In this document: piece after piece, positions 1 to 55,242 of the stretch
How positions within the stretch are numbered: position 1 is the first letter of the stretch
Layout of the letters: each line of letters begins with the position of its first letter
Assembly (NCBI GenBank): GCA_028343215.1
Contig: JAOLYB010000004.1
Span: forward strand, 1-55,242
Length of the DNA: 55,242 nucleotides
Direction of reading: 5' to 3'
Origin: Candidatus Nitrosopelagicus sp.
GTDB taxonomy: Archaea; Thermoproteota; Nitrososphaeria; Nitrososphaerales; Nitrosopumilaceae
Notes under the pieces: generated by a model
What the model was told of the DNA's origin: nothing
Database searches by the model: none
Seen by the model: the letters and a program-made list of their open reading frames with translations, nothing else
Translations under genes and position numbers: made by a program

Positions 1-378
1 GCAAAAAAATTAAACATTAACGCATCTGTTCTGTACAGTCGAATAAAGAGACTGTTGAAAAAGAAGATGATAAAGAAATTCACTATTGATATTGATGAAA
101 ATCAATTGGGGTTTGGTGTAAAAGCATACGTTGGAATTAATAGAGATCCTAAATTTAAAACTGAAATTCATGAAAATTTGCTAGAAATTGCAGAAATTGA
201 TAGAATCATTGAGGTTACGGGAAGATTTGATTTGATGGTTGGTGCTTTAGCCGAAGATTTGGAACAATTGCATAGTATTGTAGTTGATAAAATTGGGAAA
301 ATTGATGGAATTCAGAATACTGAAACATTTGTTGAATTGGAAAGAACTGAAAAATCTCCAATGTATTTATCTAGTTAA
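1..378 (+). CDS. Lrp/AsnC-family transcriptional regulator, 5'-truncated by window edge
   Basis: The frame is open from base 1. The first ~25 residues look like the end of an HTH (KKLNINASVLYSRIKRL), followed by the RAM/ligand-binding domain with the family-typical GRFDLM at residues 74-79 of the visible 125. Lrp/AsnC proteins are DNA-binding oligomers that sense amino acids or other small molecules. A TTG at 55 could be mistaken for the start, but the HTH remnant upstream shows the gene begins before the window. It is convergent with rpl11 and the two 3' ends overlap by 8 nt. The ligand and target genes cannot be told from sequence. Confidence 0.88.
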   Translation, partial: AKKLNINASVLYSRIKRLLKKKMIKKFTIDIDENQLGFGVKAYVGINRDPKFKTEIHENLLEIAEIDRIIEVTGRFDLMVGALAEDLEQLHSIVVDKIGKIDGIQNTETFVELERTEKSPMYLSS

Positions 379-856
379 CTAACTTCTCATCCCATTTACC
401 ATCGTTTACTTCAACGGTAATTTCTTTTGGTGTTTTACCTTCTACTTTAATGCCTAAACATTGACATGTGCCGATAATCTGTTTTGCAACTGATTTTATT
501 TCTGATGCATATGATGTTTCAAGTTTGACATTTGCAACTTTAACTACTGCATCCATTCCAATATCTGCAACCCATTCTGTACCTGCTGTACCTGAGCCTT
601 TTGTTATGTTTGCTTCTTTTAGTATGAGTGCTGAGGCTGATGGAATTCCAACTTCAATTTCCCATTCTTTAGTATCTGTGTCAACACTAACTGTAACCGG
701 AACTTTCATTCCTTTGAAGTCACCTGTTTTTTCATTAATTTTGTTAATGACTTCCATAATGTTTACTCCTAACGGACCAAGTGCTGGGCCCAGTGGAGGA
801 CCTGCAGAAGCTTCTCCTCCTGTTACTTGTGCTGAAATTGATTGTTTGTCGCCCAT
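371..856 (-). CDS. rpl11: 50S ribosomal protein uL11
   Basis: The 161-residue protein has the uL11 N-terminal signature (GPPLGPALGPLG near residues 20-31) and the C-terminal rRNA-binding domain ending in a family-like TPKEITVEV segment. uL11 binds the GTPase-associated centre of 23S rRNA at the base of the stalk. It is the last gene of a secE-spt5-rpl11 cluster, 36 nt after spt5. The other stalk genes rpl1, rpl10 and rpl12 lie about 9 kb away. Its 3' end overlaps the convergent Lrp gene. Confidence 0.97.
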   Translation of the reverse strand: MGDKQSISAQVTGGEASAGPPLGPALGPLGVNIMEVINKINEKTGDFKGMKVPVTVSVDTDTKEWEIEVGIPSASALILKEANITKGSGTAGTEWVADIGMDAVVKVANVKLETSYASEIKSVAKQIIGTCQCLGIKVEGKTPKEITVEVNDGKWDEKLVN

Positions 857-892
857 TTGAAATTTGTCTCTTTTTTAATGATTTATTCCTTC

Positions 893-1348
893 CTATGATG
901 CAATTGGTTTTAGATAGTTTGCATCTACTGTAACTGGTAATTGATATGGTGCATCTAACAAAATTACTGTAGCTTCTTCTTTATCATGATCAACTCTTGT
1001 AATTGTAGCCTTCATTCCTTTGAACGGTCCACCAATTACTTCAACTGTTCCATCAACTGCTAATTCTGAAACTGTAGATTTCTTTACGAGATAATTTTCT
1101 ATTTCACTAAACTCTAATTCTCCTCTTAATTGTCCTTTAACATGTCGTAATCCCTGTGTTGCCATAAACATTACTTGAGGATCATTTGCTTCAATTACAA
1201 CATAGCCTTTTAGATTTTCAACAATTAGAACTGATTGGACCTCTAGTTCACCACTTCTCATTTTTGCTTCTAGTTGTCTTAAAACGACTTTTTCTTGACC
1301 TCCGGTAGTTCTAAGTGCGAATAGGTGGGAATTAGATACTTGTGACAT
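893..1348 (-). CDS. spt5: Transcription elongation factor Spt5 (NusG homologue)
   Basis: The 151-residue protein has a NusG N-terminal domain (about residues 8-90, starting HLFALRTTGGQE) and a C-terminal KOW domain with the core GGPFKGMKA near residue 107. Archaeal Spt5 pairs with Spt4 on the RNA polymerase clamp and increases processivity. It sits between secE (9 nt upstream) and rpl11, the ancient secE-nusG-rplK order found in bacteria and archaea. Length is normal for archaea. Confidence 0.96.
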   Translation of the reverse strand: MSQVSNSHLFALRTTGGQEKVVLRQLEAKMRSGELEVQSVLIVENLKGYVVIEANDPQVMFMATQGLRHVKGQLRGELEFSEIENYLVKKSTVSELAVDGTVEVIGGPFKGMKATITRVDHDKEEATVILLDAPYQLPVTVDANYLKPIAS

Positions 1349-1357
1349 TTTATCTCT

Positions 1358-1525
1358 CTATTTGAATATCATTCCTGGTGAAATTGTTGCGAATATGAAT
1401 TGAATTCCGAATCCCAATAGTCCTACTGTAGCAAAGCCAAATAAGACTAATCTGAGGTGCTGTTTGTAAACCTCCTTGTCGGATTTCTTCGTTAATTTTA
1501 TAGTGTTAACTATATTCTTGAACAT
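1358..1525 (-). CDS. secE: Preprotein translocase subunit SecE (Sec61 gamma)
   Basis: This 55-residue single-span protein has a basic amphipathic N-terminal helix (KLTKKSDKEVYKQHLR) followed by a C-terminal membrane segment (LVLFGFATVGLLGFGIQF), the SecE/Sec61-gamma layout. It clamps the SecY channel. A TTG at 1540 would extend it by five residues. However, TATA-like boxes at 1541-1549 and 1553-1562 would start transcription at or downstream of that TTG, so I prefer ATG 1525. Position before spt5 supports the identity. Confidence 0.9.
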   Translation of the reverse strand: MFKNIVNTIKLTKKSDKEVYKQHLRLVLFGFATVGLLGFGIQFIFATISPGMIFK

Positions 1526-1540
1526 GAGTTTTGGATTCAA

Positions 1541-1562
1541 ATTATAAAGAAAAATAATAAAG
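1541..1562. promoter_or_regulatory. Compact bidirectional promoter, secE / dtdA
   Basis: The stretch carries AT-rich TATA-like boxes (ATTATAAAG at 1541-1549, AATAATAAAG at 1553-1562). They lie about 20-32 nt from ATG 1525 on the minus strand and 26-38 nt from ATG 1583 on the plus strand. Only 57 nt separate the two ATGs, so the divergent transcripts must share this region. Inferred from spacing only. Confidence 0.5.
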
Positions 1563-1582
1563 TGTCAATATATCTTTTATTC

Positions 1583-2359
1583 ATGGATTTACTGATTGGA
1601 TACAAAAATGACCCTGCTGGTCATAATATGACCAAATTCATCTCTCAAACGATGGAGAAAGACGGAGATGTATATCATGGAAATAGCTTTGATTTGATTG
1701 AAATTGATTCTCCTGTCATCTCTGCAGATTGGCTGGATGAAAAATATGATTATGATGGATTTATTTTCCTATCAAAACATGCAGCTGAATCTGGAACTCT
1801 TGCTTTAACTTGTCATAGTACTGGAAACTTCAGTGAAGCTAAATTTGGTGGAAATTCAAAAGAATTGGCAATACCATATCCTAACTTACAGAAAAAATAT
1901 TTACAAAAACTCTGGGATCATCGTGAATCTTTCTTAGATTTTGAAATAACCATAGAAGCTACTCATCATGGACCTACTCATCTCAAGAAGCCATCAATCT
2001 TTGTAGAAGTTGGAACCACTGAGTTAGAATGGAATAATGAAACTCTGTGTTCTTCTGTAGCCCGGTTGGTGGTGGAAACACTTGAGAATCCATCTAAATC
2101 ATACCCTTTTGCTATTTGTTTTGGTGGAACACATTATTCTGAAAAATTCACAAAAGAATTACTTTTTGGGAAATATGCTTTAGGAACCGTAATGCCAAAA
2201 CACGCATTGGAATTTTTAAATCCTGATCTCTTTGAGCATTTGATTAACCAGAATTCTGGTGCAGAAGCGGCTTTACTTGACTGGAAAAGTTTAGGAAAAC
2301 ATAAACAAACTCTAATTGATCTTCTTTCAACTACTAAATTGGAAGTTATAAAAATTTGA
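1583..2359 (+). CDS. dtdA: D-aminoacyl-tRNA deacylase, DTD2/GEK1 type
   Basis: The 258-residue protein has the archaeal/plant DTD2 pattern: N-terminal YKNDPAGHNM, an SKHAAESGT segment near residues 65-73, ATHHGPTHLKKPSIFVEVG near 127-145, and a late CFGGTHYSEKFT. It hydrolyses D-amino acids mischarged onto tRNA, and in plants also aldehyde-modified aminoacyl-tRNA. A GTG at 1562 would add seven residues, but ATG 1583 fits both the family N-terminus and the promoter spacing. The next gene starts inside its stop codon (TTGA overlap), so the two are probably co-translated. Confidence 0.92.
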   Translation: MDLLIGYKNDPAGHNMTKFISQTMEKDGDVYHGNSFDLIEIDSPVISADWLDEKYDYDGFIFLSKHAAESGTLALTCHSTGNFSEAKFGGNSKELAIPYPNLQKKYLQKLWDHRESFLDFEITIEATHHGPTHLKKPSIFVEVGTTELEWNNETLCSSVARLVVETLENPSKSYPFAICFGGTHYSEKFTKELLFGKYALGTVMPKHALEFLNPDLFEHLINQNSGAEAALLDWKSLGKHKQTLIDLLSTTKLEVIKI

Positions 2360-2655
2360 AAATAGAAGAAAAAATCTATCGAAAATTATTGGAAGTTCCT
2401 CCAGGTCATGTAACCACATATGGTGATCTTGCAAAAGCAATCAATCTAAAAAATGGCCAAAGGTTTGTAGGACAAATAATGAAAAAAAATCCATTTCCTG
2501 TTATTGTTCCATGTCATCGTGTTGTAAAATCTGATGGAACTATCGGTGGTTATGCATATGGCTCTGAAAGAAAAAAGCACATGCTAACTGGAGAAGGATT
2601 AAAAATTAACAACAACAAAATTTCAGACTTTAAAAAAAATCTATTCCATTTCTAA
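2356..2655 (+). CDS. ogt: Methylated-DNA--protein-cysteine S-methyltransferase (Ogt/ATL family)
   Basis: This 99-residue protein consists only of the C-terminal winged-helix domain of alkylguanine-DNA alkyltransferases. It has the PGHVTTYGDLA helix, a recognition helix (ALKNGQRFVGQIMKKNP-like), and the active-site motif PCHRV with the alkyl-accepting Cys near residue 53. GGYAYG follows where GGYxxG is expected. Because Cys is present it should be an alkyltransferase rather than an alkyltransferase-like protein. The N-terminal domain of longer Ogt/Ada proteins is missing, as in some small archaeal and bacterial forms. It starts at TTG 2356, overlapping dtdA. Confidence 0.88.
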   Translation: MKIEEKIYRKLLEVPPGHVTTYGDLAKAINLKNGQRFVGQIMKKNPFPVIVPCHRVVKSDGTIGGYAYGSERKKHMLTGEGLKINNNKISDFKKNLFHF

Positions 2656-3107
2656 GATTTCTGTGTAGTAATTTCTTCTGCAATGACTGTTCTTAGATGT
2701 GCTTTATTTCTTATTGTATTGCCGCCAATTTTTTTATAAATTGCTTTGAATGACTCATTTGTAATCTCCTTACGATCTTTTGATATTTTAAGAAGATATC
2801 TTAAAGCACGAACTTTGTTAACATATACTGTTTTCTTACCCACCCGTGCTCCTTTTCTTCCTTTCTTGGAACCTTGACCTGTACCTCTCTTTGCTTTTTG
2901 AATCCTTTTTGCTTGTGCTCTTCCGTGGGATGTACCTGTAAATGATTTGATTGTAATTGTATTTGCAGTAATCAAACTTCTAATGTCATCTCTAGTAATT
3001 GCATCGGCAACATCGTCTAAATGTTCATTGTCAAATCTTACACGATTTACTCCAACACCAACAATTCTTGAGACAAGTCTCTTTTTTGATTTAAGATTAA
3101 CTGGCAT
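2652..3107 (-). CDS. rpl19e: 50S ribosomal protein eL19
   Basis: The 151-residue eL19 has the archaeal/eukaryotic pattern: an N-terminal globular part (LKSKKRLVSRIVGVGVNRV), the basic linker KRIQKAKRGTGQGSKKGRKGAR around residues 68-89, and a C-terminal helical part with KVRALRYLLK. It is specific to archaea and eukaryotes. Its start overlaps the rpl32e stop by 11 nt, indicating one transcript with coupled translation. Its stop overlaps the convergent ogt stop in the tetranucleotide CTAA. Confidence 0.97.
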   Translation of the reverse strand: MPVNLKSKKRLVSRIVGVGVNRVRFDNEHLDDVADAITRDDIRSLITANTITIKSFTGTSHGRAQAKRIQKAKRGTGQGSKKGRKGARVGKKTVYVNKVRALRYLLKISKDRKEITNESFKAIYKKIGGNTIRNKAHLRTVIAEEITTQKS

Positions 3108-3495
3108 TTTGACTCACTCTTGCGTTAAACACTTTGAATTTCTTTTCTATTGCAATTTTCATAATTTCTCTTCTCTTCTTTGCTCCTACACTATGTCCAA
3201 ATCTGATTCCATCTTCTTTTGGATTGAGATTATCTAAATCACCTGCATTATGTACTAAATTATCTGTATACCCTGATGGATGCAATCCGTAAGCAATTTT
3301 TGGTGTACCATATCCTACTTTGACTAATCCTGGACGACCCCGACTTTTCTGTTTTCTTTGATGATTATCCATTCCTTTTGGTTTTCTCCAACCAGTTTCC
3401 AATCTGGTATATCTCCAGCTCTCTGGACGAATAAATTCCGGTCTGCTAACTCTAGCTTCTTCTCTTGCTTGAAGTTTTTCTTTATTGATTGGCAT
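3097..3495 (-). CDS. rpl32e: 50S ribosomal protein eL32
   Basis: The 132-residue protein carries the eL32 core (WRYTRLETGWRKPKGMDN, KVGYGTPK, GLHPSG, then a C-terminal KKRREIMKIA helix). eL32 is confined to archaea and eukaryotes and binds the large-subunit surface. It heads the rpl32e-rpl19e pair. In many archaea both genes lie inside the long spc ribosomal operon next to rpl6, rpl18 and rps5, but here they stand alone with their own promoter. Confidence 0.96.
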   Translation of the reverse strand: MPINKEKLQAREEARVSRPEFIRPESWRYTRLETGWRKPKGMDNHQRKQKSRGRPGLVKVGYGTPKIAYGLHPSGYTDNLVHNAGDLDNLNPKEDGIRFGHSVGAKKRREIMKIAIEKKFKVFNARVSQNAS

Positions 3496-3511
3496 AGAGT
3501 TAAACTTTGAA

Positions 3512-3526
3512 TTTTAACATAAATAC
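3512..3526 (-). promoter_or_regulatory. TATA box for rpl32e-rpl19e
   Basis: Read on the minus strand the segment is TATTTATGTTAAAAT. Its centre lies about 26 nt upstream of the rpl32e ATG at 3495, which would give a leaderless transcript. Confidence 0.5.
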
Positions 3527-3613
3527 GTATCTAAGTTTCAAATTATTAGATCTGAGAAAGAGATAATAATATTCAATTTTTCCCAAAAGTCCTTGACTAC
3601 GACACATAGTATT

Positions 3614-3620
3614 GAGAGGA
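3614..3620 (+). promoter_or_regulatory. Shine-Dalgarno site that decides the pckA start
   Basis: GAGAGGA lies 9 nt before ATG 3630. It overlaps the alternative TTG codon at 3612, which therefore is unlikely to be the start. A TATA-like ATAATAATATT lies near 3563-3573, so this transcript should carry a leader of roughly 40 nt, unlike many of its neighbours. Confidence 0.55.
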
Positions 3621-3629
3621 ATTTCTGAT

Positions 3630-5222
3630 ATGTCTGATACTAGTTCAAAAGTACATGATCAGTTAGTAGCATTTGGGGTAAATCCTCATTCAATTCATCG
3701 AAATCTAACTGTCGAAAAACTTGTTGAACAGTCAATTGAAACAAATGAAGGAATGTTGACCTCAACAGGTTCACTATCTGTAAAAACTGGAAAATACACA
3801 GGTCGTTCTCCTCAGGACCGTTACATAATTTATGATGATGAAACTCATGAAACAATTGATTGGGGTGATGTCAATAGGCAATTTCCAACTGAAAAATTTA
3901 ATTCTGTTTTTGAAAAAATGAAAAAACATGCAGAAGGTAAAGATCTTTATGTTTTTGATGGTTTTGTAGGTGCTGACAAAGAAAATAGATTGGCAATTCG
4001 TGTAATTAATGATCACGCATGGCAAAATCTATTTTGTAGACAATTGTTTGTAAGGCCCTCAAATGAAGAATTAAATTCACATGAACCTGATTTTACAATT
4101 TTATGTCTAAATGATTTTGAAACAATTCCTGAAATTGATGGAACTAGAACAAATATTTTCATTTTAGTTAACCTTTCAAAACGAATTGTATTGATTGGTG
4201 GAACAAATTATGCAGGAGAGATGAAAAAATCTATGTTTGCTGTAATGAACTATTTGATGCCGAAAAAAGATGTTTTTCCAATGCATTGTTCTGCAAATAT
4301 TGGTAAAGACGGCGATACTGCATTGTTCTTTGGTTTATCTGGAACTGGAAAAACAAGTTTGTCTGCAGATCCTGAACGTATGTTAATTGGTGATGATGAA
4401 CATGGTTGGTCTCGAAATGGGGTTTTTAATTTTGAAGGTGGATGTTATGCAAAATGTATTAATCTCAATGAAGAAGCAGAACCACAAATTTGGAATGCGA
4501 TAAAATCTGGTGCAGTTCTTGAAAATGTTGTTGTAAACAAAGATAGTTTAAAACCGGATTTTGATGATGGTAGTTTAACTGAAAATACTCGTGCAGCATA
4601 TCCTTTAGATTACATACCAGGAGCTGTAATTCCGAGTGTAGGTGGTCATCCTAAAGTTATAATATTTTTAACCGCTGATGCATTAGGTGTTCTTCCGCCA
4701 GTATCAAAATTAACAAAAGAAAGTGCAATGTTTCATTTTATGTCTGGCTATACTAGTAAACTTGCTGGTACTGAACGTGGAATTAAAGAACCAAAAGCAA
4801 CATTTTCTGCTTGTTTTGGTTCTCCATTCATGCCTCGTCCTGCATCTGTATATGCAAAAATGTTGGGAGAAAAAATTCTTGAACATAATACTGTTGTATA
4901 TCTGATTAATACTGGATGGTCTGGAGGTCCATATGGTGTAGGAAAAAGAATCAGCATAAAATACAGTCGTGCAATGGTAACTGCTGCATTAACTGGAAAA
5001 TTTGACTTGATAAAGTTCAGACATGATGATACTTTCAATCTAGATGTTCCTACTGAATGTCCAGGCGTACCTTCTGATGTATTAGATCCAAAAAATACAT
5101 GGGTGGATAAAGATTCTTACGATTTATCGGCAAAGAAACTAGCACAAATGTTTGGAGAAAACTTTACAAAATTCAAAGATGTTTCTTCTGAAATCAGAGA
5201 TGCTGGTCCACAACTTCGCTAG
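3630..5222 (+). CDS. pckA: Phosphoenolpyruvate carboxykinase (ATP)
   Basis: The 530-residue protein matches ATP-type PEPCK in length and motifs: TGRSPQDRYI near residue 60, the phosphate loop GLSGTGKTSL near 235-244, the metal-binding DDEHGW shortly after, and later the family's GYTSKLAGTE and NTGWSGGPYGVG. It interconverts oxaloacetate and PEP; in an autotroph it would feed gluconeogenesis from carbon-fixation products. Archaea often have the unrelated GTP-type enzyme instead, so this gene may be an old bacterial acquisition. Base composition looks like that of its neighbours. The end overlaps the convergent S8 protease by 29 nt. Confidence 0.97.
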   Translation: MSDTSSKVHDQLVAFGVNPHSIHRNLTVEKLVEQSIETNEGMLTSTGSLSVKTGKYTGRSPQDRYIIYDDETHETIDWGDVNRQFPTEKFNSVFEKMKKHAEGKDLYVFDGFVGADKENRLAIRVINDHAWQNLFCRQLFVRPSNEELNSHEPDFTILCLNDFETIPEIDGTRTNIFILVNLSKRIVLIGGTNYAGEMKKSMFAVMNYLMPKKDVFPMHCSANIGKDGDTALFFGLSGTGKTSLSADPERMLIGDDEHGWSRNGVFNFEGGCYAKCINLNEEAEPQIWNAIKSGAVLENVVVNKDSLKPDFDDGSLTENTRAAYPLDYIPGAVIPSVGGHPKVIIFLTADALGVLPPVSKLTKESAMFHFMSGYTSKLAGTERGIKEPKATFSACFGSPFMPRPASVYAKMLGEKILEHNTVVYLINTGWSGGPYGVGKRISIKYSRAMVTAALTGKFDLIKFRHDDTFNLDVPTECPGVPSDVLDPKNTWVDKDSYDLSAKKLAQMFGENFTKFKDVSSEIRDAGPQLR

Positions 5223-7254
5223 AACTCTTTCTAAATTTCAATCCTACAATTACTACAATACTAAAAATTATTCCTAAAATTATTAATGCTCTTTCTGGCA
5301 ATTCTGAATTTTCAACAATTGGTTTTTGTTCACTCAAATCTTCTTTGATATCATAAACTTCATACACGTCAAATGTGTTTTTATCGCTTTTTACATTTAC
5401 TTCAATCCAATATTTCCCTGCATCATATAATTTCAAACTATCAAATTTTGTTGGTGTCATAGAAATACTACGTTCTTCAAATGTTTCACTATTAGTAATG
5501 GTTATTTTTGCATATTCCCAATCTAATGGTTTTTTCACTTGAAAAGATAATTCATTTTCAGTCTCTGAAATCACTATAGAGGCTTCATTAATTCTAACAA
5601 TAATTGGAATTTGATAAATCACATCCTCGTTGGTAATGAATGCTCTAGTTTCAAAAACACCTGATTCATTTTCAATTAATTTTGAAGTTACATGTAATGT
5701 TGAATCTTCAATTTCATAATCAAATTCAATATTATCCGTATCTGAAAATTCCACTTTTTGAATATCAACAATTCCGTTTAATGATCTAATCTTAATTTTA
5801 TGTTCATCAGAGATTTTATGTTCAGATAGATTAAAAATTAATTTCGGTGGCTCAAAAATTAATTCTGAATTAAATGCTTTTTTCAAATCAATTCTTCCTG
5901 CTCCTCCAGCATCGAATTCAAACTCTTTTTTGTATTGGTCTGTAATTATATCTGAAGTTGTGACTAGTATGGATTTAATCTCATGAGGTGTCAAATTTGG
6001 ATCTTTTTCTAATAATAATGCAATAGCACCTGAAACATGTGGTGCGGCATAACTTGTTCCACTTGTAATGTTATAGAAATTTTTTAATGATGTTGTATTT
6101 ACAAAAACTCCGGGTGCAACTAGATCTGGTTTTTGATAAAACTCGGAGACTGGCCCTCTTGAACTAAATGTTGCAATAAAATCTGGATGATTAAATACGT
6201 TAAGTATTCCTGATGTTTCACTTTCAAGAATTTTCTTTAATTCTAATCCTTCTTCTCTTGTCATTGAAACTGTGGGGATTGATGGATAGTAATCTTCACT
6301 AACATATTCGTGAATTAATTCTCCAAAGAATATTCCTGGTTGATTATTGTAAACGATTAATCCTTTTGCGCCATTCTTTGATGCAAAAATTTCTTTATCT
6401 GAGAAAAAAACAATTTCATCAGAAGATTCTCCTCCTCTTTCTGCCAAAACTATTTTCCCTTTGACATCTATGTCCTCAAAATCATTCTCTCTACTATATT
6501 TACCAAATACAATATCTGTTGATATGGGATCTGAAATTGTATCTGTTCCTAGCATTGGTAGTACTTGGAATTGTGTTTCTCCAACTTCTAATGTTGAAAC
6601 CATACTTGAATCCTGATTATTATAGGTGGCTCCTACTGTGATTGCGTTAGGATTTCTTGCTGGACTCCCGATAGTACTTTTATCTGGTCCGCTATTTCCC
6701 GCAGCAGCTACAACCACTATTCCTTGATTTATTGCATTATTTACTGCCTCGTCAATTTTATTGTGAGTCATATTTACTCCAAGACTGATGTTTATGATGT
6801 CGACTTTATCTTCCACAGCTTGATTGATAGCTTTGATAATCAAATTAGATGGAACTGATTCTCCATCTGATGAAACTCTATATGAAAAAATTTCTGCCAT
6901 GGGTGCAATGCCTTTGAGTTGACCATCAGCTGCAATAATTCCTGTTACTTGTGTTCCATGCCCATTCGTGTCTTGTGGAACTGAATCATTATCAACAAAA
7001 TCATATCCTTTCAAAAATCTAGATGTCCCATCTTGATTAAAAAAATCAGGATGACTAAAATTAATTCCTGTATCAATTACACCAATTTTTATTCCATTAC
7101 CTGTAAAACCCAATTGTTTTGGAAATTCTGCACCTATGTATGGTCCACTATTATCCAACAATAATTCGTAATTTTCATCTAAAGTAACAAAATTTGTAAT
7201 TATAAATGAAAACAATCCTCCTATTAACAATGTGAAAACCAAAAAATTTCTCAT
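5194..7254 (-). CDS. Secreted, membrane-anchored subtilisin-like serine protease (S8) with PA insert
   Basis: The 686-residue protein starts with a hydrophobic signal segment (residues 4-20). The S8 catalytic domain follows, with Asp61 in VIDTG, His99 in NGHGT, oxyanion Asn187 in AAGNSGP, and the catalytic Ser in SGTSYAAPH near residue 400. A PA domain is inserted at about 225-345. The C-terminal ~200 residues look like beta-sandwich material ending in one membrane span (ALIILGIIFSIVVIVGL) and a short basic tail. No I9-type propeptide separates the signal from the protease domain. It probably processes extracellular proteins from the cell surface; the substrate is unknown. Confidence 0.9.
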   Translation of the reverse strand: MRNFLVFTLLIGGLFSFIITNFVTLDENYELLLDNSGPYIGAEFPKQLGFTGNGIKIGVIDTGINFSHPDFFNQDGTSRFLKGYDFVDNDSVPQDTNGHGTQVTGIIAADGQLKGIAPMAEIFSYRVSSDGESVPSNLIIKAINQAVEDKVDIINISLGVNMTHNKIDEAVNNAINQGIVVVAAAGNSGPDKSTIGSPARNPNAITVGATYNNQDSSMVSTLEVGETQFQVLPMLGTDTISDPISTDIVFGKYSRENDFEDIDVKGKIVLAERGGESSDEIVFFSDKEIFASKNGAKGLIVYNNQPGIFFGELIHEYVSEDYYPSIPTVSMTREEGLELKKILESETSGILNVFNHPDFIATFSSRGPVSEFYQKPDLVAPGVFVNTTSLKNFYNITSGTSYAAPHVSGAIALLLEKDPNLTPHEIKSILVTTSDIITDQYKKEFEFDAGGAGRIDLKKAFNSELIFEPPKLIFNLSEHKISDEHKIKIRSLNGIVDIQKVEFSDTDNIEFDYEIEDSTLHVTSKLIENESGVFETRAFITNEDVIYQIPIIVRINEASIVISETENELSFQVKKPLDWEYAKITITNSETFEERSISMTPTKFDSLKLYDAGKYWIEVNVKSDKNTFDVYEVYDIKEDLSEQKPIVENSELPERALIILGIIFSIVVIVGLKFRKSSSEVVDQHL

Positions 7255-7297
7255 ACGTAATGTAAATTTTAATTGGTAATAATTCCTTTAGAAAAGC

Positions 7298-7306
7298 AAT
7301 AAATTA
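7298..7306 (+). promoter_or_regulatory. TATA box for sod
   Basis: AATAAATTA is centred 25 nt upstream of the sod ATG at 7327, giving a predicted leaderless mRNA. Confidence 0.5.
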
Positions 7307-7326
7307 CTTCCATATTATCCACCATT

Positions 7327-7947
7327 ATGGGAAAATATACACTTCCTGAGATGCCATATGCATATGATGCACTAGAGCCTCATATTGATGCACAAACAAT
7401 GGAAATTCATCATTCAAAACATCACCAAAAATATACTGATGGTATGAATGGTGCATTGGAAAAACTAAGTCCTGAATTACAAGACAAGGACATAGAAGAA
7501 ATTTTGTCAAACATCAATCAAGTCCCTGACGATGTTAAGGGTGCCATTAACTTTAATGGTGGAGGATACGATAACCATAAACTGTTTTGGAACAGTATGA
7601 AACAAAATGGTGGTGGTGAACCAACTGGTGCAATTGCTGACGCCATAAACGATTCCTTTGGATCTTTTGCAGAGTTTAAAGAATTATTCTCTAGCAAAAC
7701 AGCTCCAATTCAAGGAAGCGGATGGGGTTGGCTAGTATACAATCCAAACTCTGGTAAAGTCGAATACAAGGCAATGTCAAACCAAACTAGTCCAAGAACT
7801 GAGGGTTTAGTTCCTCTATTAGGATTAGATGTTTGGGAACATGCATACTATCTCAAGTATCAAAACAAAAGACCTGATTACATAGCTGCTTGGTGGAATG
7901 TCATCAACTGGGATGAAGTAAACGATCGATTCTCAAAAGCAAAGTAA
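7327..7947 (+). CDS. sod: Superoxide dismutase, Fe/Mn family
   Basis: The 206-residue enzyme has all four expected metal ligands: His28 in MEIHH, a His in GGYDNHKLFWN, and the Asp and His of DVWEHAYY near the C-terminus. It dismutates superoxide in the cytoplasm, which is relevant to an aerobic ammonia oxidiser. Sequence alone does not settle Fe versus Mn. It is monocistronic, with its own TATA box and a T-rich terminator. Confidence 0.97.
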   Translation: MGKYTLPEMPYAYDALEPHIDAQTMEIHHSKHHQKYTDGMNGALEKLSPELQDKDIEEILSNINQVPDDVKGAINFNGGGYDNHKLFWNSMKQNGGGEPTGAIADAINDSFGSFAEFKELFSSKTAPIQGSGWGWLVYNPNSGKVEYKAMSNQTSPRTEGLVPLLGLDVWEHAYYLKYQNKRPDYIAAWWNVINWDEVNDRFSKAK

Positions 7948-7950
7948 TAC

Positions 7951-7968
7951 TCTTTTCTTTTTTCTTTA
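7951..7968 (+). terminator. T-rich terminator after sod
   Basis: A pyrimidine run with 14 T in 18 nt starts 3 nt after the sod stop and has no hairpin. T tracts of this kind are typical archaeal intrinsic terminators. Confidence 0.5.
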
Positions 7969-7982
7969 TTCAAAAACTCTAA

Positions 7983-7990
7983 TTTTTATA
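7983..7990 (+). promoter_or_regulatory. TATA box for pfdA-ftsY
   Basis: TTTTTATA is centred about 25 nt upstream of the pfdA ATG at 8012, consistent with a leaderless transcript. Confidence 0.5.
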
Positions 7991-8011
7991 CAGTGTATAC
8001 AACTCGATATC

Positions 8012-8437
8012 ATGAGCGAAGAACAAGCCCAACAAATGTTACAACAAATGCAAATGCTTGAAAATATGTATGCAGAAATGTCACAAAAAGAGAATTCTAT
8101 AAAAAATATAATACGTGATGCTGATTCTGCAATAAAATCAATTCAGGAAATTAAAGCAAATCCTGATTCTGAAAGTTTAGTTCCAGTTGGAATGGGTACT
8201 TTTATCAAAACTAAAACCATTCCAAATGAAAAAATTGTGGTAAATGTTGGTGCCGGAGTCGCAATAGAAAAAGATCATGATTCAGCACTTAGTTATTTAG
8301 AATCAAAAATTAAAGAATTAGAAGTTGCATTACAAGAAACAAATGCACAACGACAGCAAATTGCAGCAAACCTAGAACAAGGAAAACAACAAATGCAACA
8401 AATTATGCAACAACCCCAATCACAACCACAATCATAA
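8012..8437 (+). CDS. pfdA: Prefoldin subunit alpha
   Basis: The 141-residue protein has two long amphipathic coiled-coil helices (about residues 1-45 and 90-130) around a beta-hairpin core containing SLVPVGMGTFIKTK and the VNVGAGVAIEK turn. This is the prefoldin alpha layout. It ends in a Gln-rich tail. Prefoldin, a two-alpha four-beta hexamer, delivers nascent chains to the thermosome. ftsY starts 5 nt after its stop, so the two are co-transcribed. Confidence 0.94.
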   Translation: MSEEQAQQMLQQMQMLENMYAEMSQKENSIKNIIRDADSAIKSIQEIKANPDSESLVPVGMGTFIKTKTIPNEKIVVNVGAGVAIEKDHDSALSYLESKIKELEVALQETNAQRQQIAANLEQGKQQMQQIMQQPQSQPQS

Positions 8438-8442
8438 CAATT

Positions 8443-9237
8443 ATGTTTGATAATCTAAAAAAAGCATTTTCTAATGTCTCTACTGGATTTAGTGAAAAGG
8501 ATCTTAACGAAAAAGATATTGAAGATGTTTTATTTGAATTAGAGATTAATTTGCTTGAATCTGATGTAGCGACTGAGGTAATTGATTCAATCAAAGATAG
8601 TTTGAAGGAAAAAATAATTGGTTCTAGAGTTGAAAAGAAAAACATACAAAATTTTGTGAAACAAAGCTTAATTGAATACATTAGTGAAACTTTTGATAAT
8701 GCTGGCCATGTTGATTTAGTGGCTAGAATAAATGAAAAAAAATCATCGAATGAACCATTCATTGTAGTATTTGTTGGAATAAATGGTACTGGGAAAACAA
8801 CATCACTTGCTAAAGTTGCAAATATGTTAAAAAATGAGAAACTGTCTGTAGTTATTGCAGCTGCAGACACTTATCGTGCAGGTGCTATTGAACAGCTTCG
8901 TGAACACACAAACAGGCTTAATCTTAAAATTATTGCACAAAACTATGGCTCAGATCCTGCTGCTGTTGCAAAAGATGCTGTTTTGTATGCTAAATCTCAC
9001 AAAGTTGATTGTGTATTAGTTGATACTGCAGGACGAATGCAGACCAGTTCTAATTTGATGGAACAGATTGCAAAGATTACCAAAGTTGTAAAGCCTGATA
9101 TGAAAATATTTGTAGGTGATTCATTAGCAGGTAATGATACTGTAAATCAAGCACGTGAATTCCATAAACAGGTAAATTTTGAATGTTCAATTTTAACAAA
9201 AAGTGATGCAATCATAAATAATTACTCTAAACGATAA
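8443..9237 (+). CDS. ftsY: Signal recognition particle receptor FtsY, C-terminally truncated
   Basis: A four-helix N domain (residues 1-95) is followed by the SRP-GTPase motifs G1 GINGTGKTT (112-120), DTYRAGA (142-148), G3 DTAGR (194-198) and G4 TKSD (252-255). Full FtsY proteins continue for about 45 residues through DA(D/R)xGGAA, the G5 region and a closing helix. Here the sequence becomes unrelated after TKSDA and stops at residue 264. No other frame continues the missing part before rpl1 starts at 9263. This is either a natural truncation, a pseudogene with a second copy elsewhere, or an assembly artefact. A complete protein would dock SRP-ribosome complexes at SecYE. Confidence 0.88.
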   Translation: MFDNLKKAFSNVSTGFSEKDLNEKDIEDVLFELEINLLESDVATEVIDSIKDSLKEKIIGSRVEKKNIQNFVKQSLIEYISETFDNAGHVDLVARINEKKSSNEPFIVVFVGINGTGKTTSLAKVANMLKNEKLSVVIAAADTYRAGAIEQLREHTNRLNLKIIAQNYGSDPAAVAKDAVLYAKSHKVDCVLVDTAGRMQTSSNLMEQIAKITKVVKPDMKIFVGDSLAGNDTVNQAREFHKQVNFECSILTKSDAIINNYSKR

Positions 9238-9262
9238 TAAGTGAGAGATTAAGGTTTTTGAC

Positions 9263-9919
9263 ATGGTAAACGAGTCTGAAATAGTTACATTAATCCAAGA
9301 AGCAAAGAAAAGTGAAAAAGAACGTAAGTTTAAAGAATCACTAGAACTTTATATCACTCTAAAAGATATAGATGTGAAAAAAGGATTTGCGTTCAACGAG
9401 GTGATTCAATTACCAAATCAAATGTCAAAACCTGCAGCAGTTTGCGTAATGGCTGAAGGAGATATGGGACTAAAAGCAAAAGATGCAAAAGCAGATGAAG
9501 TTTTAGATAACGATAGTGTCACCAAATTAGCAGAAGACAAAAGAGCTTCTAGAAAATTAATCAACAAATATGATTTCTTTTTGGCAGACACAAAACTAAT
9601 GCCTGTAGTAGGTAAATCATTGGGACAACTTTTAGGACCTAGAGGTAAAATGCCAACACCAGTTCCATTTAATGCACCTATAGAATCATTTCTAAGTAGA
9701 TTCAAAACTTCAATTAGAGTTAGAGTAAAAAATTCACTTTCAATCTCATGTAAAATAGGAGATACTACAATGGATGAACAACAAGTAGCTGCAAATGCAA
9801 TGGCAGTAATTAATAATTTAAAAACTAAATTTCCAAATGGAGATAAAAATATTAGAAAATATATGATTAAAACAACTATGGGTAAAGCAGCAAAGTTAGT
9901 GCACAAGGTGACAAAGTAA
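9263..9919 (+). CDS. rpl1: 50S ribosomal protein uL1
   Basis: The 218-residue uL1 contains the family signature (KLMPVVGKSLGQLLGPRGKMPTP, about residues 112-134) and the split two-domain arrangement. It forms the L1 stalk that helps deacylated tRNA leave the E site. It begins the rpl1-rpl10 pair. A TATA-like ATAATAAG at 9232-9239 lies about 27 nt upstream of the ATG, so rpl1 probably has its own promoter at the point where ftsY breaks off. In archaea uL1 often autoregulates its own mRNA. Confidence 0.96.
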   Translation: MVNESEIVTLIQEAKKSEKERKFKESLELYITLKDIDVKKGFAFNEVIQLPNQMSKPAAVCVMAEGDMGLKAKDAKADEVLDNDSVTKLAEDKRASRKLINKYDFFLADTKLMPVVGKSLGQLLGPRGKMPTPVPFNAPIESFLSRFKTSIRVRVKNSLSISCKIGDTTMDEQQVAANAMAVINNLKTKFPNGDKNIRKYMIKTTMGKAAKLVHKVTK

Positions 9920-9920
9920 C

Positions 9921-10787
9921 ATGCACGAGAATAGAACTACATATCCAAAAAAGAAATCACAGATGTATCAACAGCTACAAGAGCTTCCAAAAAAATATAG
10001 CGTAATGGCACTTGTTAGAATGGAAAAAGTTAGAGGTTCACAATTATTACCATTAAGAAAAAAACTTCAGGGCGAAGTTGAAGTTGTTAGTATTAAAGAT
10101 AAAGTTGCAAAACTTGCTTTTGCTAAAGCTGGAGTTACCGGCATAGACAAATTATCTGAAAAAGTGACAGGTCAATGTGTTTTCATGTTTACAAACATGT
10201 CTCCATTCAAACTTAACGTTCTATTAGGAAAGAACAAAGTTATGCTATTTGCAAGAGGTGGAGACACTGCAAGCATGGATGTCATAATTCCGCCAAAAAA
10301 TACAGGAATTGCACCAGGACCAATGTTAACTGACTTTAAAGAAAACGGAATTGCAACAAAAATTGACCAAGGTACAATCTGGATTATGAAGGAAACAATA
10401 CCTGTAAAGAAAGGAGAACCAATCTCTGAAAAACTCGCCGGACTTTTAACTAAACTAGACATTAAAGCAATTGAAGCAGGCATAGTTTTGAATGCTGCAT
10501 TAGAAGAAGGTTTAGTCTATCAACAAGAAGAGATGATTATTGATATTGAGAAATTCAGAAATGATTTGGCCCAAGCACATCAACAAGCAATCTCACTCTC
10601 AATTGAGGCAGCATATATCACTGCAGATAATATTGAACAAATCTTGTCAAAGGCAGCACAATCTGCACGCTCTGTTTCAACTGAAGCTGGATATCTAACT
10701 GAAGATACCAAAGAACAAGTATTACAAAAGGCTCATGGTCAAGCACAAGGCGTAGCCTCAAAAGCAAAAGATTACTCACCAGCATAA
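9921..10787 (+). CDS. rpl10: 50S ribosomal protein uL10 (P0)
   Basis: The 288-residue protein has the P0-like N-terminal rRNA-binding domain, an archaeal insert domain, and C-terminal helices (from about residue 215) rich in Ala and Gln that would bind uL12 dimers. The acidic MGFGLF-type tip seen in many archaeal and eukaryotic P0 proteins is absent; the protein ends SKAKDYSPA. The gap to rpl1 is 1 nt and the gap to the convergent TRIC gene is also 1 nt. It forms the stalk base with uL11 and carries uL12. Confidence 0.95.
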   Translation: MHENRTTYPKKKSQMYQQLQELPKKYSVMALVRMEKVRGSQLLPLRKKLQGEVEVVSIKDKVAKLAFAKAGVTGIDKLSEKVTGQCVFMFTNMSPFKLNVLLGKNKVMLFARGGDTASMDVIIPPKNTGIAPGPMLTDFKENGIATKIDQGTIWIMKETIPVKKGEPISEKLAGLLTKLDIKAIEAGIVLNAALEEGLVYQQEEMIIDIEKFRNDLAQAHQQAISLSIEAAYITADNIEQILSKAAQSARSVSTEAGYLTEDTKEQVLQKAHGQAQGVASKAKDYSPA

Positions 10788-10788
10788 A

Positions 10789-11424
10789 CTAACTGCTTTT
10801 TACTTTAGGTAAATTCCAATTATACTTCATTGCGACCATTCTAAGTCCAGTAGCCAATAATAATCCAGAAATAGTTCCAGCATAGACGTCATTTGTTAAA
10901 AATATCACTAAATAGAATATCGAAGCACCCAAAAAACTAGCAGAAGCATACAACTCTTTTACAAATACTATAGGAGTTTGACTAACGAATACATCACGGA
11001 GTATTCCCCCACCGATTGCGGTAAGCATGCCTGATAGTACAATAACAAGGAAGTTCATTCCAAACATGTTATAGGCAAAAGTAGCCCCAATTACGGTAAA
11101 AACTCCCAGTCCAATAGCATCAAATTTTAAAAATACATTCCAATGTTTTTTCATTTTAGAGTGTAAGAGGAAGATTATGATTGCAGATGCAACAGTAATT
11201 ATGACATATGAAGGATCAATTAGAGAATTAGGAAGAGATTTTCCAAGTATGACATCACGTATTGTCCCACCTGCAACACCAGTTATTGTTGCAAGAATCA
11301 TTATTCCAACAATGTCAGCTTTATGTTCAATAGCCTTGAATGCACCAGTTACAGCAAATGCCATCGTACCAAATAGATCTAAAACATAAATGAAAAACTC
11401 AATTGACAAAGTAGAATCTGCCAA
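10789..11424 (-). CDS. TRIC/UPF0126 (YicG-like) membrane channel protein
   Basis: The 211-residue protein is made of hydrophobic helices (about seven) in two repeats. Each repeat has a glycine-rich membrane motif (GGTIRDVILGK near residue 54, GGGILRDVF near 139) followed by a helix, the architecture of UPF0126 proteins, which form trimeric cation channels of the TRIC type. It probably conducts monovalent cations across the cytoplasmic membrane. It sits between rpl10 and rpl12 but points against rpl10, so no role in translation should be inferred. Confidence 0.85.
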   Translation of the reverse strand: MADSTLSIEFFIYVLDLFGTMAFAVTGAFKAIEHKADIVGIMILATITGVAGGTIRDVILGKSLPNSLIDPSYVIITVASAIIIFLLHSKMKKHWNVFLKFDAIGLGVFTVIGATFAYNMFGMNFLVIVLSGMLTAIGGGILRDVFVSQTPIVFVKELYASASFLGASIFYLVIFLTNDVYAGTISGLLLATGLRMVAMKYNWNLPKVKSS

Positions 11425-11479
11425 GATAATTAGAATAAAAAATAGTTACTAATAACGTTAAGAAAGTTTTGGGCTTAAT

Positions 11480-11788
11480 TTAGCCGAATAGAGAGGATAA
11501 ACCTTCCATTGCTGCTTCTTCCTGTTTTTCACTTGGTGGCTCTGCTTTCTTTTCTTTCTTATCGTCGCCACCTGCTGCGTCTGCTGCCGGTGCTGCGGCT
11601 GCTGCAACTGCTACAGGTGCTGCTTTAATAGCGTCTTCAATGTTAACATCAGCCAATGATGCTACAAGTGCTTTGACTTGTGCTTCGTTAACTTCTGCGC
11701 CAGTTGCTTTAACTACGCTTGCAACGTTTGCTTCGTTGACTTCTTTCTCTAGTTTGTGCAACATTAAGGCAGCGTAAACATATTCCAT
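11480..11788 (-). CDS. rpl12: 50S ribosomal protein uL12 (P1)
   Basis: The 102-residue protein starts MEYVYAALMLHKLEKEVNE, the usual archaeal uL12 dimerisation domain. An Ala-rich hinge (about residues 60-75), an acidic-basic stretch (DDKKEKKAEPPSEKQEE) and a C-terminal LSSLFG tip that contacts translational GTPases follow. An in-frame extension to 11863 is open, but it would run over the TATA box and adds residues foreign to the family, so ATG 11788 is the start. It is separated from rpl1-rpl10 and transcribed on the other strand. Confidence 0.96.
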   Translation of the reverse strand: MEYVYAALMLHKLEKEVNEANVASVVKATGAEVNEAQVKALVASLADVNIEDAIKAAPVAVAAAAAPAADAAGGDDKKEKKAEPPSEKQEEAAMEGLSSLFG

Positions 11789-11810
11789 GTACGAAAAAGC
11801 CGTTAGGCAT

Positions 11811-11819
11811 AATAAAAAG
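11811..11819 (-). promoter_or_regulatory. TATA box for rpl12
   Basis: CTTTTTATT on the minus strand is centred about 27 nt upstream of ATG 11788. It excludes the longer start at 11863. Confidence 0.55.
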
Positions 11820-11835
11820 CTATCAAAAATTGTCT

Positions 11836-12351
11836 TTAGATCAGGATCTTTAGACTTCGACAAACAGAATAGAGATTTTTCTTTAATTCTTTATCATAAA
11901 GATGCTCCATTTTCTGTTTTAGGATTCTTCTGGCATGTTCTTGTTCTGAACCTTCTGGAAGAGATAATACATTATTGATTAATTCAGATAATGATTCTCT
12001 GATCCAACCATCAAAAATGGTGAAGACTTTTTTTGAGATGAATTCAACCTTGTCAGAGCCAATATCCAAGACTTCGGTAAAATTTTCATATTCAATTCTA
12101 TAGATTAATGCAAAAATACAATTTTCAGAGGTAGGATTAGTAAGAATCTCTTTTGAGCGTGGGCCTGCTTTTCCTTGAGAAACTTTATTTTTTAATCCAA
12201 CAGGATTCACAAAGAAACCATTTACACCAATTTTATTTCCGTCAACACCAGTAACTGTTCCAAATATGATATTATTGTAATCACCATCGTCTTTTCTTGA
12301 AGTGAATACAAAATCTCCTTCTTTTACTTCACCTTTTTTTCTTCCGAACAT
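11836..12351 (-). CDS. Unknown protein, 171 aa
   Basis: I do not recognise this family. The N-terminus is basic (MFGRKKGEVKEGDFVF) and is followed by short beta-type stretches (NNIIFGTVTGVDGNKIGVNGF) that could form a small barrel. A mixed alpha/beta middle and a C-terminal helical third rich in Glu, Lys and Leu (HARRILKQKMEHLYDKELKK) come next. There is no signal peptide, membrane span or metal motif. It ends 48 nt before rpl12 and may be on the same transcript. It diverges from alaS over a 75-nt region with a symmetric TATA-like CTATATTTAA near 12372. Confidence 0.75.
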   Translation of the reverse strand: MFGRKKGEVKEGDFVFTSRKDDGDYNNIIFGTVTGVDGNKIGVNGFFVNPVGLKNKVSQGKAGPRSKEILTNPTSENCIFALIYRIEYENFTEVLDIGSDKVEFISKKVFTIFDGWIRESLSELINNVLSLPEGSEQEHARRILKQKMEHLYDKELKKNLYSVCRSLKILI

Positions 12352-12426
12352 GAAATGTTTCTACATTTTTCTATATTTAACGGTTGAATCGACAGTCCTT
12401 AATATCGGCACTAGGTCAAAAATTTA

Positions 12427-15120
12427 GTGAATAAAAAAGAGATTCTTGAGAAATTTTCAGCAGACCCTCAGAGATATTATAATGTAAATCTTTTTGAAGA
12501 TCAAGGATTCGAACGTAGATCATGTAATGAGTGTGGTAGATTCTTTTGGACATTAGATTCAGAGAGAGTAAATTGTCCAGATCATTCTGATGATACGTAT
12601 TCATTCATTGGAGACCCACCTACATCAAAAAGATTTGATTACACACAATCATGGAAAGAGGTTGAATCGTTTTTTGTAAAAAATAACCACACATCAATTA
12701 ATAGATATCCAGTTGTATGCAGATGGAGAGATGATCTTTATTTTACAATTGCATCGATAGTTGATTTTCAAAGAGTTATGGGAAGTAAAGTTGTATTTGA
12801 ATTTCCTGCAAATCCACTTGTTGTTCCACAAACATGTTTAAGATTCAAGGATTTAGAAAATGTTGGAGTAACTGGTAGACACTTTTCATCATTTTGTATG
12901 ATAGGACAACATAGTATTCCAAATGAAAATGGTTACTGGAAAGATGAATGTGTTAATCTCGATTTTAATTTATTGACACAACAATTTGGAATTGCAAAAA
13001 AAGAAATTACATTTGTAGAAGATGTGTGGGAAGGAGGAGGTTCTTTTGGTTCATCATTAGAATATTTTGTAAGAGGTTTAGAACTTGGTAATGCAGTGTT
13101 TACAGAATTTCAAGGTGATCTTTCAAATTATAAAACACTTGATCAAAGAATAATCGACATGGGTGCAGGTCTTGAAAGATTTGCATGGATTACAATGGGA
13201 ACACCTACAGCGTATGATTGTTGTTTTGGACCAATTACACAGAAATTAATTCAAAAAACAGGAATAGATACGGATTCCTCAGTTCTTGTACCATATTTCA
13301 CTGAAATAGCAAAGAATTTGGAGTTGTATGATGATTTATCCCAAGTAAGGAAAAATGCTATCCAGACAACAGGGTTGTTGGATGAACAAATTAATCGCAT
13401 TATTACTCCATTAGAGGGAATTTATCTAATAATTGATCATATCAGAACACTAATCTTCGCAATTTCAGATGGTGCACTTCCTAGTAATGTGGGAGGAGGA
13501 TACAATCTTCGAATAATGCTGAGAAGAATTGTTTCAACCATGGACAGATTGAAATTAAAATTTGATTTGGATGAAATAATAGACATACAGATTGATTATT
13601 TGAAAAATACATATCCAGAATTAGAAAAAACTAGAGAAGATGTTAAAGAGATAATATCAATTGAAACGGGAAGGTATGATAGTTCAAAACAAAGAATGCA
13701 GAAAATTGTTAGTAAATTAGACAAAGAACCAAAGGTTGAAGATTTGATAACGCTTTACGAATCAGATGGAGTTACACCAGAATATCTAAAAGAAATGAAA
13801 GTGATATCAGAGATTCCATCAACATTTTATGCAAAACTTTCTGATTTGCATCAATCTAAAAAACAAAAAGAACAAGTAAACTTACCATTAGAAGGAGTTC
13901 CAGATACAGAACTTCTATTCTATGGAGATGACCCAAGAGAATTTGATGCAAAAGTTTTGAAGTCATTTGAAAATTTTGTCATTTTAGATAAAACTGCATT
14001 TTATGCAAGAGGAGGTGGTCAAGAACCAGATCATGGAGACATTGGAGGTCAAGAAATCATAGATATTACAAAACATGGAAACATTGTAGTTCATGAAATA
14101 AAAGGAAATATCCCAAAAGAAGGAGATACAGTTTCTTGTACGGTAGATGCAAAGAGAAGAGATGGAATTACAAAAAATCATACAAGTACACATATTATCA
14201 ATACTTCAGCAAGAAGTGTTCTAGGTTCATGGGTATGGCAACACTCTGCATTCAAAGAAGAAGATCATGCAAGACTTGACATTACACATCATTCTGCATT
14301 AACAAACGATGATGTTAAAAAAATTGAAGATACAGCTAACTCAATTATTGGAAAATCTATCCCAGTGAAAATAGAAAATTTTGATCGTGGTACTGCAGAA
14401 CAAAAATATGGATTTAGAATTTATCAGGGAGGAGTTGTTCCTGTAAAATCAGTCAGAATTGTATCAATAGGTGATTTAGATATAGAAGCATGTGGCGGAA
14501 CGCATGTAGTAAATACATCGGATATAGAACAGATTAAGATTACAAAAACAAAAAGGATTCAAGATGGAGTTGTAAGAATTGAATTTGTTTCAGGAGATAG
14601 TGCAAAAGAATTTGTGAAAAAGAAACAACAAGATTCAGAAAGTAAAGAAAAAGAAGTTAAATTAAAAGAACAAGAAAAAGAAAAAAGAATAGAACAAAGA
14701 CAACTTGCTAAAGAAAGAATACCAGTTATAGCAAAATCACTATTGGAATGTAAGCAAGGAGCAATTACCATAGATAACATTACAATGGAATTAGCAGATT
14801 CCGGTAAGGCAAACTTTTGTTATTCAACAAGCGACAACTATGATGATGTTTTTCATATTGGATTGGGTGAAGCTCTCTGTAAGGCAGATCCTAAATTGGT
14901 ATATTGTGGATTATTTGAGCAGGGAGAGAAGATTAGAGTAATAGTTTACGCAGGAGAAGAAATCTCAAAAGAGAAGAATGCAGGAGAGATTGTCAAGAGT
15001 ATTTCTCAAATTTTAGGAGGCGCAGGAGGAGGAAGTCCAAAATTCGCTCAAGGAGGAGGAATTGAGAAATCAAAGAAAGAAGATGCAATTAAAAATGCGA
15101 AGTCCATGATTATCGAATAG
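12427..15120 (+). CDS. alaS: Alanine--tRNA ligase, archaeal type
   Basis: The 897-residue enzyme has the archaeal AlaRS N-terminus with its zinc-knuckle-like C(N)EC...C segment (residues 34-50). The class II catalytic core, the editing domain with HTSTH near residue 583 and its CGGTH partner near 690, a coiled-coil stretch (about 720-765) and the C-Ala domain with a GGxGGG-rich end follow. It charges tRNA-Ala and clears Ser and Gly mischarging. It starts at GTG 12427, and leuS begins 9 nt after its stop, so the two synthetases form an operon. Confidence 0.97.
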   Translation: MNKKEILEKFSADPQRYYNVNLFEDQGFERRSCNECGRFFWTLDSERVNCPDHSDDTYSFIGDPPTSKRFDYTQSWKEVESFFVKNNHTSINRYPVVCRWRDDLYFTIASIVDFQRVMGSKVVFEFPANPLVVPQTCLRFKDLENVGVTGRHFSSFCMIGQHSIPNENGYWKDECVNLDFNLLTQQFGIAKKEITFVEDVWEGGGSFGSSLEYFVRGLELGNAVFTEFQGDLSNYKTLDQRIIDMGAGLERFAWITMGTPTAYDCCFGPITQKLIQKTGIDTDSSVLVPYFTEIAKNLELYDDLSQVRKNAIQTTGLLDEQINRIITPLEGIYLIIDHIRTLIFAISDGALPSNVGGGYNLRIMLRRIVSTMDRLKLKFDLDEIIDIQIDYLKNTYPELEKTREDVKEIISIETGRYDSSKQRMQKIVSKLDKEPKVEDLITLYESDGVTPEYLKEMKVISEIPSTFYAKLSDLHQSKKQKEQVNLPLEGVPDTELLFYGDDPREFDAKVLKSFENFVILDKTAFYARGGGQEPDHGDIGGQEIIDITKHGNIVVHEIKGNIPKEGDTVSCTVDAKRRDGITKNHTSTHIINTSARSVLGSWVWQHSAFKEEDHARLDITHHSALTNDDVKKIEDTANSIIGKSIPVKIENFDRGTAEQKYGFRIYQGGVVPVKSVRIVSIGDLDIEACGGTHVVNTSDIEQIKITKTKRIQDGVVRIEFVSGDSAKEFVKKKQQDSESKEKEVKLKEQEKEKRIEQRQLAKERIPVIAKSLLECKQGAITIDNITMELADSGKANFCYSTSDNYDDVFHIGLGEALCKADPKLVYCGLFEQGEKIRVIVYAGEEISKEKNAGEIVKSISQILGGAGGGSPKFAQGGGIEKSKKEDAIKNAKSMIIE

Positions 15121-15129
15121 GTAAACAAG

Positions 15130-18000
15130 ATGGAAATAAACTGGAATCAACTAGATGAAAAATGGAGAAGTAAGTGGCATGAATCTAAAGACTTCGAAAC
15201 TAATCCCAATGAAAAACCAAAAAAATTCATTACAGTTGCATACCCATATCCAAATTCACCTCAACATATAGGACATGGGCGAACATACACACTAGCTGAT
15301 GTTCATGCAAGATTTTTCAGAATGAAAGGATACAATGTATTATTTCCAATGGGATTTCATTATACAGGAACTCCAGTTCTAGGAATGGCAAAAAGAATTC
15401 AAGCAGGAGAAAAAGAGATACTTGATGGATTACGAAACGTATACCATGTTCCAGAAGATGCAATCAAAACATTTGTTGAACCAATTAAAATTGCGGACTA
15501 TTTCCATGAAGAAATAAAATCTGGAATGATAGAAATGGGTTATTCCATTGATTGGAGACGTGAATTTACAACCATAGTTCCAGGTTATCAAAAATTTATC
15601 GAGTGGCAGATTACCACTCTACGAGATAATGATAGAATTATTCAGGGTTCTCATCCAGTTGGATGGTGTCCAGTTGACCAAAATCCAGTATCACAACATG
15701 ACACAATGGGTGATGTTGAGCCAAAGATTAATGATGAAAATTATCTTGTCAAATTCAGACTAGATGAATATATATTTCCAATTACAACATTAAGACCTGA
15801 GACAATTTTTGGTATTACAAATCTCTGGGTCAATCCAAATACAATATACAAAAAAATTAAAGCAGATGATGAAAAATGGATTGTTTCACAAGAATGTGCA
15901 GAAAAATTAGAATTTTTTGGAAAAGAAATTATAATTGAAGGAGACGTTAAAGGAACAGATCTAATAGGTAAATTTGCAAAAGCACCACATACCGAACAAG
16001 AAATTCCAATTTTTGAAGCAGAGTTTGTTGAGTCAGGAATGGGAACAGGTTTGGTAATGTCAGTACCAGCACATGCACCCAAAGATTATCAAGCATTGAT
16101 GGATTTAAAAACAAAAAATCATGCTTTGGCGTCTAAAATTGAACCAATACCAATCATAGTAACAGAAGGGTACGGTAAAATTCCAGCAAAAGATGTGTGT
16201 GAAAAATTAGGAGTTACTGATCAAATAGATACAAAATTAGAAGAAGCAACTGAAGAGTTGTATCTTAAGGAATTTGTTAATGGAAAATTAAATGAAAAAT
16301 GTGGAGATTTTGTCAATGAGAAAGTGGAATTTGGACGAAACAAGATTAGAGATTGGTTAAAACATAAAAACCAATTAGAGTCATTTCCTACTCTTCAAAA
16401 TTCTCCAATTAGATGTAGATGTGGAGCAGAATGTGTTGTAAAAATCTTAAACAACCAATGGTTCCTCAATTATGGAGATGAAGAATGGAAAAAAATGGCG
16501 AGAATCTGTCTAGATAGTATGAATATTCTTCCAAATAAAATTAAAACAGAATTTCATGATGTGATTAATTGGCTACACGAGCGAGCATGTGCAAGACAAC
16601 AAGGACTTGGAACGAAACTTCCATGGGATAAAGACTGGATTGTCGAATCATTATCAGACAGTGTCATTTACATGGCATATTACACTCTATCACGATTTGT
16701 AAATGATGGAACAGTAGAAGCAGATAATCTCACCAAAGAATTCTTTGACTATATTTTCTTAGATAAGGGAAAGATAGGTGCAGTTGTGAGTTCTTCCAAT
16801 CTCAGTGAAGATATTATTAACACAATGAAAAAAGAGTTTCAGTATTTTTATCCAGTAGATGCAAGGCATTCAGGTCGTGATTTAGTACAAAATCACTTGT
16901 CATTTTTTGTTCTGAATCATGCTGCAATTTTTGAGGAAAAATTATGGCCCAAGGAAATTGTTGTTAATGGTTCTGTCATGATGGATGGAGCTAAAATGTC
17001 TAAGAGTATGGGAAATATTATTCCACTTCGTACAGCAATACGAGATCATGGTGCAGACCCAATTAGATTAGCAATAATTTCATCAGCTGAGTTACTACAA
17101 GATGCCGATTTTAATATGGAATCAGTTTCAGGAATCAAAAGCAAGTTAGAGTCGCTATTAGATGAGTGCTCCACACTAAAAAAAGGCAAAATTGATGATT
17201 TACAAACAGAAGACAAGTGGATTTTATCTAAAACTCAAAGCAAAATTGAAGAAGTTACAGAAGCTGTAGAAAAAATGAGATTGAGAGAAGCATTACATGA
17301 GATTTTATTTACATTTGAGAGTGATTTGAGCTGGTACCAAAAAAGAATTCAAGCTAAAGAAAGAAAGAATGTCTCAGGTATTCTACATCAGATTAACTCA
17401 GTCAGAGTTGCAATGCTTTCTCCATTTGCACCACATGTAGCAGAAGAGATGTGGGAAAAATTAGGAAATGTAGAACTAGTATCAAAATCATCTTGGCCAG
17501 AATATTCTTCAGATAAAGTTGATGAAAGTATAATACAATCTGAAGAATTGTTAAAATCAACTATAGAAGATATTGCAAATATTCTTAAAGTTACAAAAAT
17601 TAATCCACAAAAAATTGTAATATATGCAAATTCAGACAGTATGAAATCAAAAATTTATCGAAAAATTTTGAGTGTGATGGTAGGTGGTCAAAATAATATG
17701 GGAGTTGTGATGAAAGAATTAATTGCAGATCCTGAAACTACTGATGCTAAAAAGATGCCAGACTATGTTCAAAAAGTGATCAAAGATTTACATTCAGAAT
17801 CAGAATCAATTAAAAAAATGAAACTAGAATCAGAATCATTTAATGAAAAAGAATTTCTTTCGTCAGAATTATCTAGTATTGGACAAAAAGAGTTTGGAGT
17901 AGAGATTCAAGTGTACTCTGAATCAGATAAGGATGTTTATGATCCTAAAGGAAAAGCAAGACACGCAAGACCATACAAACCAGCAATTTTGATTGAATAA
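15130..18000 (+). CDS. leuS: Leucine--tRNA ligase, archaeal type
   Basis: The 956-residue class I synthetase has HIGH at residues 46-49 and KMSKS at 622-626. Between them is a CP1 editing domain that contains the TTLRPETIFG and GTGLVMSVPAHAP motifs needed to clear non-cognate amino acids. The anticodon-binding helical bundle and C-terminal tail follow. Size and order match archaeal/eukaryotic cytosolic LeuRS. It is the second gene of the alaS-leuS operon. Confidence 0.97.
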   Translation: MEINWNQLDEKWRSKWHESKDFETNPNEKPKKFITVAYPYPNSPQHIGHGRTYTLADVHARFFRMKGYNVLFPMGFHYTGTPVLGMAKRIQAGEKEILDGLRNVYHVPEDAIKTFVEPIKIADYFHEEIKSGMIEMGYSIDWRREFTTIVPGYQKFIEWQITTLRDNDRIIQGSHPVGWCPVDQNPVSQHDTMGDVEPKINDENYLVKFRLDEYIFPITTLRPETIFGITNLWVNPNTIYKKIKADDEKWIVSQECAEKLEFFGKEIIIEGDVKGTDLIGKFAKAPHTEQEIPIFEAEFVESGMGTGLVMSVPAHAPKDYQALMDLKTKNHALASKIEPIPIIVTEGYGKIPAKDVCEKLGVTDQIDTKLEEATEELYLKEFVNGKLNEKCGDFVNEKVEFGRNKIRDWLKHKNQLESFPTLQNSPIRCRCGAECVVKILNNQWFLNYGDEEWKKMARICLDSMNILPNKIKTEFHDVINWLHERACARQQGLGTKLPWDKDWIVESLSDSVIYMAYYTLSRFVNDGTVEADNLTKEFFDYIFLDKGKIGAVVSSSNLSEDIINTMKKEFQYFYPVDARHSGRDLVQNHLSFFVLNHAAIFEEKLWPKEIVVNGSVMMDGAKMSKSMGNIIPLRTAIRDHGADPIRLAIISSAELLQDADFNMESVSGIKSKLESLLDECSTLKKGKIDDLQTEDKWILSKTQSKIEEVTEAVEKMRLREALHEILFTFESDLSWYQKRIQAKERKNVSGILHQINSVRVAMLSPFAPHVAEEMWEKLGNVELVSKSSWPEYSSDKVDESIIQSEELLKSTIEDIANILKVTKINPQKIVIYANSDSMKSKIYRKILSVMVGGQNNMGVVMKELIADPETTDAKKMPDYVQKVIKDLHSESESIKKMKLESESFNEKEFLSSELSSIGQKEFGVEIQVYSESDKDVYDPKGKARHARPYKPAILIE

Positions 18001-18010
18001 AACTGGAATT

Positions 18011-18020
18011 GTATTTATTA
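18011..18020 (+). promoter_or_regulatory. TATA box for geranylgeranyl reductase gene
   Basis: GTATTTATTA is centred 27 nt upstream of ATG 18043. Confidence 0.5.
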
Positions 18021-18042
18021 GGTTAAGCACTAATCAGATCAA

Positions 18043-19056
18043 ATGAAAATTGCAGTTATGGGAATGGGTGTTGCAGGAAGTTATCTCATGGCCAGATTAA
18101 AAAATTCTGAACATGAAGTTGTCGGATATGAAAGAATGCCTTTAGAAAGACATGATTCTATTTGTGCATGGGGTACAATAAAAGAAGAATTAACTAATTT
18201 TTGTAAAAAAACTGGTAGAAATTTTGATGATTTCTTAATTCATGATGGAAAAGAAATGCATGTAAAAATGAACGATGATGTTAAATTCGATATTGGTTTG
18301 AAGGGACTTTGTACTTACAATAAACTTGGATTGATAAAAGATTTCATAAAAGATTGTAATGTAATTTATGGTAAGGCTCCTAGACTAGAGGACATTGAAA
18401 ACGAGTATGACATGATAGTTGATTGTACAGGCTTTAACAGGAGTTACCTACCAAAGATGGAACAGGATTTCTATTTACCAACCTATGAGTACAAAGTTGA
18501 ATATGAAAATGGAGTTCCATATGACGATTTTTACATTGAACCATTCCCAGGTATGTCAGGATATTTCTGGTATTTCCCATTAGGGGAAAAATATGCACAT
18601 ATTGGTGCAGGAGATTATAATAAAAAACACATCAAAGCAACAGATGAATTTCTTGAAAAACATGGAGGAAAAGTTGTTGCAACTAAAGGACGCCCAATTA
18701 GATTAGCAACACCTGACAGATGTAAGCCATATTATTCTGGAAAAGTCGTAGGTGTAGGAGAATCAATTGGAACAGTTTATGCACTGTTAGGTGAAGGAAT
18801 TATCCCATCTATGCAATGCGTAGAAATTTTCTTAAAAAATATGAATGATTTCAAAGCATATGAAAAAGCAATTGAAAAACACTATAGCGTTTATGCTAAA
18901 GTATTTAATTTTGTAAGAGCAAAAATTCATAACGACTTTAGTTTCTTGAAAGCATTACCAGACTTTATAGCAATATTCAGATACATGAAAAAGAATGAAG
19001 ATAGATTTGGTATGCATATTAAAATTGCAGATTTGTTGAAAGTGGCAAAAGCCTAA
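18043..19056 (+). CDS. Geranylgeranyl reductase-family FAD oxidoreductase
   Basis: The 337-residue flavoprotein begins with a dinucleotide-binding fold (VMGMGVAGSYLMARL). It contains the family's signature region PFPGMSGYFWYFPLGEKYAHIGAGDY (split across residues ~167-192) and a later VVGVGESIGTVYALLGEGI FAD-contact motif. Archaeal members saturate the geranylgeranyl chains of ether lipids, and others act on free GGPP or quinone side chains. It is somewhat shorter than typical digeranylgeranylglycerophospholipid reductases. A prenyl synthase lies at 34.6 kb but there is no operon link. Its stop overlaps the next gene's stop by 4 nt. Confidence 0.8.
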   Translation: MKIAVMGMGVAGSYLMARLKNSEHEVVGYERMPLERHDSICAWGTIKEELTNFCKKTGRNFDDFLIHDGKEMHVKMNDDVKFDIGLKGLCTYNKLGLIKDFIKDCNVIYGKAPRLEDIENEYDMIVDCTGFNRSYLPKMEQDFYLPTYEYKVEYENGVPYDDFYIEPFPGMSGYFWYFPLGEKYAHIGAGDYNKKHIKATDEFLEKHGGKVVATKGRPIRLATPDRCKPYYSGKVVGVGESIGTVYALLGEGIIPSMQCVEIFLKNMNDFKAYEKAIEKHYSVYAKVFNFVRAKIHNDFSFLKALPDFIAIFRYMKKNEDRFGMHIKIADLLKVAKA

Positions 19057-19757
19057 GACATACTAAGAGAACCAAATCCTTCTTTTAAAGTTCGACTTGA
19101 TTTCATATTATAATCATAAATTGTTGTAGAATAATCATCGAAAACTTCTTTCATGGAATCAAGTGAATCAGAAAGATAGAATCCAGGACAATCCCCCGTA
19201 AATTGGAATGTTGCATGAACACGTGCACGTCCTTTTTCATTTTGTGCCCATGTTGAAAAGGGATACATGTAACAAACACCTGGGCGTGTAGGATGAATTC
19301 CACATCCACCCTCTCCATCTAGAAATCTACATGAGATGTGCGTTCCATCATCAGCTTCAGTTTCATCTGTTTTTCTTTTTAGACTAATATTTGTCATTAC
19401 AGAGAATCCACCAGAAGGAGTAGGTTCACCATGAGTTGCAACAAGAGTTTCATTTTTTACAAACTCTGATGTTTTTTTGTATTTCAAGCCTTGACCAATT
19501 TGGATTAAGTCATCAGACGTTAGAGGTAAACGTCCCTGTCTATCACAGCAGTTATGACAATCAGGCCAATAACATTTCCATAAAATGTATTTCTTTTCTT
19601 TTGGTAAATATGGAATATGAAATATAACATCTTTTACGGTCAATGGGAAATCTGTAACATCAGTGTATTTTCCTAGAACAAAATCATGTAAAATTGGATC
19701 AACATCCCAATCTTTTTCAAGTAAGTCTAAAGACTCTTGAATTTCTTTTTGAGACAT
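19053..19757 (-). CDS. YkgJ/UPF0153-type cysteine-cluster protein
   Basis: The 234-residue protein has the YkgJ pattern of conserved cysteines: CYWPDCHNCCDRQG near residues 63-76, CRFLDGEGGCGIHPTRPGVCYMYPF near 143-167, and a late GDCPGF. These Cys residues are thought to bind zinc or an Fe-S cluster. The function of the family is unproven. The C-terminal ~50 residues are helical. It diverges from the winged-helix gene at 19790 with only 32 nt between start codons, so they share a promoter region. Confidence 0.8.
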   Translation of the reverse strand: MSQKEIQESLDLLEKDWDVDPILHDFVLGKYTDVTDFPLTVKDVIFHIPYLPKEKKYILWKCYWPDCHNCCDRQGRLPLTSDDLIQIGQGLKYKKTSEFVKNETLVATHGEPTPSGGFSVMTNISLKRKTDETEADDGTHISCRFLDGEGGCGIHPTRPGVCYMYPFSTWAQNEKGRARVHATFQFTGDCPGFYLSDSLDSMKEVFDDYSTTIYDYNMKSSRTLKEGFGSLSMS

Positions 19758-19789
19758 TATTTCTTATATTCATAAAGTTTGATATTATA

Positions 19790-20110
19790 ATGTTGAGTGA
19801 AAAAGGTAAATACGCGTCAGCAACCGAGAACAGAAGATTTGTTTGGAAAGAAGTTGTGTGGCCACTCATCATACAAACTAACAATGCTGAATTTACTTTA
19901 GTGCAATATCAGGAAAAACGTGATGAAATATGTGTAAAATATGGAATGTCAGTAAATACATTATCAAGAGGATTAGCATCATTGATTCAAAGAGGATTAC
20001 TTTACAAAGAAAATCAATCATACTTTATTCATTATAGATTAATTCCATATATGAGATTAAAAGCGGAAGTTGATTATGGAACTGCTTTACATGAGATTAA
20101 GATCAGATAA
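19790..20110 (+). CDS. Small winged-helix protein, putative transcription regulator
   Basis: The 106-residue protein has a likely winged helix: helices around YQEKRDEICVKYGMSVNTLSRGLASLIQRGLL, then a two-strand wing (YKENQSYFIHYRLI). The recognition helix would be MSVNTLSRGLASLIQ. The longest open frame starts upstream at 19694, inside the YkgJ gene on the other strand. ATG 19790 fits the domain, with a TATA-like CTTATATT about 24 nt upstream. It could regulate the divergent YkgJ gene or itself; this is inferred from position. Confidence 0.7.
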   Translation: MLSEKGKYASATENRRFVWKEVVWPLIIQTNNAEFTLVQYQEKRDEICVKYGMSVNTLSRGLASLIQRGLLYKENQSYFIHYRLIPYMRLKAEVDYGTALHEIKIR

Positions 20111-20156
20111 TTTCTACAATAATGAATATATTCGAATATTTTGTAATTTTTTATGT

Positions 20157-20228
20157 AGCCCGGTAGTGTAGCGGCAAGCATAGGGGCCCCTGGAGCCTTT
20201 GACCTCGGTTCGAGTCCGGGCCGGGCTA
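20157..20228 (+). tRNA. trnQ: tRNA-Gln (CTG), with C at position 33
   Basis: The gene folds fully: acceptor AGCCCGG/CCGGGCT with discriminator A, D arm GTGT/GCAT, anticodon stem GGGGC/GCCTT with loop CCCTGGA, T stem CTCGG/CCGGG with loop TTCGAGT. The anticodon is CTG. The A1-U72 pair is the archaeal tRNA-Gln feature used by the GatDE amidotransferase, which supports glutamine identity. The loop carries C instead of the near-universal U33. CCA is not encoded. Confidence 0.85.
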
Positions 20229-20292
20229 CTGTAAATTAATTTTATAAAAAATAGCTTATTTTAGAAGTTAAAGACTAAGAAAATCTAGTTTA

Positions 20293-20916
20293 TTATCTAG
20301 AAGCTTGTGCAACTCTTTCTAACTCATTCTTCTTTTTTACAGAAGGTGCAGCAGGATCATTGTTTGCAGCCAATATCAAATGTTCTGCAATATATTCTTC
20401 AATTGGTTTTGGATTTGAAAAGGTTGCTTCCTTAATTGCATCTGCAATGAATCTTAATGCCAAGTCAACACGACGAATTGGGGCAACATCAACTGAAACA
20501 TGGTAAACAGTTCCACCATAAACAATTCTAGTTGTATCTTCGTTTGGTGCAGAATTTTCAACTGCACGAACTAGGACCTCCACAGGATTTTGACCAGTTT
20601 TTAGATTAATAATATCAAATGCAACTTCAATAATTTTTAAGGAATGTTGTTTTTTACCACCTTGTCTTCCAGTGTTTTTTGCATATTTTTTACCAAAATG
20701 CATTAGTTTGTTTGCTAATCTCTCTACAATGTGCACATCACCTTTGTTGAATCTCTTTAGTGCCGAACGACCATAATCAATTGGATAAATTAACGGTTTT
20801 AGTGAAATTGATGAAAGAGTTTTTTCTCCAGATACATGTGTTTGTAAGCCTAGATCTTTAATCTCAATTTCAGAAGTATCCCACTTTCTAAATAGAAGTA
20901 ATTTTTTTTCAGCCAT
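20293..20916 (-). CDS. rps7: 30S ribosomal protein uS7
   Basis: The 207-residue uS7 has the archaeal form: an N-terminal extension, then the conserved KLMHFGKKYAKNTGRQGGKK helix pair, NPVEVLVRAVENSAPNEDTTR, and a C-terminal FIADAIKEA helix. It organises the 16S 3' major domain at the decoding site. It lies 4 nt after rps12 and is the final gene of the rpl30e-nusA-rps12-rps7 cluster. Confidence 0.97.
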   Translation of the reverse strand: MAEKKLLLFRKWDTSEIEIKDLGLQTHVSGEKTLSSISLKPLIYPIDYGRSALKRFNKGDVHIVERLANKLMHFGKKYAKNTGRQGGKKQHSLKIIEVAFDIINLKTGQNPVEVLVRAVENSAPNEDTTRIVYGGTVYHVSVDVAPIRRVDLALRFIADAIKEATFSNPKPIEEYIAEHLILAANNDPAAPSVKKKNELERVAQASR

Positions 20917-20920
20917 GTCT

Positions 20921-21358
20921 CTATCTTCTTGGTTTTTCCTTCTTTCCTTCGACTAGTTGACGTAATGATGTATTGTTAACTTTGAAAACTTTGAATCTTA
21001 CACCTGGAATATCTCCCATTGCACCACCTTGTGTTGCACCCATACCTTCAACATGTACTTCATCGTGTTCATCAATGTAGTTCATTGCACCGTCACGTGG
21101 AAGAAATGCAGTAATTGATTTTCCATTTTTAATTAATTGTACTCTAACGCATTTTCTTACAGCAGAGTTTGGTTGTTTTGCTTCAACACCAACTTTTTCT
21201 AAAACAATTCCTTTTGCTTGAGGAGCACCTGCAAATGGGTTTGATTTTCTATCTAATCCCAATTCTCTTCTTTTGTAAGTAGAGATAGCCCAACGTTGTT
21301 GTTTCTTCTTATTACGAAGATCTCGTCCTGCAAATAGTCCTAAAGGTGATTTTGCCAT
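20921..21358 (-). CDS. rps12: 30S ribosomal protein uS12
   Basis: The 145-residue archaeal uS12 has the decoding-site loop [15 protein letters not shown] and the [11 protein letters not shown] end. An in-frame start three codons upstream (21367) is possible but would begin inside nusA; ATG 21358 (MAKSPLGLF) fits the family. It contacts the codon-anticodon helix in the A site. Only 2 nt separate it from the nusA stop. Confidence 0.96.
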
Positions 21359-21360
21359 TA

Positions 21361-21849
21361 TTACCACTCGAAAGCTTGTTCCTTGCTATTAATCATTACA
21401 TATGTAATGTTGAAATATCTTCTAGAAAGGATTCTTGCCTTTTCAGCATTACGACCTTCACGTCCTACTACGACTCCTTTTTTTGCACCATCGACTTCTA
21501 CGTTAGCTTGGAAGGAACCATCTAATCTTTCAGAAATTTTAATGTCAGTGATATATTTTTCATTTAAGATATTTTTTAAAAGTTTGATTGGGTCTTCGTT
21601 ATATTCTACAAGTTCAACGGCTCTATCAATTTTATTTTGAAGTGATTTTATGTGTGCACCACCTTTACCAATTGCTAGACCCATTTTACCTTCATTTACA
21701 ACAAAAATGATTCTATCACGTTTTTCATCTTCAATACAATCGCGTGCTGTTGCTTTAGTGATATTTTGGAATAATGACATTAACTTCATTTGATCAGTAG
21801 TTAATTTGATTTCTTGTGAGATAGGTTTGATTTCTTGTGTCATAGTCAT
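21361..21849 (-). CDS. nusA: NusA-like KH-domain protein
   Basis: The 162-residue archaeal NusA homologue consists of two KH domains, with GKGGAHI near residue 70 and [10 protein letters not shown] near 131. It lacks the polymerase-binding N-terminal and S1 domains of bacterial NusA. It probably binds nascent RNA during transcription of rRNA and ribosomal operons. It is conserved in archaea between rpl30e and rps12, as here. Start could be at 21849 or 21843 (MTMTQ). Confidence 0.93.
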
Positions 21850-21925
21850 TCTAATTATTCAAAAAAATTTTCAGTCTCATTTAAACCTTGATTGGTTTTT
21901 AATTTTGGATAAGTTTTTAACAACA

Positions 21926-22240
21926 TCATTGTGATTCTGTTTCTTTTTGCAGTGTTTTGATATCAGCATCAGCAATATTGGTTAGAGAAATGGCTGAAAC
22001 TCTAAATTGTAGTCCACAGAGTTTTCCAAGGTTAACAGAGGTGTCATCGTACGAAATTGTTGAAACATTTGATTTTTTTGCGTCATCTTCTATTTTTTCA
22101 CTGATATGACTTGGTACAGATTTTGAAAGAAGTACAAGTTTGGATTTTGAAATACTGCCAGTAACTTGTTTTGTACCAATAATGTATGCATCTTCTTTGA
22201 TTGCATCTTTGAGTGTCTTTTCAAGTTGTTTTTTTATCAT
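21926..22240 (-). CDS. rpl30e: 50S ribosomal protein eL30
   Basis: The 104-residue protein has the L7Ae/L30e fold signature (DAYIIGTKQVTGSISKSKLVLLS at the start, LGKLCGLQFRVSAIS late). eL30 is found in archaea and eukaryotes only. In many archaea it follows the RNA polymerase subunit genes, but here the upstream neighbours are a small zinc-finger gene and 5S rRNA. A TATA-like CTAAAATTG (fwd 22260-22269) lies about 25 nt upstream of its ATG. Confidence 0.94.
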   Translation of the reverse strand: MIKKQLEKTLKDAIKEDAYIIGTKQVTGSISKSKLVLLSKSVPSHISEKIEDDAKKSNVSTISYDDTSVNLGKLCGLQFRVSAISLTNIADADIKTLQKETESQ

Positions 22241-22289
22241 GTTGCTTGTACGAACAACTCAATTTTAGCGACTTATAGATTTATTGATG

Positions 22290-22418
22290 TTAATACCCAC
22301 GACTATTACGATCTGGTTTATCCACATTTGGATTTCTAAAGCCATGTTTTTCCATCATATGATTCAAAAAACGTATATCGCTATCAAATTTTTCACCACA
22401 TACAGTACAATTAGCCAT
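22290..22418 (-). CDS. C2H2 zinc-finger micro-protein, 42 aa
   Basis: This is a short gene with ATG at 22418 and TAA at 22290-22292. The predicted protein begins MANCTVCGEKFDSDIRFLNH and forms one classical C2H2 finger: Cys4-x2-Cys7, then His20 and His25, followed by a short polar tail ending RNSRGY. A TATA-like ACTTATAGTT lies 27 nt upstream of the ATG. Single-finger proteins of this size are common in archaea and may bind nucleic acid or protein; no function can be assigned. Confidence 0.8.
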   Translation of the reverse strand: MANCTVCGEKFDSDIRFLNHMMEKHGFRNPNVDKPDRNSRGY

Positions 22419-22440
22419 GTTTTGATAAAATATGCCAGTA

Positions 22441-22450
22441 ACTTATAGTT
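22441..22450 (-). promoter_or_regulatory. TATA box for the zinc-finger micro-gene
   Basis: AACTATAAGT on the minus strand is centred about 27 nt before ATG 22418. A T5 run at 22460-22464 just upstream could terminate 5S rRNA transcription. Confidence 0.45.
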
Positions 22451-22465
22451 AATTGAATTAAAAAG

Positions 22466-22583
22466 ATGCCAGCACTGCTACTTCCCAACGGCTCTCGCAT
22501 GTCAGTAACACAGCAGCGACATTTGGTTTGACTTCCAAGTTCGGAATGGGATTGGGTCGCACCCAAACGCTATGGCCGGCTTA
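22466..22583 (-). rRNA. rrf: 5S ribosomal RNA
   Basis: The minus strand reads GCCGGCCATAGCGTTTGGGT and continues through the conserved CCCAATCCCATTCCGAAC and the loop GGAAGTCAAACC. It ends GTGCTGGC, which pairs with the 5' GCCGGC to close helix I. No 16S or 23S lies nearby; a stand-alone 5S gene is common in Thaumarchaeota. Ends are accurate to a few bases. Confidence 0.93.
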
Positions 22584-22603
22584 ACATTTTAACAAATTAT
22601 CTT

Positions 22604-22613
22604 TCATAATAAG
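22604..22613 (-). promoter_or_regulatory. TATA box for 5S rRNA
   Basis: CTTATTATGA on the minus strand is centred 26 nt before the predicted 5S 5' end. Confidence 0.45.
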
Positions 22614-22664
22614 CTAACTAAAAAATCATGAGCAGATTTTTTGAAGATGGATTATTCATAGAAG

Positions 22665-22672
22665 TATAAATT
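22665..22672 (+). promoter_or_regulatory. TATA box for ABCE1-trm5 operon
   Basis: TATAAATT, close to the archaeal TATA consensus, is centred 26 nt upstream of ATG 22694. Confidence 0.6.
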
Positions 22673-22693
22673 AAACCGACAGCGAATAACGTT

Positions 22694-24478
22694 ATGACAC
22701 ATCGTGTAGCTGTACTAGACAATGAATTATGCCAACCCAAAAAATGTGGGTTAGAATGTATAAAATATTGTCCGGTGAATAAATCAGGTGCAGATTGTAT
22801 TGTTCTCAATGAAGAGACCCACAAAGCAAGAATAGATGAGGATATTTGTAATGGTTGTGGAATTTGTGTCAAAGTTTGCCCATTTGATGCAATTACAATA
22901 GTGAATTTAGCTAGTGAATTGAAGACAGATAAGATTCACCAGTATGGGATGAATTCTTTCAGACTATACAAACTTCCAACTCCAAAGAAAGGTGAAGTTG
23001 TAGGATTATTGGGAAGAAACGGAATGGGAAAAAGTACAGTAGTCAATATTCTTTCAGGAGTGTTAAAACCAAATCTTGGAAATTATGAAGAGCCACCAGA
23101 ATGGGATGACATTTTAAAATATTACAAGGGTACAGAACTAAAAGCTCATTTTGAAAAAATAAAAAATGGAGAGATTAAAGCATCAATTAAACCACAACAG
23201 GTCCATACCATTGCAGATGCATTTGATGGAACAGGAAAAGAACTTTTAGATAAATTTGATCAAAGAGGAGTTTCTAGAGAACTGGTTAAACAATTAGGAT
23301 TAGAAAATTCTTTGGAACAAAGTCTTAAAGAACTCAGTGGTGGAGAGCTACAAAGATTATCTGTTGCAACTGCAGCATCAAGAGATTCAGACTTTTACTT
23401 TTTTGATGAGCCATCATCTTACAATGATGTATTTCAAAGAACAGGTGTTGCAAGAGTAATTCACAAACTTGCTGAAGAAGGAAAAAGTGTGATGGTGGTA
23501 GAACACGATCTAACATTACTCGACTATCTTAGTGACTACATTGAGGTATTGTATGGTGTACCTGCAGCATATGGAATTGTTTCAACTGTCTTATCAACCA
23601 AAGTTGGAATTAATGTATTTCTTGATGGTTATTTACCAGCAGAAAATGTTAGATTTAGAGATAAAAAATTCACTTTTGATGCATCGACATCAGGAGATGA
23701 AATACTAGAAAGTGATACAATAGTTTCATATCCAAAATTAGAAAAAAAATATGATTCATTTTCAGTTACAATTGAACCGGGAACTGTAAGGAAAGGAGAG
23801 TTACTTGGAATAATGGGTGCTAACGCATTAGGAAAAACAACAATGATGAAGATGATAGCAGGAGTTGAAAAACCAAGTGAAGGCTCAGTCGATAAAAAAA
23901 TCAACATATCATACAAACCACAATATCTTTCAAATGATATTGATATTGAAGTAATTGCAGTTTTAGAAAAATCAAATGGTTCCACAATTGAAGGAAGTGC
24001 AGAAGAAGAACAGATTTTGGACCCATTAAAATTAAAAAAATTGTATAACAAATCAGTAAAGAATTTGTCAGGAGGAGAACTTCAAAAGGTCGCAATTGCA
24101 TCCTGCTTATTACAAAAAGCAGATTTGTATGCGCTAGATGAACCATCAGCATTTTTAGATGTAGAAGATAGAATCGCAGTTGCCAAATTTTTACAGAAAT
24201 TCGTTCGTTCATTTGGAAAATCTGCGATAATCATAGACCATGATTTACAATTGATGGACTTGGTCTCAGATTCTATGGTAATTTTTGAAGGAACATCAAG
24301 TGTATCAGGAGTTGCTACATCTCCAATGCCAAAAAAAGATGCCATGAATAGATTCCTAGAATCACTTGACATTTCATTTAGAAGAGATGAGAAAACAAGT
24401 AGACATCGTGTCAATAAAGAAGCAAGTAGGCTAGATAAAGAACAAAAATCAACAGGCAATTATTATTTTAGAAAATGA
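22694..24478 (+). CDS. ABCE1/Rli1 ribosome-recycling ATPase
   Basis: The 594-residue protein starts with two Fe-S clusters' worth of cysteines (residues ~13-65, the second set in CNGCGICVKVCP). Two ABC ATPase domains follow, with Walker A loops GRNGMGKST (~105-113) and GANALGKTT (~372-380) and two LSGGELQ signatures (~213 and ~457). ABCE1 splits 70S ribosomes after termination together with aRF1/Pelota. Its stop overlaps the next gene (ATGA), so Trm5 is translationally coupled to it. Confidence 0.97.
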   Translation: MTHRVAVLDNELCQPKKCGLECIKYCPVNKSGADCIVLNEETHKARIDEDICNGCGICVKVCPFDAITIVNLASELKTDKIHQYGMNSFRLYKLPTPKKGEVVGLLGRNGMGKSTVVNILSGVLKPNLGNYEEPPEWDDILKYYKGTELKAHFEKIKNGEIKASIKPQQVHTIADAFDGTGKELLDKFDQRGVSRELVKQLGLENSLEQSLKELSGGELQRLSVATAASRDSDFYFFDEPSSYNDVFQRTGVARVIHKLAEEGKSVMVVEHDLTLLDYLSDYIEVLYGVPAAYGIVSTVLSTKVGINVFLDGYLPAENVRFRDKKFTFDASTSGDEILESDTIVSYPKLEKKYDSFSVTIEPGTVRKGELLGIMGANALGKTTMMKMIAGVEKPSEGSVDKKINISYKPQYLSNDIDIEVIAVLEKSNGSTIEGSAEEEQILDPLKLKKLYNKSVKNLSGGELQKVAIASCLLQKADLYALDEPSAFLDVEDRIAVAKFLQKFVRSFGKSAIIIDHDLQLMDLVSDSMVIFEGTSSVSGVATSPMPKKDAMNRFLESLDISFRRDEKTSRHRVNKEASRLDKEQKSTGNYYFRK

Positions 24479-25314
24479 CCAAGATGCTAAAGAGAGTATT
24501 ACAAGATGTTCTCTCCCAAGAAGAAAATGAACAATTGATTTCTGCGTTTGATCAAATTGGAGATATCATAATAGTGAGAATTCCAGATTCATTAGTTTCA
24601 AAAAAACAGATCATTGGAAAAACACTATTAGAACAAGTTAGTACAGCAAATTCTGTTTTTTATCAATCGTCACCGGTAGAGGGTGATTTTCGAACTAGAA
24701 AATTGGAAGTAATTGCAGGAGAAGATAAAACTCAAACAGAATACAAAGAGAATGGATGTAGGTTCATAGTAGATGTTGAAAAAGCATTCTTTTCACCACG
24801 ACTATCAACAGAAAGAGAACGAATTGCAGGACTAGTAAAAGATGGAGAAGTGATAATCAATATGTTTGGGGGTGTAGGAATGTTTTCTTTACTTGCTGCA
24901 AAAAATACTTCATGTATAGTATACAACATTGATCTAAATCCAGTTGCAGCACAGCTGTGTAAAGAAAATGTTCAGATTAACAAGCTCAGAGGAGAAGTAA
25001 TTTCATTAAACGGAGATGCAACAGAAGTGATCAATGAGCAATTAATTGGAAAAGCGGATAGAATTTTGATGTTATTACCTGAACGTTCTGATGAATTTTT
25101 AGATTCTGCATTAAATGGACTAAAAGATAAAGGAATAATTCATTATTACTCTCACATGCATGCGGATAGAAAACAAGATGCAGGAAAATTATCGGAAGAA
25201 CATTTCATGAGCGTAAACAAAACAAATGCAGAGATAATAACTTCACGAAATGTCAGACCAGTAGGACCAAGATTTTATCAAACCGTAGTAGATGTGAAAA
25301 TTTCTAAAAATTAA
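24475..25314 (+). CDS. tRNA (guanine37-N1)-methyltransferase, Trm5 family
   Basis: The 279-residue protein has the Trm5 layout: an N-terminal linker domain (IGDIIIVRIPDSL), then FFSPRLSTERERIA (~residues 105-118), the SAM loop NMFGGVGMFSLLAA (~129-142), DLNPVA (~154) and a C-terminal VGPRFYQTVVDV. It would methylate G37 next to the anticodon, which prevents frameshifting. Where many Trm5 proteins have an N-L/P-P catalytic-loop motif this one reads LLPERS, so taW22/aTrm5 subtype assignment needs care. It overlaps ABCE1 by 4 nt. Confidence 0.85.
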   Translation: MTKMLKRVLQDVLSQEENEQLISAFDQIGDIIIVRIPDSLVSKKQIIGKTLLEQVSTANSVFYQSSPVEGDFRTRKLEVIAGEDKTQTEYKENGCRFIVDVEKAFFSPRLSTERERIAGLVKDGEVIINMFGGVGMFSLLAAKNTSCIVYNIDLNPVAAQLCKENVQINKLRGEVISLNGDATEVINEQLIGKADRILMLLPERSDEFLDSALNGLKDKGIIHYYSHMHADRKQDAGKLSEEHFMSVNKTNAEIITSRNVRPVGPRFYQTVVDVKISKN

Positions 25315-25529
25315 TCATCTTCAATTAATGAAGAAGGTTTTGCAGATGTTGTAGCCATTTGATAACCAATCCAGGAAACTATTCCTAAAACACCACCTAC
25401 AACCATCAATATTGTCAATTGTAAAACAATTGGGCTCCATTCAGAGAGCATCAAAAGATATGCATATACAAAAAATGCAGCTATACAAGATACAAAGATG
25501 AAAACACCCATTGATTTTCGTCGTGACAT
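25311..25529 (-). CDS. Small two-span membrane protein, 72 aa
   Basis: The protein has a basic start (MSRRKSMG), two membrane helices (about residues 8-27 and 34-58, the second with GGVLGIVSWIGY) and an acidic end (SSLIEDD). The family is not recognised. Its stop overlaps the convergent trm5 stop in TTAA. It lies 24 nt downstream of the rimI start in the opposite sense of reading order, so it is transcribed upstream of rimI's 3' neighbour only if the two share a transcript; this cannot be decided here. Confidence 0.65.
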   Translation of the reverse strand: MSRRKSMGVFIFVSCIAAFFVYAYLLMLSEWSPIVLQLTILMVVGGVLGIVSWIGYQMATTSAKPSSLIEDD

Positions 25530-25553
25530 GTCGATTCGATCAAAAACTGTAAT

Positions 25554-26051
25554 TTAATTGAACTCAATAGCCATCATATAGGCATCTTCACCATCACGAT
25601 AATACGTTTTGAGTCTTTGTTTGATATCCATACCCAAATCCTGGTATAATTTTACAGCCTCCGTATTACTGCAACGAACCTCAAGATACATTTCATCACA
25701 TTGCTTTTCTTTGACTCCCTTGAACGCTTCATTGACTAGAACTTTGCCATATCCATTTCCACGCTGTTCTTCTAATACTGCAACAGATACAACATGGCCT
25801 TTTTTTACAAATCCAAGTTTTTTAAAGTTAGAAAATCCAAATTCTGTTTTACACATGATATATCCAACATGTTGACCGCCTTTTTCAGCAATCAAAAAGG
25901 CTTCAGGAGCTTCTGACAAGAGACTTTCATAGAAATAATCAGAATAATGTTCAGGCAATGTTTTCATATTAATTTCCATTACACCGATAAGGTCACTAGG
26001 CTCACAGCGTCTGAATATCGCACCATTGTGTTCACGTAGAATTACTTGCAT
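25554..26051 (-). CDS. rimI: GNAT N-acetyltransferase, RimI/Ard1-like
   Basis: The 165-residue GNAT protein has the acetyl-CoA loop motif in VSVAVLEEQRGNGYGKVLV (R/Q-x-x-G-x-G) and the RimI-like C-terminal EVRCSNTEAVKLYQDLGM. It probably acetylates protein N-termini. The longer GTG start at 26063 is less likely because the TATA-like box at 26070-26082 would place the transcript start at about 26051, exactly the ATG chosen. Confidence 0.85.
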   Translation of the reverse strand: MQVILREHNGAIFRRCEPSDLIGVMEINMKTLPEHYSDYFYESLLSEAPEAFLIAEKGGQHVGYIMCKTEFGFSNFKKLGFVKKGHVVSVAVLEEQRGNGYGKVLVNEAFKGVKEKQCDEMYLEVRCSNTEAVKLYQDLGMDIKQRLKTYYRDGEDAYMMAIEFN

Positions 26052-26069
26052 AGTAGTACACACAATTTA

Positions 26070-26082
26070 TCATATTTAATTT
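26070..26082 (-). promoter_or_regulatory. TATA box that decides the rimI start
   Basis: ATGATAAATTGTG on the minus strand is centred 26 nt upstream of ATG 26051. Confidence 0.45.
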
Positions 26083-26124
26083 GATACTGGAAAAACAATT
26101 ATGCTCAAATAACATACGATCCTT

Positions 26125-27222
26125 ATGATAGAGCCTACGCAGGAATTTATCAAAAAAGTTGTAGATAGTCATTTTGATGTTTCAGATATGGAAATAGGTC
26201 TAGTAAAGATGCAATTTTATTTTGAAGATCAAGATTTCAAAGAAAAGTTTGTTCGCTTAACACAAGAGTTAGAGACCAACAATTTACTATGTACACTTGA
26301 AAAAGAGGGATACAGGCACATGGTAGTTGTGTCAAAACTACCCAAACAAAAAAAGAGAAGGTGGTTATCAAAATCATGGACACCAAGAATCATGTTTGCT
26401 GCAACTGTTGCAATGGTGTTAATTGATGGTTTTTACAGAACTGCGGCACTTAACTCATTTCCACTCATCAAACCAATTGGTGATCCACTTGGAGTTGCAG
26501 TTGTATATGCTTGGGCGTTGTTAGGTATCTTAGGAGTTCATGAAGCTGGACATTTGTTTGCTGCAAAGTGGCATAAAATAAAGACAACATGGCCATACTT
26601 TATTCCAGGTATACCAATTGTAGGAATACCAACATTTGGTGCATTCATTCAATCAAGAAGTCTTACGGTAAACAGAGATATTTTATTTGATATTGCAGTA
26701 GCTGGTCCGATTGCAGGATTAGTAGTTGCAGTAGTTGTCGTGATTTTTGGTGCATGGACATCACCTGTAATTGACAGTCAAATTGCAGAAGATCTAATGA
26801 TGGGTTCAACATTATTCCCTATGAATGAAAATTTGATTATGAAAGGTGCGCTTGCACTGTTTGACAAGGATGGAGAAGAAGTTGAGGTAATAATGTCTCC
26901 AATTATGTTTGCAGCATGGCTTGGATTTTTAATTACGTTTTTGAATTTACTACCAGCATGGCAGTTAGATGGTGGTCATATGTCAAGAGTCATTTTGGGA
27001 CAAAAATGGCACAAGTTTGCAACATATGGAAGCTTGGGCATTTTGGTATTACTGAATTATTGGATGATGGCAATTTTCATTTTAATTCTAAGTTCAAGAA
27101 GTAAGGATGCTAGACCACTAGATGATATATCACCACTATCAAAGAATAGAAAAATTGTTTACATCGGAGTTATTGTTTTAGCGGTTTTGTGTGCACCACT
27201 GCCAGCATCAATTTTCCCGTAG
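26125..27222 (+). CDS. M50-family intramembrane metalloprotease (site-2 protease)
   Basis: The 365-residue membrane protein has the zinc-binding HEAGH at residues 139-143 in a transmembrane helix and the second catalytic motif LDGGH near 282-286 in a later helix (LLPAWQLDGGHM). A soluble N-terminal domain (~residues 1-85) precedes about seven spans. It cleaves proteins within the membrane, usually to release a regulator. The substrate is unknown; the membrane-tethered winged-helix protein at 52.9 kb is one speculative candidate. It ends with a 15-nt overlap with the convergent LarA-like gene. Confidence 0.9.
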   Translation: MIEPTQEFIKKVVDSHFDVSDMEIGLVKMQFYFEDQDFKEKFVRLTQELETNNLLCTLEKEGYRHMVVVSKLPKQKKRRWLSKSWTPRIMFAATVAMVLIDGFYRTAALNSFPLIKPIGDPLGVAVVYAWALLGILGVHEAGHLFAAKWHKIKTTWPYFIPGIPIVGIPTFGAFIQSRSLTVNRDILFDIAVAGPIAGLVVAVVVVIFGAWTSPVIDSQIAEDLMMGSTLFPMNENLIMKGALALFDKDGEEVEVIMSPIMFAAWLGFLITFLNLLPAWQLDGGHMSRVILGQKWHKFATYGSLGILVLLNYWMMAIFILILSSRSKDARPLDDISPLSKNRKIVYIGVIVLAVLCAPLPASIFP

Positions 27223-28296
27223 TAAAGTACGTGCACCATCTTCAATGACCTGTACTTTTTGTCTTGGACCTTGATTTTTCAAAATATAGTCCATTGATTT
27301 TTTAATTCCATCAACAGGAATCATTCCAAGTTTTTTGATGTATAGTTCAGGTAAGATTGATGTAATTGCAATTTGAGCATTTTTCTGAATTTCTGACAAG
27401 AATAGGAGATTTTCCATTCCATCTTCATACTTTGATGCATTTTTGATTTTTTCAGGCGTGATGCGACCATCAATTAATTTTTGAAATGTTTCTGAACCCA
27501 ATCCAGCCATACACTCAGCTACTAGTATGATTAATCCCTGATTTTTTACAGCTGTATGAAAATTCCATACAGAATTTAATGAAGAAGATAATGTTTGGTT
27601 ACTTGCATCCCGTCCTGTACTAATTATCATTGTACGGAACTTTTCTTCAAAGGTTGCAGTAGATTTTTGAAGTGTTTGCGATATGGATGATGTTTTTGAT
27701 GGATGCCCAACCTGTAAACCAGAAATTCCCTTTTTGTTTCCGGTAATCTCTATACATGAGACCTCAAATCCATCTGTAAACTTTTTTGCATCACCAAGTG
27801 ATGGAGAATCGGTACCAGGTGTTGGTAAATTTCCTGAGCGGTGTGAAAATGCCTCTAGCATTTTATCTGCACCAAACTTGCGTAGTAATCTAGTTGCAAC
27901 AGTTTCATATCCAAATAGACCATCAAACTGTATTTCACCAAGAAATACTAGGTTTGAATTTGATAATTCCTGTTCTTCAAACTCGTTAATACTAATAGTA
28001 TCAGGATTATTTGCTTTGATTAAAGGGAGATTTCTTTTGTCAACTAACAGTTTTGGTTTTGAAAATGATTTGATTTCGCATTTTTCATAAAGTTTTCCAA
28101 GAATTTTTTGTATTGTTATACTATAATTTTGAATTACAATTTCAGTTGGTTTTGACAGGTCTAATGCTTCTAAATTTTCATTAATCTCTGAATCATCTAT
28201 TACCGGTTGTTCAAACTTGATTTGTTCATCTAAGTTTTCAGCCATAATATCTAGAACGACTTCGTTTTTACCATAGTTTAACCAGATTTCAGGCAT
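27208..28296 (-). CDS. LarA-like (DUF2088-related) protein, probably not a canonical lactate racemase
   Basis: Both ends of the 362-residue protein resemble LarA: the start (IWLNYGKNEVVLDI, then PVIDDSEINENLEAL) and the end (GLIILVAECMAGLGSETFQKLI). LarA proteins are nickel-pincer lactate or hydroxy-acid racemases. The middle differs: I see no TGTH motif, and the His and Lys that bind the nickel-pincer cofactor cannot be placed. The protein is also shorter than the usual ~420 residues. It may bind a related ligand or have another activity. Confidence 0.55.
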   Translation of the reverse strand: MPEIWLNYGKNEVVLDIMAENLDEQIKFEQPVIDDSEINENLEALDLSKPTEIVIQNYSITIQKILGKLYEKCEIKSFSKPKLLVDKRNLPLIKANNPDTISINEFEEQELSNSNLVFLGEIQFDGLFGYETVATRLLRKFGADKMLEAFSHRSGNLPTPGTDSPSLGDAKKFTDGFEVSCIEITGNKKGISGLQVGHPSKTSSISQTLQKSTATFEEKFRTMIISTGRDASNQTLSSSLNSVWNFHTAVKNQGLIILVAECMAGLGSETFQKLIDGRITPEKIKNASKYEDGMENLLFLSEIQKNAQIAITSILPELYIKKLGMIPVDGIKKSMDYILKNQGPRQKVQVIEDGARTLLREN

Positions 28297-28352
28297 GATT
28301 AATCAATAAAATGAACTAAAATAAATACAGCTTTGCAAAAATTTCAGATCTC

Positions 28353-30716
28353 TTGCAGGGTTTTCTTTTAGCTATTCTAGTGTTGACTCTAATAGTTCCA
28401 ATTGGAATGAGTGAGGTATTTGCAGAACTTACAGTAGTTGAAACAGCATCAAGAGCAGAGGTTGCTCTACAAGATTGGTATAATGATTCTTGGGAATTTA
28501 GGAAAAACATCACGCTATCCCTGAATACTGCAACAGGAGTTGATTCAGATCTTACAGATTTCCCTGTTTTAATTTCGTTTACTGATACAGATTTGATTCA
28601 AACAAACGAATCTCTAGGAAGAGACTTTGTTTTTACAGAATCAGATGGAACAACAGTGCTTTCTCATGAGATTGAGAAATTTGACAATACTACAGGTGAA
28701 ATAATTGCATGGGTGAAATTACCAACAATGTCTGCATCAACATCAACTGAGATGTACATCTATTACAAAGGAGACACTATTGGTTTTGATTCTGCAGATG
28801 TGTGGAACGATGATTATGTTATAGTGTGGCATCTAAACCAAACATCAACTGGAACAGCGGGAGAGTTTCGTGATGCAACTAGTAACGGTAATGATGGAAG
28901 AGGTGGTGGTGGAACCAAGGTTGGATATTCTGCTGGAAGAATTCCTCATGATACAACGGGTCAAATAGGAAATGGACAAGAACTCAAAGGTCCAACAACT
29001 ACAGGAACTGGTGAAGGTTCTGGAGATATAATTTGGACTAATGGGAAAATACAAGGAATGCCATCTAGAGATGTTACAATAGAACTTTGGGTTGGAGATA
29101 TTACTAATACTCCGTCTGGCGGAAATGATTCCCTCCATAATGACTTGGTGGGTTTTTGTACAACACATACAAATGATGCAAATAACAATTGGTCAAACCA
29201 TTTGACTTTATGGAGGGCGGGAAATGTCAAAATGAAGGCGGTAAACCAATTCTATGTTAGCACAAATGATCCTGGTCATCCAGTTGATGATGATAACCCT
29301 GCATCATTCACAAATTGGAATCATATTGTTGCAGTTTACAACATGAAAGATGCAGACGGTACACAAGGAAACAGCCAGCTATACATTAACGGTGAATTAG
29401 TAAAAGACCAAAATCGTTCAGGAAACCTCAATCATGTCATCAAGACAAGTGATTTGAGAATGGTTTTAGGAGGAGATATTGATGGGGCAAATAATAATAA
29501 TTGTGCCAAAGTTAACAATGAGCTAAAAGGAAAAGTTGACGAATTAAGAATTTCAAGCGGATTACGTACTGCATCTTATGCTGCAGCATCTTACTTTAAT
29601 CAAGGAGATCCAGATACATACACAACATTAGATGTTGAAGAAACTCAAACTCAGATTGAGAATAAAAGTACAAGTGGCGCATGTGGTTTTGACAGAGACT
29701 GTACACCTCCAAGAATTACAAATCATGGAGAATCAGAAACTCCTGACGGATTTTCCATAAATGACAATGTTTTTGAAGAAAATCAAGAACGTTTCAACAA
29801 AAATCCAACAATGCGATTAGAGGTGGGAGAACCTGTGAATGTAACTATTAGAACATGGGAAAATATGGGAACTGACAGAATTAGTTTGGCAATCGCATAT
29901 CTTGGAATGCATGGAGAAAAACCAGATTGGAGGGATTCAAAAGCAAACGTAGAATTCAGAGTTCAGCAAGATGAGTTCAAGGTTTACGATAAAGATAAGA
30001 TTTTTTCAGCAGTAGGCGTACAGACTGAGAAAGTGACAGACCCATATGGTGATAATCCAGCATTAGAATTGTTAGACATCACATTTACCTTAATCTTTGC
30101 AAAACCAATGGAACCATCACATGTTGGAATACAAACGATTGATGATACAAACAACTATGATTTGACATACTTTGATGCTGCACTAGAAATTTTACCAAAG
30201 GAGATTGTACAAGTTGAAGAGGTTCCAGAAGTTGTACCTGAAGTTGTACCTGAAGTTGTACCTGAAGTTGTACCTGAAGTTGTACCTGAAGAGGTTCCAG
30301 AAGAGTTTGTTCCAGAACCTGAGCCACCAGTCAAAGAACCAGAACCTGAAGTAATGCTTACAGCAAATGCTGAGAAAACTGTTTTAGAATTTGTTGATGA
30401 GAATATGCCAGCTAAACATTACGTGAAACGATACATCACAGAAACTGAATACAAAGAATGGTTTGATGTAAACTATTCAGAGTATCAGTTCTGGGAAGGG
30501 ATTGGAATTACACAGGAGAGATTTGATCAAATAGTATTAGAGATTCAATCAGAACCTAAACCAAAGATGGTACAAACAGGATTCGTGTTAGTTCCTGATA
30601 ATCAAAAGTCATTTCCTCTAGTAGAAGAAACATACGAGCCTGAGCCACAAGAAATTGAGCCTGTAAAAGAGGAGAAAAAGGGATTTTTTGACTGGCTATT
30701 TGATCTGTTTAATTAA
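28353..30716 (+). CDS. Large secreted protein: DUF2341 + LamG-like + CGFDRDC module + PEVV linker
   Basis: A signal peptide (residues 1-24, ending VFA) precedes a DUF2341-like domain (~40-150, starting WYNDSWEFRKNI). A concanavalin/LamG-like domain (~155-425, VWHLNQTS to LRISSGLR) and a Cys-containing module (GACGFDRDCTPPRIT, ~442-618) follow. This module is shared with the next gene. Then come a VPEV repeat linker (~626-655) and a Pro/Glu-rich tail ending GFFDWLFDLFN. It starts at TTG 28353, the only start codon before the signal peptide in a frame closed at 28317. LamG domains bind glycans or proteins, so a surface or adhesion role is likely. Confidence 0.8.
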   Translation: MQGFLLAILVLTLIVPIGMSEVFAELTVVETASRAEVALQDWYNDSWEFRKNITLSLNTATGVDSDLTDFPVLISFTDTDLIQTNESLGRDFVFTESDGTTVLSHEIEKFDNTTGEIIAWVKLPTMSASTSTEMYIYYKGDTIGFDSADVWNDDYVIVWHLNQTSTGTAGEFRDATSNGNDGRGGGGTKVGYSAGRIPHDTTGQIGNGQELKGPTTTGTGEGSGDIIWTNGKIQGMPSRDVTIELWVGDITNTPSGGNDSLHNDLVGFCTTHTNDANNNWSNHLTLWRAGNVKMKAVNQFYVSTNDPGHPVDDDNPASFTNWNHIVAVYNMKDADGTQGNSQLYINGELVKDQNRSGNLNHVIKTSDLRMVLGGDIDGANNNNCAKVNNELKGKVDELRISSGLRTASYAAASYFNQGDPDTYTTLDVEETQTQIENKSTSGACGFDRDCTPPRITNHGESETPDGFSINDNVFEENQERFNKNPTMRLEVGEPVNVTIRTWENMGTDRISLAIAYLGMHGEKPDWRDSKANVEFRVQQDEFKVYDKDKIFSAVGVQTEKVTDPYGDNPALELLDITFTLIFAKPMEPSHVGIQTIDDTNNYDLTYFDAALEILPKEIVQVEEVPEVVPEVVPEVVPEVVPEVVPEEVPEEFVPEPEPPVKEPEPEVMLTANAEKTVLEFVDENMPAKHYVKRYITETEYKEWFDVNYSEYQFWEGIGITQERFDQIVLEIQSEPKPKMVQTGFVLVPDNQKSFPLVEETYEPEPQEIEPVKEEKKGFFDWLFDLFN
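30228..30287 (+). repeat. Five perfect 12-nt coding repeats (VPEV linker)
   Basis: Five identical copies of GAAGTTGTACCT lie head to tail, flanked by diverged copies. They encode an extended Pro-Glu-Val-Val spacer. Perfect identity suggests recent slippage and likely length variation between strains. Confidence 0.95.
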
Positions 30717-30741
30717 GAAGCGTCAATGTTAGGAGTTTACA

Positions 30742-32904
30742 ATGAGAGCCGTATTTTTTCTTCTTTTTTTGCTGCCATTTATCATTCCAGTATTAGTTGA
30801 TGATGCACTTGCCGCTGCTGGAGATATCACTGCAGTAAAGACACAGGCTGAGGGAAATAATTTAGAGCATGACGCAGAATTTGGTTCCTCCAACTCCCTA
30901 GTACAAGTAGATTCAGATACATACGCATTAGCGTATCAAGGTGCTGATCTTGATGGCTTCATTACAACATTTACCATCTCCGCTGATGGCTCTACAATTA
31001 CTAAAGTAGATAGTTTAGAGCATGACACGGTGAATGGAGGTTCCAACTCTCTAGTACAAGTGGATTCAGATACATATGCAGTAGCGTATACTGGTTTTGC
31101 TGGTGATGGCTTCATTACAACATTTACCATCTCCGCTGATGGCTCTACAATTACTAAAGTAAATAGTTTAGAGCATGACACGGTGAATGGAGGTTCCAAC
31201 TCTCTAGTACAAGTGGATTCAGATACATATGCAGTAGCGTATACTGGTTTTGATGGTGATGGCTTCATTACAACATTTACCATCTCCGCTGATGGCTCTA
31301 CAATTACTAAAGTAGATAGTTTAGAGCATGACACGACTGCAGTTACTCACAACTCCCTAGTACAAGTGGATTCAGATACATACGCATTAGCATACACTCA
31401 AAATAATAGCGCAGATGGCTACATCTCTACATTTACAATTGACAGTGATGGTAATATCACCGCAGTAAAGACACAGTCTGAGGGAAATAATTTAGAGTAT
31501 GACACGGAAACTGGTACAGACAACTCCCTAGTACAAGTGGATTCAGATACATACGCATTAGCGTATAGGGGTAGTGAGTTTGATGGCTTCATTTCAACAT
31601 TTACCATCTCAGCTGATGGCTCTACAATTACTAAAGTAGATAGTTTAGAGCATGACACGGAATATGGTGCATACCCCTCCATAGTACAAGTGGATTCAGT
31701 TACATATGCAGTAGCGTATTCTGGTCCAGGAACTGATGGCTTCATCTCGACATTTACAATTGACAGTGATGGTAATATCACCGCAGTAAAGACACAGTCT
31801 GAGGGAAATAATTTAGAACATGACACGAATGATGCTGAATACAACTCCCTAGTACAAGTGGATTCAGATACATATGCAGTAGCGTATGCGGGCTCGGGTG
31901 ATGACGGTTTCATCTCGACATTTACCATCTCAGCTGATGACTCAACTGATGACTCAACTGATGACTCAACATCTACTGAGAGTAAGAAACGAAGTGGAGC
32001 ATGTGGTTTTGACAGAGACTGTACTGCCCCTAGAATTACAAAGCACGGAATTTCAGAGACACCAGACGGATTTTCAATAAACAATGTAATTTTTGAAGAA
32101 AATCAGAAATTTTACAATGAAAATCCAACTGTCGAGATAGGCATAGGAGAACTAACGACAATCAAGGCAAGAGCATGGGAAAACATGGGACCTGAGAAAA
32201 TTTTCTTGGCAATAGCATACCTTGACATGCAGGAAGCAAAGCCGAACTGGCAAGACAGTGAGGCATACATTGAATATGACATAAGAGATGACAGTATCAC
32301 CATACATGACGAAAACAAGTTGTTTCTAGCGCAAGCATCAACTGAGATAGTAAAAGATCCGTATGGCGATAATCAAGGTTTAGAATTTTTAGACATAACA
32401 TTTAGTCTAATGTTTACAAAACCGATGGAGACATCACATGTTGCAATACAGGTAGTTGATCATATTAGAAATTACGAGTTGGTTTACTTTAAAGACGCAT
32501 TAAAGGTAGTAGACAGACCAATTTCTGAAATGCCAGAATTTCCAGGTAAAATAGAAAAGGTAGATACCATACCAAAACAAGATGAAGACATTCATTTCGT
32601 ATTTGCAGTAAATGGAACCAAAGATACAGTTTTTGCAGCAGTAGATGGCCATGCAATTCCAATTGAGGAGCTGAATAAAGAAGAACCAAAAATAGAAACA
32701 CCAGAAGAAAGAGATGCTAGATATCATCTCAAAGTAAAACAATCAGATCAATATGAGAAACTTTTAGAATACATAGCAGAATCACAAGCGCTCCACCCTG
32801 AGGCATGGGATAAAATTGTAGGTACAGACAATGTTTCAAACCAGATGGAACATGTCACTGATGGAACAAAGACAAATGTCATCAAAAATGACAGAAGAAG
32901 ATAG
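30742..32904 (+). CDS. Secreted beta-propeller-like repeat protein with CGFDRDC module
   Basis: A signal peptide (residues 1-25, ending in ALA/AAA) is followed by seven tandem repeats of 51-57 residues starting at 41, 92, 143, 194, 251, 302 and 358. Each has the core SLVQVDSDTYAxAYxG, then DGFIxTFTI and DGxIT. A short strand-like piece before repeat 1 (GDITAVKTQAEGNN) matches the tail of repeats 4 and 6. That is expected if it closes a seven-bladed propeller. A DDST linker (~399-410), the CGFDRDC module (~420-592) and a charged helical C-terminus follow. AGGAG at 30730-30734 is a good Shine-Dalgarno site. It probably forms a transcription unit with the gene 25 nt upstream. Confidence 0.8.
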   Translation: MRAVFFLLFLLPFIIPVLVDDALAAAGDITAVKTQAEGNNLEHDAEFGSSNSLVQVDSDTYALAYQGADLDGFITTFTISADGSTITKVDSLEHDTVNGGSNSLVQVDSDTYAVAYTGFAGDGFITTFTISADGSTITKVNSLEHDTVNGGSNSLVQVDSDTYAVAYTGFDGDGFITTFTISADGSTITKVDSLEHDTTAVTHNSLVQVDSDTYALAYTQNNSADGYISTFTIDSDGNITAVKTQSEGNNLEYDTETGTDNSLVQVDSDTYALAYRGSEFDGFISTFTISADGSTITKVDSLEHDTEYGAYPSIVQVDSVTYAVAYSGPGTDGFISTFTIDSDGNITAVKTQSEGNNLEHDTNDAEYNSLVQVDSDTYAVAYAGSGDDGFISTFTISADDSTDDSTDDSTSTESKKRSGACGFDRDCTAPRITKHGISETPDGFSINNVIFEENQKFYNENPTVEIGIGELTTIKARAWENMGPEKIFLAIAYLDMQEAKPNWQDSEAYIEYDIRDDSITIHDENKLFLAQASTEIVKDPYGDNQGLEFLDITFSLMFTKPMETSHVAIQVVDHIRNYELVYFKDALKVVDRPISEMPEFPGKIEKVDTIPKQDEDIHFVFAVNGTKDTVFAAVDGHAIPIEELNKEEPKIETPEERDARYHLKVKQSDQYEKLLEYIAESQALHPEAWDKIVGTDNVSNQMEHVTDGTKTNVIKNDRRR
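30862..31944 (+). repeat. Seven propeller repeats, mostly 153 nt, two nearly identical
   Basis: Units begin at 30862, 31015, 31168, 31321, 31492, 31645 and 31813, each with TTAGAG/A-(C/T)AT-GAC. The units at 31015 and 31168 differ at only about two positions over 153 nt, indicating very recent duplication or gene conversion. Units 4 and 6 carry an extra segment encoding ITAVKTQSEGNN. The array is coding throughout. Confidence 0.92.
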
Positions 32905-32924
32905 TCAGTTTTTGCCTGTCCCTA

Positions 32925-32934
32925 ACATATATTG
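32925..32934 (+). promoter_or_regulatory. TATA box for pyrE
   Basis: ACATATATTG is centred about 28 nt upstream of ATG 32958. Confidence 0.5.
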
Positions 32935-32957
32935 AATACAATTGTACAACATTCAGT

Positions 32958-33560
32958 ATGGAATTTGCTAAAGAATTTTCAGCATTTCTTTATGAAAAAA
33001 AGATCATCAGATTTGGGGATTTCACATTAGCAAGTGGGAAAAAAAGCCCTTACTATATCGATCTTAGACTAGTTCCAAGCTTTCCCATTTATTATAGAAA
33101 AATGATCAAGGGTTTGCAAAACTTGATTGCAGAAGACATAGGATTTGAAAATTTTCACTCGCTAGTTTCTGTTCCAACAGGCGGACTAGTAGTTGCAGCA
33201 TCGCTTGCAACTGAAATTCTAAAACCACTCATCTACGTTAGAGATAAACCAAAAGAACATGGAACAGGAAAAGCAGTAGAAGGTGTAATTTGCCACGACA
33301 TGAAACTGTTAATGATTGAAGATGTTGTAACAAGTGGTGGATCTGTAATTAATGCAGTAAAATCAATCAAAGAAGAAAAGATGATAGTGACTGATGCGTA
33401 TGCAGTAGTTGATAGAATGGAGGGTGCAACAGAAGCATTACAAAATGAAGGTGTCAAACTTCACAGTCTTTTGACTATCAAGGATATTGCAGAAAATCTA
33501 TTTGAGCAAAAATTAATCTCAGAAGATGTACTAAAACAGGTTCAAGACAGAATAAAGTAA
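32958..33560 (+). CDS. pyrE: Orotate phosphoribosyltransferase
   Basis: The 200-residue enzyme has the OPRT pattern: FTLASGKKSPYYIDLR near residues 22-37, then VPTGGLVVA (~76), the lysine loop VRDKPKEHGTGKAVEG (~95-110), and the PRPP-binding LLMIEDVVTSGGSV (~117-130). It converts orotate and PRPP to OMP in pyrimidine synthesis. No other pyr gene is adjacent. Confidence 0.95.
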   Translation: MEFAKEFSAFLYEKKIIRFGDFTLASGKKSPYYIDLRLVPSFPIYYRKMIKGLQNLIAEDIGFENFHSLVSVPTGGLVVAASLATEILKPLIYVRDKPKEHGTGKAVEGVICHDMKLLMIEDVVTSGGSVINAVKSIKEEKMIVTDAYAVVDRMEGATEALQNEGVKLHSLLTIKDIAENLFEQKLISEDVLKQVQDRIK

Positions 33561-33564
33561 AAGG

Positions 33565-33627
33565 GGCAGCTCAGTCAAATGCCTTTACATCATTAATCAG
33601 GTATAACTCTGATTCTTCATTGCAGCC
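33565..33627 (-). ncRNA. C/D-box guide sRNA (double guide, predicted 23S rRNA H69-H71 targets)
   Basis: On the minus strand the elements run in order. They are a 5' stem GGCTGC, C box ATGAAGA (33614-33620), a 13-nt guide ATCAGAGTTATAC, D' box CTGA (33597-33600), a 3-nt spacer, C' box ATGATGT (33587-33593), a 12-nt guide AAAGGCATTTGA, D box CTGA (33571-33574), and a 3' stem GCTGCC pairing 5 of 6 positions with the 5' stem. Both D boxes are perfect; each C box has one deviation from RTGATGA. Guide lengths and D'-C' spacing are typical of archaeal sRNAs. From memory of archaeal 23S rRNA, the guides complement CAAAUGCCU(U) and UAUAACUCU, about 20 nt apart. A TATA-like AAAATTTTA (33651-33659) lies 28 nt upstream. 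Confidence 0.72.
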
Positions 33628-33662
33628 ATTTCGATAACAATTAGCTGGAATTAAAATTTTAG

Positions 33663-33736
33663 TGGGCCCGATGGGCTTCGATCCCATGGCTCCTCGGTTA
33701 TGAGCCGAGTACTCTACTAGGCTGAGTTACGGGCCC
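33663..33736 (-). tRNA. tRNA with CAT anticodon (Ile2 or elongator Met), altered elbow residues
   Basis: Acceptor GGGCCCG/CGGGCCC with discriminator A, D stem ACTC/GAGT, anticodon stem CTCGG/CCGAG with loop CTCATAA, and T stem ATGGG/CCCAT with loop ATCGAAG all pair. G1-C72 and the lack of three G-C pairs in the lower anticodon stem argue against initiator. The GGGCCCG acceptor resembles archaeal tRNA-Ile2, where C34 is modified to agmatidine, but elongator Met cannot be excluded. Position 10 is A, G18 is replaced by A in the D loop, and T54 by A. Confidence 0.85.
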
Positions 33737-33774
33737 TAGGAAAAAATAATTTCAACTTAGTAAAAAGTGTTAGA

Positions 33775-34410
33775 TTAGCAGTAAGACTCGTAACAACTGT
33801 CTAACAAGAGATTTTGTGCTGCAACAGATTTTTCGGCTGTTGATAGCATCACTGAGTCATCTACAGATGTATTATCGATGATTTTTTGCCAGGATGCTGC
33901 ATGTCTAATGTCAGCAGTCATGTGTTCTTCAAAGTATTCAATTGCATCTTTTGTATCAATGCCATAGAATTCTTTCAATCCTTCTAATTTGGTTTGACTT
34001 ACTTTAGGAATTTCTTTTTCAAATGCATACATTGCACATGCACCATTATCAAAGGAGTCCATAAGTGAGCCTAAATTGGATACTGCTCTTTTGGTTTTCT
34101 CAAGACCTTCATAGCCTTGTAGTTCGGATTCAGAAATTCCCATAGAACCTGCAAATTTCTCCCATAGAGGAATATGCTCTGATTCTTCGTTCATGTTCTG
34201 AATTAACTCATCTTTCATATCAGAAGATGCATCATTTACCATTGGTTGCATGAATTGCGGAACCTGTTTCACCAGTTGGTAGTACTCTTTAGAGTAGCCT
34301 TTGAGTGAATCTAGTTCCAGTTTTCCATCAGACCACATTTCGTAAAATGGATGTTTGAGTAAACTTTTGTCTTCAATGATTTGATCGATTCGTTTGATTA
34401 GAGAACCCAT
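33775..34410 (-). CDS. PqqC/CADD/TenA-like heme-oxygenase-fold diiron protein
   Basis: The 211-residue all-helical protein has the TenA/PqqC-like start HPFYEMWSDGKL and the carboxylate/His ligand pattern of the heme-oxygenase-like diiron oxidase group: NMNEESEH (~residues 72-79), FEKE (~129), and H163-x3-D167-x2-H170 in EEHMTADIRH. Relatives make p-aminobenzoate from a self-derived Tyr (CADD), oxidise PQQ precursors, or act on thiamin. The last of these need different residues. A folate-precursor (pABA) role is attractive but unproven. The gene stands alone between two tRNAs. Confidence 0.72.
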   Translation of the reverse strand: MGSLIKRIDQIIEDKSLLKHPFYEMWSDGKLELDSLKGYSKEYYQLVKQVPQFMQPMVNDASSDMKDELIQNMNEESEHIPLWEKFAGSMGISESELQGYEGLEKTKRAVSNLGSLMDSFDNGACAMYAFEKEIPKVSQTKLEGLKEFYGIDTKDAIEYFEEHMTADIRHAASWQKIIDNTSVDDSVMLSTAEKSVAAQNLLLDSCYESYC

Positions 34411-34488
34411 GAATGATATTCTTGGAATTAGGATAAAAAAGCTTGTGATTACAAAAAGTTTTATGGATTAGAAGAGCCGGAATTTTAA

Positions 34489-34563
34489 GCTCCTGTAGTG
34501 TAGTCCGGTCAAGCATTTAGGCCTTTCACGCCTGAGACTCGGGTTCGAATCCCGACGGGAGCA
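34489..34563 (+). tRNA. trnE: tRNA-Glu (TTC)
   Basis: Acceptor GCTCCTG/CGGGAGC with discriminator A, D stem GTGT/GCAT, anticodon stem TAGGC/GCCTG with loop CTTTCAC (anticodon TTC, U33 present), and T stem TCGGG/CCCGA with loop TTCGAAT all fit. CCA is not encoded and there is no intron. Confidence 0.93.
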
Positions 34564-34615
34564 TTCAATTCTAAAGTTTAATATGTTATTTCAGAAAATT
34601 TTGATTAGATAATTT

Positions 34616-35467
34616 TTGGACAGAAAAAATATAGAAATTAATCCGCTTTTGGAAGTGTACAGCAAGTACATCGAGAAAATTGATTCCGCTTTACAAAATG
34701 AGTTAGAACTATACTCAGAATCAGAATTTTGTGAACCTCTAAAATATGCATTAGACGGTGGAAAACGAATCAGACCAATAATCTCACTTTTGGCAGCCGA
34801 ATGTGTAGGAGAGATTGATGAGAATGTGTATGCAGGAGCATGTGCAATCGAACTGCTCCATACAGAATCAGTCATACATGACGATATTATCGATAATGAA
34901 ACTCAGAGAAGACACAAGGATCCATTCCATATCAAATATGGGTATAACACTAGTGTTCTAACAGGAGACTTTGTTCTAGGATTAATTCTAAACATTTCAT
35001 CTAGATTAGACAAAGCTCGTGTTACCAAAGATTTGGCAACAGCTGCAATGCTCATGAGTGAAGGAGAAGTGTTAGAAGGAAAATTAGAAGAAAGTGAAGA
35101 TGTTACCTTTGAAGATTACATCAAGGTGATGGATTACAAGACCGCAACTGCCTTTGAGATGGCAGCCAAACTAGGAGCAGTGATTGGAGGAGGAAGTGAG
35201 GAAGAAATTTCAGGATTAGCAGAATATGGAAAAAACATTGGAATTGCATATCAAATTAAAGATGATTTGATGGATTGGAAAAATGAAGATAAATTATTTA
35301 ATTTACTAGTTAAGAAGAGTTCAGATCCTAGAGTTGTATTCAATAAAATGGAAGAGTTATTGAAATCTTATTCGCAAAAAGCTCTTGAAAGTCTAAGAAA
35401 AGTAAAAGATTCTGATTCAAAACACAACTTGGAAGAATTAGTAAGTTTCACAGAGTTTAAGGCATAA
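34616..35467 (+). CDS. Polyprenyl diphosphate synthase (GGPP/FPP synthase type)
   Basis: The 283-residue isoprenyl synthase has the first aspartate motif DDIID (~residues 90-94) preceded by GGKRIRP (~48-54), and the second DDLMD (~219-223) in YQIKDDLMDW. It condenses IPP with allylic diphosphates to supply C20 or longer chains for archaeal ether lipids. It is slightly shorter than the usual ~320 residues, with a reduced C-terminus. Product length cannot be read with certainty. It starts at TTG 34616, and its end overlaps nuoN by 11 nt on the opposite strand. Confidence 0.88.
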   Translation: MDRKNIEINPLLEVYSKYIEKIDSALQNELELYSESEFCEPLKYALDGGKRIRPIISLLAAECVGEIDENVYAGACAIELLHTESVIHDDIIDNETQRRHKDPFHIKYGYNTSVLTGDFVLGLILNISSRLDKARVTKDLATAAMLMSEGEVLEGKLEESEDVTFEDYIKVMDYKTATAFEMAAKLGAVIGGGSEEEISGLAEYGKNIGIAYQIKDDLMDWKNEDKLFNLLVKKSSDPRVVFNKMEELLKSYSQKALESLRKVKDSDSKHNLEELVSFTEFKA

Positions 35468-36941
35468 CTGCAGTCATTGAAGGCGTAATCATTTCTACAA
35501 ATTGTATTATTGGTTCTGGGTATACACCAATTGTTACCATAAAGATTACAGAGAATATCATTACACCTACAATTGATGCAGGTTCTTTGACACGTTTTTC
35601 TGTTTCACCTTCAAAGTACATCTTTCGTATAATCCAACCATAGTATGCTAGAGACAATGCACTGTTCAATACTCCAGCTATTGCAAGCCATGGAGCCCAC
35701 CAAACAACGCTTGTTGCATCAATGGCAGAACCAAACAGCATAAGTTTACTCCAGAATCCATTAAGTGGAGGTACACCAGCTAAAGCAAGTAATGAGATGA
35801 CAAGACCAAATGCAGTAATTGGCATTTTTCTACCGAGTCCCTTGATTTTATCTAAATGTACAATTCCAAGTGTTGTGACAATTCCTGCTATTGCGATAAA
35901 TGCCGCACCTTTCATTACAGCATGATTTAGAATATGGAATAATGATGCCTGTAATCCTAATCCGCTGAACGGCGCAAGTGAGATACCAATTAAGATGTAA
36001 CCTGCATGACCAATACTGGAGTATGCAAGCATTCTTGTGAGATTCTTTTGCATGATTGCTGCAATATTACCAATAGTCATCGTCATTATGGCAATGACTC
36101 CTAGCGCTAATGTCCAGTCAAGGTTTAGCGCCGCAGCACCCATAATTACAACTCTTAATGCAGCAGCAAATCCTGCTTTTTTGGTTCCTGCAGCAAGTAA
36201 TGCTGTGATTGGTGTTGGTGCACCTTCGTATGTATCTGGTAGCCACATGTGGAATGGAACAAGTCCCATTTTGAATCCAAATCCAGCAATGAACATACCA
36301 ACTGCAAGTAAGCCAATCGGAAGCATGTCTGGAGATAGATTTGAAAATCCGTAAATAACATCACCGATGTTTGTAGAACCGGTAATTCCGTATGCAAGTG
36401 AGATACCATATATGATGATTCCAGAAGATAATGCTCCAAACAAAAAGTACTTGATGGCAGCTTCGTTTGATGACGGGTCTTTCTTGTTATATCCTGCAAG
36501 GATGTATGTTGGAATACTCATCAACTCCCATGCTACAAATAACATAACCAGGTCTGTTGAAAATGCAATCAAGACCATACCAATACTTGAAAGTAAAATT
36601 AATGAAAAGTAAATTGCAGGATTTGATTTATTTCTCATGTAATTGAAAGAACCGGCAACTGCCATTATTGATACAATGAGCATTGCAATTGCAAAGAAGG
36701 AACCAAATCCATCATCAACTAAAACATCACTGGAGAAGATAGCGGCATCTGCAACAGAGTCTGTATAGAATCGATAAATTACATAACCAAGAGATAAGAG
36801 TAATGCACCAAATGCAATTAATCCATAAAATGTTGAACTACCCTGTTCTTTTCTTACAACATTGATTACAGGAATTATCATTCCTGCGATACCAAGAATT
36901 ACCATTATGATTATTGGAGTAGAAGTTAGTTCGATCATCAT
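35457..36941 (-). CDS. nuoN: NADH-quinone oxidoreductase-like subunit N
   Basis: The 494-residue, ~14-span antiporter-like subunit has the NuoN/ND2 features: the Glu-bearing helix (FVAWELMSIPTYILAGY), the central Lys helix (GFKMGLVPFHMWLPDTYEGAPTP) and a discontinuous helix region (KMPITAFGLVISLLALAGVPP). It moves protons in complex I. ATG 36941 has AGGTG 5 nt upstream and is preferred over the GTG at 36947 that abuts the nuoL stop. It is the last gene of the operon. Confidence 0.95.
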   Translation of the reverse strand: MMIELTSTPIIIMVILGIAGMIIPVINVVRKEQGSSTFYGLIAFGALLLSLGYVIYRFYTDSVADAAIFSSDVLVDDGFGSFFAIAMLIVSIMAVAGSFNYMRNKSNPAIYFSLILLSSIGMVLIAFSTDLVMLFVAWELMSIPTYILAGYNKKDPSSNEAAIKYFLFGALSSGIIIYGISLAYGITGSTNIGDVIYGFSNLSPDMLPIGLLAVGMFIAGFGFKMGLVPFHMWLPDTYEGAPTPITALLAAGTKKAGFAAALRVVIMGAAALNLDWTLALGVIAIMTMTIGNIAAIMQKNLTRMLAYSSIGHAGYILIGISLAPFSGLGLQASLFHILNHAVMKGAAFIAIAGIVTTLGIVHLDKIKGLGRKMPITAFGLVISLLALAGVPPLNGFWSKLMLFGSAIDATSVVWWAPWLAIAGVLNSALSLAYYGWIIRKMYFEGETEKRVKEPASIVGVMIFSVIFMVTIGVYPEPIIQFVEMITPSMTAVMP

Positions 36942-36947
36942 AAACAC

Positions 36948-39017
36948 CTATAGTAACAATATCAAAACTACGAAAAGTAGTCCAGCTCCAAATATGTAAA
37001 GATAAGATTGCGATACACCGGTCTGTGTTCCTTGAACAACTCTAGCACTCCAACCAACAGCTTTCTCAAATCCAATGTTCATTCCAGTATCAATTGCTGT
37101 ACGTTCAAAGTATCTCCAGATTCCACGTGCCATCCACAATGGTGCAACAACAAAGCCCCAATAAACAAAGGCATTGAGATACCATCTGTTCAAGAATAGT
37201 TTATGCATTGAGTAAAAGAAAATGTTAGAGTTTACAAATTTGGCCGGATCCACCCATCGTCCAATATAGAAGATATATCCTAATCCAAAGCCTGTTGCAA
37301 ATGCAACTAATGATGCTCCAAGTGCTACAGGGTTAAGTCCTGAAAGGAATCCAGGCAATACAGATTCCTCTCCACCATAGTGAGATGATTCGATTCCAAA
37401 TGAGTGTACGAGATATTCCTCAAATAGATGATGTAATTCCTCTTCTGCAGATAATCCGATTAATCCAATTCCAATTGTTAATACAGCAAGAATTCCGTAT
37501 GGAATCCACATTGATCTTGGTGCTTCGTGTATATGATTGCCTTCGCTTTCCATCTTTTCAATATGTTTACTGTTCTTTCCAAAGAATACCATTCCAATCA
37601 TTCTTGTGGTGTAAAATGCTGTAATAACTGCAGTTAGAACTGCGATAAGGAATAACGGTAATGCCCAAGAACTGTCAGCTTCATAAACTGCTGCAAATAT
37701 TGCATCCTTACTCCAAAATCCAGTTGTGATGAATGGTGCGCCCATTAATCCAAGACCTGCAGCCCACATGAACGCATATGTCTTTTTCATCTGTTTCTTC
37801 AATCCACCCATATCGGTCATGAACCGAGAACCAACCACATGTAGAAGCGAACCCGCCGCCATGAATAGTGATGCTTTGAACATTGCGTGAGATATTAAGT
37901 GGAAGAATCCTGCCGTATAACCATCAACATATTGGTGTGAAAGACCGGCGACACCAAGGGCTAACATCATGTAACCAATTTGTGAACCGGTTGAGTATGC
38001 CAGGACTTTCTTAATTTCAGGATTAACCATTCCCTGAGTTGCAAGTAATAATGCAGTGATTGCACCAACCCATGCAATGATTTCAAAGAATTGGTCTGCA
38101 AGAATTCCTGCAGCTGCTAATGCAAATACAATTGGTCCAATTCTTGCAACTAAAAATACACCAGCCTTGACCATTGTTGCTGCATGGATTAATGCAGATA
38201 CAGCGGTAGGACCGGTCATTGCTTCTAAGAGCCATTCGTTAAGTGGGAATTGTGCAGATTTACCCATTGCACCACCAAATAGTAAAACAAATGCAGGAAC
38301 TAATAATCCCTGAGCAGACATTTCTACCGCCCAAGCAGTATCAGAAACTAATTCTTTAAATCCAAATGTTCCAGCAAACAAGAAAAGAAGTAACATTCCT
38401 GAAAGCATCATTACATCACCAACTTTGGTCATGATGAAAGCCTTCATTCCAGCATGTGTTGGAGAGAAATATTCCATAACGCCAAGTGCAGAACGACCTT
38501 CTTGGCCAACGTGATCTTTCTTCTTATCACGATACCAGAAGCTGATCAAAGCATATGACGCAAGACCCACTCCTTCCCAACCAAAGAAGACTTGTAATAG
38601 ATTATCAGAAAGTATGATCAGTTGCATGGAACCAATAAAGAACATCATCCAGAACCAGAATCGAGTTATGTCTTTGTCGCCTTTCATGTAACCTGTACTG
38701 TAAACCATGATGAGGAAGGAAATCCATCCGACTACATTTGCCATTATGATTGATAGAGGATCAGCAAGAACACCTGCTTTGAGACCGATTGCATCAATCC
38801 ACATAACTTGGTGATGAATCTCATGCGCTTCCAATGCCATTGGGAACAATGTTGCAGCAGAAATTGCACTCATTAAAGCAAATGCAACTGCAACTCTACC
38901 GGTAGATAATTTTGAGAATTTACCAACTGCAGGAATTATCATGGCTGCTGCAAATGGAAGTATCCAGATTAACCAGACGTTAAGTTCACTTACAGGGATT
39001 CCAAAGAAGTCTGCCAT
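36948..39017 (-). CDS. nuoL: NADH-quinone oxidoreductase-like subunit L
   Basis: The 689-residue subunit has the ND5/NuoL signature GWEGVGLASYALISFWY (~residues 150-166) and the conserved FPLNEWLLEAMTGPTAVSALIHAATMVKAGV proton-channel region (~265-295). The C-terminal extension that forms the lateral helix ends in a final span at the C-terminus. It is the most distal proton-pumping module. A GGGGGAT run about 10 nt before ATG could serve as Shine-Dalgarno site. Confidence 0.95.
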   Translation of the reverse strand: MADFFGIPVSELNVWLIWILPFAAAMIIPAVGKFSKLSTGRVAVAFALMSAISAATLFPMALEAHEIHHQVMWIDAIGLKAGVLADPLSIIMANVVGWISFLIMVYSTGYMKGDKDITRFWFWMMFFIGSMQLIILSDNLLQVFFGWEGVGLASYALISFWYRDKKKDHVGQEGRSALGVMEYFSPTHAGMKAFIMTKVGDVMMLSGMLLLFLFAGTFGFKELVSDTAWAVEMSAQGLLVPAFVLLFGGAMGKSAQFPLNEWLLEAMTGPTAVSALIHAATMVKAGVFLVARIGPIVFALAAAGILADQFFEIIAWVGAITALLLATQGMVNPEIKKVLAYSTGSQIGYMMLALGVAGLSHQYVDGYTAGFFHLISHAMFKASLFMAAGSLLHVVGSRFMTDMGGLKKQMKKTYAFMWAAGLGLMGAPFITTGFWSKDAIFAAVYEADSSWALPLFLIAVLTAVITAFYTTRMIGMVFFGKNSKHIEKMESEGNHIHEAPRSMWIPYGILAVLTIGIGLIGLSAEEELHHLFEEYLVHSFGIESSHYGGEESVLPGFLSGLNPVALGASLVAFATGFGLGYIFYIGRWVDPAKFVNSNIFFYSMHKLFLNRWYLNAFVYWGFVVAPLWMARGIWRYFERTAIDTGMNIGFEKAVGWSARVVQGTQTGVSQSYLYIFGAGLLFVVLILLL

Positions 39018-39020
39018 TTA

Positions 39021-40577
39021 CTATCCCCCCATCACTCCTTGCATGTATGGCATGATGTGTCCTAGGAATATGTCAGGATAAATTCCAACGACGATAGTAA
39101 ATCCTGCTAAAACCATCATTGGCGCAAGCATATACCAGCTTCCGTCTTTTACATTTTGTAAGTTCTCAGGTAATTTTCCAAAGAAGACTCGTTTTAGCAT
39201 CCAAAGAATGTAAGACATTGTAAGTGCAGTAGCAATCAAACCTAATGCAAACATGAGACTTCGTAAATCATTTCCTTCTTCTATTGCAGTTTCTAATGCA
39301 CCATAGAAGACCATCCATTCTCCCATGAATCCGCTTGTTGGAGGAATACCCATTATTGTTAATGCACCAATTACAGCACATACTGCGGTAATTGGCATTT
39401 TACTTGCAAGACCACCAAGTTTAGAGAAACTTCTTGTTCCAACTTGAACTATGATTACACCAGCGGTCATGAAGAGTAACCCTTTACCCAAGCCGTGTGA
39501 AACATACATCATTTCCGCACCGGCTAGACCATAAGTAGAAAATGAACCAATTGCAAATAGCAGATAACCCATCTGGCTTATACTCGAATATGCAAGCATT
39601 CGTTTGAAATCATCTTGCATTAGCGCCATAGCGCCACCATAGAACATTGTTACAACACCCCAAATGTTCAGCATTATTGAAATGTCGCCGTACGTTTGTG
39701 GCATGAACTCTACGATTAATCTGAATAATCCATATGCACCAATTCCAATCATAGCTGGAGAAAGTAGAGCGCTGATTGGTGTTGGAGCTGCACCGTGAGC
39801 ATAAGGCAGCCAAACATGGAATACAAAGGCTGCAAGTTTTACACCCAATCCTAAGATTATAGCAACAGCAGATACCACCAGGATATCAGGATCAATTGCT
39901 GCTTCATTGATATCTACAAAATCAAAGCTTCCAACACTTAGACCGATTGCTAGAAAACCAAGTAATAGAACGACTGCACCAACATGAGTCCAGAATAAGA
40001 ATTGTAAAGCAATTCTACGTCTATTTCCATCTCCATAGAAAGCAACTAGGAAAAATGATGGTATGAGCATAACTTCGAAAAATATGTAAAATTCAATGAG
40101 ATTTGTAGATAAAACGGTTCCAAGCATTCCCATTGCAAAGACTAGGAACATTGCAAAGTAGAGACCAGATTGACGGTTGACATAGGTCTGTAGTGCAACA
40201 GATTCAACTACTGCAGTTGTCTGACCATCAGTGGTAGCATTTTGATGATAATGTTCTTTGAATAATTCTTCAAATTTGTGAACCATGTATGGTTTGGAGT
40301 ATAGTGCAAGAACTGTACACAATACGTAAATGATTATTGCAAATGGAGTAGCAAGTCCATCAAGCATGAAACCAAATTCACCGAACATGGTAGTCCATGG
40401 ATAATGTTCTTCGTATGTTCCGCCTAATGCTGCATTAATCAGGATAACAGAACAGTATAGAAGTAAACCAAAGGTAAACCATGTTGCATATGTAGGACCA
40501 TAATTTCTTCCGATTAGATATGCAACCGGAGACAGTAACAGTGGTAAAAATACCGCCTGTAAAAGTACAAACTCCAT
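39021..40577 (-). CDS. nuoM: NADH-quinone oxidoreductase-like subunit M
   Basis: The 518-residue subunit matches ND4/NuoM: IEFYIFFEVMLIPSFFLV (conserved Glu, ~residues 166-183), KLAAFVFHVWLPYAHGAAPTPISALLSP (~245-272), and MGIPPTSGFMGEW. It pumps protons in the membrane arm. Its ATG overlaps the nuoK stop (TAATG). It precedes nuoL here, whereas bacterial operons usually run K-L-M-N. A soluble loop near residues 105-130 (EHYHQNATTDGQTT) is not typical and is probably lineage-specific. Confidence 0.94.
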   Translation of the reverse strand: MEFVLLQAVFLPLLLSPVAYLIGRNYGPTYATWFTFGLLLYCSVILINAALGGTYEEHYPWTTMFGEFGFMLDGLATPFAIIIYVLCTVLALYSKPYMVHKFEELFKEHYHQNATTDGQTTAVVESVALQTYVNRQSGLYFAMFLVFAMGMLGTVLSTNLIEFYIFFEVMLIPSFFLVAFYGDGNRRRIALQFLFWTHVGAVVLLLGFLAIGLSVGSFDFVDINEAAIDPDILVVSAVAIILGLGVKLAAFVFHVWLPYAHGAAPTPISALLSPAMIGIGAYGLFRLIVEFMPQTYGDISIMLNIWGVVTMFYGGAMALMQDDFKRMLAYSSISQMGYLLFAIGSFSTYGLAGAEMMYVSHGLGKGLLFMTAGVIIVQVGTRSFSKLGGLASKMPITAVCAVIGALTIMGIPPTSGFMGEWMVFYGALETAIEEGNDLRSLMFALGLIATALTMSYILWMLKRVFFGKLPENLQNVKDGSWYMLAPMMVLAGFTIVVGIYPDIFLGHIMPYMQGVMGG

Positions 40578-40882
40578 TAGCCTTTCAAGCTCCTGAAGTC
40601 TGCAATATCGATATTTTTGTACATACGATATGCTACAATAATTAATGCAAGTCCGACTGCAACTTCTGCTGCAGCAATTGCAATTGAGAATAATGCAAGT
40701 GTTTGTCCACCGCTGTGTGGCATAAATCTAGCAAATGCAACAAGATTGAGGTTTGCAGCGTTGACAATAATTTCAACTGCAAATAACATTCTGATTGCAT
40801 TTCTTTTTACCGCTAAACCATAAATTCCAATACCTAACAAAGCAACTGATATTAATACAAATTCAATTAGCTCATTGCTCAT
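40577..40882 (-). CDS. nuoK: NADH-quinone oxidoreductase-like subunit K
   Basis: The 101-residue three-span subunit has the two membrane glutamates expected of NuoK/ND4L: MLFAVEIIVNAANLN (~residue 36) and AIAAAEVAVGLALI (~72). It forms part of the half-channel chain linking quinone reduction to proton pumping. It overlaps both nuoJ (11 nt) and nuoM (1 nt). Confidence 0.95.
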   Translation of the reverse strand: MSNELIEFVLISVALLGIGIYGLAVKRNAIRMLFAVEIIVNAANLNLVAFARFMPHSGGQTLALFSIAIAAAEVAVGLALIIVAYRMYKNIDIADFRSLKG

Positions 40883-41378
40883 TTTCTATTGTATCCTCCC
40901 TTCTTGCTAGAACTAATGCACCCATAACAGAACCTGCTAAAATTAGGGCCATCAAGATTAATGCAGGCCAGTAATATGTGAGAAAGTCACCACCAATTTC
41001 TCTAAAGTCAACAGGTTCAGAGTCGGTACTAATTGTTTTAATTCCAGAATCCATAATGACTGCACCTAGTGCAAGAATTACAATTAACATTAAGCCAATT
41101 CCAGCAAATTTTCTTTTCGGGTCTTCAATTTTTTTGAATATGAGTTCTCTTTTTACAAGCATGACAGTGAATAAGATAAGAACAGCGATAGAACCAACAT
41201 AAACTGCTAATTGGAACATTGCAACAAATGGAGAATCTAACATTACGTAAAATCCTGCAACACCACCTAGTGTTCCCATTAATGCAATTGAACCGTAAAC
41301 AAGTGAACGCATTTCAAGTGCTGCAATTGCAGAGCCGATTGTTAATACAGAGATAGCTAAGAACAGAGCATCAGCCAT
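40872..41378 (-). CDS. nuoJ: NADH-quinone oxidoreductase-like subunit J
   Basis: The five-span subunit of 168 residues has the NuoJ/ND6 core FQLAVYVGSIAVLILFTVML (~residues 55-75). The start chosen is ATG 41378 (MADALFLAIS), which overlaps the nuoI end by 8 nt. A TTG seven codons earlier is possible but would extend further into nuoI. It lies in the membrane-arm heel next to NuoK and NuoH. Confidence 0.93.
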   Translation of the reverse strand: MADALFLAISVLTIGSAIAALEMRSLVYGSIALMGTLGGVAGFYVMLDSPFVAMFQLAVYVGSIAVLILFTVMLVKRELIFKKIEDPKRKFAGIGLMLIVILALGAVIMDSGIKTISTDSEPVDFREIGGDFLTYYWPALILMALILAGSVMGALVLARREDTIENEQ

Positions 41379-41868
41379 GTCTGGCGCCCCGTTTATCAAT
41401 AATTAATTCTGAATCTTGTTGAACTTGTGGTTTAACCTGTAATTGTGCAGGTGTGTAGATTAAGCCCTCTTTGGTAAATGATGATAATTCATAGTCATTT
41501 GACATGTATAATGCATAAAATGGACATGCATCAACACATAATCCACAAAAGACACATTTTCCATAGTCAATTTGTGGCATGATTGATTTTGCGTTTTGCC
41601 CCCACTTGTCAGGAACTTTTACCATTGCAATAGCTTCTGCAACACCTTCGCATGCGATTGAACATAATTGGCATCCAGTACAATGATCATGGAATAACAT
41701 GTGTCTACCTTTCAGACCTGCAATAGCAACACCAGATGCTGGATCAAATTGGTAACCATCTCCAACAAATTTCAATTTTTGTTCAGGATATCTCAAAGTA
41801 AAACGTTTTACTGCCAGGTGTTTAATTCCGGAGTTTAATGCTTTGATAATTCCAGTTGCAGTTCCCAT
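41371..41868 (-). CDS. nuoI: NADH-quinone oxidoreductase-like subunit I (2[4Fe-4S])
   Basis: The 165-residue ferredoxin-like subunit has two cysteine sets, CTGCQLCSIAC (~residues 60-70) and CVFCGLCVDACP (~105-116), for clusters N6a and N6b. The first set ends C-E rather than the usual C-P. It passes electrons from the donor side to NuoB. Since NuoEFG are missing, the electron donor is probably reduced ferredoxin or another carrier rather than NADH. Start overlaps the nuoH stop by 1 nt. Confidence 0.95.
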   Translation of the reverse strand: MGTATGIIKALNSGIKHLAVKRFTLRYPEQKLKFVGDGYQFDPASGVAIAGLKGRHMLFHDHCTGCQLCSIACEGVAEAIAMVKVPDKWGQNAKSIMPQIDYGKCVFCGLCVDACPFYALYMSNDYELSSFTKEGLIYTPAQLQVKPQVQQDSELIIDKRGARHG

Positions 41869-43244
41869 TACAAAATTCCTCCAGGTCCTATTACTCCAGC
41901 ATACACCAATCCGAGTGCAATAAAGATGTTAACGAAGGATAAACCAATTAGTTTGTACCAACCAATGTGCAACAGCATATCGAGTCTGATTCTTGGGAAT
42001 ACGCCTCTTGGCAATAGTATAAAGAAAATTACTCCAACTGTTTTTAGTACAAACCAAATAACGCCGCTAACTAATAGCTGCCCGCTCGTATACTGTAGTT
42101 CACCCTGCTGCTGCAGGACCCATTCATTTGGATCTTGATCAAGTAGTGGCAAACCAGGTGCGTTAACTGTGAGAATTGGATCACCAGCATAGTTTGGAAT
42201 TGGAATACCTTCAGTGATTATTTCAGTCTCTAATGGAGGCCAGAATACAGGACCGGTCCATCCGCCTAAGAAAATTATTACAAATAATGCTGCAAATGCA
42301 TAAAGTTTGAGATATGAACCCAATTGAACTAATCCATACATCATTCCAGAAAATTCAGTCAACCATCCTGCTACGATCTCACTTTCTGCTTCTGGAAGAT
42401 CAAATGGAATTCTTTCTAATTCAGCTAACATTGTAGTAAAGAAAACAATTGCGCCAATTGGCATGAAAATAATCCAAGGGAAACTACTTTGAGATTCTAC
42501 AATTTCACTGAGATTAAGCGTTCCAGTTAAAATTACAACTCCCAATAGAGATAAGATCAATGGAATTTCAAACGATACCATTTGATGAAGTGCTCTAATT
42601 CCACCAATGAATGGGAATTTACTGTTAGCCGACCATGCGGATAAGATTGTAATGATTGGGAAGAATCCAATTACTGCAAATACTGCAAGTAAACCTACAT
42701 CCAAGTCTGCAACAACCCATCCACCAGGTGCAACAGGGATTAATGCGACAAATGCAGCAGCAGTGCCAACAAACAATACCGGTGCTGCCCAGAATAATGG
42801 TTTGTCAGCTTTTGCAGGAATAATAATTTCTTTTGAGATTAATTTCAAGCCATCACCTGCTAGTTGTAAAATACCTTCAACTTTACCACAGTAAAATGGA
42901 CCAACACGAAGTTGTAGTTTTGCTAACATTTTTCTTTCAACAAAAATTGTTCCTGCAGCTATCAATGCTGCAAAACCAAATCCAGGGAAGGCTACAATTC
43001 TAAATAAATCAGAATAGATAAGCGCCTTGATTAATGGAACCTGCATCGTCGGGTTAAACAGCCATGTAAATGCCAAGAAAGCAGTTAGAAGTTCACCATC
43101 AATTACCGGTAACTCTAGATAAAATAATACAATTTGAATTGCTGGAATTCCTGCAAGTGTTACAATTGTTAGAATCCAAAATGCATTATCAAAAATCCCT
43201 TTTAGGAAATAGCCAAGACGGAATTTTGGTGCAATAACAGACAT
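41868..43244 (-). CDS. nuoH: NADH-quinone oxidoreductase-like subunit H, enlarged
   Basis: The protein is 458 residues against about 325 for bacterial NuoH. The core is recognisable: FVERKMLAKLQLRVGPFYCGKVEGILQLAGDGLKLISKE (~residues 101-139) at the quinone chamber and LAELERIPFDLPEAESEIVAG (~265-285). Two additions are visible. An N-terminal extension of about 65 residues has an extra hydrophobic helix, and a loop of about 60 residues (roughly 335-395, Pro- and Glu-rich) lies between two late spans. It joins the peripheral and membrane arms. Confidence 0.94.
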   Translation of the reverse strand: MSVIAPKFRLGYFLKGIFDNAFWILTIVTLAGIPAIQIVLFYLELPVIDGELLTAFLAFTWLFNPTMQVPLIKALIYSDLFRIVAFPGFGFAALIAAGTIFVERKMLAKLQLRVGPFYCGKVEGILQLAGDGLKLISKEIIIPAKADKPLFWAAPVLFVGTAAAFVALIPVAPGGWVVADLDVGLLAVFAVIGFFPIITILSAWSANSKFPFIGGIRALHQMVSFEIPLILSLLGVVILTGTLNLSEIVESQSSFPWIIFMPIGAIVFFTTMLAELERIPFDLPEAESEIVAGWLTEFSGMMYGLVQLGSYLKLYAFAALFVIIFLGGWTGPVFWPPLETEIITEGIPIPNYAGDPILTVNAPGLPLLDQDPNEWVLQQQGELQYTSGQLLVSGVIWFVLKTVGVIFFILLPRGVFPRIRLDMLLHIGWYKLIGLSFVNIFIALGLVYAGVIGPGGIL

Positions 43245-44396
43245 TTATCGGTCAGCCTCCACTGGCCAATAGTTTAGACTCCAATAAACTGCTGGCATGT
43301 TTCCAAGTTTTTCTCCTTTTAGTAAGTATGGTAATGCAATCAAGTTTCTGAAAGAACTTACACTAAGTTTTAGACGATATGGTTCAGGTTTTCCTCTTGA
43401 AATTATGTGACATCCTGCTGAACCTCTTCCACTTTCAACTCTACGATAAACTTCATCTTCTCTACCTTTTGGATTTGGTTTGAGTTTTGTTCTAATAGAA
43501 CCTGATTTTGGCATTTTCTCTAATGCTTGTCTAATAATATTACAACTCTCTAACATATCAAGCCAAGGGATTTTAGAACGTGCGTAAGAGTCACCAGATT
43601 TTAGTACATTGGTATGTACATCAAGTTCATCATAGACATCATATGGTTCTTTGATTCTTAGATCATAATCAACACCACTTGCACGAAGAACTGAACCTGT
43701 AGTTCCTAAACGAATTGCATCTTCCCTAGATAATACTCCGGTGTCTTCGGTTCGTGCTTTTAGAATTGGATTATCATAAAAGATATCAGCATATTCTTTG
43801 ATACGTTTTTCAAAGTAATTTACTTGACGTAAACACACATCTTCAAAGTTTGCAGGAACATCATTTCTAACACCACCTGGGATAAAGTATGCATGTGTTA
43901 CTCTAGCGCCAGTAATTTTTTCCATTAAATCAATTAAAAGTTCCCTATCTCCTGCAGGCCACATGAACATTGTAGAATGTCCAAGAAATATTCCATAGAT
44001 TGCAAGCCAGTATTGAATATAGATACATCTGTTTAGTTCTGCTGCAATTACACGAACATACTTTGCACGTTCTGGAACTTCAATTCCTACTAAATCTTCA
44101 ACTCCTAAAACGTAAGGATACAAAATATTACAAGAATCGTGAATTACAGGTCGCTCTAGATGAGGAATATTTGTAATGTAGTTTCTAGATTCAGCCATTT
44201 TTTCTTCACCACGATGAACGTAACCAGGATCAGGATCTGCATCGACAATGTAATCACCATCAATCTTTACAATAATTCTCATGTGTCCAGAACCAGGATG
44301 TTGTGGACCAACATTTAGTGTCATAATTCTATCATCTACATTTTCTACCTGTAGACCTGGAGGCATTTTTTTAGTTGGAATTACTTGTTCAGCCAT
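43245..44396 (-). CDS. nuoD: NADH-quinone oxidoreductase-like subunit D
   Basis: The 383-residue 49-kDa-type subunit has NVGPQHPGSGHMR (~residues 28-40) with the His thought to contact quinone, DPGYVHRGEEKMAE (~56-69), and a C-terminal RGSAGCHIISRGKPEPYRLK. It lacks the paired Cys ligands of [NiFe] hydrogenase large subunits, so it is a quinone-reducing complex I subunit. It is separate from NuoC, with a 1-nt gap. Confidence 0.96.
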   Translation of the reverse strand: MAEQVIPTKKMPPGLQVENVDDRIMTLNVGPQHPGSGHMRIIVKIDGDYIVDADPDPGYVHRGEEKMAESRNYITNIPHLERPVIHDSCNILYPYVLGVEDLVGIEVPERAKYVRVIAAELNRCIYIQYWLAIYGIFLGHSTMFMWPAGDRELLIDLMEKITGARVTHAYFIPGGVRNDVPANFEDVCLRQVNYFEKRIKEYADIFYDNPILKARTEDTGVLSREDAIRLGTTGSVLRASGVDYDLRIKEPYDVYDELDVHTNVLKSGDSYARSKIPWLDMLESCNIIRQALEKMPKSGSIRTKLKPNPKGREDEVYRRVESGRGSAGCHIISRGKPEPYRLKLSVSSFRNLIALPYLLKGEKLGNMPAVYWSLNYWPVEADR

Positions 44397-44397
44397 T

Positions 44398-45156
44398 TTA
44401 TCTTCCTTTATTCCTAAAGTCCTTTCTTAGTGGAGGTAGATCTGCCCAATCTTCAGGCAATAGTAAACGTCGATTATCAGGATGACTATCAAAGTAAACT
44501 CCAAGCATTTCAAATATTTCACGTTCATGAAACTCAACACTGTAAAACATGTCTCTCAGACTTGGTAGTTTTGTAGAATCATTTCCAGGATTAGGATTTT
44601 CCTCACGTGGAACTCGGGTTGCAAGTGCTAAGACTTGTTTTGAATAGGTAGGATCGGTGTATGAACCCAAGTGGTATACAACACCAATTTCTTTATCTTC
44701 AGGAAAATCAACTCCAGTAACAGATTCTGCATGATCGAAAGGTAAGTTATCTTTGATAAATTGTGCAACTTCGAGAATTTTCTCTTTTTTTACATTTACT
44801 CTAGTTCTATTTTCTTTGATATAGCCAACTTCTACATCGCCAGTAAATTGACTTGAAATCTTATCAACGAAAGATTTTTCAAATTCAGGTAGAGATACTT
44901 CTTCAGTATCTGTTTTTGAAGGAGGTGCTGCTTTTGGTTTTTCTTCTTTAGGTTTTGATTCCTTTGGTTTTTCTTCTTTAGGTTTTTCTTTAATCTCTTT
45001 TGGTAAAGTTTTGTTAGAACGTGTCGCTAAAGCTTCTTTTGCAAGTTCTTCTCGTCTTGCATTTGCTGCTGCAATAATTGCGTCACCAATAGCTTTTTCG
45101 TCAGATTTTTTCTTATCTTCATCTTTTGAAGTTACTTTTTTTTCAGACTTACTCAT
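44398..45156 (-). CDS. nuoC: NADH-quinone oxidoreductase-like subunit C with charged N-terminal extension
   Basis: The 252-residue protein has a canonical NuoC domain from about residue 85, ending ILxMLGVYFDSHPDNRRLLLPEDWADLPPLRKDF. In front is an ~85-residue Lys/Glu/Pro-rich segment with repeated KEEKPK units and no predicted fold. NuoC holds the peripheral arm together with NuoD and NuoB. The extension may contact an unknown electron-input partner or the membrane surface. Low complexity makes this stretch prone to length change. Confidence 0.93.
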   Translation of the reverse strand: MSKSEKKVTSKDEDKKKSDEKAIGDAIIAAANARREELAKEALATRSNKTLPKEIKEKPKEEKPKESKPKEEKPKAAPPSKTDTEEVSLPEFEKSFVDKISSQFTGDVEVGYIKENRTRVNVKKEKILEVAQFIKDNLPFDHAESVTGVDFPEDKEIGVVYHLGSYTDPTYSKQVLALATRVPREENPNPGNDSTKLPSLRDMFYSVEFHEREIFEMLGVYFDSHPDNRRLLLPEDWADLPPLRKDFRNKGR

Positions 45157-45166
45157 AATTTTTTAC

Positions 45167-45682
45167 CTATCTAGCCTTCATCCTTTTGATTTTCTCTTGC
45201 AACAACATGCATCCTTGAATCAAGGTTTCAGGTCTAGGAGGGCAACCAGGAACATAAACATCAACTGGAAGAATTCCGTCGATGCCAGGCAACACATTGT
45301 ATGAATCAAAGTACAGACCGCCAGTAATTGCACATGCACCCATGGCGATTACATATTTTGGTTCTGGCATTTGATCATAGACTAATCTAAGTCTTGGTGC
45401 CATTTTTCTTGTGATTGTTCCTTGTACTACGACAAGATCACACTGTCGTAGTGATCCAAAAGCTTCGATGATACCGAATCTTTCTACGTCGTATCTTGGA
45501 CTCGATGCTGCTCCAAACTCAACACTACAACATGCTGTTTCAATGTGTACTGGCCATAAAGACCACATTCTTCCCCAGTTGATTGCCATACCTAATGGTT
45601 GGTCAACTGCTTTGTACAAAATGTCGCCAAGTTTTCCAACAAACACATTTGCGTTTTGTGGTGTAACGAGTTCTTTTAGCAA
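45167..45682 (-). CDS. nuoB: NADH-quinone oxidoreductase-like subunit B ([4Fe-4S] N2)
   Basis: The 171-residue PSST subunit has the four N2 ligands: the CC pair in ETACCSVEF (~residues 50-51), Cys in GACAITGG (~116) and Cys in VPGCPPRPE (~146). Cluster N2 hands electrons to quinone between NuoB and NuoD. It lies 10 nt before nuoC and 40 nt after nuoA. Confidence 0.97.
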   Translation of the reverse strand: MLKELVTPQNANVFVGKLGDILYKAVDQPLGMAINWGRMWSLWPVHIETACCSVEFGAASSPRYDVERFGIIEAFGSLRQCDLVVVQGTITRKMAPRLRLVYDQMPEPKYVIAMGACAITGGLYFDSYNVLPGIDGILPVDVYVPGCPPRPETLIQGCMLLQEKIKRMKAR

Positions 45683-45722
45683 CTTAGTCCCTCACCTTGA
45701 TTGTTGTAACTAGTATATAGAA

Positions 45723-46103
45723 TTACCATATGTCTTTCCTCTTTGATTGGTATAACGCGTATGCCATTGCGGCAAACATAATTCCTAAGAAGGCAATAAT
45801 TGGTAAAGTTGCAGTTCGTGGTAGGTCTAAAAGAGAGCTACCCCAAGCATACAAGAAAATTGCCATAACATCAAAAATAACGAACATTAGAACATATGCA
45901 TAATATTGCATCATGAAATGAGTTCGACCAGCACCAGATGGGACTTGGCCACATTCCATAGGAAGCGTCTTTACAGGATTTGGTTGTTTCTTGTTTTCAG
46001 GAGATATCATTCTAGAGACCAAAAGGGCAGGTGCCATTGCGGCACATGCAAAGCCAAACATGAGTAATACATTACTGTATGATGCTACACTCTCGCCAAC
46101 CAA
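45723..46103 (-). CDS. nuoA: NADH-quinone oxidoreductase-like subunit A
   Basis: The three-span subunit (about 126 residues from the start chosen) has the NuoA/ND3 features LPMECGQVPSGAGRTHFMMQYYAYVLMFVIFDVMAIFLY, with the switch-loop Cys in MECG. Start is uncertain. A TTG at 46127 gives 134 residues, but the TATA-like CTTTATATT at 46129-46137 would start transcription near 46107, making TTG 46103 more plausible. It is the first gene of the 11-subunit operon. Confidence 0.9.
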   Translation of the reverse strand: MVGESVASYSNVLLMFGFACAAMAPALLVSRMISPENKKQPNPVKTLPMECGQVPSGAGRTHFMMQYYAYVLMFVIFDVMAIFLYAWGSSLLDLPRTATLPIIAFLGIMFAAMAYALYQSKRKDIW

Positions 46104-46128
46104 GTTAAACCGACTCCCTTCGGTCAAA

Positions 46129-46137
46129 ATATAAAGC
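46129..46137 (-). promoter_or_regulatory. TATA box for the nuo operon
   Basis: CTTTATATT on the minus strand is centred about 26 nt upstream of position 46107, just before the preferred nuoA TTG at 46103. Confidence 0.45.
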
Positions 46138-46215
46138 TATAGAGAATTTTTTCGATCAAAATTTGGTTTTTACAAAGTCCTCTAAATTGATATACAACAA
46201 TAAATGAGGATTCCT

Positions 46216-46680
46216 ATGGTAGTCAATGTTGGAGATCAAGCACCAAAATTTGAGCTAGTTGATGGAGATCTAAAATTTAGATCCCTAGATGAGTTTAAAG
46301 GCAAAAAAGTCGTTATCTCATTTTTCGTTGCAGCCAGTTCTCCAGTATGTGAAGTTGAACTTTGTAAATTCAGAGATTCATTAAATGACATTTCAGCACT
46401 AGGAGCACAGGTAATTGCAATTAGTAATGACGGACCATTTGCAAATAAGGCATTTGCAGAAAAGAATAATTATAATTTTCCAGTACTAGGAGATTATACA
46501 AGTCAAACAATCAAAGACTATGATATTTTATTAAAAGATTTGTTACACGTTAAAGATTACAATGCAGCAAAGCGTTCAGTTTTCATTTTAGATGAAGAAC
46601 ATAAAGTGATTTGGAAATGGGTGTCAGAAGATCCATTGAAAGAACCAGATTACAGTGAAATTATGAACGTTCTAAAATAA
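46216..46680 (+). CDS. Peroxiredoxin (AhpC/TSA, Bcp/AhpE-like)
   Basis: The 154-residue thioredoxin-fold protein has the peroxidatic Cys in SSPVCEVELCKF (~residue 46 of this start) with a second Cys five residues on. This matches the SPVCT-x2-LC pattern of AhpE/Bcp-type enzymes, with Glu where Thr usually follows the peroxidatic Cys. It reduces peroxides. An ATG at 46204 is also in frame, but GAGGA at 46206-46210 sits well for ATG 46216. It diverges from nuoA. Confidence 0.88.
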   Translation: MVVNVGDQAPKFELVDGDLKFRSLDEFKGKKVVISFFVAASSPVCEVELCKFRDSLNDISALGAQVIAISNDGPFANKAFAEKNNYNFPVLGDYTSQTIKDYDILLKDLLHVKDYNAAKRSVFILDEEHKVIWKWVSEDPLKEPDYSEIMNVLK

Positions 46681-46686
46681 AACTAG

Positions 46687-47199
46687 TTATTCAATTTCAG
46701 CAATAATATCATTTTTGTTTACAGAATTACCTTCTTTGATTTTGATACCTTTGACTATACCATCTTTTTGTGCTTTGACAGCAACTTGCATCTTCATTGA
46801 TTCTAAGGTACAAACTGTGTCACCTTTCTTGACTTCAGAACCTTCACCTGCATTTATTGATACAACTTTACCAGGGATTTGACTGCGCAAAGTAGATTGA
46901 CCAGCACCAGAATCAGATCCGCCGGAGTTTTTGTAAACAATATCATCAAGATGTGAATTCATGTTTACAGACATTGATGAACCGTCAACAATGAAATTCA
47001 TCTCAGAAGTTTGACTATCAACATATCTAACTGAATGAAATTCATTGTTCAAAACAAATTCCATGATGTTTGAATCCATGTTAAGAATTTTTACAACATA
47101 TTCATTGTCTTTGATCTTAATTTTATATTCATTCTGTGATAATTTCTCTAAGATTTCACCATCTACAATTTCATCAGTATCTTGAACTTTGTATTTCAT
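46687..47199 (-). CDS. Biotin carboxyl carrier protein of acetyl-/propionyl-CoA carboxylase
   Basis: The 170-residue protein ends in a biotinyl domain with ESMKMQV; the biotin-accepting Lys is residue 136. The N-terminal ~90 residues resemble the BT-like linker of acyl-CoA carboxylase subunits. It carries CO2 between the biotin carboxylase and the carboxyltransferase. It is the third gene of the carboxylase operon, 2 nt after accC. Confidence 0.93.
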   Translation of the reverse strand: MKYKVQDTDEIVDGEILEKLSQNEYKIKIKDNEYVVKILNMDSNIMEFVLNNEFHSVRYVDSQTSEMNFIVDGSSMSVNMNSHLDDIVYKNSGGSDSGAGQSTLRSQIPGKVVSINAGEGSEVKKGDTVCTLESMKMQVAVKAQKDGIVKGIKIKEGNSVNKNDIIAEIE

Positions 47200-47201
47200 T
47201 T

Positions 47202-48695
47202 TTACACACTATCCATCTTATTTTTCCAGTTTTGATTTCTAGAATTTTGTGATTGTACTTTACTTTTATAAAATTCAGAATGCATTATTGCAGAAGCAAT
47301 AGCAGGAATTTGTTTATCTTTTCTGTCTTGAATTAAATCTTTTTCTAATCTTTCAATCATTTCAAATCGTTTCAAAAAGTCAGTTGACAAATTTCCAGTC
47401 TTGTATTCTTCAGAATTTAGAATAGTTTTGTATAAAGGAATTGAAGTTTCTACACCTTGAATATCAAAGTCATCTAATGCACTTAGCATTCTTAATCTAG
47501 ATTCATCGAATGTTTTTCCCCAAGTGCACAGTTTTGCCATCAAAGAATCATAAAATGGAGATACAGTGCATCCAGGGTATAGATATGTGTCACATCTAAC
47601 ACTTGGGCCTGAAGGAATTGTAACGTAAGGAACAGGACCAGTTGATGGTGCAAAGTCTAAGAAAGTATCCTCAGCATTTATTCTACATTCAATTGCATAA
47701 CCATTCATTTTCAAATCAGATTGTTTGAATGGTAGTGTTTCTCCATTTGCAATATCTAGTTGAAGTTTAACAAAGTCTAATCCAGATACCATTTCAGAGA
47801 TTGGATGTTCTACTTGTAATCTTGCATTGATTTCAATGAAATAAAATTCTCCAGAATCTGCTCTGAGAAATTCTGCAGTGCCCAAGTTTGTATAATCAAC
47901 GGCTTGTGCAGCTTTAACAACTAATTCACCAATTTCTTCTCTTTTCGCTTCATCGACTACAGGAGATGGAGTTTGTTCAATTAATTTTTGATTTCGTCTC
48001 TGAATGGAACATTCCCTCTCAAAGAGATGTACGGTATTACCATGTTTGTCTCTACACATTTGATATTCAATGTGACGTGTTTTTTCTAGGAATTTTTCAA
48101 CAATAATTGCAGATTTTCCAACAGCAGCTATGGATTCAGATGTAACAGTTTCAAAACCTTCCTGTAATTCTTTATCATTAGTAACTAATCTAATTCCACG
48201 ACCTCCACCACCATAAACTGATTTCAAAAGTACAGGATAACCAATATCATTTGCAATTTTTTCTGCTTCATCTGCATCTTTTACTAAACCTGGACTTCCA
48301 GGTACGGTTGGGACATTAGCATCTAGCATTGCTGCTTTACAACGCATCTTATCTCCACAAAGATTCATTGAATCAGCAGAAGGACCAATAAAGTTAATTT
48401 TATTTTTTTCACATAATCGTGCAAAATCATCATTTTCTGAAAGAAAGCCATAACCAGGATGTACAGCATCGGTACCAGACGATAACATGACATCAAGAAT
48501 TTTTTCTTGATTAAGATAGCTCTTTGCAGGAGCAGCTTCACCAATGTAATATGACTCATCAGCAGTTTTTACATGAAGGGAGTTAACATCTTCATCAGAA
48601 TAGACTGCCACAGTCTTTATTCCTAAAGCCTTACAAGTTTTCATTACACGAAGGGCGATTTCTCCTCTGTTGGCTATCAGTACTTTTTCAATCAT
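47202..48695 (-). CDS. accC: Biotin carboxylase subunit of acetyl-/propionyl-CoA carboxylase
   Basis: The 497-residue ATP-grasp protein starts IEKVLIANRGEIALRVMKTCK. It has the glycine-rich ATP loop KSVYGGGGRGIR (~residues 158-169), FIEINARLQVEHPISE (~284-299) and the C-terminal biotin carboxylase domain. It carboxylates biotin on the carrier protein with bicarbonate and ATP. In Thaumarchaeota one such enzyme serves both acetyl-CoA and propionyl-CoA steps of the 3-HP/4-HB cycle. The spacing of 6 nt from the carboxyltransferase gene indicates an operon. Confidence 0.95.
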   Translation of the reverse strand: MIEKVLIANRGEIALRVMKTCKALGIKTVAVYSDEDVNSLHVKTADESYYIGEAAPAKSYLNQEKILDVMLSSGTDAVHPGYGFLSENDDFARLCEKNKINFIGPSADSMNLCGDKMRCKAAMLDANVPTVPGSPGLVKDADEAEKIANDIGYPVLLKSVYGGGGRGIRLVTNDKELQEGFETVTSESIAAVGKSAIIVEKFLEKTRHIEYQMCRDKHGNTVHLFERECSIQRRNQKLIEQTPSPVVDEAKREEIGELVVKAAQAVDYTNLGTAEFLRADSGEFYFIEINARLQVEHPISEMVSGLDFVKLQLDIANGETLPFKQSDLKMNGYAIECRINAEDTFLDFAPSTGPVPYVTIPSGPSVRCDTYLYPGCTVSPFYDSLMAKLCTWGKTFDESRLRMLSALDDFDIQGVETSIPLYKTILNSEEYKTGNLSTDFLKRFEMIERLEKDLIQDRKDKQIPAIASAIMHSEFYKSKVQSQNSRNQNWKNKMDSV

Positions 48696-48701
48696 ATCTA
48701 A

Positions 48702-50249
48702 TCACAGGTTGATATTTCCATGTTTTCTAGGAAGTTGTTTTTCACGTTTATTGCTGAGCATTTCTAGTGCTTTGATAAGCATTGGTCTAGTCTCTGCCGG
48801 GTCAATAACGGTATCAACTGTTCCATTTGATGCTGCAACGTAAGGATTTGCAAATTTTTCGGTAAATTCATCAACTAATTTCTTTTTTAATTCATCAGGA
48901 TTATCGGAACTTGCCAATTCTTTTCTATTCATAATTTTTACAGCACCCTCAGATCCAAGTACAGCAATTTGTGCAGTTGGCCATGCGTAATTCACATCAG
49001 TTCCTAGATTTTTACTCGACATTGCAATGTATGCACCACCGTATGCTTTTCCAATGACAACTGTAATTTTTGGAACAGTAGCTTCACAGTAAGAGTATAG
49101 TAATTTACTTCCATGACGAATTATTCCATTATGCTCTTGATTTGAACCTGGCATGTAACCAGGAGTGTCGACTAAAGTAATTAGTGGAATACCATAACAA
49201 TCACAGAAACGAATGAAACGTGATGCTTTGTTTGATGAATCAATATCTAATGCACCTGCCAAAAACATTGGTTGATTTGCTACAATTCCAACGGTTTTAC
49301 CATTCATTCTACCAAAACCAACAATAACATTTTGTGCAAATAGTTCATGGATTTCAAAGAATTTGTTATCATCTAAGATTGAAAGAATAATTTCTTTCAT
49401 ATCATAAGGTTGTAAAGCATCATCAGGTAGAATGTTTATTAAATTATTATCTAATCTGTTAGGATCATCAGATGTTGTAACAGAAGGTGGAGCTTCAGCG
49501 TTATTTTGTGGAATGTAGGAAAGTAATGTTTTGATATAATCCATACATTCGTATTCATTTTTAGCTACAAAGTGAGCAACACCACTCTTTGTTCCATGAG
49601 TCATTGCACCACCTAATTCATCAAAGGATATTTCTTCTCCAAGAACTGTTTTTACAACATCAGGACCAGTTACAAACATAGTTCCAGCTTTTTCAACCAT
49701 TATAACAAAATCAGTCATTGCAGGAGAGTAAACAGCACCACCAGCAGAAGGACCAATACTTGCAGTAATTTGTGGAACTACACCAGATGCTAATTGGTTA
49801 TGATAGAAAATATCTGCAAAACCATCGAGGCTTAAGATTCCCTCTTGAATTCTTGCACCACCAGAATCAGCAATTCCAACTATTGGACAACCATTTCTAG
49901 TTGCATGATCCATTAATTTAGTAATTTTTTTAGCTCCCATCTGACTTAAGGTTCCACCTAAAACAGTGAAATCATATGCGAAAACATAGACTTGACGACC
50001 GTTGATTTTTCCATAACCGCCAACTACACCATCAGTGAAAAATTTCTTTTTCTGCATATCGTAATCAAAATAGTGATGTGTAGTCATTGCGTCTAGTTCA
50101 ACAAAAGTTCCATCATCACAGAGTAGATCAATACGTTCTCTAGCAGTCAGTTTGCCCTTTTCATGTTGGGCCTTAATTCTATCCTGACCACCACCTTGAA
50201 GTGAGGTTTTTTTATTATTCAGATATTCATTTAGTTTATCAGAATGCAT
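48702..50249 (-). CDS. pccB: Carboxyltransferase subunit of acetyl-/propionyl-CoA carboxylase
   Basis: The 515-residue carboxyltransferase has both crotonase-like halves: GGARIQEGILSLDGFADIFYHN with SIGPSAGGAVYSPAMTDF (~residues 130-180) and, in the second half, LVDTPGYMPGSNQEHNGIIRHGSKLLYSY with GKAYGGAYIAMSSK (~360-415). It transfers CO2 from biotin to acyl-CoA. It is the first gene of the three-gene operon, with a TATA-like stretch near 50275-50283. Archaeal lipids lack fatty acids, so carbon fixation is the likely role. Confidence 0.95.
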   Translation of the reverse strand: MHSDKLNEYLNNKKTSLQGGGQDRIKAQHEKGKLTARERIDLLCDDGTFVELDAMTTHHYFDYDMQKKKFFTDGVVGGYGKINGRQVYVFAYDFTVLGGTLSQMGAKKITKLMDHATRNGCPIVGIADSGGARIQEGILSLDGFADIFYHNQLASGVVPQITASIGPSAGGAVYSPAMTDFVIMVEKAGTMFVTGPDVVKTVLGEEISFDELGGAMTHGTKSGVAHFVAKNEYECMDYIKTLLSYIPQNNAEAPPSVTTSDDPNRLDNNLINILPDDALQPYDMKEIILSILDDNKFFEIHELFAQNVIVGFGRMNGKTVGIVANQPMFLAGALDIDSSNKASRFIRFCDCYGIPLITLVDTPGYMPGSNQEHNGIIRHGSKLLYSYCEATVPKITVVIGKAYGGAYIAMSSKNLGTDVNYAWPTAQIAVLGSEGAVKIMNRKELASSDNPDELKKKLVDEFTEKFANPYVAASNGTVDTVIDPAETRPMLIKALEMLSNKREKQLPRKHGNINL

Positions 50250-50309
50250 GTCCGCGATTTCTCGCCCCAGATATCATATATTAATTTAAGTTAAACAAAA
50301 CAAAAATTG

Positions 50310-50627
50310 TTAATTTTTGAGATTTAATAACGAAAATTTCTTTTTAAGAGAGTTTTGATATGTTTCATAAGAATTTCCTAATCCTTCACATTTTTTACAT
50401 ATACATAATTGAGAAACAACTGAACGATCACAATCATCTTGAAATTCACACTGGGAGCACCCAGCAGAGCCATCACATATCATGCATTTGAGATCTTCAG
50501 TTTCAACACATTTTTCGTGTTTTACACCTAGACCTTTTGACCATAGACCAATTTCATTTACATTGATTTTTTCATTACATACTATGCATGTACCATCAAA
50601 TTTCATTGCAATTTTTCGCCAGCTCAT
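50310..50627 (-). CDS. Cysteine-rich zinc-binding protein, unknown function
   Basis: The 105-residue protein has about 13 Cys in metal-binding spacing: CIVC and HEKC early, CMICDGSAGCSQCEFQDDC in the middle, and CICKKC near residue 77. It probably binds two or three zinc ions. The first ~45 residues resemble a small zinc ribbon. Start is either ATG 50627, which overlaps the rfcL stop (ATGA), or ATG 50606. Position after rfcL suggests co-expression with the clamp loader, but the family is not recognised. Confidence 0.75.
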   Translation of the reverse strand: MSWRKIAMKFDGTCIVCNEKINVNEIGLWSKGLGVKHEKCVETEDLKCMICDGSAGCSQCEFQDDCDRSVVSQLCICKKCEGLGNSYETYQNSLKKKFSLLNLKN

Positions 50628-51793
50628 TCTAAAAGTTCAATCTCCTTTTCAATTAATTCTTCATACGTCTCTTCAAATTCAAGTTCAATAGAATTATTTT
50701 TTTTCAATGATAAAATGAGTGGAAAGAAAAATGTTGCAAAGGTGCTATTTGATACATGAAGTTTTTTGGATAATGTTAAACCAATAGCTTTGATTTTTGC
50801 ACCATCCCATCGTAGTCTATTCAATAATGGCCAAGAGAGATTATACTGAGTGTATCTAGCAGAAGAATCTTTTTCATAAAGGGATAACAAAATTGAATCA
50901 AGGTAACGTAGTAATCTCCAATTTTGTGTTTTCATTATTTTTCCATAAAGTAAATCAGCTTCTGAAATAATTTCTAGTGCTTTAGACATTTTATCTGAAG
51001 ATAGATTACTAGTAATGATACTTGAATAAAATGCATTAATTTTTTCTCTAGGATCAATTCTTAAAGAAAATAAAACAACTCTTGCTTCCTCAAGTGACTG
51101 TGATTTGAAAAATGCATTTAATCCATCTTCGATGTTTAGAGATTCAAATGATTTTTCAGTATTAGGTTCAAATCCAGTAACTAATGCTTGTGCAGAGTTT
51201 ATCATAGAACGGATATCACCTTTTGAATCAGTAATTAATTTTATCAATCTTCCAGGATTAATTTTTGCTTTTTCTTTTTCTAATATCATGTCAAGATATA
51301 ATTTAAGAAATCTAGGCGACAATGGACTAATCTGTAAAGTTTTTACAACTTTTTTTATTTTCTTCATTTTATCAGAAGAACCATAATTACCAGCAAGTAC
51401 AATTGGAACGGTTGGTTCTTTTAAGATGTTAATGAGAGCTTCAACTCCTCCATAATCAGAACGTCCATGTATTCCATCTACTTCATCAATGAAAATCATG
51501 GGTTCACCAAGAACAGTTTGGTTTCCAAGTACAGGAGTTAGTATTTCTTGGATATTTTTTTTATTTCTAACATCACTTGCGTTAAGACTAATCATGTCAT
51601 AACCAAATTGTTTTCCTGCAAGAAAGCACATTGTTGTTTTTCCAATTCCAGGAGGACCAATCAATAATAGTGGTTTTGTTCCTTTTTTCCATTTTCCAAA
51701 CCATTCAACAAATTGTTTTCTAGCATCTTCATTTCCAACCATATCAAAAATATTTTGAGGTCGGTATTTTTCTGACCACATCATTTGTATCAC
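50624..51793 (-). CDS. rfcL: Replication factor C large subunit
   Basis: The 389-residue AAA+ protein has WSEKYRPQNIFDMVGN at the start, Walker A GPPGIGKTT (~residues 44-52), Walker B MIFIDEVDGI (~101-110), and the clamp-loader sensor and collar regions. RfcL with four RfcS subunits loads PCNA. Many archaeal RfcL proteins are longer and end in a PCNA-binding PIP box; I see none in the last residues (EELIEKEIELLE). It starts at GTG 51793 overlapping the upstream stop (GTGA), or at ATG 51784/51781. Confidence 0.93.
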   Translation of the reverse strand: MIQMMWSEKYRPQNIFDMVGNEDARKQFVEWFGKWKKGTKPLLLIGPPGIGKTTMCFLAGKQFGYDMISLNASDVRNKKNIQEILTPVLGNQTVLGEPMIFIDEVDGIHGRSDYGGVEALINILKEPTVPIVLAGNYGSSDKMKKIKKVVKTLQISPLSPRFLKLYLDMILEKEKAKINPGRLIKLITDSKGDIRSMINSAQALVTGFEPNTEKSFESLNIEDGLNAFFKSQSLEEARVVLFSLRIDPREKINAFYSSIITSNLSSDKMSKALEIISEADLLYGKIMKTQNWRLLRYLDSILLSLYEKDSSARYTQYNLSWPLLNRLRWDGAKIKAIGLTLSKKLHVSNSTFATFFFPLILSLKKNNSIELEFEETYEELIEKEIELLE

Positions 51794-52908
51794 TTAGGAA
51801 GGTTTTGAGTCAAATCTGACCAGATATTTTCTTCTTGGAGTTTTTTATACCAAAATAGATTATAGTGTTCGACAGTTAGGAACAAAAATTCTAAGAATTT
51901 TCGATGTGAGAAACTATCTGGGAGTTTTTCAAGAGCAGATCTAGCATCATTAAGATAAGATTCACTGTGATTCATGGTCTCTTCAAATCCACTCTTTACA
52001 TCATTCATTTTTAGAGAATAGAACAATGGCCATGATGGTATTTTTGCAGCTTTATCTCTAATGCTGTCTTCAATTTCATTTCCACATCCAACAGATTCTG
52101 CTGCTTTTGCCATTCCAGTGTAAAAGATATCAGCTAACGGTGCACGATTTAATGCCATGTTTCGACCAGCTGTACCCATAACAGAACGATATTTCTTGTA
52201 ACTCTCAACTAATTCTTCTTCTGTAATTGATGTAGGTTTATCTTTTAATTTTGTATCAAGGTATTGTCCAATTCTTGCCTGCTTGAATCCTTCTTCAAAT
52301 TCTTTTAGTACATCCTCGCCACCTTTTGAAATTTTTTCTCTTGCAAGTTTTAGAATATATGGATTCATTAGTTTGTAATCATCAAGATATTCCAAATCCT
52401 CATCTTTGTCTACAATTCTATCCATTGGTTCACTAAGATCTATTGCAATTATATGACCATCTACAATATCCTCGCGCATGTTAGTACTTGGATCATCTTT
52501 AAAGTAATCAGTTGACGCATCAAAAAGACCATTGAATACAGGAAATGTCATTTTTACAAAATTTGAGTTTAGAATTCTAAGAACTCTGTCGTGTAGAGTA
52601 TCAAAATCAGATAGTTTCGATTTGATAGGATCTATTTCAGAAGCATTAAGAATAATTTCCGTTGAACCCACTTCTTCTGCAAATTTTTGTTGTGTGGTGT
52701 TAGGAGATTCATCAGAGTTTATTTGATCAAATAAATTTTTTGCAAATCTTTTAGCAAATTCTGGAAATGTATTTTCTGCTTCTTCTTTATAATGATTAAA
52801 TTGCTTGAATCCTTTTGATTTGAATAAACCTTGTTTTATGATTTGTTTTCCAGGTTTAGTTCCCATTAATGCACTTTTACTGAAAATTGATTCGTCTTTT
52901 CCACTCAC
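51790..52908 (-). CDS. Unknown 372-aa protein coupled to rfcL
   Basis: I do not recognise this family. It appears soluble and mostly helical, with a basic start (KSALMGTKPGKQIIKQG), an acidic centre (DRIVDKDEDLEYLDD near residues 165-180) and a helical C-terminus with aromatic residues (FLFLTVEHYNLFWYKKL). There is no Walker, zinc, signal or membrane motif. Its stop overlaps the rfcL start by 4 nt (GTGA), so translation is probably coupled. A role with the clamp loader is inferred from position only. Confidence 0.8.
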   Translation of the reverse strand: MSGKDESIFSKSALMGTKPGKQIIKQGLFKSKGFKQFNHYKEEAENTFPEFAKRFAKNLFDQINSDESPNTTQQKFAEEVGSTEIILNASEIDPIKSKLSDFDTLHDRVLRILNSNFVKMTFPVFNGLFDASTDYFKDDPSTNMREDIVDGHIIAIDLSEPMDRIVDKDEDLEYLDDYKLMNPYILKLAREKISKGGEDVLKEFEEGFKQARIGQYLDTKLKDKPTSITEEELVESYKKYRSVMGTAGRNMALNRAPLADIFYTGMAKAAESVGCGNEIEDSIRDKAAKIPSWPLFYSLKMNDVKSGFEETMNHSESYLNDARSALEKLPDSFSHRKFLEFLFLTVEHYNLFWYKKLQEENIWSDLTQNLPK

Positions 52909-52952
52909 AAAAGATTGTTAACAAATTGCTATTTATGCCTTCAAAGATCTAA

Positions 52953-53408
52953 TTACATTCGTCTAAACTCTGCAGCGCCTTTTTCTGTAATTCTCAGTTG
53001 TATTGATTTTCCAAATGGACCACTTTTTTCTACAGGTCTCATTAGGCCTTTTTTCTCAAGATCTTGAAGAATGGTATCTAGATTATTTGTCGATATGTTT
53101 CCTTTCTTCTGAAGTTCTTCAAATTTTGATATGTTAGTCATCAATAAACCAAGTACAATTTTTTCTTTAGACCAGTTTTTTGTTGAAAATTCTTCTCGAC
53201 GTGGAGATTCTTGAAAATTATCAGGTGATGCTGATTCTCTAAAATTATCCGCAGATGATGATTCTTGGAAAAAATTTCCACGGGGGGTTTCAGGACGAGC
53301 AGATATGTCTTGTTTAAGACCAGCACGTCTCAATAATCTTGGGAGTATTCTAGCAAGTGGTATGATCATGAATATGAGCAAATAGATCCAAGAGTAATTT
53401 TCTTCCAT
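52953..53408 (-). CDS. Membrane-anchored winged-helix protein
   Basis: The 151-residue protein has one N-terminal membrane span (about residues 6-26, WIYLLIFMIIPLARIL) followed by Arg/Lys. A polar linker carries three related units (SADNFRES, SPDNFQES, then RREEF; ~45-75) and leads to a C-terminal winged helix (~80-150) with a SKFEELQKKGNISTNNLDTIL helix pair and a KSIQLRITEKG wing. The layout suggests a DNA-binding domain held at the membrane and perhaps released by proteolysis. Target and signal are unknown. Confidence 0.72.
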   Translation of the reverse strand: MEENYSWIYLLIFMIIPLARILPRLLRRAGLKQDISARPETPRGNFFQESSSADNFRESASPDNFQESPRREEFSTKNWSKEKIVLGLLMTNISKFEELQKKGNISTNNLDTILQDLEKKGLMRPVEKSGPFGKSIQLRITEKGAAEFRRM

Positions 53409-53453
53409 GTTATATGATTATGATTCGAAATTAATAATGTATATGTTGGGTTT

Positions 53454-53774
53454 CTATTGTGGCTGTGAGAAAACACGATATTCGCCGATGGTAGAACTAC
53501 ATTTGTGACAAGTGTACTGACCTCTCTCAATTAAGATTAATCCATTAGCAACCTCTTCGTTTGGTTTTTCTTCTATTTGAAAAGCAGTTGGTCCATCAAA
53601 CTCAGAATTACATGCTTTACAGAAATGTTTCAGCATTTTTGAAGGATCTAATTTTTCAAGTGATGCTAGGAAGTGTTTGTCTATGTTTGGTACAAGTTTT
53701 GATTTTTGGACTTCTTCATCAGTAAGTTCAGCATTAACCCATCCACCTGAGCCTTGTAATTCTGTTGCCGTCAT
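53454..53774 (-). CDS. Zinc-ribbon protein, unknown function
   Basis: The 106-residue soluble protein has a C-terminal zinc ribbon formed by CKAC (~residues 52-55) and CHKC (~89-92) around a beta-strand core. The N-terminal half is acidic and helical. The family is not recognised. A TATA-like CTCTTTATTC lies about 24 nt upstream of its ATG. It is divergent from the IMPase-family gene. Confidence 0.7.
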   Translation of the reverse strand: MTATELQGSGGWVNAELTDEEVQKSKLVPNIDKHFLASLEKLDPSKMLKHFCKACNSEFDGPTAFQIEEKPNEEVANGLILIERGQYTCHKCSSTIGEYRVFSQPQ

Positions 53775-53863
53775 AATTGATTTATTTCAAGCATGAATAA
53801 AGAGGTTTTCAAATTAAATTAAAAAATTATTCAATTAAATTATCCACAAATTTGAAAATCATA

Positions 53864-54661
53864 ATGGAAACTAATCAAGTTCTCAAAGAAGCATCAAGAA
53901 GAATTTATGAGGCGGTGAAAGACATGGCAGGAACGGAAAAAGCTGCGGGTGATTTTGGAAGAGGTGCAGGAGGAGATATTTCTAGAAATATCGATATTAC
54001 TGCAGAAACCACTGTTTTAGATTATCTAAAAGAGATTAATTTTGAGTGTGTAGTTTTAGGAGAAGAATGTGGTCGAGTAGAATTATCAGAAAATCCAAAA
54101 GGATTTGTTATTATGGATGCAATTGATGGTTCTGCAAATGCGGTTAGAGGTGTGCCATTTTTCTGTTCATCATTAGCATTTGCAACAGAAAATAGGCTCA
54201 GTTCCATAACAGACGGAGTAATTACAAATCTTTCAACAGGTGAAATATATTCTGCTTCAGAAGGAAAAGGTGCATTTCTAGATGACAAACAAATTTCAGT
54301 TTACAAAGGTACTCCATTGTACAAAATAGTTGGAGTAAATACGTCAGGTGCATCACAAGAAATAATGAAAAAATTACAACCTGTTTTTGAACATCATAGT
54401 CATACCAGACATTTTGGTGCAAATGCATTAGAAATGGCAATGTTTGCACAAGGTTTGATGGATGTTTTTATTGATTTAAGAGATAAAATTAGAATTCAAG
54501 ATATCGCAGCAGGATACATAATTGTGAAAGAAGCAGGAGGTTTGATTTTAGATTCAGAATTCAAACCTCTTGATGCAGATTTGAGTTACGATACAAGAGT
54601 TTCTTTTATTGCAGCTGCAAATCAGGAAATTTTAGACGAGATACTTCCAAGAAAAAAATAA
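53864..54661 (+). CDS. Inositol monophosphatase / fructose-1,6-bisphosphatase family phosphatase
   Basis: The 265-residue enzyme of the FIG superfamily has the metal-binding motifs GEE (~residues 67-69), DAIDGSANAVRG (~85-96) and IQDIAAGYIIVKEAGG (~207-222). Archaeal members hydrolyse inositol-1-phosphate and often fructose-1,6-bisphosphate. Substrate cannot be decided here. ATG 53864 is chosen over TTG 53852 because an AATTAAATTA box (53833-53842) is centred 26 nt upstream. Confidence 0.88.
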   Translation: METNQVLKEASRRIYEAVKDMAGTEKAAGDFGRGAGGDISRNIDITAETTVLDYLKEINFECVVLGEECGRVELSENPKGFVIMDAIDGSANAVRGVPFFCSSLAFATENRLSSITDGVITNLSTGEIYSASEGKGAFLDDKQISVYKGTPLYKIVGVNTSGASQEIMKKLQPVFEHHSHTRHFGANALEMAMFAQGLMDVFIDLRDKIRIQDIAAGYIIVKEAGGLILDSEFKPLDADLSYDTRVSFIAAANQEILDEILPRKK

Positions 54662-54664
54662 ATT

Positions 54665-55242
54665 TTATCCGTATGATTCGTATTTGACTTCAAAAGTTCC
54701 ATCTTCATGTGGATTATCTCTATTGACAAATCCTCTATCATCAACATAATCCATTACTCCGTCAATGGTTCCTTGATAACCACAAATGTAAATTCTAGTA
54801 TTCTCAGGAGTAACTTTTTCTCCAACTAATTCATCTAACGGAGAAACACCTTGTGCATTTGCTTTGAAAAATGATTCAACTCTTCCTACTTGACCATTCC
54901 ATGATCTATTGTATTGTTCTTTTGGTCTACTAATTGCAGCTCTGTAAAGAAAGTTCCATTCATCAGTTCCTCTCTCTTTACTTTCATTTTCAAAGTCAGT
55001 GAGAAGACGTTTGTAACTTAATTCATCAACATAACTTGCACCATGTAAAACTACGAGTTGTCTTTTATCATTAGTGTCATGAAAATGATGTGCAAATGCG
55101 ATGAACGGTGCGAGACCAGTTCCGCCACCTACACAGACTACTCTTCTATTATCAGGTTCTCCATTTCGATATTTGTCTTCAATTATTAAGTCGTCGCCGG
55201 TCGGATCACCAAGTAATACTTCATCACCAACACTAAGATAGA
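54665..55242 (-). CDS. Ferredoxin--NADP+ reductase-type flavoprotein, 5' end outside window
   Basis: The minus strand is open from the window end to TAA at 54665-54667, giving the last ~192 residues. The visible part starts in the end of the FAD-binding barrel (VGDEVLLGDPTGD). The NAD(P)-binding domain follows with VCVGGGTGLAPFIAFAHH, a VVLHGAS strand, RPKEQYNRSWNGQVGRV, and YICGYQGTIDGVMDYV near the end. It is FNR-like and probably exchanges electrons between NADPH and ferredoxin. This is interesting next to a complex I lacking the NADH module. It is convergent with the phosphatase, 3 nt apart. Confidence 0.82.
   Translation of the reverse strand, partial: YLSVGDEVLLGDPTGDDLIIEDKYRNGEPDNRRVVCVGGGTGLAPFIAFAHHFHDTNDKRQLVVLHGASYVDELSYKRLLTDFENESKERGTDEWNFLYRAAISRPKEQYNRSWNGQVGRVESFFKANAQGVSPLDELVGEKVTPENTRIYICGYQGTIDGVMDYVDDRGFVNRDNPHEDGTFEVKYESYG

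Follow-up and report, generated by a model that had tools for sequence, protein, structure and literature searches.

Conserved C33 in the tRNA-Gln genes of Candidatus Nitrosopelagicus

Uridine 33 is treated as an invariant of tRNA, a nucleotide that shapes the anticodon. Its N3-H forms a bond to phosphate 36 (PMC8080527) and its 2'-OH a bond to N7 of base 35, the latter requiring that base 35 be a purine (PMC5372741). The closest described exception in the archaea is the tRNA-Cys(GCA) of the Sulfolobales, an elongator in which C33 is found throughout the lineage and the anticodon stem has a G27-U43 wobble (PMC7668247). The initiator tRNA-Met of metazoans and mammals is a functional cytosolic tRNA with C33 (PMC9023262, PMC8080527). 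In yeast, replacement of U33 of the SUP70 tRNA-Gln(CUG) by C or A, not by G, raised pseudohyphal growth, an effect that the authors ascribe to poorer decoding of CAG or poorer charging (PMC3664417). Methanopyrus kandleri provides the comparison at another near-universal U: its tRNA genes specify C8, which the dedicated deaminase CDAT8 converts to U8 (PMC3695527).

The tRNA-Gln of Candidatus Nitrosopelagicus (marine group I), small ammonia-oxidising archaea of the sea, resembles each of these systems in part. It shares with the Sulfolobales tRNA-Cys a lineage-wide C33 in an archaeal elongator and the G27-U43 wobble; it differs in its amino acid, in that both isoacceptors are affected, and in that C33 is tracked by pair 28-42. 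Like the C33 initiators it is cytosolic and, to judge by its sequence, functional; unlike them, it is an elongator that needs the A site and does not enter at the P site. It has the amino acid, the anticodon and the base change of the yeast U33C mutant, which was engineered and has a growth-form phenotype, whereas C33 in Nitrosopelagicus is natural and fixed. With M. kandleri it has in common an archaeal tRNA gene with C at a near-universal U, but at position 33, and with no genus-specific deaminase of the PF00383 family seen. The literature within reach, which lay mostly outside the subscription journals, yielded no mention of C33 in tRNA-Gln of Nitrosopelagicus or of ANME-1. The preliminary description of this DNA, which had placed C33 mainly in some initiators, is too narrow in this: the Sulfolobales tRNA-Cys(GCA) (PMC7668247) and the tRNA-Val(GAC) of many genomes of the present family are elongators with C33.

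The gene and its conservation in the genus

The window (the whole 55,242-nucleotide stretch analysed) is contig C34 of a 1.06 Mb draft genome in 43 contigs, 74.7% complete. ARAGORN and Rfam RF00005 agree on an intact 72-nt tRNA-Gln(CTG) (Table 1), with the ARAGORN call extending one base further at the 3' end; the RF00005 score is 49.9 bits against a cut-off of 29, with no non-standard pair. The gene has the tRNA fold, passing RF00005, and the glutamine anticodon (CTG or TTG) expected of a functional archaeal elongator tRNA-Gln. The gene starts AGCCCGG and ends CCGGGCTA, so that the first pair is A1-U72, the feature of archaeal tRNA-Gln that the amidotransferase recognises. The anticodon stem pairs throughout, G-U wobbles making up two of its five pairs (27-43 and 28-42). 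A perfect 10-base palindrome, AGGGGCCCCT (window 20182-20191), spans anticodon stem and loop and could allow tRNA-tRNA pairing.

Table 1. Features of the tRNA-Gln(CTG) locus in the window, and C33 tRNA-Val(GAC) genes in other genomes
Feature	Position	Strand	Basis
tRNA-Gln(CTG); discriminator A73 within its 72 nt, 3' CCA unencoded	20157..20228	+	ARAGORN, RF00005, exact 72-mer shared by 19 of the 31 genomes of the genus
Anticodon loop CCCTGGA (C32 C33 C34 U35 G36 G37 A38)	20188..20194	+	Sequence and Rfam alignment
C33 replacing U33	20189..20189	+	Sequence; C33 in 52 of 53 tRNA-Gln genes found in genus
Anticodon CTG	20190..20192	+	Sequence, ARAGORN
Anticodon arm GGGGC-CCCTGGA-GCCTT, wobbles G27-U43 and G28-U42	20183..20199	+	Rfam alignment, arm table
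TATATT, probable archaeal TATA box, 25-30 bases 5' of the tRNA; putative promoter role	20127..20132	+	TATAT-type element near the same place in 24 CTG loci
tRNA-Val(GAC), loop TCGACAC (C33)	L209 (G001:C1:1191752-1191826), L235 (G216), L250 (G002), L252 (G031)		

Upstream, a 138-aa open reading frame ends at 20110 (a Pfam search with its last 108 residues found no match); downstream, the gene for ribosomal protein S7 (20293-20916, minus strand) converges on the tRNA, and beyond it lie S12, a KH-domain protein, an L7Ae/L30e protein and 5S rRNA. The 5S rRNA (22464-22583, minus strand) adjoins this cluster at the point where, among the stretches compared, the gene order shared with G216, a single-contig genome of another genus of the family, ends.

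A blast-type search of 31 species genomes of the genus, followed by a pattern for C33, finds the base in 52 of 53 tRNA-Gln-like genes, and 19 of the 31 genomes, the window's own included, carry the exact 72-mer. In pairwise comparison of 24 CTG loci the tRNA itself averages 99.5% identity; the 60 bases before it average 65%, and the 60 after it 44%. The gene is, by this contrast with its flanks, under strong constraint (purifying selection), and C33 is fixed across the lineage as sampled. The draft state of the assembly is all that speaks for a sequencing or assembly error, or for a decaying gene; the recurrence of C33 in 52 of the 53 genes from 31 species, in a tRNA conserved against diverged flanks, effectively excludes both. 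The initial call of a tRNA-Gln(CTG) with C33 thus stands, as does the view that the gene is not decayed and its stems pair (two of the pairs being G-U), and the comparison with the same tRNA in relatives that was then proposed leaves no room for error. The sole exception in the genus (L061, G003:C20:8687-8758) has the loop TTCTGGA, with U33; C32 and C33 are both replaced by T there, through either reversion or an assembly fault.

Two isoacceptors and their origin

The tRNA complement is best seen in G001, a relative within the genus that is assembled in one contig and 99% complete. All 41 of its RF00005 tRNA places were fetched, and ARAGORN, run on those stretches, called 42 genes: 39 with U33, which confirms C33 as unusual, and three with C33, of the kinds Gln and Val. 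Only two are tRNA-Gln genes, CTG and TTG, and both have C33; the loop of the genus' TTG isoacceptor is CCTTGGA. The earlier suggestion that the TTG isoacceptor compensates for the CTG gene therefore fails, and rescue by a U33 isoacceptor is rejected for the genus. In G001, CAA and CAG must accordingly be read by C33 tRNAs, barring RNA editing or a missed gene; since RF00005 passed over an intron-broken tRNA-Met that ARAGORN found within a fetched stretch, an intron-broken third tRNA-Gln elsewhere in the genome is a small residual risk. In the window's own incomplete genome (28 RF00005 matches) only the CTG gene was seen and the TTG gene was not found.

Outside the genus U33 prevails. The rest of the family is represented by 219 genomes, of which 168 fit a U33 pattern for tRNA-Gln and two a C33 pattern, with 49 fitting neither; at the level of the class, a pattern that admits both bases is matched by at least 183 of 400 genomes, and among the matches listed all those outside the genus have T33. 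G216 has a single tRNA-Gln among 42 ARAGORN genes, a TTG gene with U33, and a tRNA-Leu(CAG) lies about 6 kb from it, in the order and orientation found in G001. For these reasons the TTG locus appears ancestral, and the CTG locus an acquisition of Nitrosopelagicus. In a synteny comparison aimed at the place of the CTG locus in G216, window open reading frames from 22694 rightwards match that genome; to the left of 22694, none of those taken from window 8000-36000 matched the 39.5 kb compared. (As to other tRNAs, the G216 stretches have Gly(CCC), Pro(CGG) and Pro(GGG) genes that are absent from the G001 stretches, and G001 has the extra Gln(CTG), according to ARAGORN on L187-L235.) The probable order of events is that the single ancestral tRNA-Gln(TTG), still U33 in most of the family, gained C33, and that a second copy with the CTG anticodon arose afterwards, or else that gene conversion has since kept the copies alike. 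At sequence position 16 the two copies carry a common C-to-T change in six genomes (G002, G006, G008, G022, G027, G028), an indication that the copies have undergone gene conversion or that duplication occurred more than once.

The two C33 genes of the family outside the genus are tRNA-Gln(TTG) genes in G033 (L236, G033:C3:34100-34330) and G038 (L237, G038:C37:8500-8750); their D stems contain 18 and 17 extra bases, respectively, probably a very small noncanonical intron.

C33 elsewhere and the state of pair 28-42

Searched with the C33 tRNA-Gln pattern, the genome_contigs collection yields 59 stretches. Marine group I accounts for 48 of them; the other 11 are of ANME-1 type (records labelled Methanophagales, ANME-1 or other methanogen-like archaea). 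Among these ANME-1-type genomes, G433 has an additional match, known from the pattern alone, that reads as a tRNA-Gln(CTG) with U33, so rescue could work there.

C33 also occurs in the family's tRNA-Val(GAC), in G001, G216 and many other genomes, mostly in the loop TCGACAC; in G001 no GAC tRNA-Val other than L209 was seen. Two members of the family, G178 and G237, have U33 in this tRNA, as do the genomes read from other families (CTGACAC in most), and bases 32 and 33 look exchanged between the two forms. A pattern for the gene, run on 300 genomes, matches 71 of them at 72 places, all with C33; because the pattern is narrow, and G178 and G237 read U33, no family-wide claim is made for Val(GAC). 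In another family of the order, ARAGORN calls a tRNA-Gly(CCC) with loop CCCCCAA, again C33 (L278, G331).

Within tRNA-Gln, C33 is almost always accompanied by a weak second pair in the anticodon stem. Of the 62 C33 rows fetched, in which one genus gene is counted twice (L056 and L060), 61 have a wobble or a mismatch at 28-42; 50 of the 59 U33 rows have a Watson-Crick pair there; ten of the weak C33 rows are C-A or C-U pairs of ANME-1 type, and the one exception is an ANME-1-type gene with A28-U42. The nine U33 rows with a weak pair comprise seven genes of other families with U28-G42, a single further gene with A28-C42, and the exceptional genus gene L061 with G28-U42. In the rest of the family, 39 of 40 U33 genes have a Watson-Crick 28-42. 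(Two of the 20 other-family loci, L313 and L314, yielded no row, and the 48 genus loci from genome_contigs were omitted as repeats.) The neighbouring G27-U43 wobble of the window gene does not discriminate in this way: 31 of the same 40 U33 genes from the rest of the family have it as well. The association with 28-42, which was noticed post hoc, represents about three origins: Nitrosopelagicus, G033 and G038 (perhaps one event) and the ANME-1-type archaea. It does not extend to tRNA-Val(GAC), in that the C33 arms read have Watson-Crick stems, and folding of isolated anticodon arms gave no useful separation of C33 from U33. The combination of C33 and weak 28-42 pairing in tRNA-Gln is apparently a new pattern, for which the Sulfolobales tRNA-Cys, with C33 and G27-U43, provides the precedent. 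We propose that the looser outer anticodon stem may offset a weaker U-turn in C33 tRNA-Gln.

Glutamine is used normally: it accounts for 3.0% of codons in the open reading frames of the window, 3.2% in those of the G001 stretches and 3.5% in one outgroup genome. CAG makes up 0.20 of glutamine codons, against 0.40 in G216, and codon usage does not readily account for the additional CTG gene. The G+C content is 34.8% in the window, 33.5% in the G001 stretches and 41.5% in G216; at such low G+C a lasting T-to-C change would run against the likely mutational bias. One might suppose that C33 is selected to slow or tune glutamine decoding, for regulation or accuracy, and is thus something beyond mere tolerance. 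Its persistence in nearly all genus genes, its recurrence in ANME-1-type archaea and two other genomes of the family, and the retention of a second Gln gene by a small genome in which CAG is rarer than in G216 would fit; the shares of glutamine codons just given, which bear little sign of selection on glutamine use, would not, and we regard the proposition as improbable.

Editing or a tolerated C33

A second proposition, already raised in the preliminary description, is that C33 is confined to the gene. A cytidine deaminase would edit C33 to U33 in the tRNA, much as CDAT8 edits C8, and the gene might drift to C as repair in the RNA hides the change; tRNA-Val(GAC) would be a possible second substrate. 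C-to-U editing of archaeal tRNA has its precedent (PMC3695527), and one enzyme could explain C33 in the two kinds of tRNA, Gln and Val, of G001. The search for PF00383 members in 10 genomes, on the other hand, brought up none that is genus-specific: of four Nitrosopelagicus genomes three have one match and one (G019) has none, and of six other family genomes five have one match and one (G067) has two. The G001 protein is nearest to ComEB, a dCMP deaminase, and scores below the cut-off of that model. The scale is also different, three of 42 tRNAs of G001 having C33, against C8 in 30 of 34 tRNAs of M. kandleri (PMC3695527). Editing is accordingly an unlikely account of C33, about on a par with tuning.

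Toleration, the remaining suggestion of that description, is the best reading, since no genus-specific PF00383 deaminase was seen. C33 is probably a fixed and functional feature of the elongator tRNA-Gln of Nitrosopelagicus, kept in the mature tRNA, with weaker decoding that is tolerated and possibly offset. The mature tRNAs would retain C33 and the anticodon would still turn at position 33, forgoing the N3-H bond to phosphate 36 that U33 provides, and the ribosome would tolerate the weaker decoding that results. Because tRNA-Gln has U35, the second U33 bond should be missing anyway, and C33 would cost it the first. Taken with the yeast U33C phenotype, this leads one to expect C33 to be costly but workable. 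Three offsets suggest themselves: the loosened outer stem with G28-U42, a modified G37, and the presence of two genes. In archaeal tRNAs for codons starting with C, G37 is mostly modified (PMC7668247), and an N1-methyl group there would block a C33-G37 pair.

A wider reading can be put forward tentatively, and is on balance rather less probable than its opposite: that U33 is dispensable for elongation in Nitrosopelagicus, CAA and CAG, together with GTT and GTC if Val(GAC) behaves alike, being read by C33 tRNAs (these four codons come to about 6.6% of codons in the G001 open reading frames sampled), and that its loss is compensated by weak 28-42 pairing, a coupling reached separately in the ANME-1-type archaea. 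The notion that a tRNA might repair within its own stem what it has lost in its loop lends itself to a direct test through the link with pair 28-42. For annotation, the caution is that C33 tRNAs should not be scored as decayed. A natural cell that lacks U33 in every tRNA of one amino acid would reveal the true requirements of the ribosome.
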